Of a stretch of DNA of 64,000 nt, positions 1-64,000 are shown one piece after another. Source of the stretch: an uncultured Kordiimonas sp. (GTDB taxonomy: Bacteria; Pseudomonadota; Alphaproteobacteria; Sphingomonadales; Kordiimonadaceae); NCBI GenBank assembly GCA_947492375.1, contig CANLMI010000002.1:311529-375528 (forward strand), read 5' to 3'. The first letter of the stretch is position 1, and every line of letters starts with the position of its first letter. The notes under the pieces were generated by a model that saw only the letters and a list, made by a program, of their open reading frames with translations, did not search any database and was not told the origin of the DNA. Position numbers and translations under genes: made by a program.

Positions 1-1512
1 GTTAAATATCTCATGAGGTGCCCTATAGTTAAAAGCATCACCCCACCCCATTGCTGTCGCAACATTACAAATCTGTTTCCAGTCTGCCCTCGCTTCACCA
101 GGAGCGGCCATAAAACTGCGTTGACGTGACATGCGCCGCTCAGAATTGGTTACCATGCCGTCTTTTTCCCCCCACCCAAGTGATGGTAAAAGAATATCGG
201 CACATTCTGCGGTGTCCGTAAAAGGGGTTACATCAGATACAATAACAAGGTCACAGGCTTTTAAGGCTGCTTTTACTCTATCAGCATCAGGCATACTCAC
301 GACCGGATTGGTTGCCATAATCCATATCGCTTTAATGTCGCCGCGTTCAACAGCGTCAAACAGGTCAACAGCTTTCAAGCCTTGCTGATCAGCAACAGTT
401 GGTGCATTCCAAAACCGTTTCACACGGTCACGGTCTTCGACACTTTCAAGCGACATATGGCTTGCAAGTTGATTTGCAAGCCCGCCAACTTCACGACCTC
501 CCATTGCATTTGGTTGGCCAGTGATTGAAAATGGCCCCATGCCCGGCCGGCCAATACGGCCCGTCATTAAATGGCAATTAATGATGCAATTAACCCGGTC
601 AGTACCATCAGTTGCCTGATTAACCCCTTGTGAGTAAACAGTGACTGTTTTTTCTGTTTTGGAAAAAAGCTCAAAAAACGCTTCTAGTATATCAATAGAT
701 ACCCCTGTAGCCTCTACTGTCGTTATCAAATCCCAGTTTTCACTAGCGCCCACAAGGCTTTCATAATTATTCGTATGATTATCAATGAACGTTTTATCAG
801 TGCAGTCATTTTCCAAAAGATAACGCGTCAAGCCCATGAAAAGATCAACATCGCTGCCACTTTTCAATTGAATATGCATATCAGCAAGTTCAGTTGTTGC
901 AGTTTTACGAGGATCAAGAACAACAATTTTCATTTCCGGACGCGCTTCACGGGCTGCTAGAAGGCGTTGAAATATAACAGGGTGACACCATGCAAGGTTA
1001 GAACCTACTAAAACAACAACGTCAGCCAATTCAAGGTCTTCATAACAACCCGGCACAATATCTCCGCCAAACGCACGTTTATGCCCAGCTACAGAGGAGG
1101 CCATACATAATCTGGAATTAGTATCGATATTTGCTGTCCCAATGAACCCTTTCATTAGCTTGTTAGCAACATAATAATCTTCAGTAAGAATTTGCCCTGA
1201 AACATACAAAGCAACAGCCTCGGAACCGTATTTATTGATAGTAGCAGTAAATTTATCTGCAATCGTATCAATCGCTGTATCCCAAGATGCTCTCTCGCCA
1301 GAGATCATCGGGTACAGAAGGCGATCAGTCGTACCGAGCGTATCAGCAAGCGTAGACCCTTTAGAACATAAACGTCCATAATTTGCCGAATGCTCAGGGT
1401 CGCCCATTACTGTTGGCTTGTTACCTTCCTGTGTAACAAGGACACCGCAACCAACACCACAATAGGGACAAGTGGTTTTAACGGTACGTTTTATGACACC
1501 AGGCTCGTTCAA
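1..1512 (-). CDS. nasA: Assimilatory nitrate reductase catalytic subunit, partial (C-terminus beyond window)
   Basis: Molybdopterin enzyme reducing nitrate to nitrite in the cytoplasm, the first step of nitrate assimilation. The first 504 codons are present. Cysteines 15, 18, 22 and 49 (CPYCGVGCG, then LCSKG) form the N-terminal [4Fe-4S] site typical of the NasA/NapA/FdhF family. NSRLCM around residue 136 supplies the likely molybdenum-ligand Cys. The last readable stretch, MGWGDAFNYRAPHEIF, is typical of NasA. The start is a TTG at 1512 overlapping the nirD stop (TTGA); an in-frame stop lies 24 bases upstream, so no ATG is available, and GGCGAGG sits about 10 bases before it. It is the last visible gene of the nitrate operon, after nirB and nirD. 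The C-terminal BFD-like domain found in many NasA proteins cannot be checked here. Confidence 0.93.
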   Translation of the reverse strand, partial: MNEPGVIKRTVKTTCPYCGVGCGVLVTQEGNKPTVMGDPEHSANYGRLCSKGSTLADTLGTTDRLLYPMISGERASWDTAIDTIADKFTATINKYGSEAVALYVSGQILTEDYYVANKLMKGFIGTANIDTNSRLCMASSVAGHKRAFGGDIVPGCYEDLELADVVVLVGSNLAWCHPVIFQRLLAAREARPEMKIVVLDPRKTATTELADMHIQLKSGSDVDLFMGLTRYLLENDCTDKTFIDNHTNNYESLVGASENWDLITTVEATGVSIDILEAFFELFSKTEKTVTVYSQGVNQATDGTDRVNCIINCHLMTGRIGRPGMGPFSITGQPNAMGGREVGGLANQLASHMSLESVEDRDRVKRFWNAPTVADQQGLKAVDLFDAVERGDIKAIWIMATNPVVSMPDADRVKAALKACDLVIVSDVTPFTDTAECADILLPSLGWGEKDGMVTNSERRMSRQRSFMAAPGEARADWKQICNVATAMGWGDAFNYRAPHEIFN

Positions 1513-1853
1513 TGTTCGCAAACCTCGCCATTTTCATCGATCAGCAAATGGACATACTCATCGATAATTTTTGTTGCCTTGGTGGCGGTTTTGCCCTCAT
1601 CCAAGCCTTGTGCTTTTCCTGTTTTCAAGGAAATTACCCAATTATGTAGTGGGCAAGTTACAGAAGCATCATGAATAATACCCTGACTTAGAGGCCCCCC
1701 CTTATGCGGGCATTGGTCATCAAGCGCATATATATCACCATTTGCTGTTTTAAAAAGCGCTACACAGCCACCACGTGTTTTAATAATCCGTGATCCACGG
1801 ACCGGAATATCACTCGTATGGCAAACCTTGGTCCAAACCTGATCTATGACCAT
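1509..1853 (-). CDS. nirD: Nitrite reductase [NAD(P)H] small subunit
   Basis: Small subunit of the cytoplasmic siroheme nitrite reductase that makes ammonium from nitrite. The 114-residue protein is a single Rieske-type domain. It keeps a complete [2Fe-2S] ligand set: Cys48-Pro-His50 and Cys67-Pro-Leu-His70. It therefore looks competent to bind the cluster, which I believe not all NirD proteins are. The ATG overlaps the nirB stop by one base (TAATG), and its own stop overlaps the nasA start, so the three genes are probably translationally coupled. Confidence 0.93.
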   Translation of the reverse strand: MVIDQVWTKVCHTSDIPVRGSRIIKTRGGCVALFKTANGDIYALDDQCPHKGGPLSQGIIHDASVTCPLHNWVISLKTGKAQGLDEGKTATKATKIIDEYVHLLIDENGEVCEH

Positions 1854-4312
1854 TATACTTCCTCCAACACTGCGGGTGACGGCGCAACAACTTCAATTGG
1901 GATAAATTCTTTCTTGCCTTCTCCCTGAGTTCGTTCTTCCCATGGATCTGTTTGGAAGAATGTCTGAGAGAAAACAAACCGATCATAATAAGCCCGCCTT
2001 TGCTCGGCGTCTTCCACTAACGTTTCACGGATGTAATCGAGGCCAACTTTATCCGCCCATTTATAAAGGCGGTCCAAATATTTGGCCTGCTCGCGGTACA
2101 TCTGCATCAAGGCGCCGATATGTTCCATCACCTCATCTTCGGTCTCGACAACGCACAAAACCTCGGTAGCTTTAACGTGCATACCGGCAGCCCCGGCAAA
2201 GTGAATTTCATATCCACCATCGATACAAATAATACCCATATCTTTACAGGTGGCTTCAGAACAATTCCGCGGGCAGCCAGATACTGCAAGTTTCACTTTA
2301 TGTGGTGCCCAACTACCCCAGAGGAAACGTTCAAGCTTGATACCAAGGCCCGTGGAATCCTGTGTGCCAAAACGACACCAATCAGTGCCGACGCATGTTT
2401 TAACTGTGCGCAATCCTTTTGCATATGCATGGCCTGAAACCAGCCCGGCAGAATTTAAATCTGCCCATACACCCGGCAAATCTTCCTTTTTCACTCCCAA
2501 CAGATCAATCCGTTGACCGCCGGTAACTTTCACACTCGGTATTTCGAACTTGTCGGCAACATCTGCGATCGCACGAAGTTCATCCGGCGTGGTCATACCG
2601 CCCCACATGCGCGGCACTACAGAATATGTCCCATCTTTTTGAATATTGGCATGTACACGCTCATTGATGAAACGTGACTGAGCATCATCTTTATATTCAC
2701 CCGGCCAAGCGGCCAGCAGATAATAGTTAAGTGCAGGACGGCATTTCGCACACCCACATGATGTTTTCCACTCCATCGCCTGCATAACAAGCTGCATGGA
2801 TTTAAGGTTACGACCCGTAATAACCCGCTGCACATCTTCATGTGTAAAATCTGTACATCCACACATCACTTGGCCTGCACTGGCGTCGAATTCTTCACCA
2901 GCCGCCATTGCCAACAGTTTTTCAACTAAACCAGTACAACTACCACAAGATGCAGAAGCTTTGGTATGCAGCCTTACATCATCAATAGACTGAAGGCCTT
3001 TTTCAGTGATTGCACTTGTAATGTCGCCCTTACATACGCCGTTGCAGCCACAGATTTCTGTGTTATCGGGCAATGCTGCAACGGCTGCCATAGGGTCCGG
3101 CTCACCAGCGCCAGCATACGCTGGTCCAAAAATTAACGTGCTGCGCAAGTCGGAAATGTCAGTTTTATCTTTTAAATTCTGGAAGAACCAAGCGCTGTCC
3201 GCTGTATCACCGTAAAAAACAATCCCAACAATAATATTATTTTCAAGCACAAGGCGCTTATAGATACCTGCTGCTGCGTCCCGGAGAACAATTTCTTCCC
3301 GTCCTTCACCATCAGAAAAATCACCAGCCGAATAAAGGTCAACGCCTGTAATCTTGAGTTTGGTTGCCGTTATCGACCCAGTATATTCAGCATTAAACTC
3401 ACCTGCCAGTTGACGGCCAATAACCTTAGCCATTTCATATAATGGAGCGACAAGGCCGTAACAGACACCTCTATGTTGAACACACTCGCCAACGGCAAAA
3501 ATATTATCGTCTGACGTATGCATCGTATCAGAAACAACGATGCCGCGCTCTACATCAAGCCCTGCGGTAAGAGCAATAGACGTGCTGGGCTTAATACCAA
3601 CTGCCATACAAACCATATCTGCTTCAAGATGGGTACCGTCCTCAAGAAGGATACCTGTTACATGGGTTTCACCAGTAATTTCCTTGGTATTCGCAGAAGT
3701 TAGAATATTGATGCCGCGGCGTTCGATTTCTGCTTGTAAAAGAGCCCCTGCTGCTTCATCGAGCTGTCGTTCCATCAATGTCGGCATTAAATGTACGACG
3801 GAAACATCCATGCCTTGCATTTTAAGACCAACAGCAGCCTCCAGCCCCAATAAGCCACCGCCTATAACAATGGCATGCCCACCTTTTTTGGCGTAACCGA
3901 GCATTGCATCCACATCATCTAAATCACGGTAGGTTACAACACCATCAAGATCATGACCTGGAACCGGAATTATAAAGGGGCTAGAGCCGGTTGCGACCAA
4001 CAGCTTGTCATAACTCGTTTCACAACCGTTATGATCCGTTACTATCTGAGCTGCTCTATCAATAGCTTCAATACGGATACCTTTATGGAGTGTAATATTA
4101 TGCTTTCTATACCAATCCTCATCATGGATAATGATATCCTTATATGCCTTTTCCCCTGATAAAACTGGCGACAGCATGATCCGATCATAATTGACCCGAG
4201 GTTCTGCATTAAAAATAGTGATATCATACATATCAGGCTTAAGGTCGAGCAAGGTTTCCAGCACCCTGCCCGGTGCCATGCCATTTCCGATTACGACTAG
4301 TTTTTTCTTCAT
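1853..4312 (-). CDS. nirB: Nitrite reductase [NAD(P)H] large subunit
   Basis: Catalytic subunit reducing nitrite to ammonium with NAD(P)H. Domain order fits NirB: an FAD Rossmann fold (GNGMAPGR, residues 9-16), an NAD(P) fold (GGGLLGLEAA, 151-160), a BFD-like [2Fe-2S] domain (Cys421, 423, 456, 459), a second BFD-like set (Cys484, 486, 519, 521/524), then the ferredoxin-sulfite-reductase-like module with the siroheme/[4Fe-4S] cysteines 640, 646, 680 and 684. Length (819) is usual for the family. GGAG lies 8 bases before the ATG. A 183-base gap separates it from the ATPase gene upstream, longer than the other gaps in the operon, so a second promoter or processing site there is possible. Confidence 0.96.
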   Translation of the reverse strand: MKKKLVVIGNGMAPGRVLETLLDLKPDMYDITIFNAEPRVNYDRIMLSPVLSGEKAYKDIIIHDEDWYRKHNITLHKGIRIEAIDRAAQIVTDHNGCETSYDKLLVATGSSPFIIPVPGHDLDGVVTYRDLDDVDAMLGYAKKGGHAIVIGGGLLGLEAAVGLKMQGMDVSVVHLMPTLMERQLDEAAGALLQAEIERRGINILTSANTKEITGETHVTGILLEDGTHLEADMVCMAVGIKPSTSIALTAGLDVERGIVVSDTMHTSDDNIFAVGECVQHRGVCYGLVAPLYEMAKVIGRQLAGEFNAEYTGSITATKLKITGVDLYSAGDFSDGEGREEIVLRDAAAGIYKRLVLENNIIVGIVFYGDTADSAWFFQNLKDKTDISDLRSTLIFGPAYAGAGEPDPMAAVAALPDNTEICGCNGVCKGDITSAITEKGLQSIDDVRLHTKASASCGSCTGLVEKLLAMAAGEEFDASAGQVMCGCTDFTHEDVQRVITGRNLKSMQLVMQAMEWKTSCGCAKCRPALNYYLLAAWPGEYKDDAQSRFINERVHANIQKDGTYSVVPRMWGGMTTPDELRAIADVADKFEIPSVKVTGGQRIDLLGVKKEDLPGVWADLNSAGLVSGHAYAKGLRTVKTCVGTDWCRFGTQDSTGLGIKLERFLWGSWAPHKVKLAVSGCPRNCSEATCKDMGIICIDGGYEIHFAGAAGMHVKATEVLCVVETEDEVMEHIGALMQMYREQAKYLDRLYKWADKVGLDYIRETLVEDAEQRRAYYDRFVFSQTFFQTDPWEERTQGEGKKEFIPIEVVAPSPAVLEEV

Positions 4313-4495
4313 GTTTTATACTCCGTACCGAATGATTGTCCTACGTGACTATTCGGGACTTGAATTCGGTTTGTATCCAGAAAACCTCGGTGGATGTCTT
4401 TCCACATTCATGTTTTCGGCTTCAAAACCGCTGTTCATTGTGCATCAATGCGTGTGAATGAGCCGCCGTTGGCCCAGAGAATAACCAGAGCGTTC
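4313..4495 (-). other. Intergenic leader between nrtDC and nirB
   Basis: On the minus strand this 183-base gap ends in the nirB ribosome binding site. An inverted repeat (ACCGAAT at 4327-4333 with ATTCGGT at 4364-4370) could form a stem just upstream of that site. This might be an RNA processing or attenuation element, or nothing. No coding potential is seen. Confidence 0.3.
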
Positions 4496-6271
4496 CTAGG
4501 TTCCGGTTTTCTCATGAATTTCGTATTCCTCCAGGAAGGATAAAACCTCCTGCCGGTAATGATAATAATCAGGGTGTTCCAAAAGAGCCTTGCGGCTTCG
4601 AGGTCTCGGCAAGTCAACCTTCATGACTTTTCCAACACGTGCATGAGGGCCATTAGTCATCATCACAACATAGTCCCCAAGCAAAATCGCTTCATCAACA
4701 TCATGTGTTACACAAACTGATGTTACTTGCGTACGCTGCCAAACATCCATCAGCACTTCCTGAAGGTCCCAACGTGTTAATGAATCGAGCATCCCGAAAG
4801 GTTCATCAAGCAAGAGTAATTTGGGGGATAGAGCAAAAGCGCGTGCAATCCCGACACGTTGCCGCATACCATTAGATAACTCGCTTGCTCTGCGTTGCAT
4901 GCTGTCTTTCAGGCCAACTCTTGTGAGATAATATTCAATAATTTCCTGACGTTCTTTTTTGCTCGTATGTGGATAAACCCGCTCAACTCCCAAAGCGACA
5001 TTTTCATATGCTGTTAACCAAGGAAACAGACTTGGTGATTGGAAGACAACCCCCCTGTCAGGCCCTGAATCTGTGACTTCTTTCCCGTCAAGAACGATAC
5101 CGCCGTCAGAAACATCTGTTAGCCCTGCTGTCATCGTTAATACTGTCGATTTACCGCAACCTGAATGACCGATCAGGGATACAAATTCGCCCTTTGCGAT
5201 ATTTAAATTGAATTTATCAACAACAGTTAGAGGCCCTTTGGGCGTCGGGTAGGTTTTAGTGACATTATAGTATTCAACATACCGTTTGATATCCTGAATC
5301 TGTTTATTCTTAATCGCTTTAATCGTTTCAGGAAGTTCAGGGTCAACTATACTCTCAGCGGCCTTATTTTTTGAAGCTGACTTCTTATTTCTAGAATAAA
5401 GGTGCTTTGCTTCTTTCAAACCCTTTTTGAGGCCACCGGCTGTTGCCGTTATAGGAACAACATTAGGGAGGTGGGTGCCCGCAGCGCCCTCGGCTTGCTT
5501 AATGCCGATATCCATTAAGTAGTTGGTAATTGTTTGACGCAACTCAATGAATTCACGGCTATCATTAATCGATTTCCGGTCTCTTGGTCGAGGAATATTG
5601 ACCTTAAAGGTTTGCCCAAGCGATGCATTTGGCCCCGGCGTTAGAGGAATAATTCGATCCGCGAGCAAAATCGCCTCATCAACATCATTAGTAATCAAAA
5701 TAACGGTCTTTTTTTCTCGTGACCAGATTACCTCAAGCTCATCCTGTAAATTAGCACGTGTAAGGGCATCCAAGGCACTGAAAGGCTCATCTAATAATAA
5801 AAGGCGCGGGTTGATCGCAAGGGCACGCGCAACATTAACCCGCTGGCGCATCCCCCCCGAAAGCTCAGCAGGTTTACGGTCACGTGCATGGCTAAGACCG
5901 ACCATTTCGACATAATGGTGCACACGCTCCATTACCTCTTTTTCCGGTAATTTAGGGAACACAGCCTTTACCGCCAGCTTAATATTACCAACAACGGATA
6001 ACCAAGGCATCAAGGAATAGTTCTGAAAAACTACACCACGATCTGACGATGCCCCTTTGACAGGTTTACCGTCAAAAATAACCTTACCTTTATTTGCTTC
6101 GATCAAGCCCGCAATAAGCGAGACTAGCGTTGTCTTTCCACTACCTGAAAAGCCAACAATTGCAACAAACTCATTTTCTTCGATCTCAAGGTTTATATCG
6201 CTTAAAACTTTTGTTGTGTCAGGCCCGTTTCCATAAGACTTTGCAATATTTTCAAGGGTCAAAATAGCCAT
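4496..6271 (-). CDS. Nitrate/nitrite ABC transporter ATPase, two ATPase domains fused in one chain
   Basis: Powers nitrate import together with the permease and binding protein encoded just upstream. The 591-residue chain holds two complete-looking NrtD/SsuB-type ATPase domains. Domain 1 has Walker A near 40-48 (GFSGSGKTT), signature LSGGMRQRV near 137 and Walker B LLLLDEP near 157. Domain 2 has Walker A near 368 (GHSGCGKST), signature LSNGMRQRV and [13 protein letters not shown] basic linker of about 80 residues joins them. Cyanobacteria use separate NrtC and NrtD proteins; here both ATPases are ABC domains and no NrtA-like domain is attached to either. Domain 1 reads ITNDVDEA where a switch histidine (THD) is expected: Asn195. 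Domain 2 keeps VTHDVDEA. The start has GGGAG 7 bases upstream. It lies 11 bases after nrtB. Confidence 0.92.
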
Positions 6272-6282
6272 ATGATCACTCC

Positions 6283-7491
6283 CTATCGCTTGTCTGAAAA
6301 GCTAAAGAGTGCTTGTAGTGTGAACATAATCCGGTCCAACAAGAAGCCGATGATACCAACCGTCAGTACCGCCACCATAATCTTTGCAAGCGATGATGAT
6401 GATCCGTTCTGAAATTCATCCCATACGAATTTACCAAGCCCCGGATTTTGTGCCAGCATTTCTGCGGCAATCAGCACCATCCAACCAACCCCTAAAGACA
6501 AGCGAAGCCCCGTAAACATCAACGGTAACGACGATGGAATAACCAACTTAAAAATCTTATCCGATGTCTTTAACTGAAGAACTTTTGCTACATTCAAAAG
6601 GTCTTTATCAATTGAGGCCACACCAAGCGCTGTATTAATCAGGGTCGTCCACATAGAACACAATGTCACAGTTATTGCTGAAATCAGAAACGACTTAGGC
6701 ATCGCGTCACTTACATTTACATAAAGTGCAGAGACAATCATGGTTACAATTGGTAACCACGCCAGAGGGGATACAGGTTTCAAAACCTGAATAATCAGAG
6801 TAAGAGCGGAATTAACAGTACTGCTTAATCCACAGAAAATACCGAGTGGCACAGCAACCAAAGTAGCGACCAAAAACCCAAAGAATACCGTTTTTAGCGA
6901 TGTGAATATTTGATCAAAATACGTTGGTTTCCCTGTGAAATTTCTCTGTTTAACTTTTTCAGGTTTGCCGTCCGCGATATATTTTGCGTTGCGAGCTTCC
7001 TGACGCTCATAAAATTTTTCTGCCTTAAGGCGTGTTGCTTTATGATCTTCAATCAAAAGGCCAAATTGTTCCCACACAGCAACGGGGCCAGGTATTTCGC
7101 CGAGGCTGGTTTTGATCTGTGATGCACCGCTAGACCACATCATTACAAAAACAGCAACCGCCAACAACGGCAGAACAAGCACTCGCCATATTTCCTTTAA
7201 CTGCCCTCTGGGGTCTTCGCGTTTGGCAAGCTTTATGAAGGGGTTAATAAAACCCAGCCCAATAATGGAGAAAAAGTTCATTACTTTTTGAAGCGTGAAA
7301 AAAGTAATGACTTTCCTTGAAAACCCTTTTGAATTTCCCGCTTTTATTTCTGCATCAGCTTTTGTGGGAGCACTTGCAGCATCAACTTCTGCAACTTCAA
7401 CAATACTTTCATTGATAGAGTTTTCATTGATAGGCTCCGCCTGCATACCAAGCTGTTCCTTATCGCTTATTTTTACATTGGAATACGACAT
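6283..7491 (-). CDS. nrtB: Nitrate ABC transporter permease with long N-terminal extension
   Basis: Inner-membrane channel of the nitrate importer. The C-terminal two thirds is a binding-protein-dependent permease domain with several hydrophobic segments and an EAA-like loop ([19 protein letters not shown]). The first ~95 residues are hydrophilic with one basic patch and come before the first membrane segment near 105-125. After that segment there is a ~70-residue charged stretch rich in Lys/Glu. Plain NrtB proteins are about 280 residues, so this 402-residue form is extended. AGGGA precedes the ATG. It lies between nrtA and the ATPase gene, all on the same strand. Confidence 0.9.
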
Positions 7492-7581
7492 TCATTTATC
7501 CCTAGTGCGGTGCACAGTCTTCTCTAGTTGTTTCATTTTAAATCCTGAAGTGTAGGCACACCTTGTTCGCATTCTGGCCAT

Positions 7582-9039
7582 TTATTCAGTCGATGCGGTT
7601 ACAATTTCTGCAACCGTTTCGCTTGCTTTCAAGCCTATGGAAAACTTTTCGAGATATGCATTTGGTTTTTTGCCGTCGAACTCGACACCATCAATAAAAC
7701 CTGCCTGCGGTGCCTTAAATCCATCAGTACCGAAGGGGAAATCCACTTTTTGAGCCTTGCCTTCATCAATGAGCAATTGAGCAGCCTGCATATAGATCTT
7801 TGGCTTATAGACTTTCTTGGCGACGTCCATATACCAGCTATCGCTTTTCCCTTCGCTAATTTGGCCCCAACGTCGCATTTGAGTCAGGTACCAAATTGCA
7901 TCTGAATAGAAAGGGTATGTTGCATAATAACGGAAGAAAACATTGAAATCGGGCACTTCTCGCTTGTCGCCTTTTTCATATTCAAATGTACCCGTCATTG
8001 ACGCCGCAATAACATCATAATCAGCACCGACATATTCTGACTGGGAAATAATTTTTACGGCCTCTGCACGATTGGCATTATTATTTTCGTCGAGCCAGAT
8101 TGCCGCCCGGATGAGAGCTTTAACAACGGCAATATGGGTATTTGGGTTTTCTTTCGCCCAAGCCGATGAAACACCGAATACTTTTTCAGGGTTATTTTTC
8201 CAGATTTCATAATCTGTTACTACGGGTACACCAATGCCCTTAAATACCGCTTGCTGGTTCCACGGCTCACCAACACAGTAACCATAAATTGTACCGGCCT
8301 CAAGCGTTGCAGGCATTTGAGGGGGAGGTGTTACCGATAACAGTGCATCGGCATTAATCTGACCCGTGATATCCTGTACGCCGTAATACCCTGGATGAAT
8401 ACCACCAGCCGCCAACCAATAGCGTAGTTCATAATTATGTGTTGATAAGGGAAATACCATGCCCATATTGAAGGGCTTGCCGTCTTCGCGGAAACTATCG
8501 ACAACAGGTTTTAATGCGTCTGCTTTGACTGGGTGCACGGGTTTACCATCGTTACCCATCGGCACATTAGCTTTCATCTGTTGCCAAATATCGTTTGACA
8601 CAGTGATGCCATTTCCGTTCAAATCCATAGAAAAGGCGGTGACAATATCAGCTTTGGTGCCAAAGCCAATCGTTGCACCAAGCGGTTGTCCAGCAAGCAT
8701 ATGAGCCCCATCAAGCTCACCGTCGATAACGCGGTCAAGTAACACTTTCCAGTTTGCTTGTGGCTCCAGCGTTACAAACAAGCCTTCATCTTCAAAATAC
8801 CCAAGCTCATAAGCAACAGCAAGCGGCGCCATATCTGTCAGTTTAATAAAACCAAATTTAAGCTCATCTTTTTCCAACTCAAGTTCTTGGGCATTTAAAG
8901 CAAGAGAAAACAAGCCTGTAACCAAAACCAATAAACCCAATGAACTCTGGATGGCTTCCGCGCATTTTTTTATTTTATGAGGCTTTATCATTACCGAAGA
9001 TACTAAACGGCCAGCATCCCGGAGCTTAAGTATGCACAT
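7582..9039 (-). CDS. nrtA: Nitrate ABC transporter substrate-binding protein
   Basis: Periplasmic nitrate-binding component, NrtA/SsuA-like (CmpA/NrtA branch). After the signal peptide the mature protein begins near [16 protein letters not shown] and contains family features such as [16 protein letters not shown] and [15 protein letters not shown] place the start at the ATG at 9039, because AGGAG (9048-9052) sits 8 bases upstream; an ATG at 8991 would give a more compact signal peptide, and the same frame is open up to 9117. The N-terminus is basic followed by [18 protein letters not shown], a clear export signal. It is the first gene of the nitrate operon. Confidence 0.9.
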
Positions 9040-9436
9040 CAGCATATCTCCTGAAAAACAAACACTGCGTTTGCTAACGCAATGCAAAAATATTGTAATA
9101 TATTGGAAAGGCCCCATTCATTAGGGGTGTATTTGACGCCGTATCATATCGGCCAAATAGAATCGAATCTGCTCGCCGTTGAGCTATCTATTCATTAATA
9201 TGAAATTAGAGCTTTGTCTATAATTCATTATCAAAAGTTTTATTTTGTATGCAAATGTAGAAATTATCTTACGTTAAACCGCCCAATTCATATCAATATA
9301 AATTATGCCCCTTAAACAAAATAGAAATTTAATGGATAAACTTGTTAATAAAGTATAATAACCGCCAAATTATTATACATGACCTCAAGTAGGTCACTTC
9401 AAAGGTCAGATATTCATTAGCAGATAAGGATACAGC
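9040..9436. promoter_or_regulatory. Divergent promoter region between the nitrate operon and the polyamine genes
   Basis: AT-rich, no ORF of interest. It must hold the promoter of the nitrate operon (minus) and of the polyamine pair (plus). TATAAT at about 9353-9358 is a possible -10 element for the plus strand, without a convincing -35. A short inverted repeat GACCT-N5-AGGTC lies at about 9381-9395. No convincing sigma-54 site was found for the nitrate operon. Confidence 0.35.
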
Positions 9437-10690
9437 ATGATGGTTAACCCTACACTATTAAACGGTGCCATTTACTTGATTGGTACAGGCGAAGTAGCAA
9501 AAGCAGCGCTATACAAACTTATCAAGCTATTCCCCAAACAGCCAATCACAGTTGTCGCATCGAACAGGACGGGCGGGCTGGACTTATTAGCTGAAAATAT
9601 AGCTAATGATCTTGCTGCTACCCACATTGCTTTCAAGCAAATTGATGTTTTTAATAACACCTCTGCCCTAAATGAGCTTATCGGCGCGACTGCGGGCTCA
9701 GAGCCACAAGTTATCTTCAACCTTGGCTCTCCTTATTTAGATATGAAGTTGATGCACGTCGCACTTGAGACCAACTGCCATTACGTAGACACGGCATGCT
9801 ATGAAGAACTCGATACAAAAGGCTTTAGCTATAAAGAACAATTATCACTAGCGCCTGAATTCAAAAAGAGAGGCCTAAAAGCAATATTAGGTGCTGGTGG
9901 ATCACCCGGAATTACCAACCTACTTGCGCGTTTCCATGATACTTATCGTACTTGTAATAGCGTTAAAATTTTTGACTATAATGGTGGTTCACAGGATAAG
10001 TATCCATGGGCCACCAACTTTGCCGCAGAAGATAACCTGAAAGAACTTGATAATCCTGCGAAATTCCTGCGCGACGGTGAATGGGTCGAAGTTCCTGCAT
10101 TTTCAGAACGTTTTCATATTACAGACCCCTTAAAAATAGATGACACTTCCGAAGTTGGCTTCAACACTATTTATCATGAAGAGCAAGAAACTATAAATAT
10201 GGTTTTCCCTCATATACAGAACATCTACAGCTATATGAGTTTCGGCGAAGACTATATCAAATACTTCAAACTATTCAGAGATTTGGGCTTGATGGGTGTT
10301 AATCCAGTCTCAGATGGTCAGGGCGGAGAGATCATACCAATCCGCTTTCTTGCATCCCTTATGCCTCACCCGCGTGATGTTGCACCGTTGGTTACAGGAC
10401 CTGCTGGAATGCGTGTAGAAACAATAGGCACAGACAATAGTAACCTAGTCAGTGTTTGGCGGATGCTTCATGAAAACTGCTTCAGCGACACCAAAACAGG
10501 TGCCGTTGCCTGGAGTACAGGGGTACCAGCATGTCTGTTCATGGATGCGATGCTAAAATATGATGGCACTGGTGTATTCGTGCCTGAAAACCTTCCCAAT
10601 TTGAATTTTGACCTTTTTGAAGAGTTATCTGCGCTTTATGGGCTGGAGGTTGAGAATTATAACACAGACGGTGCAAAGGTAAGTCTATGA
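9437..10690 (+). CDS. Carboxynorspermidine/carboxyspermidine synthase (saccharopine dehydrogenase-like)
   Basis: NADPH-dependent enzyme joining aspartate semialdehyde to diaminopropane or putrescine to give carboxynorspermidine or carboxyspermidine. The 417-residue protein starts with a Rossmann segment (IYLIGTGEVAKAALYKLI) and contains LGAGGSPGITNLLARF and WATNFAAEDNLKELDNP, features of the bacterial Lys1-like carboxynorspermidine dehydrogenases rather than lysine-pathway saccharopine dehydrogenase. Its stop overlaps the next start by ATGA, and that neighbour is the matching decarboxylase, which strongly supports the assignment. Which diamine is used cannot be told from sequence. AAGGA precedes the ATG by about 6 bases. 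Confidence 0.87.
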   Translation: MMVNPTLLNGAIYLIGTGEVAKAALYKLIKLFPKQPITVVASNRTGGLDLLAENIANDLAATHIAFKQIDVFNNTSALNELIGATAGSEPQVIFNLGSPYLDMKLMHVALETNCHYVDTACYEELDTKGFSYKEQLSLAPEFKKRGLKAILGAGGSPGITNLLARFHDTYRTCNSVKIFDYNGGSQDKYPWATNFAAEDNLKELDNPAKFLRDGEWVEVPAFSERFHITDPLKIDDTSEVGFNTIYHEEQETINMVFPHIQNIYSYMSFGEDYIKYFKLFRDLGLMGVNPVSDGQGGEIIPIRFLASLMPHPRDVAPLVTGPAGMRVETIGTDNSNLVSVWRMLHENCFSDTKTGAVAWSTGVPACLFMDAMLKYDGTGVFVPENLPNLNFDLFEELSALYGLEVENYNTDGAKVSL

Positions 10691-11832
10691 CAGACCTTAC
10701 TGCGCCCAAACGGCCAACGCATATATTTAACGAAGCGCGGTTTGAGGCAAACCTTAAAGAGCTGAAAACCTTTAAAGATAGCTGCGGCCTAAAAATTCTA
10801 TTGGCTTTAAAAGGCTATAACCCGCTACATTCAAGCGAACTGGTCAGCAAGTACCTGGACGGAGTTGCTGCTTCGTCAATCAACGAAGCGCGGTCCTCTT
10901 TTGAGCACTATAAAGGGGAAATTCATACCTATTGCCCAGCTTATGATGAAAACACTTTTGATGAATTGATCAAATATAGCAGTCATATCGTCTTCAATTC
11001 TCATCAGGACTTAGAGCGGTTTGCAGGCCAAGTTCCTAATAATGTGAAAATTGATATCCGCCTAAACCTCGAACATACTGATATGGAAACGACGGTGTTT
11101 GATGGCTACAATCCTAATAAACCGTTTTCCCGGTTTGGTATTACAGCGACGGAATTTAAACCTGAAGATATAGAAAAATACAGTGTAACAGGTGTGCATT
11201 TTCATGCTCTCTGTTCACAGGGCGCCGAAGATTTAGATCGCTGCGTCAAAACATTAGAGCAAAAATACCCCGATTTGCTGCATCAAGTTGAGCGCCTCAA
11301 TATGGGGGGCGGTCACCTCGTTTGCCACGACGATTACGACTATGACCTTTTAGCCTCAATCGTACGACGCTTAAAATCCACCTATGATCTGGATGTATAT
11401 ATCGAGCCCAGCGAACATGTATATAAAAACGTTGGAGTATTAAAAGCCCGCGTACTGTCTATAATCCAGAATGATATGCCCATCGCTATACTGAACGTCA
11501 GCGCCAAAAACCACATGCCTGACGTAATGGAAAGTCCTGACTATAATGTGGAAATCGAAGAGGGAATTTTTGGCCGAAACCGCGGCAAACACTCATATAT
11601 CCTAGGTGGCAACACATGCCTTACTGGGGATGTAATTGGTGACTATAGCTTCCTGCACCCCTTAGAAGTGGGGGATACAATCACGTTCCTCGATCAAACA
11701 GCCTATACGCTTGTTCAATGTCATCATTTTAACGGCGTCGGGCAACCCGACCTGATCGTTATGGGTAGTGACGGCCAAATCAAATTTGAACGTAAAGATA
11801 CATATGAGCGATATCTGACAACTGTTACCTAG
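10687..11832 (+). CDS. nspC: Carboxynorspermidine/carboxyspermidine decarboxylase
   Basis: PLP-dependent decarboxylase of the alanine racemase-like fold; it removes CO2 from carboxy(nor)spermidine to give the triamine. Lys42 in LLALKGYNP is the expected PLP Schiff-base lysine. GVHFHALCSQGAEDL, NMGGGHL and IEPSEHVYKN are family motifs of this branch. Length (381) matches NspC. It overlaps the upstream synthase by four bases, forming a two-gene operon that ends at the hairpin at 11883-11925. Confidence 0.92.
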   Translation: MTDLTAPKRPTHIFNEARFEANLKELKTFKDSCGLKILLALKGYNPLHSSELVSKYLDGVAASSINEARSSFEHYKGEIHTYCPAYDENTFDELIKYSSHIVFNSHQDLERFAGQVPNNVKIDIRLNLEHTDMETTVFDGYNPNKPFSRFGITATEFKPEDIEKYSVTGVHFHALCSQGAEDLDRCVKTLEQKYPDLLHQVERLNMGGGHLVCHDDYDYDLLASIVRRLKSTYDLDVYIEPSEHVYKNVGVLKARVLSIIQNDMPIAILNVSAKNHMPDVMESPDYNVEIEEGIFGRNRGKHSYILGGNTCLTGDVIGDYSFLHPLEVGDTITFLDQTAYTLVQCHHFNGVGQPDLIVMGSDGQIKFERKDTYERYLTTVT

Positions 11833-11882
11833 GTTTATAGCCAGCAAAGAAGGTTTATTTGCTGAAGACCAGATAAAAATGA

Positions 11883-11925
11883 AATAGCCCAAAGGCGTAG
11901 TAATTACACATACCTTTGGGCTATT
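11883..11925. terminator. Bidirectional rho-independent terminator between nspC and acnB
   Basis: A perfect 13-base inverted repeat (AATAGCCCAAAGG / CCTTTGGGCTATT) with a 17-base loop lies between two converging genes. Flanking A/T tracts are weak, so efficiency on either strand is uncertain. Confidence 0.7.
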
Positions 11926-11983
11926 ATCATACTATCACTATAACTAACTTGAGCGCATCTTCTCTATCAAGCGCGCTCAATAG

Positions 11984-14767
<2,784 letters not shown>

Positions 14768-15072
14768 GGCTATCCTGACAAATAAAGGTTATTTGAGGCT
14801 TGAAACTCTGGTCGCAGAGCATTCTGGCGAACCGGGACAAAGCTTATTGGCGGCTACAATATTTCAACACGTACCGGCTTGCAAGTCAGCAATGATAAAA
14901 TAAACGCGAACAATAAAAATGCCGTGAACCAACAGATACACGGCATTTAAATATTTTTTAAATCCCTATTAGGCTTAAGCTTGAACTTGATAGGGGCTAT
15001 TTAATTAACCTATTAACAAAGTAATAGTTTCAGAAACATTCATATGTCTTCTTAAGCTCATATAGCTAAGAA
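14768..15072. promoter_or_regulatory. Intergenic: terminator of the peptidase operon and acnB promoter region
   Basis: About 305 bases without a gene. The right part holds the hairpin at 14917-14948; the left ~150 bases should carry the acnB promoter on the minus strand. I could not pick out a convincing -35/-10 pair. Confidence 0.4.
14917..14948 (-). terminator. Rho-independent terminator of the ABC-peptidase operon
   Basis: AAATGCCGTG pairs perfectly with CACGGCATTT (10 bp, 12-base loop). On the minus strand the stem is followed by a T-rich stretch, as expected for termination after the permease/peptidase gene. Confidence 0.75.
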
Positions 15073-18000
15073 CTAATTTCCATTAGTGCTACCTTCAAAC
15101 GCAGCATTATTTACTTGCTTGATATTATCATTTGAATTTCTATCGACTAACTTATTGTACGGATCAATGCCTACATAAGCAGGCTTGCTTTCAACAATAA
15201 TTTCAACAGATTTAGTTTCTGTATTAATCTTATGCTTTTGCATGTAGAGAACATTGTCAGCATTAAAGCCTGCGTCTCCAGGGTTTGCCGTAAACACACC
15301 AATATCAATCATATCATCAAGTTTTAAGGCCGTTTCATTACCTTCACTATCGGCTTCGAACTTACCTGCATCTATAGTCAACGTAACTTTGAACTTACCA
15401 TCATCCATCTCAGCGAAAGAAACATCATCCGCTTTAAGGTCAAACAGTGTAATGCGTTCAAAAAGGTCAGTGATCAATTGATCATACTCAGGGCCTGCCT
15501 CCTCGCGTAAGATCCGAAGCATATCCAAAGTGGTTGGATAAGGCGTTGATGAGAAGGCGGTTTCTTTAACAAGGCGCGACAGTGCCCGATTAACAGTTTC
15601 CTCACCCAGATAATCCCTAAGCGCATACATCACAACAGAACCTTTACGGTAGTGAATATAGGGCTGATTTTCTACTTTATAGAGCGGTAGCTCACCTTCC
15701 GCGTCGCTTCCCCGGTTTGAGAGATAATTATCAAGCTCAAACTTAAGGAATTTTCGCATCTTATGCTTACCGTATTTCTGCTCCATAACGAGAAGAGCAC
15801 TATACTGCGCTAATGTTTCAACAAGTACAGTTCCGCCCTGCGTGTTAGCAGAGATCACCTGATGCGCCCACCATTGGTGTGCAACTTCATGTGCTGTCAC
15901 ATAATATGCCAGATCAATATCATCCTCACCTGTCAAATCAGCGATAAACCCGATACCTTCAGAATATGGAATAGTATTTGGGAAGGCCTGCGCAAAGTTA
16001 CGGTATGCGGGAAATTCCAAAATACGAACCTGACGGTGCTGATACGGGCTGAACACCCTAGAGAAATAGCGAACGCTATCTTTCACACTATCGATCATAC
16101 GCTGAACATTATATGTATGCGGCGCGTGGTGATAAACTTCAACATTGATACCATCAAACTCATCGCGAACAACTTCATAGTCGGCTGAAAGATAAGAATA
16201 GAAATTTAGGATAGGCGCATCCATTTTATAATGGAAATAGCGCCTGCCATTTTCTTCCCATTCTCTTTCAAGGTAGCCAGGCGCAATAGCCGTTTGGCTG
16301 GCAACGGTTGAAACTGTAGTCTCAAAAGTCACAAAATCACTATCCTGCCGGATATAATTATTGCCATATTGGCTTTCATCTTCCAACTTTGGCGTTCTCG
16401 GTAATGGCTCTAAATCATATTGGCGGCGGGTATTTCTGTCTTGCAACATACCCTGCCTTGCAAACCCAATATAGGGCGTTATATCACCATTATTAATGAA
16501 AGTACCGTTTCTAACAAGCGTGACACTGTTACCTGAGTGAGCGAAACCCTTTTGCTCAATTAGTGTTTCAAACGTAAGTGTGCGCCGCTCCCCCACCTGC
16601 ATTGGACGGCTTAATGTAAAGATATAATAGTTGAAATATTCATCAACACTCTCAATTGATGCTTCTTCAAGTTCTAACAATGGCACCTTAATACCTTGCG
16701 GGAAGACCAGGTGAACCACGTCTAATGGTGCATCGGTTTTATTCTCCAAAACATGCGTTCCACGGGTTTCTATCCGTCGCTCATAAGGATAAAGATCAAC
16801 ATCAATTTTCACATCGACAGTGCGCGGCATTGGCAGGTTTTCATATTGGCGATATTTATTTTCATAATCGACAGCAAGCTGTTCACGTTCATCCGCAGTA
16901 ATATACTCATTAAGAACATTGGTATTATAGAAAATAAATCCGCCACTTGTAGCAAAGCCAACGAAGGCCACAGCAGCAATTCCACCAGCAACTGGCTTTT
17001 TGAAAGCACGCAACGCCCGCATTCGGTAATTAAGAGGCTGGAGGGTACCACGGTTCCAAAGCATGTAAGAAACCATCAGCATCAGAACAGCAAAGCATGT
17101 CCAATAAAATTGGAGCCAATAATCACCCTCGATAAAACGGCCGGAGCCATTCAGGTCAGAGAGAGGTGTTCCAATACTAGAGCCATAGAAATACAATGGA
17201 TGCTCAAAACCGAACTGACTAAGAATAATTGAGCCAATCAGATAAACAACCATCAAAATCATACCAACAAAACGGTTCTTGACTAAAACTTGAATAAATA
17301 CTGACAAAGCAGCAATCAGTAAAAATGGATAGATAAAATGCGCAAATCCACGGTGTAAATAGAGGCTAATTTCAATCGCAGACTGACCATTAGTAACCTG
17401 AAGGGCGATTGCCATAACAATACCAATTACGGCAATAATACCAAGGACAAGTGCAAGCGAAATCAATTTACTCACAACAAAAACCATGCTTGGTACTGGG
17501 GTAGCATCAATAATTTCATGAATGCCATCTTTGCGTTCCCGCCAAATTATATCAGCGCTGTAAAAGATAATAATCACGATAAATGCCAAGCTTAGGCCCT
17601 GAATGCTCTGAACCATCAGACGCGTAACAGGCACAGTATCAAGGCCGTAACCTATATTTCGGTTCAATAGGGCAGTTACCACTAAGAACAAACTAAATTT
17701 GACGATTATATAAAATGGATAGCTTTTAAGAACAGAAGAGACTTCAAAACGAGTTCTCATTAGAAACTGCAGCCAGTATCCTTGCTTCCAATTCGGCGTA
17801 ATCCTAGGAGCAATTTCCACAATCGGCACCATACTATTACGATTCAATATATTCTTTTCTTTGGGCAATTTTGCTGGTGCACGGAACGAAAACACAGCAT
17901 ACGACAGTCCAATCAGCACAAGAGAAATACCAGTCCAAATCATCCGGTTCAGGAGGACCAGCCCCTCATAATCCATAAGAAGTGTATTGCGCTCCGCCGC

Positions 18001-18684
18001 TGTCCAATAACGCCCTACTTCTTGTAAGGTTCTCGCCATAAACGGATCAACAATTGCTAGCGTTTCACGGTATTCAGGTTCATTGAAGAAATTGACACCA
18101 ATAAAATAGAGCATCAACAGCCCCATCGCTGCCAGATAGGTATACATGACGCTGCGTGACATCACAGTTACAGCAAACATGATAGCGCTCATGGCAAGTA
18201 AGCTTGGCATAACAAGGGCAAAATATGTGTAAAGATAATGTCCAAGATTTGTTGGCGCCAAAGTCTCAGGATCAATAGAACCAATTAGACTACCCCAAAA
18301 CGTACCGATAAGCATACCAAGGGGTATAGCAAGCAAAGCAACAATCAGCGCCCCAAACGATCCTATAAACCGACCAAAAAGATAATCAGACTTGGACAGC
18401 GGTGTTGCAAATATAATTCCGTCCATTTTATGATCGATATCTTTCAAGACCGCATTAGCAATATAGGCAGGTACCAAGAAAATCGCAAAAACGCTCATGA
18501 TCAATAATGTCTGCATAATCGCAAACGGACTATTGACCATGACATTACCGCCGCCACCAATCTGGACATTGCTACTGACCATGGCAAAGAACGGCAAAAG
18601 AAAGAAGACCATAAAACCAACTATAGTCTGCGGTGAGCGCAGCATATAGCTGAACTCATGACGAGCTATTGTTATCAGCATCAT
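15073..18684 (-). CDS. ABC transporter permease fused to M1-type metallopeptidase
   Basis: A 1203-residue inner-membrane protein. The N-terminal ~590 residues are two ABC-2-type permease halves, each with about six hydrophobic segments and a charged loop (WRERKDGIHEIIDATPVP). After a last membrane segment near 585 comes a large, presumably periplasmic part with an M1 gluzincin site: His932-Glu933-x-x-His936 and Glu956 in VLVETLAQY. The spacing from HExxH to that Glu is one residue longer than in classic aminopeptidase N, which I recall as normal for this ABC-linked branch. No GAMEN motif was seen. It follows the ATPase gene by 8 bases; GGGGG precedes two adjacent ATGs, and the second (18681) is better spaced. 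Substrate unknown; peptide processing coupled to export or membrane quality control is a guess. Confidence 0.88.
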   Translation of the reverse strand: MMLITIARHEFSYMLRSPQTIVGFMVFFLLPFFAMVSSNVQIGGGGNVMVNSPFAIMQTLLIMSVFAIFLVPAYIANAVLKDIDHKMDGIIFATPLSKSDYLFGRFIGSFGALIVALLAIPLGMLIGTFWGSLIGSIDPETLAPTNLGHYLYTYFALVMPSLLAMSAIMFAVTVMSRSVMYTYLAAMGLLMLYFIGVNFFNEPEYRETLAIVDPFMARTLQEVGRYWTAAERNTLLMDYEGLVLLNRMIWTGISLVLIGLSYAVFSFRAPAKLPKEKNILNRNSMVPIVEIAPRITPNWKQGYWLQFLMRTRFEVSSVLKSYPFYIIVKFSLFLVVTALLNRNIGYGLDTVPVTRLMVQSIQGLSLAFIVIIIFYSADIIWRERKDGIHEIIDATPVPSMVFVVSKLISLALVLGIIAVIGIVMAIALQVTNGQSAIEISLYLHRGFAHFIYPFLLIAALSVFIQVLVKNRFVGMILMVVYLIGSIILSQFGFEHPLYFYGSSIGTPLSDLNGSGRFIEGDYWLQFYWTCFAVLMLMVSYMLWNRGTLQPLNYRMRALRAFKKPVAGGIAAVAFVGFATSGGFIFYNTNVLNEYITADEREQLAVDYENKYRQYENLPMPRTVDVKIDVDLYPYERRIETRGTHVLENKTDAPLDVVHLVFPQGIKVPLLELEEASIESVDEYFNYYIFTLSRPMQVGERRTLTFETLIEQKGFAHSGNSVTLVRNGTFINNGDITPYIGFARQGMLQDRNTRRQYDLEPLPRTPKLEDESQYGNNYIRQDSDFVTFETTVSTVASQTAIAPGYLEREWEENGRRYFHYKMDAPILNFYSYLSADYEVVRDEFDGINVEVYHHAPHTYNVQRMIDSVKDSVRYFSRVFSPYQHRQVRILEFPAYRNFAQAFPNTIPYSEGIGFIADLTGEDDIDLAYYVTAHEVAHQWWAHQVISANTQGGTVLVETLAQYSALLVMEQKYGKHKMRKFLKFELDNYLSNRGSDAEGELPLYKVENQPYIHYRKGSVVMYALRDYLGEETVNRALSRLVKETAFSSTPYPTTLDMLRILREEAGPEYDQLITDLFERITLFDLKADDVSFAEMDDGKFKVTLTIDAGKFEADSEGNETALKLDDMIDIGVFTANPGDAGFNADNVLYMQKHKINTETKSVEIIVESKPAYVGIDPYNKLVDRNSNDNIKQVNNAAFEGSTNGN

Positions 18685-18692
18685 TTCCCCCT

Positions 18693-19589
18693 TTATGCCG
18701 CGGCTTTGTCAGCAGAGCCGTTACGGCTCCTGTGAAGTGTTGCGAAATAAACATCTTCAAGATCAGGGGATATCACGCTGAAACCTTCACTAGGTTCGCT
18801 ATCGGCTAACACATGAATAATGGTTTGCCCTGTAGAAAGGTGCGAAGAAATAACAGCGAAGTTTTCTTTGTATGCTTCAAGCTCATCCTTCTTGATCGCT
18901 TTCTGCCAAACCTTACCGTCAAGTTCACTCACAAGATCGGCAGGCTTACCCCCCGTGACGATCTGGCCGCCAGCAATAATAACCATATTAGGGCAAAGAT
19001 CTGCAACATCCTCAACAATATGCGTCGAGAGGATAACGACAACATTTTCGCCAATTTCAGCAAGCAGATTATGGAAACGGTTACGCTCTTCCGGGTCGAG
19101 GCCTGCTGTTGGCTCATCCACGATGATAAGTTTTGGGTCGCCGATAAGAGCCTGTGCAATACCAAATCGTTGACGCATACCACCAGAGAAGGTCTTAAGT
19201 TTCTTCTTACGTACATGAAACAAATTAGTTTGGTTCAATAAACCCTCAACAACTTCTTTACGTTCTTTACCGTTATTGAGCCCCTTTAAAACAGCCATAT
19301 GATCAAGCATCTCATACGCAGACACACGGGGATACACACCAAAATCCTGCGGTAAATACCCTAAAATACGCCGCAAGCTATCAGGGTCTTTCAAGATATC
19401 AATACCATCAAAGGTTATATTTCCCTCACTCGGCTGTTGGAGCGTCGCAATTGTTCGCATTAAGCTAGATTTTCCAGCACCATTAGGCCCCAGCAAACCA
19501 AACATACCCTTAGGAATTTCAAGATTAATATTGTTAAGTGCATGAACACCGTTTGGATAAGTATGACTTAAACCCTTGATTGACAACAT
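18693..19589 (-). CDS. ABC transporter ATP-binding protein (partner of the permease-peptidase)
   Basis: CcmA/DrrA-type ATPase. Walker A GPNGAGKS (34-41), signature FSGGMRQRF (134-142), Walker B LIIVDEP (154-160) and switch His in ILSTHIVED are intact. I chose the ATG at 19589 because GGGGAGG lies 8 bases upstream; an upstream in-frame TTG at 19610 overlaps that site. The ~80 residues after the switch are a family-typical C-terminal regulatory tail. It is first in a two-gene operon with the permease-peptidase fusion. Confidence 0.93.
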   Translation of the reverse strand: MLSIKGLSHTYPNGVHALNNINLEIPKGMFGLLGPNGAGKSSLMRTIATLQQPSEGNITFDGIDILKDPDSLRRILGYLPQDFGVYPRVSAYEMLDHMAVLKGLNNGKERKEVVEGLLNQTNLFHVRKKKLKTFSGGMRQRFGIAQALIGDPKLIIVDEPTAGLDPEERNRFHNLLAEIGENVVVILSTHIVEDVADLCPNMVIIAGGQIVTGGKPADLVSELDGKVWQKAIKKDELEAYKENFAVISSHLSTGQTIIHVLADSEPSEGFSVISPDLEDVYFATLHRSRNGSADKAAA

Positions 19590-19685
19590 TGACTGTTTCC
19601 TCCCCGTCAAATATATATCAAATTGATATAGTTCGTAAACATTGAGAATGCAAGCAGGTTAACCTTAAATGGTTGTATTATGGCA

Positions 19686-20399
19686 TTATTTACATAGTTT
19701 CCTAAACGCCAAAGGCGTGTAACCTGTTGCCTTACGGAACTGCCTCGTAAACGCACTCTGGTCCTCATATCCAATGTTATTGGCAACTTGAACAATAGGA
19801 ATTTCAGTTTTCGAAAGTTGCTGACGTGCAAAATCAAGGCGCATTTTAAGAACCCATTGCCCTGTAGAGAGCCCAAACACGCGGCGAACACGTCGATCCA
19901 ATTGATATTGAGATAAACCAGCCTCTGCCATGAGTCGTTCAATATTTGGCGGCATATGTAGATTATTTTCCACAAAATCGATAACTGATTTCAGCTTTCC
20001 ATAATTATCGTGCGCTTTATCAGGAACCTTTAGGTCCTGCGAAATACCAGCTACGCCTATGATATGGCGATCATCATTATAAAGCGCATATTTATTGGTT
20101 ATACACCAACCAACCAAACGATTTGGATACATATGAAGCTCTAACTGATTTAAAACTGGCACCCCGCTTGCCAATACATTCCGGTCCTGTGCTTCATAGT
20201 CCGCCCCCAATGATGTGCCCAACATCTCTGACGGCGTCTTACCAATGAGCTCTCGTTTGGACTTCAAACCACAACGTATCGTCAAAGTTTCGTTGACAAC
20301 AACATATCGCCCTAAATTATTTTTGACAAAAAATACAGTATCCGACAAACAATCAAAAAGCTCTTCTGTTGGCCAATAAGCTTTATTTTCTGGCTTCAT
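19686..20399 (-). CDS. PAS-domain AraC-family transcriptional regulator
   Basis: Likely activator of the hydroxyproline operon transcribed away from it. Residues ~10-125 look like a PAS sensor (CLSDTVFFVKNNLGRYVVVN, then ELIGKTPSEMLG). Residues ~135-237 are a two-helix-turn-helix AraC DNA-binding domain, ending in IGYEDQSAFTRQFRKATGY and TPLAFRK. A PAS input domain on an AraC protein next to hydroxyproline genes fits sensing of a small molecule, but the ligand is unknown. The 134-base divergent gap carries a dyad at 20427-20449. The gene downstream on the same strand (ABC ATPase) is about 96 bases away and probably separate. Confidence 0.88.
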   Translation of the reverse strand: MKPENKAYWPTEELFDCLSDTVFFVKNNLGRYVVVNETLTIRCGLKSKRELIGKTPSEMLGTSLGADYEAQDRNVLASGVPVLNQLELHMYPNRLVGWCITNKYALYNDDRHIIGVAGISQDLKVPDKAHDNYGKLKSVIDFVENNLHMPPNIERLMAEAGLSQYQLDRRVRRVFGLSTGQWVLKMRLDFARQQLSKTEIPIVQVANNIGYEDQSAFTRQFRKATGYTPLAFRKLCK

Positions 20400-20426
20400 A
20401 TCTCACACGCTCGATCAATAAAAAAT

Positions 20427-20449
20427 AACTTTATGCAAAAAATAAAGTT
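20427..20449. promoter_or_regulatory. Dyad-symmetric candidate operator in the divergent hydroxyproline promoter
   Basis: Perfect 8-base inverted repeat AACTTTAT-N7-ATAAAGTT centred between the AraC-type gene and the hydroxyproline operon. Position and symmetry suit a regulator site. AraC proteins more often bind direct repeats, so the binder is uncertain. Confidence 0.4.
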
Positions 20450-20533
20450 TTATTTTCAACAATAGTCAAGACTGCACCATGTAAAAATAATATCATCCAC
20501 CAACATTATCCACTGCCGACAAGGACATCTATC

Positions 20534-21478
20534 ATGGAAGATAACAGCGTATTTTCAGGATGTATTCCTGCATTAATGACACCTTGCAACAAGAGAGGTG
20601 TACCCGACTTTGATGCGCTTGCCCGCAAAGGTAAAGAACTCGTCAACATGGGAATGTCCGCAGTCGTTTATTGCGGTTCAATGGGTGATTGGCCCTTACT
20701 CGCAGATGAAGAACGCATGTTAGGCGTTGAGGCATTATGCAGCGCTAATATTCCAGTCATTGTCGGGACAGGCGCACAAAATACACAGCGCGCAGCAGCA
20801 ATAGCAGCACATGCCCAACGAGTTGGCGCAGCAGGCTTAATGATTATTCCAAGGCTATTATCACGCGGATTATCCCCTGCGGCGCAATATCTACACTTCA
20901 CCTCTGTTCTTCAAGCAGCCCCCGATTTACCGTCAGTTATTTATAACAGTCCCTATTATGGTTATGAAACGAAAGCGGACCTTTTCTTTAAATTAAGGAA
21001 TGAGAACCCCAACCTGGTCGGTTTCAAAGAGTTTGGCGGGGCCAAGTCTATGACATATGCTGCTGAAAACATTACCTCTGGGTCAGATGATCTTATTCTG
21101 ATGGTCGGCGTAGATACTCAGGTTTTTCACGGCTTTATTAACTGCGGCGCTGGCGGTGCTATCACTGGCGTGGGTAACGCCCTTCCGAGAGAAACTTTAA
21201 GATTAATCGAATTGTGCAAGCGCGCAAAAAATGGGGGTCATACCGCATATAAATTAGCGAATGAGCTTGCGAAAGCTCTTCATATGCTCTCTAGTTTCGA
21301 TGAAGGCCCTGACCTAGTTTTATACTATAAGCACCTTATGGTATTAGAAGGACATAGCGAATATCAGTATCATTTAAATAGCCATGATAAACTAACACAC
21401 TCACAACAAGCATTCATCGAGCAGGCATGGCAACAGTTTAGAAACTGGTGGGATAGCTGGCCCGGGAAAACCGGGTAA
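20534..21478 (+). CDS. Dihydrodipicolinate synthase-family protein, probable 1-pyrroline-4-hydroxy-2-carboxylate deaminase
   Basis: Schiff-base aldolase-fold enzyme. Lys165 (LVGFKEFGG) is the expected imine-forming lysine and Tyr137 (VIYNSPYYG) the conserved tyrosine. In hydroxyproline degradation a protein of this family deaminates 1-pyrroline-4-hydroxy-2-carboxylate to 2-oxoglutarate semialdehyde. I infer that role from the adjacent epimerase, FAD dehydrogenase and semialdehyde dehydrogenase; by sequence alone other DapA-family reactions are possible, and it is unlikely to be the lysine-pathway DapA. First gene of the operon; AAGGA lies 8 bases before the ATG. A small CCCGG/CCGGG hairpin (21461-21475) sits just before its stop. 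Confidence 0.82.
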   Translation: MEDNSVFSGCIPALMTPCNKRGVPDFDALARKGKELVNMGMSAVVYCGSMGDWPLLADEERMLGVEALCSANIPVIVGTGAQNTQRAAAIAAHAQRVGAAGLMIIPRLLSRGLSPAAQYLHFTSVLQAAPDLPSVIYNSPYYGYETKADLFFKLRNENPNLVGFKEFGGAKSMTYAAENITSGSDDLILMVGVDTQVFHGFINCGAGGAITGVGNALPRETLRLIELCKRAKNGGHTAYKLANELAKALHMLSSFDEGPDLVLYYKHLMVLEGHSEYQYHLNSHDKLTHSQQAFIEQAWQQFRNWWDSWPGKTG

Positions 21479-21483
21479 CCCAA

Positions 21484-22413
21484 ATGCGTGTTATCGACTC
21501 TCACACTGGCGGTGAACCCACTCGGGTTATCATCGAAGGCGGCCCTGATTTAGGGAGTGGATCCTTATCGGAACAATGCCAAGAGCTTGCATCAAACTTT
21601 GATCATATTCGCAAAATGGTGATAAACGAGCCAAGATGCTCAGACGCCGCAGTGGGGGCCTTACTTTGCAATCCTACCAGCCAGAAATACACAGCAGGCG
21701 TCATTTTTTTCAATACTGCTGGATATCTCGGCATGTGCGGTCACGGCATTATAGGGGTTATAAATACTCTCGCCTACCTTGGCAAAATTCAGGAAGGCGA
21801 ACACCTGATTGAAACGCCTGTAGGTGTCATAAAGGCCAACTTTTACGGAAATCACACAGTTAGTGTAGAAAATGTAGCCAGTTATCGTTTCAAAAAAGAT
21901 ATCATTGTGAACGTTCCGGAGCTAGGCCCTATTACTGGCGATATTGCCTGGGGTGGGAACTGGTTTTTCCTTACAAACAACGCACCTGCTGCACTTTCCA
22001 TGGAAAACATTCCCTATCTATCTTATCAATCCATACAAATTCGTCGTGTCTTGGCAGCAAACGGCATTACCGGGGAAAACGGCGCTGAAATTGACCATAT
22101 AGAATTCTTCACAACATCGGATTCAGGATCAATCGACAGTAGAAATTTCGTAATGTGCCCGGGCGGGGCATATGACCGATCACCCTGCGGCACAGGCACA
22201 AGTGCAAAAATTGCATGCCTCGCAGCAGACAGTCTAGTGAAAGCAGAAGAGCTATGGGTTCAGGAAAGTATCACAGGTAGTACATTTGAGGCTTCATACA
22301 AAGTAAACTCCAAAGGTGAAATTATCCCAACCATCACTGGCACCGGCTATATTTGCGGCGAAACAACTCTAATCTTTCAGAATAACGATCCATTTCGCAT
22401 GGGCATATCATGA
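21484..22413 (+). CDS. 4-hydroxyproline 2-epimerase (proline racemase family)
   Basis: Converts trans-4-hydroxy-L-proline to cis-4-hydroxy-D-proline. Both general acid/base residues are cysteines: Cys85 in GMCGHG and Cys235 in DRSPCGTGT. A Cys/Cys pair marks epimerases or racemases; the related 3-hydroxyproline dehydratases carry Thr/Ser in one position. DSHTGGEPTR at the N-terminus is a family signature. The 309-residue length is typical. It starts 5 bases after the deaminase gene, and its stop overlaps the next ATG (ATGA). Confidence 0.92.
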   Translation: MRVIDSHTGGEPTRVIIEGGPDLGSGSLSEQCQELASNFDHIRKMVINEPRCSDAAVGALLCNPTSQKYTAGVIFFNTAGYLGMCGHGIIGVINTLAYLGKIQEGEHLIETPVGVIKANFYGNHTVSVENVASYRFKKDIIVNVPELGPITGDIAWGGNWFFLTNNAPAALSMENIPYLSYQSIQIRRVLAANGITGENGAEIDHIEFFTTSDSGSIDSRNFVMCPGGAYDRSPCGTGTSAKIACLAADSLVKAEELWVQESITGSTFEASYKVNSKGEIIPTITGTGYICGETTLIFQNNDPFRMGIS

Positions 22414-23669
22414 CAAAAGCCATCGCCGATCATGCAACAATTATCGTCGGTGCGGGTATTATAGGCCTTGCCTGTGCCCATTACCTGAAAGCAACAGGGC
22501 AAAAGGTAATTATTTTGGATAAATCCACAGTTGGAAGCGGATGTTCCTACAGAAATTGCGGCCATATATTACCAAGTCACATTATGCCATTAAACTCTCC
22601 CTCCACTCTAAGGGCTGGCATCTCATCACTATTTAATACAGCATCCACATTGCGAATAAAACCACAGCTAAACTGGAATTTCATAAAATGGATGATTAAA
22701 TTTTCCCAGCATTGTTCCGCGCCCCATATCTTATCTGCCGCACATGACCTAAAGCTCATTCTGGATTTATCCATGGCAGAATATAAACAACTGGTTACAG
22801 ACAATATATTTGAATGCGAATGGCAAAAAACGGGATTACTGTATCTTTTCAAAACGCCAAAAGCCCTAGACAAATTTCACACAACCAACCAGTTGCTTCA
22901 AAGGCATTTTGAGCTTGCTGCTGACTTCATTCCTCCTCAAGCACTGAGAGACAAAGACCCTTCCCTAAATGAAGAACTGGCTGGCGGGTTTCTCTATAAA
23001 AATGATGCGCACTTGATGCCTGAAATGCTATTAGAAAACTGGGCGCACTATTTAAAACAGCACGGTGTTCAGTTTATCGAAAATTGCGAGGCTTTAAAAT
23101 TTGAACGCACGCACAATATGATAACAAAATTGATCACAACCAGTGGCCCTCTTAAAGTTGATCAGTTAGTCATTGCGGCTGGTGCTTTTTCAAGAAAACT
23201 TGGCGGCCTGCTTGGATGCAATATTCCTATCATACCTGGAAAAGGGTATTCTATAACCATGGAAAAGCCTGAAAATTCACCCCTCATGCCCATACTTCTT
23301 CCTGAAAAAAATATTGCCCTCACACCTTTTCAGAAAAGGCTTCGTATTGGCTCAATCATGGAATTTGTTGATTTTGACACTAGTATATACGATCACCGCA
23401 TCCAACAACTCAAGCAAAGTACAGCAGGATATTTAAATACCCAATTTCAAAACCTCGAAGTTAAAAAATGGTTTGGCTGGCGACCTATGACCTATGATAG
23501 CCTACCTATCATAGGTAAACTGCCAAACCACAATAATGCATATATCGCCACAGGCCACGGTATGATGGGAACTATGCTAGCGCCAGCGACAGGCAGAATG
23601 ATCGCCGAAATAATAACTGGAAAAAAATGCACAATCCCAGAAACTCCGTATTCACCAACAAGATTTTAA
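22410..23669 (+). CDS. FAD-dependent D-amino-acid (D-hydroxyproline) dehydrogenase
   Basis: DadA/DAO-family flavoprotein with an N-terminal FAD fingerprint (IIVGAGIIGLACAHYL, 11-26) and a C-terminal family block (WFGWRPMTYDSLPIIG, ATGHGMMG). Expected to oxidise cis-4-hydroxy-D-proline to 1-pyrroline-4-hydroxy-2-carboxylate and pass electrons to the membrane quinone pool. Substrate assignment rests on being coupled to the epimerase by an ATGA overlap. It is a single-subunit type; no separate alpha or gamma subunit genes are nearby. Confidence 0.87.
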   Translation: MTKAIADHATIIVGAGIIGLACAHYLKATGQKVIILDKSTVGSGCSYRNCGHILPSHIMPLNSPSTLRAGISSLFNTASTLRIKPQLNWNFIKWMIKFSQHCSAPHILSAAHDLKLILDLSMAEYKQLVTDNIFECEWQKTGLLYLFKTPKALDKFHTTNQLLQRHFELAADFIPPQALRDKDPSLNEELAGGFLYKNDAHLMPEMLLENWAHYLKQHGVQFIENCEALKFERTHNMITKLITTSGPLKVDQLVIAAGAFSRKLGGLLGCNIPIIPGKGYSITMEKPENSPLMPILLPEKNIALTPFQKRLRIGSIMEFVDFDTSIYDHRIQQLKQSTAGYLNTQFQNLEVKKWFGWRPMTYDSLPIIGKLPNHNNAYIATGHGMMGTMLAPATGRMIAEIITGKKCTIPETPYSPTRF

Positions 23670-23716
23670 CGTAATATCAGATAGAATTCATGCTATGTGC
23701 TTAAAAGGAAATAAAT

Positions 23717-25153
23717 ATGCCCATATTCAAAAATTATATTAACGGACAATGGGTTGCAACAGACGCGACTAATCAGAATATTAACCCTTCCGATACAAAT
23801 GATATCGTTGGAACCTATACACAAGGTAACAGAGCGCAAACGATTGAAGCCATTAATGCCGCTGAAGAAGCGAGCAAAACTTGGCGATTTAGTAATATTC
23901 AACAGCGATTTGATGCACTTGACTTTATCGGTTCTGAAATCCTTGCCCGCAAAGATGAACTGGGCAAATTACTCGCCCGCGAAGAAGGCAAAACCCTTCC
24001 TGAAGCCATTGGTGAAGTTGCCCGCGCTGGCCAGATCTTTAAATTTTTTGCAGGTGAAGCCCTTCGCATTCAAGGGGACCATATGGCATCTATTCGCCCA
24101 GGTGTTACAATTGACGTAACACGAGAGGCATTAGGCGTTGTCGGTATTATAACCCCGTGGAATTTTCCTATTGCAATTCCAGCATGGAAAATTGCTCCAG
24201 CGATTGCATACGGTAATACAGTTATAATCAAGCCCGCCGAACTGGTACCGGCCAGCACGTGGTCTCTTACAGAAATAATTTCAAGGTCAGGGCTACCAAA
24301 CGGCGTCTATAATATGGTTATGGGCGCAGGCCGCGAAGTAGGCCAAACATTACTGGAAGACCACCGCGTCAATGCAATCTCCTTCACAGGCTCAGTCAAT
24401 ACAGGTGCCAAAGTCGCAGCAGCCTGCAGTGTTCGAAATGCCAAATATCAGCTTGAAATGGGCGGCAAAAACCCCCTTGTTATTTTGGCTGACGCTGATA
24501 TTGACAATGCTGTAGCTTGCGCCCTAAACGGTGCTTTCTATTCAACAGGACAGCGTTGCACCGCGTCTTCACGGTTGATTGTAGAAGCAGCAATTCACGA
24601 CAAATTCGTCGATCGCATGGCTAAAGAGGTTTCCAGTCTCAAGGTTGGGCATGCTCTTGAAGAAACAACCCAGATAGGTCCCGTCATCGATCAACGTCAA
24701 CTGGATCAAAATCGTAAATATGTTGCAGTCGGCAAAGAAGAAGGGGCCAATCTTATATGCGGCGGCGATATTGCTGAAATGGCAACCCCGGGTTTCTATA
24801 TGACACCTGCCCTATTTGCAGAAACCAATAACAGTATGCAGATCAACCGCGAAGAAATTTTTGGCCCAATTGCAACAATCTTGAAAGTTAACGATATCGA
24901 TGAAGCGATCGCAGTTGCTAACGACACAGATTTTGGCTTGTCAGCAGGTATTTGCACGTCATCGCTGAAATCAGCAACTACATTCAAGGCTCGAAGTCAG
25001 GCCGGAATGGTTATGGTAAACCTGCCAACAGCAGGTGTCGATTACCATGTTCCCTTTGGTGGCATCAAAGGGTCAAGCTATGGGTCAAGAGAGCAAGGCC
25101 GTTATGCCGCAGAATTTTACACAGCAGTTAAAACCGCCTATTCCTTGGCTTAG
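23717..25153 (+). CDS. Aldehyde dehydrogenase, probable 2-oxoglutarate semialdehyde dehydrogenase
   Basis: NAD(P)-dependent aldehyde dehydrogenase, 478 residues. The catalytic Cys281 lies in GQRCTASS and the general base Glu247 in QLEMGGKNP; PWNFP (148-152) and FTGS (223-226) belong to the cofactor site. It should finish the pathway by oxidising 2-oxoglutarate semialdehyde to 2-oxoglutarate. Related succinate semialdehyde dehydrogenases look similar, so context decides. AAAGGA lies 8 bases before the ATG; a 47-base gap separates it from the dehydrogenase gene. Last gene of the operon. Confidence 0.88.
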   Translation: MPIFKNYINGQWVATDATNQNINPSDTNDIVGTYTQGNRAQTIEAINAAEEASKTWRFSNIQQRFDALDFIGSEILARKDELGKLLAREEGKTLPEAIGEVARAGQIFKFFAGEALRIQGDHMASIRPGVTIDVTREALGVVGIITPWNFPIAIPAWKIAPAIAYGNTVIIKPAELVPASTWSLTEIISRSGLPNGVYNMVMGAGREVGQTLLEDHRVNAISFTGSVNTGAKVAAACSVRNAKYQLEMGGKNPLVILADADIDNAVACALNGAFYSTGQRCTASSRLIVEAAIHDKFVDRMAKEVSSLKVGHALEETTQIGPVIDQRQLDQNRKYVAVGKEEGANLICGGDIAEMATPGFYMTPALFAETNNSMQINREEIFGPIATILKVNDIDEAIAVANDTDFGLSAGICTSSLKSATTFKARSQAGMVMVNLPTAGVDYHVPFGGIKGSSYGSREQGRYAAEFYTAVKTAYSLA

Positions 25154-25556
25154 TGTATCCTGATTAGCGACATCAATATATATAATGTGTACTAACATTT
25201 AGCGCTTAAAATAAACGATCAATATCGTATAGTCGTACACTGCGGCTATACGAAACCACATATCTTTTCATCAATTTTAGAAAAGCATTAAACTTGGCTG
25301 CCAATGGCTTACTCACATCCGGTTATATGTAGTGGTAATTTCCCCAAATTTCTTCGTGTATTTCACCTAAACGCTGCCAGTAATATAAAACCAGAAATAA
25401 GATATAATAATCTGCCAGCCTCTCACACAAACAATAAGCTTAATTTCAATTCAATCACAAACTAACAAACATAGATTCACGTATAATGATTTATGCGTAT
25501 CCGTTTCTACACCGCAAATCGTAAATACCCCTTAAATCATAGTTTGGAAACAGCTT
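25154..25556. other. Intergenic region after the hydroxyproline operon
   Basis: About 400 AT-rich bases, no gene seen. A 7-base inverted repeat (CGTATAG at 25226-25232, CTATACG at 25246-25252) could be a weak terminator or operator. The right end should hold the promoter of the lipoprotein gene. Confidence 0.4.
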
Positions 25557-26084
25557 ATGAAACAGCTCATCGCAATCGTCATTTTGTTCATTTTATCGGC
25601 TTGTTCAGTATCGATTGATGGTAGAAACTATGAACAAACAGGACAACCCTTCAACCTATTCTCTTTTTTTGAAGGTGAAGTGAAAGCGTGGGGCATTGTT
25701 CAAGACCGTGATGGTAACCTTCTTCAACGTTTTGAAGTTGATATCAAGGGTACAGTCAACGGCGATACATTAACACTGGATGAAACATTTTATTACAGCA
25801 TTGGTAACGGCCCGCATGAACGCACATGGACAATTATGAAAGATACAAACGGTTCGTATGGTGGTTCCGCAACGGATATTCCAGGCCCGGCAAAAGGAAC
25901 AGCCTTCGGAAACGCTTTTAACTGGCGTTATAAAATGGAATTACCTGTTGATAACACAAGCTATAATGTATCTTTCGATGATTGGATCTGGGCCTTTGAT
26001 GAAAAACGAATTATTAACCGGTCATACATCAAAAAATTCGGTATCGTATGGTCAGATGTCACCATTTTTATGGAAAAACAATAA
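25557..26084 (+). CDS. DUF3833-type lipoprotein
   Basis: A 175-residue exported protein. The signal peptide ends in a lipobox (ILSAC, Cys16), so it should be lipidated and membrane-anchored. The remainder (GEVKAWGIVQDRDGNLLQRF, WTIMKDTNGSYGGSA, WIWAFDEKRIINRSYIKKFG) matches my recollection of DUF3833 proteins, which look like a small beta-barrel. Function not known. It stands alone between the hydroxyproline operon and the converging TetR gene, 61 bases from the latter. Confidence 0.75.
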   Translation: MKQLIAIVILFILSACSVSIDGRNYEQTGQPFNLFSFFEGEVKAWGIVQDRDGNLLQRFEVDIKGTVNGDTLTLDETFYYSIGNGPHERTWTIMKDTNGSYGGSATDIPGPAKGTAFGNAFNWRYKMELPVDNTSYNVSFDDWIWAFDEKRIINRSYIKKFGIVWSDVTIFMEKQ

Positions 26085-26145
26085 TTAACATTCGTGATAA
26101 ACTTCCGATTTTTGATCAAAAAATTCAGTAAGGTCAGACAGATAT

Positions 26146-26847
26146 TTATAATTTGGCTTTCATTGCGCGCACCACTTCCTCCAACTTGGTAATTTGTTCC
26201 GTCAAATCAGCATCCTCTTTATTCCTAAAAGGCGCAACCAAGCCAATTGCAAGGAAAAGCGAGGGCAGCATCAAATCCAGATCGTCTACGTAATTATCAG
26301 CCGTACCACGCAGCATTAATGTCCGGCCAAGATGCTCTAAGCTGCCATAGAAAATATCGCGCAGGATAAACACTTTCTTATCTGGTGGAATATCACCACG
26401 GTTTCGTGCTTCCCGGATAACACCATCAAATATTTTAACATATGCCTTATTCAACTGATATTGCTCACTCTCCTGATAACTTGAGCTATCTCTATAGAGC
26501 ATGGAAGCGAGCATCAGCATTTGCCACTCCCCAAGTGACCTTTCCAAATGCAAGTGTGCCAAAAATCGCAGGCGCTCCTCTGTGGTCTTATAATTTAAAA
26601 TACCCTGTTCCGCACTCTCAGTAAGCGAAACATAAAAAGTACGCAAAACCGCAATCATTAAGGTTTTTTTATTATTGAAATAAAGATACAACGCACCTTC
26701 TGACAAACCACACCGTTTTGCTATTCCGGCCATAGTGGCTTTTTCAAAACCTTTTTCCAAAAAGGTCGCGTGGGCTGCATTTAGTATATCAGCCTCGCGA
26801 GCTTCTACCTTTTGTCGGCGCGTTTTACTTTTTTTCAAATCTGTCAT
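26146..26847 (-). CDS. TetR-family transcriptional regulator
   Basis: N-terminal helix-turn-helix of the TetR type (ILNAAHATFLEKGFEKATMA, then LSEGALYLYFNNKKTLM) with a helical ligand domain of about 160 residues. It starts 5 bases after the acyl-CoA synthetase gene on the same strand. The pair is divergent from the Atu-like operon, so it probably represses both directions and responds to an acyl-CoA. The N-terminus is very basic (KKSKTRRQK). Confidence 0.88.
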   Translation of the reverse strand: MTDLKKSKTRRQKVEAREADILNAAHATFLEKGFEKATMAGIAKRCGLSEGALYLYFNNKKTLMIAVLRTFYVSLTESAEQGILNYKTTEERLRFLAHLHLERSLGEWQMLMLASMLYRDSSSYQESEQYQLNKAYVKIFDGVIREARNRGDIPPDKKVFILRDIFYGSLEHLGRTLMLRGTADNYVDDLDLMLPSLFLAIGLVAPFRNKEDADLTEQITKLEEVVRAMKAKL

Positions 26848-26852
26848 TCGGT

Positions 26853-28394
26853 CTATTTTAATCTATCTCTTAGTATATATTTAAGCACCTTCCCCGTCGC
26901 ATTGCGAGGTAAGGCATCAATAATTTCAATTCTGCCGGGGTGCTTGTATTTTGCGAGTTTGTTCGCACAGAAATCCTGTGAATCCAACAAAGAAATATCA
27001 GAACTGTTATTGGGAACAACAAAAGCGCAGCCCACTTCTCCCCAAACAGGGTCGGCCGCTCCAACCACCGCCACTTCGAGTATTTCGGACATTTGATAAA
27101 GAATATTTTCAACTTCCGCTGGGTAAACATTTTCACCACCAGAGATATACATATCCTTGACTCTGTCCTCGACAAAAATAAAACCATCCTCGTCCATGCG
27201 GACGATATCACCGGTTTTAAACCAACCATCAACATATGATGCTTCATTGGCATCAGCCCTGTTCCAATACCCAGGCGTAACGGTCGGCCCTCTGAGCCAC
27301 AGTTCACCCGCTTCATTCGCAGCAGCATCTTCGCCGTCTGCATCTACGACGCGGCCTTCGCTGTGGCGCATAAGAACACCTGCAGAGCCTTCCTTTATTC
27401 CCACATGAGAAGCAGGCATAAAACAACAACTAGCCGCGTTTTCAGTCATACCGAGACCTTCTTGAACCGTAAGGCCGTTTTCACCCCACCATTTAATCAA
27501 ATCAACAGGTATAGCCTCACCGCCCGCACAAGCGACACAGATGTTCGAGAAATCAGCCGTTTCAACAAGCGAATGGTGCCGCATCGCATTATACATAGCT
27601 GGCACAGCGATAAAATGAGTGACACCATGCGATGGATCACCAATATATTTCAACATAGTTTCAGGGTCAAAGCTGCGCATAACCAGTGTTGTGCCCCCTA
27701 AATATATCGTCGAGCAATTAAAGATATTAAATCCACCAATATGAAATAATGGCATGACAGCAAGGTTCACCAATGGGCCGGAAATTCCAACGCTACCTGC
27801 AAAATTAAAAATCGAAAACAATAACATTTTATGCGTAATGATAACGCCTTTGGGCCGGCCAGTCGTACCCGACGAATACATCAGCATGCAGGTATCAACC
27901 ATGACTTGCTCCACCATATCATATGTTGGTTCAGCAGCTGCAATACCTCGCTCGAATGCGCTATCACCGCCAAGCCCGTCAGTATCAATCCAATGTTCAA
28001 TGCTAACTAACGATTTCAATTCAGTAATCGTCGTATTAAAAACAGTGTCGTAAATAACGACGTCAGGGTTTGCATCACTAATAATATATTCAAGTTCTGG
28101 GGCGGTCAGCCTGAAGTTCAACATTAAACATACGGCACCGATACGCCAACATGCGAACACAACATCATTCATGTCTGTTGAATTCATTGCCAATAGGCCA
28201 ACACGGTCCCCCTTAGAAACACCAAGCGAGGTTAAATAGGTTGCCACCTTCCCAACCCGGTCATGCATCTGATTGTAGGTATAATACCGCCTACTTGCGA
28301 GATCGACCTGTGCTACACTTGAACCAGAATTTACCGAATTATAGGCGATCCAATCGGTTATTAGGTTACCTTGGTCATGCGCAAACCCACTCAT
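26853..28394 (-). CDS. Acyl-CoA synthetase (AMP-forming)
   Basis: Adenylate-forming ligase activating a carboxylic acid with CoA, 513 residues. The AMP-binding signature LMYSSGTTGRPKGV and the later GLGMTENA, WFKTGDIV and the C-terminal catalytic lysine region (LPRNATGKVLKYILRDRL) are present. As partner of the Atu-like operon it may activate geranic/citronellic-type or other branched acids, a role played by a ligase gene in Pseudomonas atu loci. GAGGGG lies 7 bases before the ATG. It shares an operon with the TetR gene. Confidence 0.9.
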   Translation of the reverse strand: MSGFAHDQGNLITDWIAYNSVNSGSSVAQVDLASRRYYTYNQMHDRVGKVATYLTSLGVSKGDRVGLLAMNSTDMNDVVFACWRIGAVCLMLNFRLTAPELEYIISDANPDVVIYDTVFNTTITELKSLVSIEHWIDTDGLGGDSAFERGIAAAEPTYDMVEQVMVDTCMLMYSSGTTGRPKGVIITHKMLLFSIFNFAGSVGISGPLVNLAVMPLFHIGGFNIFNCSTIYLGGTTLVMRSFDPETMLKYIGDPSHGVTHFIAVPAMYNAMRHHSLVETADFSNICVACAGGEAIPVDLIKWWGENGLTVQEGLGMTENAASCCFMPASHVGIKEGSAGVLMRHSEGRVVDADGEDAAANEAGELWLRGPTVTPGYWNRADANEASYVDGWFKTGDIVRMDEDGFIFVEDRVKDMYISGGENVYPAEVENILYQMSEILEVAVVGAADPVWGEVGCAFVVPNNSSDISLLDSQDFCANKLAKYKHPGRIEIIDALPRNATGKVLKYILRDRLK

Positions 28395-28428
28395 ATCATT
28401 TCCCCTCTGGAGTCAAAAATAAGCTTGA

Positions 28429-28443
28429 CTTAGTTTAACTGAG
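28429..28443. promoter_or_regulatory. Candidate TetR operator overlapping a -35-like element
   Basis: Imperfect palindrome CTTAGTT-T-AACTGAG (6 of 7 pairs) in the 96-base divergent gap between the acyl-CoA synthetase and carboxyltransferase genes. TTGACT at 28425-28430 just overlaps it. Site and symmetry fit the neighbouring TetR protein; binding not shown. Confidence 0.4.
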
Positions 28444-28490
28444 GCTCCCTTATTGTAAAGAAATTTGATAAAACTTCAGGGATCGTGTGC

Positions 28491-30113
28491 ATGAGTGTAT
28501 TCACATCAAAAATTAATACTGGCTCTGATGCTTTTGTAGAAAACCGCCGCGACATGATCGCTTTGATTGATCGCCTGAGCGAATTGAACGCTCGCGGGGC
28601 TACAATCTCTGAAAAACGTAAACCACGTTTTGACAAACGAGGACAACTGACTCCACGTGAACGCCTGGCGCGCTTGCTTGATCCTGGTATGCCCTTCCTT
28701 GTTATTGGCAACCTAGCAGGATATTTGCTCGACACGAAAAAAGAGGAAAAATCAATTCCTGGTGCCACCATTATCGCTGGCATTGGTTTTATCTCGGGCG
28801 TCAGGTGCGTTGTCGTGGTGGATGATAGTGGTATTCAGGCAGGGTCTTTGACAACAGGCGGCGGCTACCGGCTGCAACGGGCGCAGGAAATTTCATTAGA
28901 ACAAAAGCTTCCCTTCGTGCACCTAGTCGAAAGCGCTGGTGGTGACCTTCTAAATTACACTGTCGAAGGCTTCATAAATGGCGGTCGTTTATTTGGAAAC
29001 TTGGCCAAACTGTCAAAAGAAGGCATTCCAGTTATCGCAACCCTGCACGGATCATCGACCGCTGGCGGTGCTTACATGCCAGGCTTAAGCGACTATGTAA
29101 TCGCAGTCAAAGAGCGGGGCCGTGCGTTTCTCGCTGGCCCGCCCCTTCTGAAGGCAGCAACTGGTGAAATAGCGACAGAGGAAGAACTTGGCGGCGCAGA
29201 AATGCATGCAACCACATCTGGATTAGCTGAGTATCTAGCCAATGATGACGGCCATGCTGTTTTAATGGCACGCGAACTCATTGCAAAACTAGATTGGAAC
29301 AAGGATATGCCCGCACCAAAGCAGGCATCCTTCCCAGAACCTAAATATGACCCAGATGAAATAGCTGGCACCGTACCCGTTGATTACCGGAAGCCTTATG
29401 ATATGCGTGAACTGGCGGCACGTATTGTGGACAACTCAGACCTACTGGATTTCAAACCACGATACGGTGTATCAACGGTATGCCTACAAGCGCACGTTTT
29501 TGGTCATGCCTGTGCCTTCATTGGTAATAATGGCCCCATTGACCCGGCAGGTGCCACTAAGGCAGCACAGTTCCTTCAGTTGTGTGATCAATCGAACATC
29601 CCTGTCATTTTCCTTCAAAACACTACCGGCTATATCGTCGGCACAGCGAGCGAACAGGCTGGTATGATAAAACATGGTTCAAAAATGATTCAAGCCGTTC
29701 GGAACCTAAGTGTTCCCAGGATTACCTTTATGGTGGGCGCTAGTTTCGGCGCAGGCAATTATGGCATGTGTGGGCGCGGCTATGACCCTGATTTTCTCTT
29801 CACATGGCCAAATGCCAAAACCAGTGTAATGGGCGGTGACCAGGCTGCAAAAACCATGTCCATGGTGGCACGCGGTCGTGCAACCGCGAAGGGTGAAACA
29901 GTCGATGAAGATGTCATCAAGGCGCAAGAAGCGATGTTAACCCATATGTTTGATAGTCAATCTGACGCCTTTTACACCTCAGGTCATTTGATGGACGACG
30001 GTATGATAGACCCGCGCGATACACGCAAAACACTTGGATTTGTGCTTGAAACAGTTCGCGAAGCTGGCATTAGGAAACTGAGGCCCAACAGCTTTGGCAT
30101 AGCAAGGATGTAG
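28491..30113 (+). CDS. Acyl-CoA carboxylase carboxyltransferase (beta) subunit, geranyl-CoA carboxylase-like
   Basis: Transfers CO2 from biotin to the gamma-methyl of a 3-methyl-2-enoyl-CoA. The 541-residue protein has both carboxyltransferase halves (GSSTAGGAYMPGLSDY with oxyanion-type glycines; GASFGAGNYGMCGRGYDPDF). It resembles methylcrotonyl- and geranyl-CoA carboxylase beta chains. Where methylcrotonyl enzymes have a bulky Phe (HFGRIF), this one reads NGGRLF with Gly164; I recall this Phe-to-Gly change as what opens the pocket to geranyl-CoA. I start at the ATG at 28491 (AGGGA 8 bases upstream) rather than the GTG at 28485. First gene of the Atu-like operon; the biotin subunit follows 7 bases later. 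Confidence 0.88.
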   Translation: MSVFTSKINTGSDAFVENRRDMIALIDRLSELNARGATISEKRKPRFDKRGQLTPRERLARLLDPGMPFLVIGNLAGYLLDTKKEEKSIPGATIIAGIGFISGVRCVVVVDDSGIQAGSLTTGGGYRLQRAQEISLEQKLPFVHLVESAGGDLLNYTVEGFINGGRLFGNLAKLSKEGIPVIATLHGSSTAGGAYMPGLSDYVIAVKERGRAFLAGPPLLKAATGEIATEEELGGAEMHATTSGLAEYLANDDGHAVLMARELIAKLDWNKDMPAPKQASFPEPKYDPDEIAGTVPVDYRKPYDMRELAARIVDNSDLLDFKPRYGVSTVCLQAHVFGHACAFIGNNGPIDPAGATKAAQFLQLCDQSNIPVIFLQNTTGYIVGTASEQAGMIKHGSKMIQAVRNLSVPRITFMVGASFGAGNYGMCGRGYDPDFLFTWPNAKTSVMGGDQAAKTMSMVARGRATAKGETVDEDVIKAQEAMLTHMFDSQSDAFYTSGHLMDDGMIDPRDTRKTLGFVLETVREAGIRKLRPNSFGIARM

Positions 30114-30120
30114 GGGATAT

Positions 30121-32094
30121 ATGATGAAAACAATCTCCAGCATTTTAATAGCCAACCGCGGTGAAATAGCATGCCGAATTATGCAAACAGTTCAAAACAT
30201 GGGCATCAAAGCGATTGCTGTATACTCAGACGCTGACAAGGATACCCTACATACCAAAATGGCGGATCAGGCAATTAACATTGGCCCTGCCCCTGTCACT
30301 CAATCGTACCTTATAATCGATAATATTATCGACGCTGCAAAAAAGGCTGGAGCTGACGCTGTTCATCCTGGGTACGGCTTTCTCTCTGAAAATAGTGATT
30401 TTGCTCGCGCTTGTGCTGTAAATGATATCATCTTCATCGGTCCTAGCGCTGAGGCCATAGAAATTATGGGTAATAAGGCCGCAGCCAAAGAAAAAATGAT
30501 TGAGGCAGGTGTCCCCTGTGTGCCCGGGTATAACGGTTCGGATCAAAATGATAACGCCTTCATTCAGGCCGCAGATAAAATTGGTTTTCCCGTCATGGTT
30601 AAGGCAAGTGCAGGTGGTGGTGGCCGTGGTATGCGCTTGGTTGAGCACCCAGCAGATCTACCCGATGCAGTAAAACTTGCTCGTTCAGAAGCCGAAAATG
30701 CCTTTGGAAACGGCCATCTTATCCTTGAGAAAGCAATTGTTAATCCGTCACATATTGAAATTCAGGTCTTTGGCGATAAGCACGGCAATATTATTCATTT
30801 GGGCGAGCGTGATTGCTCTGTTCAGCGACGGCACCAAAAGGTGTTAGAAGAAGCTCCGTCTATCAAAGTTACTGATGACCTCCGCGAACTTATGGGGCAA
30901 GCCGCCATCAATGCCGCAAAATCTGTTGATTATGTTGGTGCTGGCACCGTTGAGTTTCTCGTTGATGCCGACAACAACTTCTATTTTCTTGAGATGAACA
31001 CACGCCTACAGGTCGAACACCCTGTCAGTGAACTTGCGTATGACCGAGATTTTGTTGACCTTCAGATCCATATCGCAAATGGAAACAGTATAAGAGATAC
31101 CTCAACGGAATCACCGTCAACATGGGCGATTGAAGCCCGAGTATACTGTGAGGACCCGGAGAGTAATTTCTTGCCAGCAACAGGGCTGATCAATTTCTGG
31201 CGCACACCACACGGCGAAGGCATCAAAGTTGATACTGGCGTTAAGACAAATTCTGATGTGTCACCCTTCTACGATCCGATGGTTGCGAAAATCATTGGAT
31301 ACGGTGCATCACGCGAGGTTGCTAGGTCACGACTAGAAAAAGCGCTCAGGGAAACATGTTTGTTTGGCCCCAAGAACAATCTGGGCTTTTTAATCGAAGC
31401 TGTATCAAAGGAAACATTCAAGACTGGCCCTATAACTACAGCCTTTATTGATAATGAATTCAGCGACAAGCAGCCCAAAAACGTTGAACCACATCATTCT
31501 TTATACTCAATTGCAGCAGTTATTGAGCACGAATTGAATTCTAGAAGCCAGTTTAACGCGCTCAAAAATTGGACAAATGCTGGTTTTCTCACATCGCGTA
31601 GCCAATATAAACTCAACGATACGATCTCTGATATATTCGTAAAACCTGTCAAAACATCCATTTATGAGGTAACTTTGGATGATACTAGTGTCACGATTGA
31701 GATCGATAACTTTAATAACAATGACGCTATTCTAAACATCAACGGTGAACGCGTTTTCGCCACACATTATAAAATGGGCGAAGGTGATTTCTGGCTTAAT
31801 ATCAATGGCTATACAACACGTGTCACCAACCTGATTTATCAGCCTCCACAAGCATCATCAGATCAAGCCGATGGCAATATTACTGCACCAATGCACGGCC
31901 TGTTGCTCGACCTTATGGTCAAAGAAGGTGACATTGTTGAAAAAAATCAACCGCTTGCCGTTTTAGAAGCCATGAAAATGCAACATGAAATCAAGGCTGA
32001 TGTAGCCGGTACAGTGAAGAGCATACATGGAAGTTCAGGACAGCAGATAGCAGCCGATGCCCTTTTAATTGAGATTGAAGAACATGCGGGTTAA
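30121..32094 (+). CDS. Acyl-CoA carboxylase biotin-containing (alpha) subunit
   Basis: Carries the biotin carboxylase domain (ILIANRGEIACRI start, ATP-grasp loop KASAGGGGRGMR, FLEMNTRLQVEHPVSE) at residues 1-450, a linking domain and a C-terminal biotinyl domain. Lys619 in LEAMKMQHE is the biotin attachment site. Length (657) matches AtuF and the methylcrotonyl-CoA carboxylase alpha chain. Two ATGs in a row (30121, 30124) follow GGGGA; the second is better spaced. It forms an alpha6beta6-type enzyme with the upstream subunit, by analogy. Confidence 0.93.
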   Translation: MMKTISSILIANRGEIACRIMQTVQNMGIKAIAVYSDADKDTLHTKMADQAINIGPAPVTQSYLIIDNIIDAAKKAGADAVHPGYGFLSENSDFARACAVNDIIFIGPSAEAIEIMGNKAAAKEKMIEAGVPCVPGYNGSDQNDNAFIQAADKIGFPVMVKASAGGGGRGMRLVEHPADLPDAVKLARSEAENAFGNGHLILEKAIVNPSHIEIQVFGDKHGNIIHLGERDCSVQRRHQKVLEEAPSIKVTDDLRELMGQAAINAAKSVDYVGAGTVEFLVDADNNFYFLEMNTRLQVEHPVSELAYDRDFVDLQIHIANGNSIRDTSTESPSTWAIEARVYCEDPESNFLPATGLINFWRTPHGEGIKVDTGVKTNSDVSPFYDPMVAKIIGYGASREVARSRLEKALRETCLFGPKNNLGFLIEAVSKETFKTGPITTAFIDNEFSDKQPKNVEPHHSLYSIAAVIEHELNSRSQFNALKNWTNAGFLTSRSQYKLNDTISDIFVKPVKTSIYEVTLDDTSVTIEIDNFNNNDAILNINGERVFATHYKMGEGDFWLNINGYTTRVTNLIYQPPQASSDQADGNITAPMHGLLLDLMVKEGDIVEKNQPLAVLEAMKMQHEIKADVAGTVKSIHGSSGQQIAADALLIEIEEHAG

Positions 32095-32105
32095 GGACAC
32101 TTAAA

Positions 32106-33248
32106 ATGAAAAATCCATTTGAAACCCAAGAACGTCGTGCATTTCAAGAAACGGTTGAACGCTTCATTCAAAATGATGTTGTCCCCTTTGCAAATGAATG
32201 GGACGAAGCAGGAACGTTTCCTTGGTCATTACACGAGAAAGCAGGAAGCATCGGCTTATTTGGGTTCGGTATCGATGAAAAATACGGTGGTATTGGATTT
32301 GATGATGCTTTCATGCGTGCAAGCATGGGGGTCGAGATGGGTCGCAGCGGTATTGGCGGGGCGATGGCCAGTATGGGTTCCCGAAACATCATGACTGGCC
32401 CTATACAAATGCTGGCAAACGACGAAATTAAAGCGGCGGTCTTACCAGAGGTAGTATCAGGCAAAAAGGGCGGTGCACTTGGCATCACGGAACCATCAGG
32501 TGGTTCTGACGTTGCCAATATCAAAACAACAGCGCGCAGAGATGGTAATCATTTCGTTCTTAATGGGCAAAAAACCTTTATCACCGGTGGTTTGAACGCA
32601 TCCCATTTTGTCATTGGGGCACGTACTGGCGGCAATGGAATTGGAGGTATATCTTTGTTTTACATTCCTGCTGACACACCCGGCTTTACAAGGCAATCTG
32701 TCGGCGGAAAAATGGGATGGTGGTGCTCCGATACCGCAAGCTTATTTTTCGATGATGTTCGGATACCGGCAAAAAATATGCTAGGTGAAGAAAACCGTGG
32801 CTTTATCTCCATAATGAATAATTTCAATTATGAACGATTAGGCATGGTGGCACAGTGTGTTGGCATGTCGAGGCTTTGCATAGATGAAAGCATTAAGTGG
32901 GCACAGGAACGTCAAACATTCGGCAAACCCATGATCAAGCATCAAGTTATCCGGCACAAAATAGCCGATATGTCAGCAAAAATAGATGCACTACAAGCGT
33001 TGGTTTATCAAATATGCTGGAATATAGAAGATGGTCATATGCCAGTCGCTGAAATTTCAAAGGCAAAGTTTTTTGGCTCTAAAGTACTGGAGTTTTGTGC
33101 GAGTGAGGCTATGCAAATTCTTGGCGGGGCTGGGTATTTGCGTGGCAGTTCCGTGGAGCGTACTTACCGCGAAGTGAAAGTGATGTCGATTGGCGGCGGC
33201 TCCGAAGAGATCATGCGTGACTTAGCCGTTAAGCAAATGGGGTTATAG
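32106..33248 (+). CDS. Acyl-CoA dehydrogenase, branched-chain (isovaleryl/citronellyl-CoA) type, copy 1
   Basis: FAD enzyme making a 2,3-double bond in an acyl-CoA. The 380-residue protein has the usual three parts; GITEPSGGSDVANIKTTA and FITGG belong to the FAD/substrate region. The base in medium-chain enzymes (Glu in YEG near the C-terminus) is replaced by GGGSEE, whereas Glu243 in NYERLG occupies the isovaleryl-CoA-dehydrogenase-type position. This suits substrates with a methyl branch at C3, as in citronellyl-CoA (AtuD). AAGGA precedes the ATG; 11 bases follow the biotin subunit gene. Confidence 0.9.
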   Translation: MKNPFETQERRAFQETVERFIQNDVVPFANEWDEAGTFPWSLHEKAGSIGLFGFGIDEKYGGIGFDDAFMRASMGVEMGRSGIGGAMASMGSRNIMTGPIQMLANDEIKAAVLPEVVSGKKGGALGITEPSGGSDVANIKTTARRDGNHFVLNGQKTFITGGLNASHFVIGARTGGNGIGGISLFYIPADTPGFTRQSVGGKMGWWCSDTASLFFDDVRIPAKNMLGEENRGFISIMNNFNYERLGMVAQCVGMSRLCIDESIKWAQERQTFGKPMIKHQVIRHKIADMSAKIDALQALVYQICWNIEDGHMPVAEISKAKFFGSKVLEFCASEAMQILGGAGYLRGSSVERTYREVKVMSIGGGSEEIMRDLAVKQMGL

Positions 33249-33249
33249 A

Positions 33250-34050
33250 ATGTTGTTAACCGTAGACTTGAAAGAAGAGCAGCGGGCGCTTTATGATCTT
33301 TTAAAGGACCAGGAAGAAACCTTCTGGCAAACGCCGTCGCAATTTAAGGGCTGGACTGTATGGGATATTATCGCCCACTTGCATTATTCTGACCATATGG
33401 CCCTGACAGCTGCCACAAGCGATGAGGCGTTTCACAAACTTCAATCAGAGCTTTCCCCCGTATTCAAGGGCAAAAAGTCACTTAAAGACTATGCCAATGA
33501 ATGGGTAGGCAAAATATCAGGTGCCGCATTATTAGAGCGCTGGAAAGTCATGTTTGATGAAATGTGCACTCGTTTTGACAATGCACCAGACGGTCAGCGT
33601 TACAAATGGTTTGGCCCTGATATGGGAGTACGTATGTTCGTAACAGCCCGTCAAATGGAAATATGGGCGCACGGGCAGGCAATATACGATCTATTAGGGT
33701 TAGAGCGAGAGAATAGCGATCGCCTTAAAAGTATTGTTGTTATTGGCGTTAAAACATGTGGGTTCAACTTTACACTGCACGATGAAAGCCCACCTGAAAC
33801 AGTGCCTTTCGTAACCCTAACATCGCCAGAAGGAAACCAGTGGTCTTTCGGTGATGAAGATATGAACGAACGGATAGAGGGCCAAGCCAGCGAGTTTGCA
33901 CAAGTAGTGACCCAAACCAGAAACATCAAAGACACAAACCTTAAGGTAATAGGAGCAATAGCGAACAAATGGATGGCTATCGCACAGTGCTTTGCAGGTG
34001 GGGCAGAAACACCCCCTGCTCCCGGCATTCGCCGTAAAATGATAAATTAG
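33250..34050 (+). CDS. TIGR03084-type putative metal-binding protein (DinB/maleylpyruvate isomerase-like fold)
   Basis: A 266-residue protein of unknown function. The N-terminal half looks like the DinB/mycothiol-isomerase four-helix fold: WTVWDIIAHLHYSDHM gives His43, His45 and His49, and MEIWAHGQAIYDLLG gives His141, a likely metal site. The C-terminal part resembles a small sterol-carrier-like domain. I recall the family as TIGR03084, often beside acyl-CoA dehydrogenase genes. It starts one base after the first dehydrogenase and is followed by the second, so a role in the same acyl-CoA route is likely; reaction unknown. Pseudomonas atu loci, as I recall them, lack it. Confidence 0.75.
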   Translation: MLLTVDLKEEQRALYDLLKDQEETFWQTPSQFKGWTVWDIIAHLHYSDHMALTAATSDEAFHKLQSELSPVFKGKKSLKDYANEWVGKISGAALLERWKVMFDEMCTRFDNAPDGQRYKWFGPDMGVRMFVTARQMEIWAHGQAIYDLLGLERENSDRLKSIVVIGVKTCGFNFTLHDESPPETVPFVTLTSPEGNQWSFGDEDMNERIEGQASEFAQVVTQTRNIKDTNLKVIGAIANKWMAIAQCFAGGAETPPAPGIRRKMIN

Positions 34051-34068
34051 GCAAGGACATAGACCAAG

Positions 34069-35217
34069 ATGATTTTCAACGAGCAACATAACGAAATTCG
34101 TAGAACAGTCGCAAAATTTGTCGAAAATGAAATCAACCCGAACGTAGACGAATGGGAAAATGCTGGTATTTTTCCAGCGCACGAGCTTTTCAAGAAAATG
34201 GGTAATCTTGGCTTGTTGGGTATTTCAAAGCCCGAAGCCTATGGCGGGCTAGGCCTTGATTATTCCTATGAGATGGTATTTGCTGAAGAACTGGGTGCTG
34301 TCAGGTGTGGCAGTATTCCAATGGCGATCGGTGTTCAAACCAATATGGCGACCCCCGCGCTCGCTGTATTCGGGAATGACGATATAAAAGAAGAGTTCCT
34401 GAAACCCGCCATCGCTGGTGATATGGTGTGTTCAATTGCAGTCAGTGAACCACATGCAGGGTCGGATGTTGCAGCCATAAAAACCAACGCAGTATCCGAC
34501 GGTGACGACTATATTATCAACGGCACAAAAATGTGGATCACCAACTCAACACAAGCCGATTTCCTGTGCGTACTCGCAAACACTGATGACGGTAACAAAC
34601 ACACAAATAAGTCGTTAATTATTATCCCTACCAAAACGCCGGGTGTTTCATTCTCAGAACGCTTGAATAAACTGGGCATGCGCTCCAGCGATACAGCGCA
34701 AATATTTTTCGATGATGTCCGTGTGCCCAAGCGTTACAGGATCGGCGATGAAGGGGCTGGTTTCAGAATGCAAATGATCCAGTTTCAGGAAGAGCGTCTA
34801 TATGCTGCGATGAGCTGTATTAAAGGGTTCGAGCTTTGCATCAATGAAACCATAGAATACACACGCGAGAGAAAAATATTTGGTGATAGTGTCCTTGACA
34901 ACCAAGTGGTTCAATATCGTCTTGCGGAACTGCAGACCGAAATCGAATGTTTACGTGCTTTGATGTATCAGGCGACCGAAGATTACGTAAATGGTATCGA
35001 CGTCACCAAGTTTGCAACAATGGCCAAACTTAAAGCCGGTAGGCTCGCACGCGAAGTTACTGATAGTTGCCTGCAATATTGGGGCGGCCAAGGCTTTATG
35101 TGGGACAATGTCGTTTCACGAAGTTACCGCGATTCGCGCTTGACCTCAATTGGCGGCGGAAGTGATGAAACTATGCTACGTGTTCTCGCTGGCATGATGG
35201 GCCTATCGAAACGATAA
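34069..35217 (+). CDS. Acyl-CoA dehydrogenase, branched-chain type, copy 2
   Basis: A 382-residue FAD dehydrogenase, clearly different from copy 1. It has SEPHAGSDVAAIKTNA, MWITNS and RSSDTAQIFFDDVRVP. Glu242 in QEERLYAA is in the isovaleryl-type position, and the C-terminus reads SIGGGSDETM with no medium-chain catalytic Glu. One copy may act on citronellyl-CoA and the other on a chain-shortened or different branched product. AAGGA lies upstream but about 11 bases away. Sits between the TIGR03084 gene and atuA. Confidence 0.9.
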   Translation: MIFNEQHNEIRRTVAKFVENEINPNVDEWENAGIFPAHELFKKMGNLGLLGISKPEAYGGLGLDYSYEMVFAEELGAVRCGSIPMAIGVQTNMATPALAVFGNDDIKEEFLKPAIAGDMVCSIAVSEPHAGSDVAAIKTNAVSDGDDYIINGTKMWITNSTQADFLCVLANTDDGNKHTNKSLIIIPTKTPGVSFSERLNKLGMRSSDTAQIFFDDVRVPKRYRIGDEGAGFRMQMIQFQEERLYAAMSCIKGFELCINETIEYTRERKIFGDSVLDNQVVQYRLAELQTEIECLRALMYQATEDYVNGIDVTKFATMAKLKAGRLAREVTDSCLQYWGGQGFMWDNVVSRSYRDSRLTSIGGGSDETMLRVLAGMMGLSKR

Positions 35218-35245
35218 GACTATATTTACGTCGGAGTGCGTAGTG

Positions 35246-37051
35246 ATGAGCAATAAAAAAACAATAAAAATCGGCGGAGCAAGTGGTTATTGGGGCGAAA
35301 GCGCTATGTCCACCCCCCAGCTTCTCGAAGTCGAAGGTCTGGACTATATTGTCTATGATTATCTCGCCGAAATCACGATGTCGATTATGGCCCGTGCCCG
35401 CGCCAATGACCCCAACAAAGGATATGCAACTGATTTCGTTACTGCGGTATTAAAACCCAATTTAAACAACATCGCCAAGAAAGGCATTAAAATATTATCG
35501 AATGCTGGCGGTGTTAACCCCGATGCATGTGGCAAAGCCGTTCGAAAACTGATCGATGAATTGGGACTAGACCTAAAGGTTGCTGTTATCCTAGGCGATG
35601 ACTTAATGCCCAAGCTGGATGCTATAGCATCCCAAGCACCTGATGAAATGTTCAAGGGCACAAAATTCCCATCGGTGGCAACGGTTGCGAGTGTGAATGC
35701 ATATTTAGGCGCAGGGCCAATTATAGAGGCCCTAGAAGCTGGTGCAGACATTGTTATTACAGGAAGATGCGCAGATAGCGCCCTTACGCTTGCAGCATGC
35801 CAATATGAATTTAGGTGGAAAAACAGCGAATACGACCTATTAGCCGCAGGTAGCTTAGCTGGACATTTACTTGAATGTGGGCCGCAGGCAACTGGCGGAA
35901 ACTTTACCGACTGGCATTTGGTCGCAAACACAATTCATAATATCGGATATCCACTAGCCGAAGTTGATGAAACGGGTTTCATCACCATAACAAAACCGGA
36001 TAATACAGGCGGGCTCGTTTCTGTTGGCAGCGTAAGCGAACAGCTAGTTTACGAAATAGAAGACCCACAAAATTATTTATTGCCAGACGTTATTTGTGAT
36101 TTCGCTAGCGTAACAATTCATCAAACTGATACAGATAGAGTTCGTGTATCTGGCGCAAAAGGTCGCGCACCAACGGGTTTATACAAAGTTTCCACAACCT
36201 ATATGGACGGCTTTAAATGTGGAACCCTGATTACATTCGTAGGTTTTGATGCCGCAAAAAAAGCTAAAACGCTCGGCGATGCGGTATTGAAGCGTGCCAA
36301 CATGAAGTTAAGAGCGAGTAATGCTGGCGATTACACTGAAACATCAATTGAACTGATTGGCGATGACAGCCAGTTTGGTGGAAGTGATCTCCAGTCAAAG
36401 GAAGTGACCTTAAAAATTGCGGCAAGACACCCGAAAGCCGAAGCCCTTGGTCTACTTCTCAAGGAAATAGCCGGTATAGGGCTTGCAACACCTGCTGGAT
36501 TAACTGCTTTTAACGCCGGACGGCCCAAACCTACACCAATGGTTCGACTGTTTTCCTTTCTAATTCCGCAAGAAGATTTAAATGTTCAAATTCAACTTGA
36601 TGAAAACCTTATCGATACCGCGAAGACAATCCAGAAAGGCCGAGCAGTAGACACCTTCAGACCAAACTCGCCTGAAATTGCTGATATCGCAAATAGCATC
36701 AAGGTACCTTTAATCAACCTCGCATGGGCGAGAAGCGGCGATAAAGGCGACCGTGCAAATATTGGTATCATCGCACGCAGAGCAGACTATATACCTTACA
36801 TTTGGGGGGCTTTAACTGAACAATCGGTACAGCAACATTTCGCACATTTTAACCCAAGCAGCGTAGAGCGCTTTTTTCTCCCAGGTATGAATGCAATAAA
36901 TTTTGTTTTGCATGATGTCCTCGGCGGCGGCGGTATCGCAAGTTTGCGTGCTGATCCACAGGGCAAAGCATATGGCCAAATACTTCTGCATCATATGATA
37001 GAGATACCTGCGGAATTAGCGCATAAACTTGAACAAGAAAGACAAATATGA
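35246..37051 (+). CDS. atuA: AtuA-like protein (acyclic terpene utilisation family, DUF1446)
   Basis: A roughly 601-residue protein of the AtuA family. The N-terminal ~450 residues form the DUF1446 region (KIGGASGYWGES, ILSNAGGVNPDACG, ADIVITGRCADSALTL). A separate C-terminal domain of about 100 residues begins near VPLINLAWARSGDKGDRANIG. Biochemical function is not established as far as I know; genetically it marks geranyl/citronellyl-type pathways. GGAG lies 9 bases before the ATG at 35246; a GTG at 35243 is an alternative. Its stop overlaps the next ATG (ATGA). Confidence 0.88.
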   Translation: MSNKKTIKIGGASGYWGESAMSTPQLLEVEGLDYIVYDYLAEITMSIMARARANDPNKGYATDFVTAVLKPNLNNIAKKGIKILSNAGGVNPDACGKAVRKLIDELGLDLKVAVILGDDLMPKLDAIASQAPDEMFKGTKFPSVATVASVNAYLGAGPIIEALEAGADIVITGRCADSALTLAACQYEFRWKNSEYDLLAAGSLAGHLLECGPQATGGNFTDWHLVANTIHNIGYPLAEVDETGFITITKPDNTGGLVSVGSVSEQLVYEIEDPQNYLLPDVICDFASVTIHQTDTDRVRVSGAKGRAPTGLYKVSTTYMDGFKCGTLITFVGFDAAKKAKTLGDAVLKRANMKLRASNAGDYTETSIELIGDDSQFGGSDLQSKEVTLKIAARHPKAEALGLLLKEIAGIGLATPAGLTAFNAGRPKPTPMVRLFSFLIPQEDLNVQIQLDENLIDTAKTIQKGRAVDTFRPNSPEIADIANSIKVPLINLAWARSGDKGDRANIGIIARRADYIPYIWGALTEQSVQQHFAHFNPSSVERFFLPGMNAINFVLHDVLGGGGIASLRADPQGKAYGQILLHHMIEIPAELAHKLEQERQI

Positions 37052-37860
37052 TGACTGTCTTACCCCATACGAAAGCGATAACAGCCGACTTGAACAATGG
37101 TTGGTTACAAATACGCTTCAACACACTGGAAAACAGAAACGCTCTGTCAGATATAATGGTTACTGATATTACGAACGTGTTGAATGCGGTGAAAGATGAT
37201 CGCAATGTCAGGGGAATCAGTTTTCGAGGAAATGGCGGTATTTTCTGTGCTGGTGGTGACCTAAAGGGGTTTCGCTCGGTTTGTGAACAAGGCGCAGAAG
37301 GCAAAACTTCGGCTGAGACGCTTAGTGCAACCGCTGGTGAATTTTTCGCCCTTATCGCAAACACGCCTCAAATCACCGTTGCCCTAATCGAAGGTGCCGC
37401 GATGGCTGGTGGATTTGGTATCGCCTGTTGCTGCGACATCATCGCCTCAACGTCTGATGCCAAGTTTGCTCTCACTGAAACCCGTATTGGTATTACACCA
37501 GCGCAAATTGCTCCTTATGTACTGGCACGACTTGGTCTGACAGTCGGCAAACGCATGATGCTTTTGGGGTCACGTTTTGACGGCGAAAAGGCAAAAGAAC
37601 TTGGCCTTGTTGATTATCTTGCTAGCTTACCAGAAGATTTAGCCGGGATAGAAAGCCAGATAAAATCAGAAGCACTCACCTGTGCCCCCAATGCTATTGC
37701 TGTGACTAAAGATATTGTTCGCAAGGTCCAGTCCGGCCTTCCAGCAGAGGCTTTTATCACGGAAGCAGCTGACGCATTCGCAACCGCCCTTGTAAGCACA
37801 GAGGGACGAGAAGGTATTGCGTCTTTTCTTGAAAAACGCAAACCAGATTGGTCACAGTAA
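37048..37860 (+). CDS. Enoyl-CoA hydratase/isomerase family protein (AtuE-like)
   Basis: Crotonase-fold protein, 270 residues. The oxyanion hole region is seen in GIFCAGGDLKGF and AAMAGGFGIACCCDI; ALTETRIGITPAQIAPYVL places the usual Glu in the active site. In the atu pathway this step hydrates the glutaconyl-CoA-type product of the carboxylase (isohexenylglutaconyl-CoA). Coupled to atuA by a four-base overlap. No HMG-CoA-lyase-like gene follows, so the final cleavage must be encoded elsewhere. Confidence 0.87.
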   Translation: MMTVLPHTKAITADLNNGWLQIRFNTLENRNALSDIMVTDITNVLNAVKDDRNVRGISFRGNGGIFCAGGDLKGFRSVCEQGAEGKTSAETLSATAGEFFALIANTPQITVALIEGAAMAGGFGIACCCDIIASTSDAKFALTETRIGITPAQIAPYVLARLGLTVGKRMMLLGSRFDGEKAKELGLVDYLASLPEDLAGIESQIKSEALTCAPNAIAVTKDIVRKVQSGLPAEAFITEAADAFATALVSTEGREGIASFLEKRKPDWSQ

Positions 37861-37910
37861 AATCACTGTTCTTGCTTGAGTAAAAAATACAATATGCCTA
37901 CATATACGGT

Positions 37911-38906
37911 ATGAAACCGATCATAAGAGCATTCAACGTCACTCAAGAAACATGGCAATTAAAAAAGCCTTTTATCATTGCCCGTGGTTCAAGAACTGCA
38001 ACTAAAACTATAACTGTACATATTACAGAAAATGGCTTCACAGGAAGAGGGGAAGCTGTTGCTTCGCCTCGTTATGGTGAAACGGACGAGTTAGTTCTCA
38101 AGGAACTACAACATGTTTCTCATGCAATCGAGCAAGGTATTTGCCGGGAGGAACTGCACTCTCTTCTACCGGCGAGTTCCGCCCGAAACGCAATTGACAA
38201 CGCATTGTGGGACCTGGAGGCTAAACTCTCAAAAATTGATATCGGCATCAGCTCTAAACTTGGATGGCCGACATCTGTTTCAACAGTCCAAACCGTCAGT
38301 ATTTTAACACCGCACGAAATGCACAAAGAAGCAAAACTCCTTGAAAAATTCCCTGTCATTAAAGTCAAACTCAATGCCCAACACATAATTGAGCGTGTTC
38401 AAGCTGTTCATCAAGGCGCACCTGAGGCAAAAATTATCATAGACGCAAATGAAAGCTGGGATATTAACATTTTAAATAGCGTTAGTGATCAACTAGAAAA
38501 GTACGGTGTTGTCATGATTGAACAGCCTTTAAAAGCTGGTGATGACGCACACCTTATTGATTATACAGGATTATTACCAATTTTCGCCGATGAAAGCTGC
38601 CATACAGTCAAGGACTTACCTACATTAAAAGGCCTTTATAAGGGTATTAATATAAAACTAGACAAAACAGGTGGCTTAACCGAAGGCCTAAAACTATTCA
38701 AAGCTGCCCAAGATATGAAGTTTGATATCATGGTAGGATGTATGCTGGGGACTTCACTTGGTATGGCGCCTGCTTTATTCATAGCACAGCATGCCAAGTA
38801 TGTAGATGTAGATGCACCCGCCCTGCTTGCGGCAGACCATAACTTCGGTCTCACGATCCAAAACGGCCTTGTTTCTGAGCTCGATCAACGACTATGGGGT
38901 GCTTAA
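37911..38906 (+). CDS. Dipeptide epimerase (enolase superfamily)
   Basis: A 331-residue muconate-lactonizing-subgroup enzyme that likely epimerises L-Ala-D/L-Glu or a similar dipeptide from peptidoglycan recycling. Landmarks are KVKLN (the KxK base pair), IIDANESW, MIEQPL and FADES (metal ligands), and KLDKTGGL (second lysine). DVDAPALL near the C-terminus is the DxD motif of dipeptide epimerases. It begins 50 bases after the hydratase gene with a weak ribosome site, so co-transcription is possible but the function is unrelated to the Atu-like operon. Confidence 0.87.
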   Translation: MKPIIRAFNVTQETWQLKKPFIIARGSRTATKTITVHITENGFTGRGEAVASPRYGETDELVLKELQHVSHAIEQGICREELHSLLPASSARNAIDNALWDLEAKLSKIDIGISSKLGWPTSVSTVQTVSILTPHEMHKEAKLLEKFPVIKVKLNAQHIIERVQAVHQGAPEAKIIIDANESWDINILNSVSDQLEKYGVVMIEQPLKAGDDAHLIDYTGLLPIFADESCHTVKDLPTLKGLYKGINIKLDKTGGLTEGLKLFKAAQDMKFDIMVGCMLGTSLGMAPALFIAQHAKYVDVDAPALLAADHNFGLTIQNGLVSELDQRLWGA

Positions 38907-38970
38907 CTACTTATACTCGCTAGTTATATTAGTTTCCCAATTATATTTTCAGCATTATCATTTTATGTCT

Positions 38971-39957
38971 TCAATTTATGTCTTCAATCTTGCGAGTGTT
39001 ATCCAAGGCCTGTAAAAAAGCCACGATATCATCTGTTTGTTCCTGCGTGAATTTGATACCCAATTGGTGCCACCCTGTATCCGAAACAGCCTGCGCCAAA
39101 CCATCAACCGCACCATCGTGAAAATAAGGGGCGGTTTGCGCTACATTTCTGAGTGTTGGCACTTTAAACAGGTAATTATGCCGCCGTTTACCCGTAACCC
39201 CTGCTCTACCTTTGTCTTGTTTATTTGGATATGGGTTGACCAAGCCCATTTTCATAAACAATTCCCCTCCCATTAATGGCCCATTATGGCATCCATTACA
39301 GCCGCTTGTAATAAAGGTATATAGCCCTCTTTTTTCCTGTTCATTAAGGGCATTATCATCCCCTGCCAAAAATTCGTCAAAACGATCATGCGTAACCAAT
39401 GTTCGCTGAAACGCAGCAAGAGCTTCGACAAGATTATCAAATGACATTGGGTTAACAGCCTCAGGAAACGCAGCCTTAAATTCAGCATGATAACGTACCG
39501 ATTCTGATAATCGTTTCAAAACTTCCTCTTCAGAAGGCATCGCCATTTCATGCTTGGCCATGATCGGGCTCTTTGCCTGCTCCTTCAAGGTGGCCGCACG
39601 CCCATCCCAGAATTGTGCGAACTGAAACCCGGCATTCCAGACGGTTAAACTATTTCTAGTCCCGGCAAGCCCTAACGCACCTACTGAAACAGGTAAATTA
39701 TCAGTGCCTGAACCACCATTTCGAAGTTCATGGCAACTGTTACATGACTGCGAACGGTTCACTGACAACATATTTTCAAAAAACAATGATTTGCCAAGTG
39801 CTATTCTCTCAGCGGTATCATTATCACTGTCAGGCATCTTTTCTGGCAGTTGTCCAAATACAGAAGAGGCCAAATTACGCAGATCCTCTTGCGCACTTAC
39901 AGGACTAACCAAGCTAAAAACCAAAAGACACACCATCAAAAGTCTAGTCATATCCAC
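38971..39957 (-). CDS. Di-haem cytochrome c peroxidase (MauG/CcpA family), periplasmic
   Basis: Reduces hydrogen peroxide with electrons from small cytochromes. A signal peptide (LLMVCLLVFSLVSPVSAQ) leads to a 305-residue mature protein with two c-type haem sites: CNSCH (Cys72, Cys75, His76) and CNGCH (Cys220, Cys223, His224). LFFENMLSVNRSQSCNSCH, DGRAATLKEQA and TLRNVAQTAPYFHDG are CCP/MauG family blocks. Two ATGs (residues 1 and 3) are possible starts. It is divergent from the secreted catalase-peroxidase. A 13-base tandem direct repeat spans its stop codon (38962-38987). Confidence 0.92.
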   Translation of the reverse strand: MDMTRLLMVCLLVFSLVSPVSAQEDLRNLASSVFGQLPEKMPDSDNDTAERIALGKSLFFENMLSVNRSQSCNSCHELRNGGSGTDNLPVSVGALGLAGTRNSLTVWNAGFQFAQFWDGRAATLKEQAKSPIMAKHEMAMPSEEEVLKRLSESVRYHAEFKAAFPEAVNPMSFDNLVEALAAFQRTLVTHDRFDEFLAGDDNALNEQEKRGLYTFITSGCNGCHNGPLMGGELFMKMGLVNPYPNKQDKGRAGVTGKRRHNYLFKVPTLRNVAQTAPYFHDGAVDGLAQAVSDTGWHQLGIKFTQEQTDDIVAFLQALDNTRKIEDIN

Positions 39958-40272
39958 TATCCTGCAAACTTATCCATTATAACATCAATCTTCATCAATG
40001 TTTTATCTGTTCAAAGAAATACAATACTGCATGTTCTCTTACCTGTAATCATTGATTTGATATCATCAAAAACATGGTGAACTTATTTTCTAAATTCATT
40101 GTTTAACCGAATAATAAATCAATTAGTAATTCACTTAATCGATTTAAAAAAATTGATAATTCAATTGTAAAAAACTTTGAATTCAAGGGATAAAATAACC
40201 GCGTTTATAAAAATTGATGCAACAGTAAACTAATCAATATGTTTATACATTCGATCTTGATGGAGATTATCG
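39958..40272. promoter_or_regulatory. Divergent promoter region of the two peroxidase genes
   Basis: 315 very AT-rich bases without a gene. It should carry promoters for both peroxide-scavenging genes. I looked for an OxyR-type ATAG-N7-CTAT pattern and found none convincing. The right end supplies GGAG 7 bases before the catalase-peroxidase ATG. Confidence 0.4.
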
Positions 40273-42495
40273 ATGTTCAAGAAGGCTAAGCCAATTGCAG
40301 CGACACTTATTATCGCTCTTTCAACTACAATTATGTCACCAGCTGTATCAACGGCAGATGATGCCGCCGTGCAAAACTCTAAATTCTGGTGGCCAGACCA
40401 ACTAGACCTGAGCCCACTTAGGGCCCATGATGTCAAATCAGATCCACTTAACGGTGAATTTGATTATGTACAGGCTTTCAATAGCCTGGACTATGACACA
40501 CTAAAAAAAGATATCCGCGAAATTCTTACAACGTCACAGGATTGGTGGCCCGCAGACTATGGACACTACGGCCCATTCTTCATTCGTCTCGCATGGCATT
40601 CAGCAGGTACATATCGTGTTCATGACGGCCGCGGCGGTGCAGGCGGTGGACAACAGCGTTTTGCCCCTACAAACAGTTGGCCAGATAATGCGAACCTTGA
40701 CAAGGCACGCCGTCTATTATGGCCTATCAAACAAAAATATGGCCGCAATATTTCCTGGGGTGACCTGATTGCATTAACAGGTAATGTTTCGCTTGAAGAT
40801 ATGGGTTTCAAAACATTTGGTTTTGCTGGTGGCCGTCTTGATAATTGGGAACCTGACCTAGTATATTGGGGTTCAGAAAAGAAATTCCTGACATCAACAA
40901 AACGCTACGACAAAGATGGCAACCTCAAGAAGCCGTTGGCAGCTGTTGAACAAGGCCTGATTTACGTAAACCCTCAAGGCCCACACGGCAATCCAGATCC
41001 GCTGGCATCAGCAAAGGATATTCGTCTCTCATTTCGCCGCATGGCAATGAATGATGAAGAAATTGTCGCTCTTCTTGCTGGCGGACATACCTTCGGTAAA
41101 GCACACGGTGCAAAAAGAGGTAAAGACTGTGTTGGTGCAGAGCCAGTAGCTGCTGGCATTGAAGAACAAGGCCTCGGTTGGAAAAACAAATGCGGCAAAG
41201 GTAACGCAGGTGCCACACATACAAGTGGTTTCGAAGGCGCCTGGACTGTAACCCCAACTCAGTGGACTACAAATTATCTTGATAACCTTTTTGGTTTTGA
41301 TTGGAAGCAGACAAAAAGCCCATCTGGTGCAATCCAGTGGATACCAACTGAGGAAGCAGCAGGACAATTAGTTCCTGATGCTCATGACCCAACAAAACGT
41401 CATGCGCCGATTATGTTCACAACTGACATTGCAATTAAAGAAGACCCTGAATTCAGGAAAATTGCAGAGAGCTTCCTGGACGATCCAGAAAAGTATGAGC
41501 TTGCATTCGCTAAAGCATGGTTCAAACTAAACCACCGTGACCTCGGCCCTCGGGCACGATACCTCGGCAAAGAAGTCCCACAAGAAGCGCTTGTATGGCA
41601 AGATCCAATCCCTGCGGTTGATCATGATCTGGTCAATGACCGAGATGTTAAATCTCTGAAATCAAAGATTTTGAAATCAGGCCTAAGCGTATCTGAACTT
41701 GTAAGAACTGCATGGGCATCTGCGGCTAGTTACCGCGGCACGGATATGCGCGGCGGCGCTGACGGTGCCCGCCTAGCTCTTGCACCTCAGAAAGACTGGG
41801 CAGTTAACAACCCTGCTGAAGTTTCAAAAGTTCTTGGCAAGCTTGAAGGCATCCAGAAGTCGTTCAACGCTAAATCCAGCAAAAAGAAAATCTCACTTGC
41901 TGATTTAATCGTTCTTGGCGGCGCTGCTGCAATTGAAAAAGCAGCGAAAGATGCAGGCCAGTCTGTAAACGTACCATTCAAACCGGGCCGTATGGACGCG
42001 ACACAAGCAATGACTGACGTGAAATCATTCAGTGTTCTTGAACCACATGCAGATGGTTTCCGAAACTATTATAGTGACGAGAGCTACCTTGCACCGCTTA
42101 ACGCACTTATTGACCGTGCAGCATTCCTCGACCTTACGGTTCCAGAAATGACAGTACTTGTTGGCGGCATGCGTTCGCTTGACGCGAACGCTGACGGCGC
42201 AGATTACGGCGTTTTCACTGACAAGCCAGGCACACTCAATAATGATTTCTTTGTAAATCTTTTGGATATGTCTACAGAATGGTCAAAATCTTCTAAATCA
42301 GAAGGTATCTATGAAGGCCGAGACCGTAAGACTGGTGAACTGAAATGGGAAGCAACTCCGATCGACCTGATCTTTGGCTCAAACGCAGAATTACGTGCCG
42401 TTGCTGAATATTATGGTTACAACAATGCAGACGAGACATTTGCAAATGATTTCGTTGCCGCATGGACCAAGGTAATGAACCTAGGGCGTTTCTAA
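40273..42495 (+). CDS. katG: Catalase-peroxidase with signal peptide (periplasmic KatG)
   Basis: Bifunctional haem enzyme removing hydrogen peroxide. The distal triad Arg105, Trp108, His109 ([12 protein letters not shown]) is intact. The covalent Met-Tyr-Trp adduct can form from Trp108, Tyr231 ([10 protein letters not shown]) and Met257 (FRRMAMND). The proximal haem ligand is His272 ([10 protein letters not shown]). The C-terminal non-haem half is present. Length 740. Unlike most KatG proteins it begins with a Sec-type signal peptide ([22 protein letters not shown], cut near residue 28), so it should act outside the cytoplasm. GGAG lies 7 bases before the ATG; a strong terminator follows. Confidence 0.95.
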
Positions 42496-42523
42496 GCATA
42501 AAGAATGCTTTATTTAGCGAACG

Positions 42524-42555
42524 CAAAAGCCCCGATATCACTATCGGGGCTTTTG
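42524..42555. terminator. Bidirectional terminator between katG and the flotillin gene
   Basis: Perfect 14-base stem (CAAAAGCCCCGATA / TATCGGGGCTTTTG) with a four-base loop. A and T tracts flank it on both strands, so it can stop both converging transcripts. Confidence 0.9.
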
Positions 42556-42578
42556 TACTATATAGTGTGGCTAACTTT

Positions 42579-44339
42579 CTACTCTTGGGCATCCGTATTT
42601 TTTGCCGTAAATGTTTCCGTGAAACCATTGAGGTCATCAGCCTTCAACCCAACCTCGGACAAGAGCGAGTCAACTAACGGCGCTTGCGCCCGGTATTTCA
42701 GAGCGGATGATACAACCTTATCTGCAAGATTATCACTGCCTGCTGCCGCACCAGACACTTCACCCGAAGCAGCCGTTGCTCCGTTAAGGCCATCCAACTG
42801 AATAATTTTGATATCGTCAATATTTTCCATCGGCTTCGCACTCTCGCGGATGATAGATTCAAGGTTTTCAATCAACTCTAATTTAACCCGCATACCGACC
42901 TGTTCATTAGACAACAGATTTGCAGCTTCATTGAGGGCCTTGTTACCGGTTGCTTCGACTGCATATCTGATCTCAGATGCTGCTGCCCGCATTTTCTCTG
43001 CCTCGGCTTCAGCTTCTGCTGTAATACGCGCTTCATCTGCTTCACCCCGCGCTTTCTCACGAATTGCCTCAGCAGTATCGGCTGCTGCCAGTTTCTCAGC
43101 TTCAGCAGCAATCTTGATGGCAATCGCTTCTCTTTCTGCTTCCTTCGCTGCTTCGATCAATTCGATCTGCTTTTGCCTATCGGCAATTTCAGTTTCACGA
43201 GCCGTCGATACTTTCTCTTCTGCCTGAACAGCTACCGCCCGTGCCTGATCAGCCTCTGCCGCCGCTTCCGATTGTTCTTTGGATTTCACGCTAATCGCAA
43301 TATCACGCTCTTGCTCTGCAAGCTCCACCGCTTTACGGCGTTCAATATCCTGCGTTTCAACAGCGCGGTCTTTAGCGATATCACGCTCTTTGATCAACTT
43401 ATCTTTCTCGATCCGTTCTTCTTCAACGGCACGTTCTGAGGTAATCGATGAAGTTTGTACCTGCTGGCTTGCTATAATTTTCGCCTGCTCGGCTTCGCGT
43501 TCCTTATCAGCCTGTTCTTTCGCAATTTCCGCAACTTGTGCTGCGCGTCTGATTTCAACTTCACGCTCCTGAGCAAGACGCGCATACTCTTCTTCTCTAT
43601 CGATTTCGAGCGTTTCTTTTGCTGCTTGCAGGTTCTTATTCTTGATCTGAACAGCCGTGTCTTGCTCGATATCATTTCGAATTTTCTTGCGCTGCTCGAT
43701 TTCTTCCGTAAGGCGTGTTAAGCCCTCAGCATCGAAAGCATTGTTAGGATTGAAATATTCCATCCCCGTCTGATCGAGGCCAGTAAGCGATACTGTTTCC
43801 AACTCCAAACCGTTTTTTAACAAATCCTCGGATACGACCTGTTGTACTTTCTGAACAAAATCAACACGTTGTTCATGCAAATCTTCCATCGTCATTTCCG
43901 CAGCAACCGAGCGAAGTGCATCCACGAACTTACCCTCAACCAGTTCTTTAAGTGTTTCAGGCTGCATAGTCCGCGCCCCTAAGGTTTGCGCGGCATTTGC
44001 GATTGCGTCATCTGTCGGTTGAACACGTACATAAAACTCTGCAACTACATCAACCCGCATCCGATCACGTGTGATCAATGCTTGCTCATTAGCCCGGTGA
44101 ACGGCTAAACGAAGTGTATTCATATTTACCGGGATAATTTCATGTAAAACCGGGAATACAATTGAGCCGCCATTTTTAATGACTTTCTGCCCTCCCATAC
44201 CAGTTCGAACATAACTGATTTCTTTACTGGCGCGCGTATACAAACGCGCTAAAACTACCCCTATCACCAGAAGACCGAATAGTAAAACACCCACTAAAAT
44301 TGCAATATTTGTTGCGCTGCCGAGTGTATTGAAGTCCAT
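42579..44339 (-). CDS. yqiK: Flotillin family protein (YqiK-like)
   Basis: A 586-residue membrane scaffold protein. One N-terminal membrane segment (IAILVGVLLFGLLVIGVVLA) is followed by an SPFH/band-7 domain (to about residue 190) and a very long Ala/Glu/Lys-rich coiled coil (about 215-480) before a Gly/Ala-rich tail. I begin at the ATG at 44339 because AGGGAG lies 8 bases upstream; the frame continues to a GTG at 44384 with no ribosome site. YqiK and YqiJ genes pair in E. coli, as here with a 51-base gap. It probably organises membrane microdomains. Last gene of a four-gene operon with pspA. Confidence 0.92.
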   Translation of the reverse strand: MDFNTLGSATNIAILVGVLLFGLLVIGVVLARLYTRASKEISYVRTGMGGQKVIKNGGSIVFPVLHEIIPVNMNTLRLAVHRANEQALITRDRMRVDVVAEFYVRVQPTDDAIANAAQTLGARTMQPETLKELVEGKFVDALRSVAAEMTMEDLHEQRVDFVQKVQQVVSEDLLKNGLELETVSLTGLDQTGMEYFNPNNAFDAEGLTRLTEEIEQRKKIRNDIEQDTAVQIKNKNLQAAKETLEIDREEEYARLAQEREVEIRRAAQVAEIAKEQADKEREAEQAKIIASQQVQTSSITSERAVEEERIEKDKLIKERDIAKDRAVETQDIERRKAVELAEQERDIAISVKSKEQSEAAAEADQARAVAVQAEEKVSTARETEIADRQKQIELIEAAKEAEREAIAIKIAAEAEKLAAADTAEAIREKARGEADEARITAEAEAEAEKMRAAASEIRYAVEATGNKALNEAANLLSNEQVGMRVKLELIENLESIIRESAKPMENIDDIKIIQLDGLNGATAASGEVSGAAAGSDNLADKVVSSALKYRAQAPLVDSLLSEVGLKADDLNGFTETFTAKNTDAQE

Positions 44340-44390
44340 AAGCCTACTCCCTTGACTTTGGATTGAAAAATTGAACGTAAACACGCAGGT

Positions 44391-45059
44391 TTAATCGTCC
44401 GTCATGAATTCTTTGGTATTTGCGATAACGTAAAAAAGAGCTTGCTCTTTTCTAACAATAATCACGCCATCGCCCTGATTGAACGTAGCCTCATCTATGT
44501 CTGGTTCCGCCATAAAATAATGATCCTGACCAAACTGATCAGTTAGTTTAATCTGCGCCGGATTACCACGCGCCATTGAGCCCAAAACAATATTGGCAGG
44601 ATAGCCGATAAAGCTATCAACCTTAACAGCTGATGTTTCATCTTTAGGTATAATTTTCGCTAAAAACCCTGCGAAAACCCGCACAAACGGCAAACAAATC
44701 AGTAAGCTGCTGATACTAGCGACAAAACCGTTTACGGTACTACCCAGAACAACCGACAAAAAGCCCTGAAAAACAAAACCTATCAGGCCAAAAGCCGTTA
44801 AAAAAGCGATCATAATAACGATAACAGGAACTTCACGGAATCGGAGCCAGGTCAAAAACTCACCAAAAGCACCGCTAGCGCCAACATCACCCGCATCAAG
44901 CTCAATATCTACTTCAGGAAAGATGCTATCGAGAAAACCCGATAGGGCAAACCCTACGACTGCCCCAATCCCTTCCAGAATGCCAATCGCCGTAACCAGC
45001 CCCAAAGAAACTGAAAACGCAATATTTTCTGGCGCCAATAATAATTCAATAACTGTCAA
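44391..45059 (-). CDS. yqiJ: YqiJ-like inner-membrane protein with C-terminal OB-fold-type domain
   Basis: A 222-residue protein with hydrophobic segments around 15-40 and 70-125 (VPVIVIMIAFLTAFGLIGFV, STVNGFVASISSLLICLPFV), then a soluble beta-rich C-terminus (GDGVIIVRKEQALFYVI) like the NfeD/YqiJ OB fold. NfeD-type proteins work with SPFH proteins, matching the adjacent flotillin. The start is a TTG at 45059: GAGGGGG lies 6 bases before it and no suitable ATG is in frame. A run of eight T bases falls between ribosome site and start. Confidence 0.85.
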   Translation of the reverse strand: MTVIELLLAPENIAFSVSLGLVTAIGILEGIGAVVGFALSGFLDSIFPEVDIELDAGDVGASGAFGEFLTWLRFREVPVIVIMIAFLTAFGLIGFVFQGFLSVVLGSTVNGFVASISSLLICLPFVRVFAGFLAKIIPKDETSAVKVDSFIGYPANIVLGSMARGNPAQIKLTDQFGQDHYFMAEPDIDEATFNQGDGVIIVRKEQALFYVIANTKEFMTDD

Positions 45060-45125
45060 AAAAAACCCCCTCTCGTTACCCAGAACTCAATAATCAATAT
45101 TTTATTGATCAAGAAAAGAGGAAAT

Positions 45126-45794
45126 TTATGCTTGCTTTTCTTTTAAGGCCTGTAAGCGCTCTTGAATTGCGCTTTTCTTTGATAATTCTTCCAGCTCCAT
45201 CAACTTGACCGAAGTTTCACCCAGCGCACTTCCGCTCGGTATGCTGCCCGCTACTCGTTCAAAAACACGTGTGGCGGCTTCAACTTTAGCGCTCACACCA
45301 CTGTTAGGGTTGGGTTTATTATCGCCGTCTAAAACCTGAGTTTTTTCAGTTGCTTCTTTATGCCTTTTATAATCTTCTAATTCTTGCACCATTTCACTGC
45401 GTTTGCCTTTCAAGGCCTTAATATAGCCTTCCAGTTCTTGCTCACGTTCAAAGTAATCCTTTATCGATACTTCCAAAATGGGAACCTGTGCTTCCAAGTC
45501 CATTTGGCGCGCAATAGCGGCTTCGGCAAGATCATCTCTATTTTCCGAAATTGCAATTTCTATCTGCCCCGCTAAATCCTCGTGCTTGTTACTATTTTCA
45601 GTTAATTGTTTGCTGGATAGGTGCTTGTCTGCTGTTACTTTACCGTAAGAGATGCGAACGTCCGCAATGGCTTCGTCAATTTCTCTTAAGGCTTGTTCCA
45701 TAACAGCCTCAGGCACAGCATTTTCCACCGCATCTATCATGGCGTTGATACTACCGCTAATTAGACGACCAACACGATCACTTAAATTTGCCAT
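45126..45794 (-). CDS. pspA: PspA/IM30 family protein
   Basis: A 222-residue almost entirely helical protein. The N-terminal amphipathic helix (RVGRLISGSINAMIDAVE) and the long coiled coil (LREIDEAIADVRISYGKVTA onwards) are typical of PspA/IM30, which binds stressed membranes. A Pro/Gly/Asn-rich break near 155-165 separates a final helical pair. GAGGAG lies 5 bases before the ATG. It sits 18 bases after the small RHH-like gene and is followed by yqiJ and yqiK on the same strand, consistent with a membrane-stress unit. Confidence 0.9.
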   Translation of the reverse strand: MANLSDRVGRLISGSINAMIDAVENAVPEAVMEQALREIDEAIADVRISYGKVTADKHLSSKQLTENSNKHEDLAGQIEIAISENRDDLAEAAIARQMDLEAQVPILEVSIKDYFEREQELEGYIKALKGKRSEMVQELEDYKRHKEATEKTQVLDGDNKPNPNSGVSAKVEAATRVFERVAGSIPSGSALGETSVKLMELEELSKKSAIQERLQALKEKQA

Positions 45795-45811
45795 ATCAGC
45801 TCCTCACTTGT

Positions 45812-46324
45812 TTATTTATTTCTGAATATTGTGGCCAACTGCTTTCGTTCTTCATCATTCAATGAACGTTGAACATCATTTTCCAAAAGGGTTTTCAGCG
45901 CTGGAAGAAAAGCGGCCAAAAGCATGAGGCATTCATGCTCTAATTCCCCCAATTCAGACCGGATTTCATTTCCAGCACCGAAATCTTGAATATTGTTACC
46001 TTCTTTAGAAATATTGCCCATTTGCTGGCCAGATGCCGCCATCATTTTGGGAAGCCAAGCAATAATCAATGACAAGACAGGAAACGATTTACCATCCGCG
46101 CGCTCCAGCATCCTCAATTTTCTTGCAAGAGGTTCTAATGTCTCAACACATTGGGCGTGCAGCCCCTCAAACGTTTCCGCTTGCTCGCTTCTAACTCGCT
46201 CAACCTGAACCAGGTGCCGCACTTTCTCGCTCATAGTTACGGCATCAGGCGCCTTAAGCTCCGCAATAAAAGCAGCGTCTTTTTGTGATAGTCGTACACT
46301 TAATGGTACAGGTTTATGACTCAC
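45812..46324 (-). CDS. Hypothetical protein with ribbon-helix-helix-like N-terminus
   Basis: I do not recognise this family. The 170-residue protein opens with VPLSVRLSQKDAAFIAELK and then SEKVRHLVQVERVR, a strand followed by two helices that resembles an RHH DNA-binding fold. The rest is helical with a hydrophobic stretch (FPVLSLIIAWLPKMMAA) and Leu-rich ends. I set the start at GTG 46324, which follows GGGGGAGG; a TTG at 46336 is an alternative. It is first in the operon with pspA, yqiJ and yqiK, so it could be the autoregulator or a PspA partner. It might equally be a structural coiled-coil protein. Confidence 0.6.
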   Translation of the reverse strand: MSHKPVPLSVRLSQKDAAFIAELKAPDAVTMSEKVRHLVQVERVRSEQAETFEGLHAQCVETLEPLARKLRMLERADGKSFPVLSLIIAWLPKMMAASGQQMGNISKEGNNIQDFGAGNEIRSELGELEHECLMLLAAFLPALKTLLENDVQRSLNDEERKQLATIFRNK

Positions 46325-46501
46325 AGCCTCCCCCAAAACACTTATTACACGTTAAATATAACCTATGATTTATAATGTATGCATATGTATACAAAAATTC
46401 AAGAGGTAGAATTATTTTTTATTTACAATCACTTCGCTGCACGTATCGACGACCCCAGTGAAGGTCCCAATATGGAATAAAAAAGTATGGGACAAAAAAA
46501 G

Positions 46502-46523
46502 GGCCACAAGCAAACTTGTGGCC
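46502..46523 (-). terminator. Rho-independent terminator of the autotransporter gene
   Basis: GGCCACAAG pairs with CTTGTGGCC over a CAAA loop. On the minus strand the stem runs straight into a CTTTTTTTG tract, the classic arrangement, 40 bases after the autotransporter stop. Confidence 0.92.
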
Positions 46524-46564
46524 GAGTTGGGTGGTTAGGGAATTTTTATAGTGGATCACTCTCC

Positions 46565-49500
46565 TTAGAAAGCGAACCTAATGCGTGCTACACCAGCGTG
46601 ACTATTGAAATCAGAGCGATATTCACCCTCATATCCCACTGTGATTGATGTGTTACCGCTTGTAAAAATGCCGAGTGATGCATCAACTTCGAAGCTGGAC
46701 GCCGTTGGATCAACACCTGTCAGAGCAAAGTTGTTTCCACCAGCAAAGCTCGCTGTCAAACTGCGAGCTTCGTCTGCAAGGTCATAATACCAACCTACAG
46801 AAACTTGCGGTACAAGCTTGAAACCATCTCTCTCGATTGGAAGCGCAAACTTTGCCCCCACGCCAGTTTCAAAGATTGTTACGCTATCTGCATCAACTGA
46901 AAGATTCAGGCCGCCAATTTCAGTAAAATCACTTTGTGAAATATTAGCGTACTGAAGGCTTGCAAATGGTGACACTTCAAAGTCACCTAGCTCAGCCTTA
47001 TAACCTGCTGTAACCTTTGCAGAGAACTGATCAACATCAAAATCTGAAGCGATCGTATCTACAACTGCCTGACGACTGCTATCTGCACTACCAAATACAT
47101 ATGCAAGCGCGCCGTTTACAAAGGCACCATCATCTTCATAAGCTGCATAAGCGTTCAAGCTATAGCTATCGATTGATGTATTTTCAAACGCTCCGCTTGT
47201 TTCCTCAACATCGATATCAGAGTATGAGAAAGCAACACCAGCGCGCACATTTTCAGCAACTGTTGTGTCAGCACCAATCACAAATCCATAACTATCAGCA
47301 TCATAACCAGAGAAGGTTAGGCCACCTTCACTATCCCGGTCTGCCGTACGGCCGAATGCCTGGCCCCAGACACCATTACCTTCTGCCGCTTCACTGCTGA
47401 GACGACCGTCAATAAGACTAAGAACCTGGTTCTGAGTTTCATAAACCTCGCGTGTAACACCTTCATTCAATGTCGGAAGCAAGCTTGCTGCTGCCAGTTC
47501 AAACTGACGGTTGCTTGTGAAACCATTGATCGCATTAGCATTAGCTGCAAAGGCAACATCACCATTTCCGTTTTGCAGCGCTCCCGCAAACGCCGAACCA
47601 AACGCTGATACGTTGGCATCATTCGACAAACCAGTCAGGTTAGCCACTGTCGGTGTTACCGACACAGTATTGGAAGAAGCAACAACATTAAAGTCAACGA
47701 GGAAGCTGTTATCAGGGGCGATTGACGCACCGTTATTTGTCAGCGTACCAGACGTAGTGATCAGGTCAACATTCTGATCGAAATCCAAGCTTGTAACGTC
47801 TGTGAAGTTCAAGGCAACCTGACTACCACTATTCAAAACAGTATTGCCTGTGACAGCCAGAGTTTCACCAAGGTCAAAGTTAACAAGGCCATCAACCGCA
47901 AGGTCACTAACTACGCTTACATTACCGTCAAGGTCAAAGGAACCACCAGAGAGAACATTCACCTGATTATTTCCGGCCCCAAGATCGATTGTACCGCTTA
48001 TTGAACCACCAGAGATATTCAAGACATCATCACCAGCACCAGTGAATACACCACCGATCAGGCTACCATCATTCTGGTTAATCACAATATTACCAAATGA
48101 AGTCCGGCCATCAATCGCAGCCGTTGCACCAGAAATCGTTCCAGAGTTCGTGATATCGCCAGCGAAAGTGATGTTTTCGAGCAAGATACCTGCTGATGTT
48201 TCAGAGGCAATTGTACCCGTATTATCAATATCAAGGTTTACAACCGGACGCATCATGTTTGGTGGATAGAACACACGAAGACCAGCAGCTTCACCAGACG
48301 CGAGAGCAGCGCCTCGGCCCTGAATAATACCAGCGTTTGAGATAGTATGCGTACGCTCACCAGCTAAGGCTTGAATTGACACACCAGAACCGTTGTTACC
48401 AACACCGGCGTCAATTACGCCGCCAGCCAGGTTGTTAAGTGTCACATTGTTGGCTGTACCATCAAAGTAAACCGTTCCATTGCGCTGATCGCCAGTTCCA
48501 AGAATTGAACCACTGTTGTTCACTGTGAGGCCAATACCATCGATATTGAGTGCGCGACTTCCAGAGGAAATGGTTCCAAAGTTGTTCACAACACCACCAG
48601 TATGATCAGCGCCTTCGCCGTTCACCGGGTTACCGAAGTAAAGACCGTTCTGTGCACCAGAAATAACGCCGCCAGCTTCATTTGTAAGCGTGCCCTGGAA
48701 GCCAATGCCATTTACAAAACGGATACCCGCTGTTGTCCCTTGTGTGCTTTCCGAGTTGATCAAACCTGAGTTTGTGATCGTGCCGGTGACTGTACCGATG
48801 TTACCAACGTTACCAATGCGAACACCGTCGCCTGCTGCATTCTCTGCTGCTGACGCCTGACCACGACCCTGAATAGTACCAGAGTTGATAAGGTCAAAAC
48901 TGTTCCCGGTTGCTGCTACTTCTGCTCCAAAACCAGACCCTGTGTTACCTGCGCCTGCATCTACAAGACCTGCGTTATTAAATGTGAAGTCCTGCGCAGT
49001 TGCGTCCGCATACACTGTACCGTTACGCTGGTTACCTGTACCGATGATCTGGCCACCTTCAAGGTTGTTTACAGTCAATCCGATACCGTCGATGTTAAGC
49101 GCACGGCTATTTGAAGAGATTGTGCCTGCGTTATTTACAACACCGCCAGTATGGTCAGCGCCTTCGCCGTTCACAGGGTTACCGAAGTAAAGACCGTTCT
49201 GTGCACCAGAAATAACGCCGCCAGCTTCGTTTGTAAGCGTGCCCTGGAAGCCAATGCCATTTACAAAACGGATACCCGCTGTTGTCCCTTGTGTGCTTTC
49301 CGAGTTGATCAAACCTGAGTTTGTGATCGAACCAGTGACTGTACCGATGTTACCAACGTTACCAATGCGAACACCGTCGCCTGCTGCATTCTCTGCTGCC
49401 GACGCCTGACCACGACCCTGAATAGTACCAGAGTTGATAAGGTCAAAACTGTTCCCGGTTGCTGCTACTTCTGCTCCAAAACCAGACCCTGTGTTACCTG

Positions 49501-50575
49501 CGCCTGCATCTACAAGACCTGCGTTATTAAATGTGAAGTCCTGCGCAGTTGCGTCCGCATACACTGTACCGTTACGCTGGTTACCTGTACCGATGATCTG
49601 GCCACCTTCAAGGTTGTTTACAGTCAATCCGATACCGTCGATGTTAAGCGCACGGCTATTTGAAGAGATTGTGCCTGCGTTATTTACAACACCACCAGTA
49701 TGATCGCCGCCACCTGCAGGTGTTGGATTACCGAAATAGACACCGTTTTGTGTACCTGAAATCGTGCCTGTATTTGTCAATGTACCCTGAAAAGAGACCC
49801 CGTTTACAGCACGGAAGCCACCGACTGTGCCATTCGCACCTTCTGACGAAATAGTACCGGAGTTTGTAATCGTCCCTGTAAATAATCCAGTTGTCGTACC
49901 GTCTAGCGCGCCTTCAACCCGGGTGCGCTCCAGACGAATACCATCACCTGCCGTCGCAAGGCCAGCGCCTGCATCGCCGCGACCAATAATATCGCCGGAA
50001 TTTTCAATAGTAAAATCATTACCAGCCGCAGTTAACTCTGCTGAAAAACCGGCACCAACTTGCCCGTCACCAGCATCAATTGTACCAGTGTTTACAAGGT
50101 TAAATTCGTTTGCCGTATCGTTCGCATATACAGTTCCATTGCGCTGGCTAGCTGTTCCAAGGATAGAGCCATTATTAACAATGGTAGACCCCAAACCGTT
50201 AATCTCAATCGCCCGCGATTCAGCAGTGATTGAACCCGTTGCAGAATTATTGATGGTAATACCATTGCCATTCAGTGTCAGTGTGTTTGTTACACCCGTT
50301 GTTGAGAGCGTACCGGCATTATTCACTGTTACATTATTGTTGCCGATGGTTAGCAACGGTGCGCCTGCGACAGTGCTAGCAATACCGGTATTCACAACAA
50401 TCGTTTCGCCGTCAACTTGACTTGCTCGCGATTGATTATCGCCGTCAGGTATTACAGTTTGTGCTGATACAGCACCTGAGAGCGCCACCGCAAACAATGA
50501 AGTCGAAGCAAGGAGCCTCTTGTTTACAAGCCGCGAAGACTGTGTTGTTTCTACTGTGCCAAATTTCTTGTTCAC
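46565..50575 (-). CDS. Autotransporter (type Va) with repeat-rich beta-helical passenger
   Basis: A 1336-residue surface protein. The start is a GTG at 50575, with AGGAG 6 bases upstream. A signal peptide (RLLASTSLFAVALSGAVSAQ) follows a hydrophilic N-tail. Residues ~40-950 are low-charge, Asn/Gly/Thr-rich repeats (NNAGTISS, INNSATGSITAE, NRNG-type turns) expected to fold as a beta-helix. A stretch near 880-950 lies before the last ~270 residues, an autotransporter beta-barrel ending in aromatic Phe (RIRFAF). It has very few cysteines, normal for the class. It contains a 549-bp near-identical tandem duplication. No protease or lipase motif was seen, so adhesion is a fair guess. Confidence 0.92.
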   Translation of the reverse strand: MNKKFGTVETTQSSRLVNKRLLASTSLFAVALSGAVSAQTVIPDGDNQSRASQVDGETIVVNTGIASTVAGAPLLTIGNNNVTVNNAGTLSTTGVTNTLTLNGNGITINNSATGSITAESRAIEINGLGSTIVNNGSILGTASQRNGTVYANDTANEFNLVNTGTIDAGDGQVGAGFSAELTAAGNDFTIENSGDIIGRGDAGAGLATAGDGIRLERTRVEGALDGTTTGLFTGTITNSGTISSEGANGTVGGFRAVNGVSFQGTLTNTGTISGTQNGVYFGNPTPAGGGDHTGGVVNNAGTISSNSRALNIDGIGLTVNNLEGGQIIGTGNQRNGTVYADATAQDFTFNNAGLVDAGAGNTGSGFGAEVAATGNSFDLINSGTIQGRGQASAAENAAGDGVRIGNVGNIGTVTGSITNSGLINSESTQGTTAGIRFVNGIGFQGTLTNEAGGVISGAQNGLYFGNPVNGEGADHTGGVVNNAGTISSNSRALNIDGIGLTVNNLEGGQIIGTGNQRNGTVYADATAQDFTFNNAGLVDAGAGNTGSGFGAEVAATGNSFDLINSGTIQGRGQASAAENAAGDGVRIGNVGNIGTVTGTITNSGLINSESTQGTTAGIRFVNGIGFQGTLTNEAGGVISGAQNGLYFGNPVNGEGADHTGGVVNNFGTISSGSRALNIDGIGLTVNNSGSILGTGDQRNGTVYFDGTANNVTLNNLAGGVIDAGVGNNGSGVSIQALAGERTHTISNAGIIQGRGAALASGEAAGLRVFYPPNMMRPVVNLDIDNTGTIASETSAGILLENITFAGDITNSGTISGATAAIDGRTSFGNIVINQNDGSLIGGVFTGAGDDVLNISGGSISGTIDLGAGNNQVNVLSGGSFDLDGNVSVVSDLAVDGLVNFDLGETLAVTGNTVLNSGSQVALNFTDVTSLDFDQNVDLITTSGTLTNNGASIAPDNSFLVDFNVVASSNTVSVTPTVANLTGLSNDANVSAFGSAFAGALQNGNGDVAFAANANAINGFTSNRQFELAAASLLPTLNEGVTREVYETQNQVLSLIDGRLSSEAAEGNGVWGQAFGRTADRDSEGGLTFSGYDADSYGFVIGADTTVAENVRAGVAFSYSDIDVEETSGAFENTSIDSYSLNAYAAYEDDGAFVNGALAYVFGSADSSRQAVVDTIASDFDVDQFSAKVTAGYKAELGDFEVSPFASLQYANISQSDFTEIGGLNLSVDADSVTIFETGVGAKFALPIERDGFKLVPQVSVGWYYDLADEARSLTASFAGGNNFALTGVDPTASSFEVDASLGIFTSGNTSITVGYEGEYRSDFNSHAGVARIRFAF
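48585..49702 (-). repeat. Near-identical 549-bp tandem repeat inside the autotransporter gene
   Basis: Bases x and x+549 match almost everywhere between about 48585 and 49153, with only a handful of mismatches, mostly silent. The unit encodes 183 residues, so the reading frame is kept; the two copies span roughly residues 291-658. Outside these limits the related passenger repeats have diverged strongly (for example near 48541-48580). Confidence 0.93.
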
Positions 50576-50589
50576 TTTTATCTCCTGTA

Positions 50590-50705
50590 AGTGATTATCC
50601 AAGAAAATCGGGGAAGGTTATGCGATGCCACCCATGCGTGGTAATACCTCGGAAGTTCACTCTGCCCCGGATCTTCGCTGGGGAGAAAACGTCAAATTTT
50701 AGCCG
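50590..50705 (-). promoter_or_regulatory. GC-richer, structured 5' leader of the autotransporter
   Basis: Directly upstream of the start lies about 100 bases clearly richer in G and C than the flanking AT-rich gap. On the minus strand several short stems are possible (CCAC-GCATGG-GTGG, CCCC with GGGG around GCGAAGATC, GAAG with CTTC). This may be a regulatory mRNA leader. It matches no riboswitch I know. Confidence 0.35.
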
Positions 50706-51107
50706 ATTGGAAATAAAGTAAGTGTTATTTTCGTGAACTTGTATTCAGCTAGATAAATATATGTTCATTTATCTAGCATTCATCAAATATATTACATAAA
50801 AATCAATGACTTAATATAATTATTACCAACAAAAATACAACGTCACATACATGAATATAGCGTTCATTTTCAGGAAAAAAAATTAACTCAAGTGTCATTT
50901 TCCGCAAAATTCAATTATATCAATTTGCTTCATCAGCGGTTCATTTTTCCATTATCATAGCGTGGTAAAAATGCACCAGTTTTCACCAAATCAAATATTT
51001 ACCGCGATTAATATTGATATTCATTCTTAATAAGATATAACCACGCTCAACAGATTTATTGCGAATAATTCTTAATATTATTGTTTCACATATGCATGGA
51101 ATGACGA
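50706..51107. promoter_or_regulatory. AT-rich divergent region between autotransporter and TonB receptor genes
   Basis: About 400 bases, no gene. It should carry the promoters of both neighbours. AATAATTCTTAATATTATT near 51064-51082 has partial symmetry but is a poor fit to a Fur or Irr site, so iron control is not shown by sequence. Confidence 0.4.
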
Positions 51108-53258
51108 ATGAGTAACAAACTTAAAAACATATTATATATGAGCACTATTATGGCGAGCCTCACAGGCACTTCATATGCTCAAAACGTTAACACTGATAGT
51201 CAAGATACAGAGGGTGACATTGATGAAGAAATCATTGTTACAGGTCGTTATCTATATAGTGATCAAGTAAATGCACTGAAAAGCCCTACTCCAATTATTG
51301 ATGTGCCTCAAAGTCTGTCAATTATCACTGCCGATCAAATAATTCGCCAAGGTATCGACAGCATAGCTGATATCACGCTTTACACACCTGGCATTAACAG
51401 CTCACAAGGTGAAGGCCACCGCGATGCTGTTGTATTTCGCGGCGTTCGCTCCACAGCAGACTTTTATCTAGACGGTGTCCGTGATGATGTTCAATATTAT
51501 CGCTCGCTATACAATCTCGAACAAGTTGAGGTTTTACGCGGCCCTAATGCCCTTCTATTTGGCCGTGGCGGTACCGGTGGCTTAATTAACCGTGTAACCA
51601 AAAAAGGCGTTATTGGCGAAGATTTCGTTGGTTATACTGGAAGCGTAGATACCTTTGGCGCCTACACACTTCAGGCAGATGTTAACTTCGCAGTCAATGA
51701 TAACGCAGCCTTCCGGGTCAATGGGTATTATGAAAACCTGAACAACCATAGAGATTTCTTTGACGGCGATCGCTATGGCATTAACCCAACTGCACGGATA
51801 GAACTATCTGAAGCAACAACATTCAACATTTCTTATGAGTATAATAATAACGAAAGATTTGTTGATCGCGGCATTCCTGCTGGTGCAGATGGCCGCCCTG
51901 CCGAGCAACTTGAAGATATCACTTTTGGCGATTCAGAGCTTAACACCACAACTTTTGAAGGCCACACAGTAAGAGCAACCATTGAACACGAGTTTGCAGA
52001 TAACATCAAAGGTAACTTTAATGCATTCTACGGTGATTATGACAAGCTTTACTCTAATTTCTTTCCTGTAAGTTTTGACGAAGAAACGAATGTTGTCGGC
52101 CTGGATGGTTATATTGACACAACAAAGCGCCGAAACCTCGTTCTATCAACTAACCTGATCGGTGAATTTGAAACTGGTAATATTGGCCATACACTCTTTG
52201 TTGGCGGTGAATATATCGACACCACAAATAACAATGACCGCTTCAATGCATTTTTCGATCAAACTCAAGACGATGTAGAATTCTTCACTGCAACACAGCC
52301 AATAAGTTTGGCAAACGGTGTAGGAACAAATGCAAGTGGCTTACCCACAGTAAATAACTTTAATCTGGATCTAAACGACGATACAGAAGCTGATATCGAA
52401 GTATTCTCTGTTTACGTTCAAGATCAGATAGAAATTTCTGAATATTTGGATATTTTGATTGGCGGTCGTTTCGATAGCTTTGATATTACAGTCGATAATA
52501 TCGAGACCTTCATCGAAACAGGCGAAAGAGAAATTCTAAGTCGCCGCGATTCAGAGTTTTCACCACGTCTTGGCCTTGTATTTAAACCAAAAGAAAACAT
52601 CTCTATTTACGGAAGTTTCAGCGAAAGTTTCTTACCACGTAGTGGTGAGCAGTTTGCGGATATTAACCCACCGGACGATGCGCTTGAGCCAAACACATTT
52701 CAAACTATCGAAGCTGGTATTAAATGGGATTTTGCAGACGGTTTAAGTTTTACAGCAGCCGTATTTGAAAATGAACAAAGCTCCCCGCAAGTTGCTGATA
52801 ACGACCCCGGTACACTGGATGTTATTGATAGTGAAATCCGCGGCATTGAAGCTCAAATTCAAGGGCAAATTACTGACGAATTCTTCATTACTGCTGGTTA
52901 TAGCTATCTCGAAGGTAACCAAGTCAACGATGACGGTAGCCAGGGCCTTCGTGTTCGTGAGCTTCCAGAACACACATTCAGCATTTGGGGCAATTATCAG
53001 ATAACTGAACGTTTCGGCCTTGGCGCTGGCCTGACATATCAGGATGAAAGCTTTGCCGATAACGGAAACAACACAACATTGCCTGATTTTGTTCGCATTG
53101 ATGCAGCCGCATACTATGACCTCAATGACAGAGTCCGTTTGCAAGTCAATATTGAAAACCTAACAGATACGGACTATTTCCCGAACGCTCACACCGCAAA
53201 CAACATTACTGTTGGCGCGCCGTTGAACGCTCGCTTTACAATAACTGGCCGTTTCTAA
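51108..53258 (+). CDS. TonB-dependent siderophore receptor
   Basis: Outer-membrane receptor, 716 residues, of the FhuA/FhuE-like siderophore class. After a signal peptide (ending near SYAQ) comes a plug domain at ~50-165 with hallmarks VPQSLSIITADQI, VVFRGVRSTADFYLDGVRDD and VEVLRGPNALLFGRGGTGGLI. The remainder is the 22-strand barrel, ending in ARFTITGRF with the terminal Phe required for barrel assembly. The ligand cannot be named; a ferric hydroxamate/catechol-type siderophore is likely. GGAA lies about 8 bases before the ATG. No cognate biosynthesis or permease genes are adjacent. Confidence 0.93.
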   Translation: MSNKLKNILYMSTIMASLTGTSYAQNVNTDSQDTEGDIDEEIIVTGRYLYSDQVNALKSPTPIIDVPQSLSIITADQIIRQGIDSIADITLYTPGINSSQGEGHRDAVVFRGVRSTADFYLDGVRDDVQYYRSLYNLEQVEVLRGPNALLFGRGGTGGLINRVTKKGVIGEDFVGYTGSVDTFGAYTLQADVNFAVNDNAAFRVNGYYENLNNHRDFFDGDRYGINPTARIELSEATTFNISYEYNNNERFVDRGIPAGADGRPAEQLEDITFGDSELNTTTFEGHTVRATIEHEFADNIKGNFNAFYGDYDKLYSNFFPVSFDEETNVVGLDGYIDTTKRRNLVLSTNLIGEFETGNIGHTLFVGGEYIDTTNNNDRFNAFFDQTQDDVEFFTATQPISLANGVGTNASGLPTVNNFNLDLNDDTEADIEVFSVYVQDQIEISEYLDILIGGRFDSFDITVDNIETFIETGEREILSRRDSEFSPRLGLVFKPKENISIYGSFSESFLPRSGEQFADINPPDDALEPNTFQTIEAGIKWDFADGLSFTAAVFENEQSSPQVADNDPGTLDVIDSEIRGIEAQIQGQITDEFFITAGYSYLEGNQVNDDGSQGLRVRELPEHTFSIWGNYQITERFGLGAGLTYQDESFADNGNNTTLPDFVRIDAAAYYDLNDRVRLQVNIENLTDTDYFPNAHTANNITVGAPLNARFTITGRF

Positions 53259-53277
53259 ACAACGTCAATATAATCCT

Positions 53278-53314
53278 TAAAAGCCTGGCAATCATTTAGG
53301 TTGCCAGGCTTTTA
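53278..53314. terminator. Bidirectional terminator between the TonB receptor and CNT transporter genes
   Basis: 14-base stem (TAAAAGCCTGGCAA / TTGCCAGGCTTTTA) with a nine-base loop and T/A tracts on both sides, placed between two converging genes. Confidence 0.9.
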
Positions 53315-53330
53315 TTTTCTCTAATACTGT

Positions 53331-54578
53331 TTAGCTTAACACAATAGAGGCTACAGCGGCTGTCGCGCCAGTAGCGAGATTACCAGCTATCCATGCCCTC
53401 CAACCCAATGAGGCAACTTCCGCTCGTTTAGAAGGCGCAAGTGCACCAAAAGTAGCAATTTGCAGCCCTATACTCGCAAGATTTGCAAAACCGCACAAAG
53501 CATACGTCATAATAACAGCGGACTTAGGGCTTAAGTCTTCACTCGTTAAACCGGACAACTGCTGGTAAGCAATAAATTCATTCAAAACTGCCTTCGTTCC
53601 CATCAATTGTCCCGCTACATATGCTTCTTCAATCGGGATACCAAATGCGAGTACAATTGGTGCAAATATCCAGCCAAGCATCCTATTCACTGTCAATGGC
53701 TCACCATAGACATTTGGAAAGATACCAAGAAATTCATTCATAATGAAAACTAGCGCAAAGATAACAAGTAACATTGCCATGACGCTGAGAAAAACTTTCA
53801 AGCCATCTTCTACACCCCTCACAAGTGCATCAAGTGTACTGTCATAGCGTATTGACTGGTCGAATGATGTTGCTTCGGTCAAACTATCGCCCGGCACAAT
53901 TATTTTCGCAAACAAAAGGGAAGCAGGAAGCGAAATAAGAGAAGCCGTCAAAATATGCCCCGTCGCGTCAGATACAACCCCTTCAATAACGCTCGCATAC
54001 AAAACCAAGACGGCACCCGAAACTGTCGACAAGCCAGCCACCATAACCATAAAAAGCTCGGTTCGATTCATTTGCGCAATATATGCGCGAATTATCAACG
54101 GGCTTTCCACAACTCCCAGAAAAAAATTCGCGCCCACCCCAAGGCCCACAGCACCGCTGACGTTAAGCGAACGTTCAAGCGTAAAGCTTAACCCTTTGAT
54201 AGCTTTAGGCAAAAGCCGCCAATGCCACAAAATGGCGGATAGCGCAGCCATAACCAAAATAATTGGTAAAATCTCAAACGCGACGATTAATGTGCCTGCC
54301 CCTTCTTTCGTTTCAAAGGGTATACTCCCACCACCTAAATATCCAAACATGTAAGAAGATCCAGCCTTACTAGCCTTCTCCAAAATTTTTACAAGAACAC
54401 CAGCCTTAGCCAATAGCTTTTGTAAAAATTCAACGCGCAACAATACCAGTGCAAGAATAATTTGCAGGATAATAGCCCCTAAAGACCATTTCAAAGGGAA
54501 CTTTTGCCGATTTTCACTGATAGTCCATGCAATAAGAGTTAGAAAAGCAAGGCCCAACATGGGCTGAAGAATTATCAT
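53331..54578 (-). CDS. Concentrative nucleoside transporter (NupC/CNT family)
   Basis: Inner-membrane nucleoside:cation symporter, about 415 residues and very hydrophobic. GEPLTVNRMLGWIFAPIV, FGIPIEEAYVAG and MGTKAVLNEFIAYQQL are the most conserved CNT blocks; an Asn/Pro/Ser-rich segment (GLSTVSGAVLVLYASV) also fits. I start at the ATG at 54578; an upstream in-frame GTG at 54617 would add 13 polar residues. No strong ribosome site is visible for either. A conserved terminator lies downstream. It is alone in its transcription unit. Confidence 0.9.
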   Translation of the reverse strand: MIILQPMLGLAFLTLIAWTISENRQKFPLKWSLGAIILQIILALVLLRVEFLQKLLAKAGVLVKILEKASKAGSSYMFGYLGGGSIPFETKEGAGTLIVAFEILPIILVMAALSAILWHWRLLPKAIKGLSFTLERSLNVSGAVGLGVGANFFLGVVESPLIIRAYIAQMNRTELFMVMVAGLSTVSGAVLVLYASVIEGVVSDATGHILTASLISLPASLLFAKIIVPGDSLTEATSFDQSIRYDSTLDALVRGVEDGLKVFLSVMAMLLVIFALVFIMNEFLGIFPNVYGEPLTVNRMLGWIFAPIVLAFGIPIEEAYVAGQLMGTKAVLNEFIAYQQLSGLTSEDLSPKSAVIMTYALCGFANLASIGLQIATFGALAPSKRAEVASLGWRAWIAGNLATGATAAVASIVLS

Positions 54579-54744
54579 AAGAAATAATACTCTCTGATCT
54601 TTATAAATCGATACCACACCGAAAAACCATCAAATGGATACTATTTCTTTTTGAAGCATTAAAGAGATCGCATCAAATAAAAAGCGGGCATCCCCCTTAC
54701 CAACACCCCGTTTACACAAACGATCATATTCATTGTATAAATTA

Positions 54745-54760
54745 TATTCGTTTTTGAACA
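54745..54760. promoter_or_regulatory. GlpR-like operator 1 upstream of glpD
   Basis: TATTCGTTTTTGAACA resembles the DeoR-family GlpR site pattern (TTCG-N4-CGAA with flanking TGT/ACA). One base departs from symmetry in the right half (TGAA). It lies 29 bases upstream of a second, better copy. Confidence 0.55.
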
Positions 54761-54773
54761 TTTTAATATATTT

Positions 54774-54789
54774 TTTTCGTTTACGAACA
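54774..54789. promoter_or_regulatory. GlpR-like operator 2 upstream of glpD
   Basis: TTTTCGTTTACGAACA fits TTCG-N4-CGAA exactly, followed by AT as in E. coli glp operators. The pair is followed by glpD at 54849. A 29-base spacing is close to three helical turns, so both repressor molecules could sit on one face of the DNA. Confidence 0.65.
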
Positions 54790-54848
54790 TTTTGAATTAT
54801 TGTATTGATAAGCAACACAAAGAAATAGCCAAACTGAGCAATCAAATT

Positions 54849-56342
54849 ATGTATGACTTACTTATAATAGGTGGAGGCATAAACGGCGCAGGAATAGCCC
54901 GCGACGCTGTTGGCCGGGGACTGAAAGTATTACTATGTGAAAAGGATGACCTTGCCTCACACACGTCATCTGCAAGCACTAAGCTCATCCATGGCGGTCT
55001 TAGATATCTTGAATATTATGACTTTGCGCTTGTCCGAAAAGCTTTACTGGAAAGGGAAGTTTTACTGCAAATGGCGCCGCATATCATTTGGCCAATGCGG
55101 TTCATATTACCGCATACCAAAGGCCTTAGGCCCGCATGGTTACTTCGGCTTGGGCTTTTTCTTTATGATCATATTGGCGGCAGGAAGTTACTGCCTCCAA
55201 CAACGACCTTAAGGCGCTCATCCACTCATAAACTAGACGCACTGCATGATAACCTGTCATTGGCATTTGAATACTCCGATTGCTGGGTTGATGATGCACG
55301 GCTTGTCGTATTAAATGCAGCAGATGCGGCACAGCGCGGGGCAACAATTCACACACAAACTGAATGCATCAACTTAGCACGCAGTAACACCCATTGGGAT
55401 GCTGATTTACGCAAGGCGGATGGCACAGTAGAACAAATACAGTGCAAAGCGGTTGTCAATGCTGCTGGGCCATGGGTTGAAACGATGGCATCGCGCGCTA
55501 ATAAAGACTTGGGCGATAAAGCAAAAGTGCGACTGGTAAAAGGCAGCCATATCATTATTAATCGGCACTTTGAGGGGGAAGAGTCTTTCTTTTTTCAAAA
55601 TGCTGACGGGCGTATCATCTTTGCTATTCCCTATGAGAATAATAATTTTACCCTCATAGGCACAACCGACCTTATGTTCGAAGGCGATAAAGAAAGTGTT
55701 CAGATTTCAGACGATGAGATCCAATATCTTTGTAACTCCGCAAATGAGTATTTTAAAAAACCAATCCACCCTACAGATGTTGTCGCAACCTATTCTGGTG
55801 TAAGGCCTCTTTATGACGATAAAGCAGATAATGCCTCGGCTGTAACACGTGATTACATATTATCTTACGACAACGAGGACGGAGCGCCAATATTATCAAT
55901 ATTCGGTGGCAAAATAACAACTTATCGCAAACTGGCGGAAGATTGTATAACGATACTAAACAATGACTTTAAAAATATTGGCAACTCATGGACCGGAACT
56001 GCCCCCTTACCTGGCGGCGATATAAAAAATGCCCACTTTGATATGTTCTTTGAAGAACTCAGAACGATGTACCCTTGGCTGAAAACAGAAGTCTTACACC
56101 GGCTTTCACGCTGCTATGGCACCAATATCCACCAGATATTAGAAGGTAAAAAATCTGTTGATGCACTAGGTACACACTATGGGCACGGCCTATATCATAG
56201 CGAAGTCGAGTATTTGCTAAATCATGAATTTGCTAAATCAGCCGACGATATACTCTCCAGACGTACAAAACTCGGCTTATATTTTACAGACGGGGAAAAG
56301 CAAACACTGGAACAGGCTTTTGCTAAAATGACACTCGGGTAA
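54849..56342 (+). CDS. glpD: Aerobic glycerol-3-phosphate dehydrogenase
   Basis: Membrane-associated FAD enzyme oxidising glycerol-3-phosphate to dihydroxyacetone phosphate and passing electrons to quinone. The N-terminus has the FAD fingerprint (YDLLIIGGGINGAGIARDAV) and the family block SSASTKLIHGGLRYLEYYDF. GSHIII, FAIPYENN, GTTDLMFEGD and SGVRPL follow, then the C-terminal helical domain. Length 497 matches GlpD. I start at the ATG at 54849 because it fits the family N-terminus; the frame is open to a TTG at 54792 but that lies at the operator. Expression is probably induced by glycerol-3-phosphate through a GlpR-type repressor encoded elsewhere. Confidence 0.95.
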   Translation: MYDLLIIGGGINGAGIARDAVGRGLKVLLCEKDDLASHTSSASTKLIHGGLRYLEYYDFALVRKALLEREVLLQMAPHIIWPMRFILPHTKGLRPAWLLRLGLFLYDHIGGRKLLPPTTTLRRSSTHKLDALHDNLSLAFEYSDCWVDDARLVVLNAADAAQRGATIHTQTECINLARSNTHWDADLRKADGTVEQIQCKAVVNAAGPWVETMASRANKDLGDKAKVRLVKGSHIIINRHFEGEESFFFQNADGRIIFAIPYENNNFTLIGTTDLMFEGDKESVQISDDEIQYLCNSANEYFKKPIHPTDVVATYSGVRPLYDDKADNASAVTRDYILSYDNEDGAPILSIFGGKITTYRKLAEDCITILNNDFKNIGNSWTGTAPLPGGDIKNAHFDMFFEELRTMYPWLKTEVLHRLSRCYGTNIHQILEGKKSVDALGTHYGHGLYHSEVEYLLNHEFAKSADDILSRRTKLGLYFTDGEKQTLEQAFAKMTLG

Positions 56343-56635
56343 CCAAGGCGTTGTTCAACACGACCCCGGAATAAATTCGTTAATCAGGTGCATAAGTAAG
56401 CGCCTTTGCGATTCGATAATATTTTATACGTCACACCAGATTTATAATATTTCCGGCATAAAACCTCAAAAATGTCCCGTTATGAAACAGTCAGTGACAA
56501 AATATAGTTCAACATCTGAGAGATAAACGCAAATCCGCTTTTTCTGTAGCATTTTACAAAAACATTCGGTACTTCAGCCTCGAATTAATCAATTTATATA
56601 AAACTTTATATAGTTTATAAGTATCGGACTGAAAC
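56343..56635. other. Intergenic region upstream of the PEP-CTERM gene
   Basis: About 290 AT-rich bases. I see no gene, no strong terminator for glpD and no clear promoter box. Confidence 0.35.
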
Positions 56636-57325
56636 ATGAACATCTCAAGCAAACTGATAGTCATTTTCTGCGCATTGATTTTCACAAGCGTAGCGAACGC
56701 AAGCACAACATTTGATTTTGCAACAGCAACATTTAACCGTAACCTTGATGGCTCTTTGAATTTCACTTCTGGTGGGATAGGCCTGAATGTTACAGGATAT
56801 AGTTTTGATGGCTTAGGTTTAGGCGGTCGCCTCGACCCTGACCCTGCAACACTGCCAACAGCGGCAACAAATCAAAATAACGCATTAGGCCGCAATGCAG
56901 GTGGGTTAACCTTCAAGCTGCCAAGCAGAGACATTGCACGCCAAGACGGCGTTGGATCAAATGAACTCATCCTCTTTACATTTACACAAATTGTAAACTT
57001 AGAAAGTATCTTCTTTACAGACGAAGATAATGATACTTTTTCATTCTATAATAACGTTTCTTTCGATGGCAGTATCCTCTCCGGTAACTTTGTTGGCGGA
57101 CCTATAGCCACAGGAAACGGCCTTTTCTCATTTGGTGGATCGAATATCGAGTCAGGCGTAAGAACAACCTTTGCTGTGGCAGCCATCGCGAATGATTCTT
57201 CCATCCAAATTGGCTCTCTTGCCGCTGTAAGCGCTGTACCAGAGCCAGCTACATGGTTAATGATGATCATTGGGTTTGCAGGTATCGGTCTCGCCGTACG
57301 TCGCCGCCAAAGAGTGTTTGCTTAA
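56636..57325 (+). CDS. PEPxxWA-type PEP-CTERM sorting-signal protein
   Basis: Exported 229-residue protein with a signal peptide (VIFCALIFTSVANAST). The body is Asn/Gly/Phe-rich and beta-like (FTQIVNLESIFFTDEDNDTF). The C-terminus is a full sorting signal: VPEPATWLMM, a hydrophobic helix (IIGFAGIGLAV) and RRRQR. The PEPATW form belongs to the alphaproteobacterial PEPxxWA class, processed by an exosortase. No exosortase gene lies in this window. Role probably extracellular or surface; function unknown. Confidence 0.88.
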   Translation: MNISSKLIVIFCALIFTSVANASTTFDFATATFNRNLDGSLNFTSGGIGLNVTGYSFDGLGLGGRLDPDPATLPTAATNQNNALGRNAGGLTFKLPSRDIARQDGVGSNELILFTFTQIVNLESIFFTDEDNDTFSFYNNVSFDGSILSGNFVGGPIATGNGLFSFGGSNIESGVRTTFAVAAIANDSSIQIGSLAAVSAVPEPATWLMMIIGFAGIGLAVRRRQRVFA

Positions 57326-57361
57326 TTACACACATCTAAATTTTAAACGACTTTGTCTTAT

Positions 57362-57385
57362 AGGGCTGCATATTATTGCAGCCCT
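57362..57385 (+). terminator. Rho-independent terminator of the PEP-CTERM gene
   Basis: AGGGCTGCA and TGCAGCCCT form a perfect 9-base stem with a six-base loop, followed by TTTTT. Ends the plus-strand gene 37 bases downstream of its stop. Confidence 0.9.
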
Positions 57386-57549
57386 TTTTAATAAATAGCG
57401 GCATTAGAGAGAATAAATATCACTACCCAAAAGTTACAACACATTTGCAATATCTATATAATGTCAGGGCCTTGGCTATCATAATCGCACCCAGAGACGT
57501 CAAATTACCTTACTCGACGTGCATTAAAGGCAAAAATGTTGAGGTAATA

Positions 57550-58797
57550 TTACGCACTTTTCAATGTTTTCAATATATCCATCATGGAAACATTTTCATC
57601 CATAACCATCGATTTAGTCAGCCCCAAATCCATCTTCAGAATTTGCTTCGATGCCATAAATGATTGAGGGTCATTAATAGCATCAACCGCAATAAACTGA
57701 TCACCTTCAAAATAGAAAACTGCGAACTTACCGCCGTCTCGGTCTCCGCGCACAATTGTATCAGTGAAACCAGGAAACAAACCAACCGTCTGGATTTTTG
57801 TTTTATATTGGTCTGACCAGAACCACGGCGGATCAAAAGCGGGTCGATCCAGACCAATAAGGTTATTGGCAACTATCTCAGCCTGATCAATAGCATTTGG
57901 AACGCTCTCTAACCGTATTTTACCGGTCTGCCCTTCTAAGGGGCGCATGCTACAATCACCAATCGCATATATATCTGGGTCACTTGTTAAGGCATCTTCG
58001 TCAACTACAATACCATTATTGCATTCAAGCCCTGCTGCCGACGCTAATTCTTGGTTAGGAAGAACACCAATACCCAACATGATCATATCAGCCGGAATTG
58101 CCTCGCCGTCATTTAATTTAACTGCGGCAATACGCTGACCATCAGTTACAAATTCTGCAACTTCTGAATTCAATCTGATATCAACACCATTTTCCTGATG
58201 CAATTTCAAAAAATAATCCGCAATTTCATCACCTGTTACACGCGCCAAAAGTTTTGGCATTCGCTCAAGAACAGTAACTTCAATATCCATTTGTCGGACC
58301 ACCGCCGCAGCCTCAAGACCAATATACCCACCACCAACGAGAACAAGGCGTTTTATGTCAGGTAATTTCGCTTTTAAGGACTTGGCATCTTCGATATCGC
58401 GCATAACAGCAACATTTTTAATGCCCTCTAATTCAGGAAGCATACGCGGGCGCGACCCCGTTGCGATGATTAATTTATCAAAAGTATATGCTTCGCCGTT
58501 CGAACAAAGAACTTTTTTCTGTTGGCGATCAATTTCACTGACAGTAACCCCCATGATAAGTTCAATGTCTTTGTTCTCATAGTAGGTCGCGGGTTTTAAG
58601 AATAAACGTTCTTCCGGCAGGTCGCCTTTCAGAAAGCCTTTTGATAAAGGTGGACGCTGGTATGCTGGATAACTTTCAGCCCCGATTATTGTGATAGCGC
58701 CGTCAAACTTTTTAGCCCGCAACGAATGTGCAAGCTGAATAGCAGCTTGTCCTGCGCCAACGATAACGACACTTTCTAATTCTGAATTTTCGGCCAT
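57550..58797 (-). CDS. NAD(P)H:ferredoxin/rubredoxin-type reductase (FAD pyridine nucleotide-disulfide family)
   Basis: A 415-residue flavoprotein resembling putidaredoxin/rhodocoxin reductases. The FAD fingerprint (VIVGAGQAAIQLAHSLR) and NAD fingerprint (LVLVGGGYIGLEAAAVV) are both present, as are PAYQRPPLSKGFLKGD, ATGSRPR and IYAIGDCS. It has no redox disulfide. Such reductases supply electrons to a ferredoxin for a P450 or dioxygenase; no such partner is adjacent. AGGT precedes the ATG. Confidence 0.9.
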   Translation of the reverse strand: MAENSELESVVIVGAGQAAIQLAHSLRAKKFDGAITIIGAESYPAYQRPPLSKGFLKGDLPEERLFLKPATYYENKDIELIMGVTVSEIDRQQKKVLCSNGEAYTFDKLIIATGSRPRMLPELEGIKNVAVMRDIEDAKSLKAKLPDIKRLVLVGGGYIGLEAAAVVRQMDIEVTVLERMPKLLARVTGDEIADYFLKLHQENGVDIRLNSEVAEFVTDGQRIAAVKLNDGEAIPADMIMLGIGVLPNQELASAAGLECNNGIVVDEDALTSDPDIYAIGDCSMRPLEGQTGKIRLESVPNAIDQAEIVANNLIGLDRPAFDPPWFWSDQYKTKIQTVGLFPGFTDTIVRGDRDGGKFAVFYFEGDQFIAVDAINDPQSFMASKQILKMDLGLTKSMVMDENVSMMDILKTLKSA

Positions 58798-59036
58798 AAT
58801 TTTACCTGCACCTTATATATTACAGAATACTTATAACAATCTCATCAATTTATCCGAATAAAAAAGCTGTGTACCAAAGGCATTGAACGGAAAACCTGCT
58901 CACCAATTTGGTTTAGTATGCGCTTTCTAATTTTCTTCCTTATGTTGTTGATCAAGGTTACAGCGTCGACTGCAAGAACGAATAAAATATCCTTGTCGAC
59001 AGAGAAATAGATTACGCAAGATAGAAGGAATTTATC

Positions 59037-59546
59037 ATGGCTATTTTAGAAAACATTCAAGATTCACAAGTTGTTCGTGCATACCGTCAAGGCTGGTTGG
59101 CATGGCTCGGCGCACACAAAACTGCGTTTGACTTTGCACAGGACGGCGTAGAAAAGCTTATGAACAACCGCGAAAAGCTTGTTGAAGAGCTCGTTCAAAA
59201 AGGTGAAAATGTTGAAGAACTTGCTACAACAAACTTTAACAAAGTACGTGGTAACGTTGAAACGCGTGTTAATGGTGTAAGTGAAAAAGTTTCCGAAGTA
59301 AGCAACAAAGTATTTTCCCGCACTACAGAAGAAGCAACTGATCGTGTTTCAGAGCTTTCTGAAGAAGTGGCAAAGCTTGCTAAAACAGTTTCTACTCTTA
59401 GCCGCAAAATCAATGCCACTCAAAAACCAGCAGCAAAGAAAAAAGCGCCAGCAAAGCGCACAACAGCAAAAAAAGCTGCAACAACTAAAACTAAAGCTGC
59501 TCCTGTAGCTGCAAAGACAGAAACAGAAGCTAAAGCTGCGGCATAA
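59037..59546 (+). CDS. phaF: Phasin, PhaF-like with lysine/alanine-rich tail
   Basis: Polyhydroxyalkanoate granule protein. Residues 1-120 form the phasin domain (WLAWLGAHKTAFDFAQDGVE and a heptad-rich helix SEKVSEVSNKVFSRTTEEA). The last ~45 residues repeat Ala-Lys patterns (KKKAPAKRTTAKKAATTK), the histone-H1-like nucleoid-binding tail of PhaF. This suggests a role in PHA granule partition. ATG is preceded by AGGAA. It precedes phaC and is separated from it by a 267-base gap holding a hairpin. Confidence 0.85.
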   Translation: MAILENIQDSQVVRAYRQGWLAWLGAHKTAFDFAQDGVEKLMNNREKLVEELVQKGENVEELATTNFNKVRGNVETRVNGVSEKVSEVSNKVFSRTTEEATDRVSELSEEVAKLAKTVSTLSRKINATQKPAAKKKAPAKRTTAKKAATTKTKAAPVAAKTETEAKAAA

Positions 59547-59594
59547 AACCATATTAGTCTCGAGCATAATTACCTTTGTGCTGAGATTATAAAG

Positions 59595-59641
59595 GGCTGA
59601 CAGGCCACCTTACCCTCCCCCAACCTCCAGGCCTGTCAGCC
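59595..59641 (+). ncRNA. Long hairpin with pyrimidine-rich loop downstream of the phasin gene
   Basis: Perfect 12-base stem GGCTGACAGGCC / GGCCTGTCAGCC with a 23-base loop containing CCTCCCCC. No T tract follows directly, so it is less suited to be a simple terminator. The loop could pair with purine-rich ribosome binding sites, as in some alphaproteobacterial sRNAs. It may end a phasin mRNA or be part of a small RNA. Confidence 0.4.
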
Positions 59642-59812
59642 TACATATTTCTTGTTTTTTTTGACTTTATAGATTTTTTACCATTATGCTCTTCATATCG
59701 CTGGAGATAGAACATTGTAGCCCTGCATAGTGCCACATAATTTTACATTCGAATTTGAGCACTAGGCGCACAATCAATATTACAAATTATCACCACCAAA
59801 GGGGAATTAAGC

Positions 59813-61495
59813 ATGCCATCTACTAAAAAGAAAATTGGCGAAGCGGCCGCTGAAACTACAACTGCCTTCAACCCTATTGTTGGTGTACATCGCTCAGAAT
59901 TGATCAAGTCACTCGGAGTTGTCTTAAAACAAGCTGCATTAAACCCTGTTACCTTTGGCCAACATTTTCTGAATTACAGCAAAGATATTGTCGATATTGC
60001 ACGTGGAAAATCTGAGTATACACCGCATGCAAAAGATCGGCGTTTCCAAGACAAAGCCTGGGCATTTAATCCCCTATACCGCCGAGGCATGCAATCCTGG
60101 ATGGCGATGAAATCCAATCTAAATAATTGGCTAACAGAAGCAAACCTGGAAGAAATTGATAGAGCAAGAGCCCACTTCATCCTTGACGTTGTCATTGATA
60201 GCCTGGCACCAACCAATTCACTGGTCGGCAACCCAACTGCCATGAAACGACTTTATGAAACTGGTGGCCTGTCGATCGTGCAAGGCCTGAAAAATGCCTA
60301 TAATGATATGGTGAACGGTATTGGTATACCATCACAAGTCGACTCGCGGCCATTCAAAGTAGGTGAAAACCTCGCGGCCACCCCCGGTGATGTTGTATTT
60401 AGAAATGAAGTACTCGAAGTAATTCAATATACTCCAACCACAGACAAAGTACGTGAAATTCCACTGATTGTTATTCCACCTCAAATTAACAAATTTTACG
60501 CATCCGATCTTACCCCAGACAAAAGCATGTTCCGCTTCATGCTATCACAAGGTATTCAGCTTTTTGCAATAAGCTGGAGAAACCCTGGCCCTGAACACGC
60601 TCATTGGGATCTGGAAACTTATATCAACGCAACGATTGAAGCGACAGATGCGGTCATGGCAATAACCAAGTCCAAAAAAATTAACGTATCAGGTGCATGT
60701 TCCGGCGGCATAACCGTTGCGACACTCTTGAGTCACTTGGCAGCGATCGGTGATGACCGCGTCAATTGTTCAACATTTCAGGTGTGTGTTCTTGACCCTC
60801 GTCAGGAAGACAGTGAAGTTGGCGCTCTTGTCTCACAAGATACACTTGAGCTTGCACGGGCGCGATCTGCATCAAAAGGCATATTATCCGGCGATGACCT
60901 CGCCCGCACTTTTGCCTGGATGCGCCCCAATGACCTGATCTGGAATTATGTGGTTAACAACTACCTGCTTGGCGACAGCCCACCTGCGTTTGATATTCTA
61001 TTCTGGAATAACGATACAACAAACCTGCCAGCAGCACTGCATTCAGATTTTCTTGATAGTTATACAAGTGCTCCCTTTGCCGACCCTGGCACAGTTGAGT
61101 TTATGGGCGAAAAACTGGATCTCAGCAAAATTACACACGACAGTTTCGTCGTTGCAGGCTTTACTGATCATATTACACCGTGGCGGGCCTGTTACCGGAC
61201 CACAAAATTACTTGGCGGTAATACAGAGTTCTATGTTTCCAATAGTGGGCATATACAGTCATTACTAAACCCACCCGGCAACCCAAAAGCAAAATATTTT
61301 TATAATCCGGACGTTATGGATAGCGGCGCAGATGAATGGATGACAAGCGCTAAATTGCTTGACGGATCCTGGTGGACACCTTGGTCAGAATGGCTCACTG
61401 CTCATTCAGGCAATGAAAAAGATACGCCAAAGAATAATGGAAGCCGTAAATATAAATCACTCGCGCCAGCACCGGGTGAGTATGTTTTCGGATAA
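59813..61495 (+). CDS. phaC: Class II poly(3-hydroxyalkanoate) synthase
   Basis: Polymerises (R)-3-hydroxyacyl-CoA, probably medium chain, on the granule surface. The 560-residue protein aligns closely with Pseudomonas PhaC1 from memory: NPLYRR, LAPTNSLVGNPTAMKRLYE, PPQINKFY, RPNDLIWNYVVNNYLLG and FDILFWNNDTT are nearly the same. The catalytic triad is Cys296 in SGACSGGI, Asp452 in GFTDHITPW and His480 in NSGHIQSLLNPPG; Cys296 is at the same position as in Pseudomonas. AAGGGGA lies upstream of the ATG. It is followed by phaZ, a phasin and phaD. Confidence 0.95.
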   Translation: MPSTKKKIGEAAAETTTAFNPIVGVHRSELIKSLGVVLKQAALNPVTFGQHFLNYSKDIVDIARGKSEYTPHAKDRRFQDKAWAFNPLYRRGMQSWMAMKSNLNNWLTEANLEEIDRARAHFILDVVIDSLAPTNSLVGNPTAMKRLYETGGLSIVQGLKNAYNDMVNGIGIPSQVDSRPFKVGENLAATPGDVVFRNEVLEVIQYTPTTDKVREIPLIVIPPQINKFYASDLTPDKSMFRFMLSQGIQLFAISWRNPGPEHAHWDLETYINATIEATDAVMAITKSKKINVSGACSGGITVATLLSHLAAIGDDRVNCSTFQVCVLDPRQEDSEVGALVSQDTLELARARSASKGILSGDDLARTFAWMRPNDLIWNYVVNNYLLGDSPPAFDILFWNNDTTNLPAALHSDFLDSYTSAPFADPGTVEFMGEKLDLSKITHDSFVVAGFTDHITPWRACYRTTKLLGGNTEFYVSNSGHIQSLLNPPGNPKAKYFYNPDVMDSGADEWMTSAKLLDGSWWTPWSEWLTAHSGNEKDTPKNNGSRKYKSLAPAPGEYVFG

Positions 61496-61525
61496 AACAC
61501 AAGTCTGTAGTACCAAGGAATGAAA

Positions 61526-62356
61526 ATGAATAATACCGGGCCTGAAATCAAAATGATTGACGTTGGTGGGCAAATCCTGCGCACAGCAATTTGGCCGAGC
61601 AAAGGCAATGATCGCCCTATTCTATTTTTTAACGGGATTGGCGCTAATCTGGAAATGGTTGCCCCTCTCGGTGAAATGATGCAGAGCCGGGCGAGTGTGA
61701 TTGTGTTCGATATGCCAGGTATTGGTGGTTCACCAAAAGCGCGCATGCCTTACAGAGCGAGCACCATCACAAAATGGGCCAACAAAATTCTTGACCACTT
61801 AGATATCGGTGATGTGGATGTTATGGGAATTTCCTGGGGTGGTGCCGTTGCACAACAATATGCAAGATCATGCCCTGACCGCGCCAAAAGCCTTGTTTTA
61901 CTCGCAACAAGCGCAGGAATGGTGATGGTGCCCGGGAATTTGAGTGCAATCACAAAAATGGCAAGTCCGAAACGCTACATCGACCCCGATTATATGTTAA
62001 AGAATTTCGAAACATTATACGGTGACATTGCCGACACAAGCGCACAGGGCCACAAAACTCGTATTCAAGCCCCGACAGTTCAGGGGTACATGTATCAACT
62101 GCTAGCCATGATTGGCTGGACAAGCGTATATTTTCTGCCGTTTTTAAAACAACCAACGCTTATCATGTCTGGTGACCGCGACCATATTGTACCACTCGCA
62201 AATTCTCGCCTGCTACGAAGTTTAATCCCCCGTGCCAACCTTAAAATTGTTAAAGGGGGCGGGCATCTGTTTGCCGTTTCACGCGCTAAGCAGGTTATAC
62301 CAATCATTAGCAATTTCTTAAATGACCACGCTGACAAGAAACCCAAAACAGCATAA
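61526..62356 (+). CDS. phaZ: Intracellular medium-chain PHA depolymerase
   Basis: Alpha/beta hydrolase of 276 residues that releases monomers from stored PHA. FFNGIGANLEMVAPL near the N-terminus and GISWGGAVAQQYA (nucleophile Ser103) match Pseudomonas PhaZ; the acid is in GDRDHIVPL and the His in GGGHLFAVSRA. I chose the ATG at 61526 because AAGGA lies 7 bases upstream; the ATG at 61520 is too close to it. It lies 30 bases after phaC, the same order as in Pseudomonas. Confidence 0.93.
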   Translation: MNNTGPEIKMIDVGGQILRTAIWPSKGNDRPILFFNGIGANLEMVAPLGEMMQSRASVIVFDMPGIGGSPKARMPYRASTITKWANKILDHLDIGDVDVMGISWGGAVAQQYARSCPDRAKSLVLLATSAGMVMVPGNLSAITKMASPKRYIDPDYMLKNFETLYGDIADTSAQGHKTRIQAPTVQGYMYQLLAMIGWTSVYFLPFLKQPTLIMSGDRDHIVPLANSRLLRSLIPRANLKIVKGGGHLFAVSRAKQVIPIISNFLNDHADKKPKTA

Positions 62357-62397
62357 GCTATTGATACGATTCATGATTTGATTAGAAAGTAATTCCA

Positions 62398-62838
62398 ATG
62401 TCAAAGAAACCTAGAAAAGAAATAGATATTGCACGCAAAATCTGGCTCGCTGGCATTGGGGCATATGGTAAAGCCTTTAACGATGCACAGGACGCCTATG
62501 CCAAAATGGGGCAAGAAACAACAAAAGTCTTTGAAGACTTAGTTGGTAAAGGTAGCGAACTCGAAAACAAGGTTACAGATACTGCTAAAAAATACGTTCC
62601 CAAAGCGGCTCAAATGCACAAATCTAACATTGAAGATCGCATGGAACGGATGAAAACCGCTCTCGGAATGGTGGGGGAAAGCAGTGTACAAAATAATAAG
62701 GTAGACATGATAGAAGAGCGCCTTGATACCATCGAAGCAAAACTTGATACTCTTCTAAGCGCGATAGAAAAATTAGATAAACCAATCAGAAAACCTAGAG
62801 CAAAAACAATCAAGAAGCCAGCAACTAAAAAGCAATAA
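62398..62838 (+). CDS. phaI: Phasin (PhaI-like)
   Basis: A 146-residue granule-associated protein. The N-terminal phasin signature is IARKIWLAGIGAYGKAFNDA, followed by a coiled coil (VDMIEERLDTIEAKLDTLL). The short basic end (KPRAKTIKKPATKKQ) recalls a reduced PhaF tail. It lies between phaZ and phaD; in Pseudomonas the phasins are at the other side of phaD and divergent, so the order is rearranged here. Confidence 0.85.
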   Translation: MSKKPRKEIDIARKIWLAGIGAYGKAFNDAQDAYAKMGQETTKVFEDLVGKGSELENKVTDTAKKYVPKAAQMHKSNIEDRMERMKTALGMVGESSVQNNKVDMIEERLDTIEAKLDTLLSAIEKLDKPIRKPRAKTIKKPATKKQ

Positions 62839-62847
62839 AAATAGCCA

Positions 62848-63492
62848 ATGAAAACAAAAGACAGGATCTTAAAATATAGTCTGCAGCTCTTTAACAATGA
62901 GGGCGAGCAGAATATCACGCCTGTCGATATTGCCAATGTGCTCGACATTAGCCCCGGCAATTTATACTATCACTTCAAAGGTAAAGACCCTATCATCAAA
63001 CAACTCTTTCTGGATTTCGAAGAAGAGTTCAAAATGGTATTAAGAGCACCGATTGAAAAACCTTTGAACCTCTCTGATAACTGGGTTTATTTTTACATAC
63101 TCTTTGAAGAGGTTGCAGATTTTTGCTTCTTTTATCGTAATCTACAATCCATTTTGGAACGCTATGATGACCTCGAGCGCAGGTTTCGCGCCCTTGTAAC
63201 CCTCAAGATCAAAACCATGCGATCACTGCTTACAGCGCTAAACAGTTCCGGGTTCATTCAGATATCAAATATCGAAGCCGATCAAATGGCCGAACGCTTT
63301 GCCCTTCAATTGACATATTGGCCCACTTATCAAACGCTTATGGATACCAATACATCCACGCCTGCTTCTATTCATAATGGAGTATTTGGTTTGATTAGTC
63401 AGTTATCGCCATATGTTATCAATGGATCAGAAGAGTTTTTGAGTTTATTGGTCGAGTTCAGAGATAAAATGCTTCGGGCAGCGAATTCATAA
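62848..63492 (+). CDS. phaD: PhaD-type TetR-family regulator
   Basis: A 214-residue protein with TetR helix-turn-helix LYYHFKGKDPIIKQLF preceded by KDRILKYSLQLFNNEGEQNI. The N-terminal 70 residues resemble Pseudomonas PhaD closely; PhaD activates phaC and phaI operons there. The helical C-terminal domain presumably binds an acyl-CoA. It lies 9 bases after the phasin gene, at the end of the phaC-phaZ-phasin-phaD run. Confidence 0.9.
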   Translation: MKTKDRILKYSLQLFNNEGEQNITPVDIANVLDISPGNLYYHFKGKDPIIKQLFLDFEEEFKMVLRAPIEKPLNLSDNWVYFYILFEEVADFCFFYRNLQSILERYDDLERRFRALVTLKIKTMRSLLTALNSSGFIQISNIEADQMAERFALQLTYWPTYQTLMDTNTSTPASIHNGVFGLISQLSPYVINGSEEFLSLLVEFRDKMLRAANS

Positions 63493-63630
63493 TTTCATGC
63501 CTAGATTATAGGCAATAGTCATTTTTTTAATCAATAATTACTATCATTAATTGACGCGGAGTTAAGTCGCTGTCATTGTTTTGTCATATTCAGACCGGGG
63601 AGGGTCGAATTACTAACGCATGAGGGAAGT

Positions 63631-64000
63631 ATGCTATTTAAAAAGAGTAAGAAAAAAATTAAGGCGCCATCAGTAGTTAAAATGATGATGGAAGGACGTG
63701 CGCTTTGGGAATTAGGTTCCTACTATGCCTCCAAACCTCTCTTAAATCGCCTCCCTAAAGGGGATGGACACCCTGTTCTGGTGCTTCCCGGTCTTGCAGC
63801 AACCGACACATCGACCATTCCGCTCAGAAATTTCCTTACAGAGCGTGGGTATGCCGCCTATGATTGGGGCTTAGGTAGAAACTTTGGCCTTAGAGAAGGC
63901 ATTCTGGAAGGCATGCAAGAGCGCTTGGATAACATTTTTAAAGAGCATGGGCGCAAAGTTTCCATAATCGGATGGAGCCTTGGCGGCATATTCGCTCGTG
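63631..64000 (+). CDS. Alpha/beta hydrolase, partial (C-terminus beyond window)
   Basis: The first 123 codons are visible. HPVLVLPGLAATDTSTIPL and GWSLGGIFAR show a lipase-like alpha/beta hydrolase with the nucleophile in GWSLGG. GAGGGA precedes the ATG. The basic, phasin-like N-terminus (FKKSKKKIKAPS) and the neighbouring PHA genes hint at lipid or PHA work, but a plain esterase is equally likely. It begins 138 bases after phaD. Confidence 0.8.
   Translation, partial: MLFKKSKKKIKAPSVVKMMMEGRALWELGSYYASKPLLNRLPKGDGHPVLVLPGLAATDTSTIPLRNFLTERGYAAYDWGLGRNFGLREGILEGMQERLDNIFKEHGRKVSIIGWSLGGIFAR

Follow-up and report, generated by a model that had tools for sequence, protein, structure and literature searches.

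The closest described system to the locus analysed here is the Pseudomonas atuABCDEFGH/atuR cluster. Geranyl-CoA carboxylase (GCC), the carboxylase of this type of route, is believed to take its CoA ester in the cis form alone. One published passage, which names no gene, describes isomerization of trans-geranyl-CoA to the cis form before carboxylation of geranyl-CoA (PMC8637051), and AtuD is listed elsewhere as a putative desaturase yielding cis-geranyl-CoA (PMC4097962). Release of acetate is ascribed to AtuA in one paper's account of the step (PMC4847356) and to LiuE in another's (PMC4097962). The locus also encodes a protein of the TIGR03084 family, described in the initial annotation as putatively metal-binding and DinB-like, and as a candidate for an unassigned step. 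In our search of the open-access literature, neither the family name nor its spelled-out label occurs and no function was found.

Organization of the operon

The window (the whole stretch of 64,000 nucleotides that was analysed, from an uncultured Kordiimonas sp.) contains an operon of closely packed genes at 28485-37860, as identified by ORF calls and family scans. We consider it very probable that this operon encodes an Atu-type pathway. The gene order is carboxylase beta, carboxylase alpha, acyl-CoA dehydrogenase 1 (ACAD1), TIGR03084, acyl-CoA dehydrogenase 2 (ACAD2, AtuD), AtuA and hydratase. The intergenic gaps in this order are 7, 11, 1, 18, 25 and -4 nt, so the one-base spacing initially given for the core genes applies only between ACAD1 and TIGR03084. 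The features of the locus are:

26146..26847 (-), TetR-family regulator in an AtuR-like position (PF00440, E 7.4e-15)
26853..28394 (-), AMP-binding acyl-CoA ligase, AtuH-like role (PF00501, E 1.8e-74)
28429..28443 (.), putative TetR operator CTTAGTTTAACTGAG, an imperfect palindrome (from conservation with locus L034)
28485..30113 (+), carboxyltransferase beta subunit of geranyl-CoA carboxylase type, AtuC-like (5ikl_B match, selectivity site)
30121..32094 (+), biotin carboxylase and biotin carrier alpha subunit, AtuF-like (PF02786, PF00289, PF02785, PF00364)
32106..33248 (+), ACAD1 (PF00441/02770/02771)
33250..34050 (+), TIGR03084 protein, candidate E/Z isomerase acting on 3-methyl-2-enoyl-CoA (TIGR03084, 276.6 bits)
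34069..35217 (+), ACAD2, AtuD (citronellyl-CoA dehydrogenase) orthologue (67% to L160)
35243..37051 (+), AtuA, proposed acetate-releasing lyase (PF07287, E 8.7e-142; PF23544)
37048..37860 (+), enoyl-CoA hydratase, AtuE-like (best PDB relative 4zu2)

The TetR and ligase genes are divergent, as had been noted. The TetR counterpart in L034, a locus of the same genus, is 74% identical, likewise divergent and adjoins the ligase gene. The best NCBIfam match of the window's ligase is long-chain-fatty-acid--CoA ligase, with a score under the cut-off of that model. CTTAGTTTAACTGAG lies within the longest block conserved between the divergent intergenic regions of the window and L034, and in the window it coincides in part with an imperfect inverted repeat; it is a candidate TetR operator. 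The beta subunit gene starts with GTG at 28485, upstream of the in-frame ATG at 28491 that was initially chosen. A promoter and terminator scan gave counts close to those of shuffled sequences (27 vs. a mean of 23.7; 14 vs. 13.6) and was not used.

Carboxylase, hydratase and dehydrogenases

Family scans and PDB relatives of the carboxylase, AtuA and hydratase support the Atu-like route of the initial annotation. The carboxyltransferase beta subunit scores 618 bits against that of geranyl-CoA carboxylase (5ikl_B) vs. 442 against MCC (3u9r), and at the site that sets GCC apart from MCC in selectivity it carries Gly and lacks the 3-residue insertion. This pocket Gly varies among TIGR03084-linked carboxylases: Phe without the insertion occurs in three Halieaceae-type rows, and the TIGR03084-linked carboxylase of L115 is MCC-type at the site. 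The closest PDB relative of the hydratase is 4zu2, a putative isohexenylglutaconyl-CoA hydratase (198 bits, E 1.5e-57).

Two branched-type dehydrogenases had been annotated. ACAD2 is an AtuD orthologue: across 379 aa it shares 67% identity with the corresponding dehydrogenase in L160, a canonical atuABCDEFG-type cluster. ACAD1 is an extra enzyme of a separate group (34% identity to ACAD2). Its relatives (53-91%) occur in 10 of the 28 other TIGR03084-bearing clusters that have AtuA and both carboxylase subunits, and in none of the nine such clusters without TIGR03084. AtuB and AtuG are missing from the cluster, as reported earlier: none of the 10 proteins scanned between 26149 and 38903 is an SDR. 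Genome-wide probing with the proteins in the AtuB and AtuG positions of L160 returned only generic SDRs (top scorers 30-32% identity, none above 34%).

The TIGR03084 protein

The protein scores 276.6 bits against TIGR03084 (NCBI cut-off 247.95), so the family assignment stands. It also passes TIGR03083, 'maleylpyruvate isomerase family mycothiol-dependent enzyme' (108 vs. 50 bits), and MDMPI_N (74.7 bits, cut-off 24.2). Residues H43, E137 and H141 are invariant in 69 of 69 aligned sequences; the alignment took 68 of the 80 named loci (L098, L103, L106, L107, L109, L112-L114, L117, L121, L123 and L124 were dropped). This triad was assigned from motif and spacing rather than from residue-level structural alignment. 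Its spacing (94 and 4) nearly equals that (92 and 4) of the zinc ligands of mycothiol-dependent maleylpyruvate isomerase (MDMPI), given as His52, Glu144 and His148 in the source cited (PMC4351081).

The AF2 model of the protein (pLDDT 95.1) has as its sole Foldseek matches at E <=1e-3 MDMPI (2nsf) and its mutant (2nsg). Alignment with 2nsf (Z 15.3, rmsd 4.1) covers 219 residues across model residues 1-246, including both domains. By Z score, yeast IRC4 and ClbS chains equal 2nsf (15.1-15.3), yet only 142-149 residues align. The C-terminal domain weakly resembles lipid-binding SCP2 (Z 4.4-6.5). Sequence profiles searched against the PDB returned only 1rxq (E 0.55-0.56); the relation to MDMPI is drawn from HMM cut-offs, motif and fold. 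An MDMPI-type two-domain fold with a His/Glu/His triad is predicted. For TIGR03084 proteins, no activity is known to us, nor any substrate or thiol, and, to our knowledge, mycothiol is not expected in Pseudomonadota.

AtuA and acetate release

Residues 4-454 of the AtuA model align with subunit A of citramalate lyase (9evf_A; Z 31.2, rmsd 3.5, 419 aligned), and the AtuA profile matches 9erq_A (E 3.8e-7). Foldseek also matched the model to subunit B (9evf_B; prob 1.00, E 3.8e-3, TMt 0.67), without giving the place on the model; this match is presumably due to the C-terminal AtuA_ferredoxin domain. The likeness supports the proposal that AtuA is the acetate-releasing lyase, and bears on a step for which the two accounts cited above disagree (PMC4847356; PMC4097962). 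No paper mentioning AtuA together with 'citramalate lyase' was found in the open-access literature searched. We rejected the possibility that AtuA or TIGR03084 replaces an absent HMG-CoA lyase, as the genome encodes an HMG-CoA lyase scoring over the cut-off. Its gene is on the window's contig (C2), away from the liu-like genes on contig C1.

Recurrence of TIGR03084 across genomes

AtuA or carboxylase genes occur near TIGR03084 in 29 of the 80 named loci, and four actinobacterial plasmids show the same association; TIGR03084 is found repeatedly next to AtuA and carboxylase genes in Pseudomonadota, Myxococcota and the plasmids. Thus, what was initially seen as an odd protein wedged into the operon is no accident, and an insertion unique to this genome is ruled out. 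The commonest arrangement among named loci is AtuA-CTb-ECH-BCa-TIGR03084, so the unusual part of the window is its gene order and retained AtuD. Four annotated clusters on actinobacterial plasmids contain AtuA (two of these clusters are close relatives), and in all four TIGR03084 overlaps AtuA, not a dehydrogenase gene, by 4 bases. Of the 29 named loci with the linkage, 11 (some truncated by contig ends) have no AtuA within 8 kb, and CaiB genes, without AtuA or carboxylase, are near TIGR03084 in 10 of the 80. In 60 of 103 TIGR03084 rows, some at contig ends, no AtuA or carboxylase gene is within 9 kb. Thus, the protein also serves other contexts.

On a TIGR03084 tree that excludes rows with <220 matched residues, the carboxylase-linked label requires 24 changes, no fewer than 15 of them imposed by starred branches, and a single inherited cassette is therefore unsupported. 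The label is nonetheless more clustered than in 500 shuffles.

Clusters bearing TIGR03084 are mostly without AtuD and SDRs. We compared 38 clusters having AtuA and both carboxylase subunits, pooling TIGR03084-anchored and AtuA-anchored samples with partly related members: AtuD (at least 55%) is present in 8 of 9 clusters without TIGR03084 vs. 4 of the 29 that have it, the window being one of these 29. An alcohol/aldehyde-type SDR (defined here by tblastn similarity to one or other of two L029 SDRs, not to AtuB itself) is absent nearby in 26 of the 29. The nine are the full clusters among 20 AtuA regions fetched; in the remaining 11, AtuA+CTb+BCa did not occur together within the stretch read (L177, among them, is at a contig end). 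The genomes of the nine gave zero TIGR03084 matches, and the cis ester must come by another way there.

Proposed pathway and alternatives

The analysis shows the gene content, the relatives, the GCC-type pocket residue, the predicted TIGR03084 fold and triad, the predicted AtuA fold and the recurrence of the linkage; every reaction assigned to this organism is inferred, as are the role of TIGR03084 as an isomerase and its use of a thiol. The ligase would form an acyl-CoA from a 3-methyl-branched acid, for desaturation by ACAD1 and/or the AtuD orthologue. The TIGR03084 protein would then follow the chemistry of maleylpyruvate isomerase. A metal-bound low-molecular-weight thiol would attack the trans (E) 3-methyl-2-enoyl-CoA at its conjugated double bond, rotation about that bond would follow and the thiol would depart, giving the cis (Z) ester needed by the carboxylase. 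With TIGR03084, the pathway could be supplied by a dehydrogenase such as ACAD1 or by a trans acid that is unsaturated from the start. The GCC-type carboxylase would put CO2 on the 3-methyl group, the AtuE-like hydratase would add water, and AtuA would split off acetate to yield a 3-oxoacyl-CoA for beta-oxidation.

The initial suggestion that TIGR03084 performs an unassigned step fits these findings, and the likeliest such step would be double-bond isomerization ahead of carboxylation. An E/Z isomerase of 3-methyl-branched 2-enoyl-CoA is suggested by the GCC-type carboxylase, AtuE-like hydratase, AtuD orthologue, TIGR03083 score, MDMPI-like model and invariant triad, by the published trans-to-cis isomerization and the putative cis-yielding desaturase AtuD, by the scarcity of AtuD in clusters with TIGR03084 and by the return of the linkage across the TIGR03084 tree. 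Against it, the window keeps an AtuD orthologue alongside TIGR03084, no TIGR03084 activity is known to us and mycothiol is not expected in Pseudomonadota. The 60 unlinked rows, the nine clusters without TIGR03084, the plasmid overlap with AtuA, the variation of the pocket Gly and the mixed sampling of the cluster comparison also count against it. We make this assignment tentatively, at somewhat below an even chance. The whole explanation, an Atu route for 3-methyl-branched (terpenoid-type) acids with TIGR03084 as isomerase before carboxylation, we credit at slightly less than even. The substrate may, as was initially suggested, be another branched acid, of the 3-methyl type (e.g., a longer isoprenoid), reflected by TIGR03084 and ACAD1, which is compatible with the isomerase role. 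The carboxylase pocket, large because GCC-like, the two dehydrogenases with differing relatives and the weakly SCP2-like C-terminal domain favor this, whereas the identity of the AtuD orthologue to that of the canonical cluster argues for a citronellyl-like substrate. We consider a different acid possible but not probable.

The metal site of TIGR03084 suits a thiol transferase equally well, one that would protectively add glutathione (or CoA) to reactive terpenals or enoyl-CoA. Metal-dependent bacillithiol transferase activity is reported for all eight Bacillus subtilis DinB/STL relatives (PMC5815605), and L039 and L045 have an aldehyde dehydrogenase gene close to the cluster. However, the structural match spanning both domains is to an isomerase, and a terpenal detoxifier would go with a nearby SDR, which most TIGR03084 clusters lack; this function is unlikely. 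A later action with AtuA, in glutaconyl-CoA double-bond isomerization or in help with the lyase step, would explain the 4-base overlap in the plasmid clusters, but seems quite unlikely given the nine clusters that do without TIGR03084 and the linked loci with no AtuA nearby, some of them contig-end cases. Very improbable is a passenger with no pathway role: TIGR03084 is frequently found without carboxylase, but its linked label, although scattered, is more clustered than in shuffles and the linkage spans several phyla.

Extending the isomerase reading to the family, TIGR03084 proteins would form a branch of the maleylpyruvate isomerase family and be the trans-to-cis isomerases for 3-methyl-branched 2-enoyl-CoA esters, gating terpenoid-acid carboxylation, with a non-mycothiol thiol in Pseudomonadota and the AtuD/AtuB arrangement replaced in most TIGR03084-bearing clusters, and AtuA would be a fused citramalate-lyase-type, acetate-releasing, possibly nucleotide-dependent enzyme. 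This combination is rather doubtful. If true, a widespread uncharacterised family would gain a concrete reaction, and a thiol-isomerase mechanism would operate in organisms where mycothiol production is not anticipated.

Comparison with known systems

The window shares with the Pseudomonas atu cluster a GCC-type carboxylase, AtuA, an AtuE-like hydratase, an AtuD orthologue, a ligase and a TetR regulator. Unlike that cluster, it is without AtuB and AtuG and has ACAD1 and TIGR03084 in addition. The order also differs (beta-alpha-ACAD1-TIGR03084-AtuD-AtuA-hydratase with a divergent ligase vs. A-B-C-D-E-F-G). The liu-like (leucine/isovalerate) set of the same genome (L189) shares with the window the families of its carboxylase, hydratase and dehydrogenase, but has a beta subunit of MCC type, with Phe and the 3-residue insertion, that is 44% identical to that of the window. 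The reaction proposed for AtuA and that of citramalate lyase (CmlA/CmlB; 9erq, 9evf) both free acetate from a tertiary hydroxy acid, and the AtuA model resembles subunit A, with subunit B presumably corresponding to the C-terminal AtuA_ferredoxin domain; AtuA differs in being one fused chain, with 17% identity to subunit A and a predicted CoA-ester substrate. With MDMPI (2nsf), TIGR03084 shares the two-domain fold (as modelled), the His/Glu/His triad and its near-equal spacing, but identity in structural alignments is 8-12% and TIGR03084 belongs to a CoA-ester pathway.

Operon organization

The seven-gene operon encodes, in order, carboxyltransferase beta, biotin carboxylase alpha, an acyl-CoA dehydrogenase (ACAD1), a TIGR03084 protein, a second acyl-CoA dehydrogenase (ACAD2), AtuA and an enoyl-CoA hydratase.

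Features of the locus (window positions)
28485-37860: compact seven-gene operon, with gaps of 7, 11, 1, 18, 25 and -4 nt
26146-28394: ligase and TetR gene pair, divergent from the operon
37911-38906: gene for N-acetyl-D-Glu racemase DgcA (408.8 bits, over the cut-off), on the same strand as the operon and 50 nt past it

The identical ten-gene arrangement, from TetR through the DgcA-like racemase gene, which is likewise downstream, was found in a locus of the same genus (L034) at 62-96% identity. The racemase probably has a function separate from that of the operon. An imperfect 15-base palindrome (28429-28443), inside a conserved block of the divergent intergenic region, is a putative TetR site.

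Pathway type

The closest match to the carboxyltransferase is the beta subunit of geranyl-CoA carboxylase (GCC; 5ikl_B, 618 bits, versus 449 for 9tps and 442 for methylcrotonyl-CoA carboxylase, MCC, 3u9r). In PMC4673880, Gly162 is the size gate of GCC, and its place in MCC is taken by Phe191 together with three inserted residues. The window subunit has Gly aligned at this site and no insertion, whereas the liu-type beta subunit of the same genome has Phe and the insertion. Elsewhere, this genome encodes a liu-like carboxylase, hydratase and dehydrogenase set and HMG-CoA lyase. The window hydratase is closest to 4zu2, a putative isohexenylglutaconyl-CoA hydratase. ACAD2 shares 67% identity over 379 residues with the dehydrogenase of L160, a canonical cluster with its genes arranged as in atuABCDEFG (AtuA, SDR, beta, dehydrogenase, hydratase, alpha, SDR); ACAD1 belongs to a separate group (34% identity to ACAD2). 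AtuB and AtuG are missing from the window cluster, and probing the whole genome for them returned only generic SDRs, none above 34% identity. The initial annotation had correctly recognized an Atu-like operon with a TIGR03084 protein and two dehydrogenases that lacks AtuB and AtuG.

Over residues 4-454, the AlphaFold2 model of AtuA (mean pLDDT 86.9) resembles subunit A of citramalate lyase (9evf_A; Z 31.2, rmsd 3.5, 419 aligned; next row Z 9.7), and an 18-row AtuA profile reached 9erq_A at 3.8e-7. Foldseek also matched the model to subunit B (9evf_B; probability 1.00, E 3.8e-3, TMt 0.67; position on the model not stated), a match that probably falls on the C-terminal domain (Pfam AtuA_ferredoxin, residues 488-586). 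According to its entry title, the solved citramalate lyase complex contains ADP and pyruvate. Citramalate lyase also releases acetate, and the predicted fold therefore supports AtuA as the acetate-releasing enzyme. PMC4847356 likewise assigns this step to AtuA, whereas PMC4097962 assigns it to LiuE.

The TIGR03084 protein

The window protein scores 276.6 bits with TIGR03084 (cut-off 247.95) and 108 bits with TIGR03083 (cut-off 50), the family of mycothiol-dependent, maleylpyruvate isomerase-type enzymes, and thus passes both. At E <=1e-3, its very confident model (pLDDT 95.1) matched only maleylpyruvate isomerase (2nsf) and the H52A mutant of this enzyme (2nsg) in Foldseek. VIA-align aligned 219 residues to 2nsf, spanning both domains; SCP2-type chains weakly resemble the C-terminal domain (Z 4.4-6.5). 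H43, E137 and H141, invariant in 16/16 and 69/69 sequences, appear to correspond by motif and near-equal spacing, rather than by residue-level structural alignment, to His52, Glu144 and His148, the isomerase zinc ligands given in PMC4351081.

Among 398 genomes of the phylum, including this one, TIGR03084 was matched in 15 (12 over the cut-off) and AtuA in 83; seven of the 29 genomes of the window's family have TIGR03084. The TIGR03084 alignment found at least 587 loci. Among the 80 best of these, AtuA, carboxyltransferase beta or biotin carboxylase alpha lies within 8 kb in at least 29 (18, 26 and 29, respectively) and a CaiB gene is nearby in at least 10 others, counts that are lower bounds because contig ends cut many loci. 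The most frequent order is AtuA, carboxyltransferase beta, hydratase, biotin carboxylase alpha, TIGR03084. Carboxylases linked to TIGR03084 do not all have Gly at the gate: other small residues occur, three Halieaceae-type sequences have Phe without the insertion, and that of L115 is MCC-type.

Four annotated actinobacterial regions of the seven plasmid regions fetched encode AtuA, both carboxylase subunits and TIGR03084, which overlaps AtuA by 4 bases; two have TIGR03084 in different surroundings and one lacks annotation. In Mycolicibacterium chubuense, the cluster of plasmid pMYCCH.01 is split by an IS481 transposase gene (L041:12568-13542) into a TIGR03084-AtuA half and a ligase-dehydrogenase-carboxylase half. 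A Streptomyces plasmid carries TIGR03084 (L043:9971-10780) in a polyketide-like neighbourhood with no Atu genes annotated, and the family is therefore employed in other chemistry too.

In a tree of 103 TIGR03084 proteins, 43 linked to AtuA or carboxylase genes within 9 kb and 60 not, the linked label requires 24 changes, of which starred branches force at least 15, although shuffling it 500 times gave less clustering. Thus, linkage was gained or lost many times, and TIGR03084 also functions in other settings.

In 10 clusters, a nitronate monooxygenase/FabK-like flavoprotein gene, possibly for an enoyl reductase, separates carboxylase alpha from TIGR03084.

Flavoprotein gene
L064:8854-9978: PF03060, E 1.9e-41; equivalents in L069, L070, L085, L090, L098, L102, L104, L108 and L122

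After TIGR03084 in L120, a cluster with a GCC-type carboxylase and no AtuA in the stretch read, is a beta-keto acid cleavage enzyme-like gene (10722-11639; NF052387, 180 bits, below the cut-off of 382) that may stand in for the AtuA lyase step. One further carboxylase-linked locus likewise has such a gene.

Possible function and comparison with Atu clusters

We compared 38 clusters that encode AtuA and both subunits of the carboxylase, namely that of the window and 37 that were fetched. An AtuD orthologue (>=55%) is present in 8 of the 9 clusters without TIGR03084 versus 4 of the 29 with it (Fisher p 8e-5; 5/6, p 0.002, after collapsing four same-family clusters among the nine). A match to either of two L029 SDRs shows the same pattern (8/9 vs 3/29; p 3e-5), and ACAD1 relatives (>=45%) the opposite one (0/9 vs 11/29; p 0.04). 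The TIGR03084 matches in the 398-genome sample include none of the genomes of the nine clusters without TIGR03084. The comparison strongly hints that TIGR03084 replaces the AtuD/SDR arrangement but does not amount to a test, because a different gene served to sample each group and relatives are included.

According to PMC4673880, GCC should accept the cis ester alone. PMC8637051 describes an isomerisation of trans-geranyl-CoA to the cis ester, and in PMC4097962 AtuD is listed as a putative desaturase that yields cis-geranyl-CoA. TIGR03084, which comes from a family of cis-trans isomerases and is found in mostly AtuD-less clusters, fits a gap in cis-ester supply. We infer a reaction in which a thiol, metal-activated glutathione or another, would add to the conjugated enoyl-CoA, with bond rotation and then thiol elimination. 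The main points against an isomerase are that many TIGR03084 genes lie apart from any carboxylase, that some clusters manage without TIGR03084, that the gene is coupled to AtuA in actinobacteria and that the window also has an AtuD orthologue; TIGR03084, ACAD1 and AtuD occur together in the window, L034 and L071. The TIGR03084 protein, although uncharacterised, is a well-motivated enzyme candidate. The initial annotation regarded the TIGR03084 protein as out of place, a view that does not hold because the protein turns up repeatedly as a component of one variant of Atu-like clusters.
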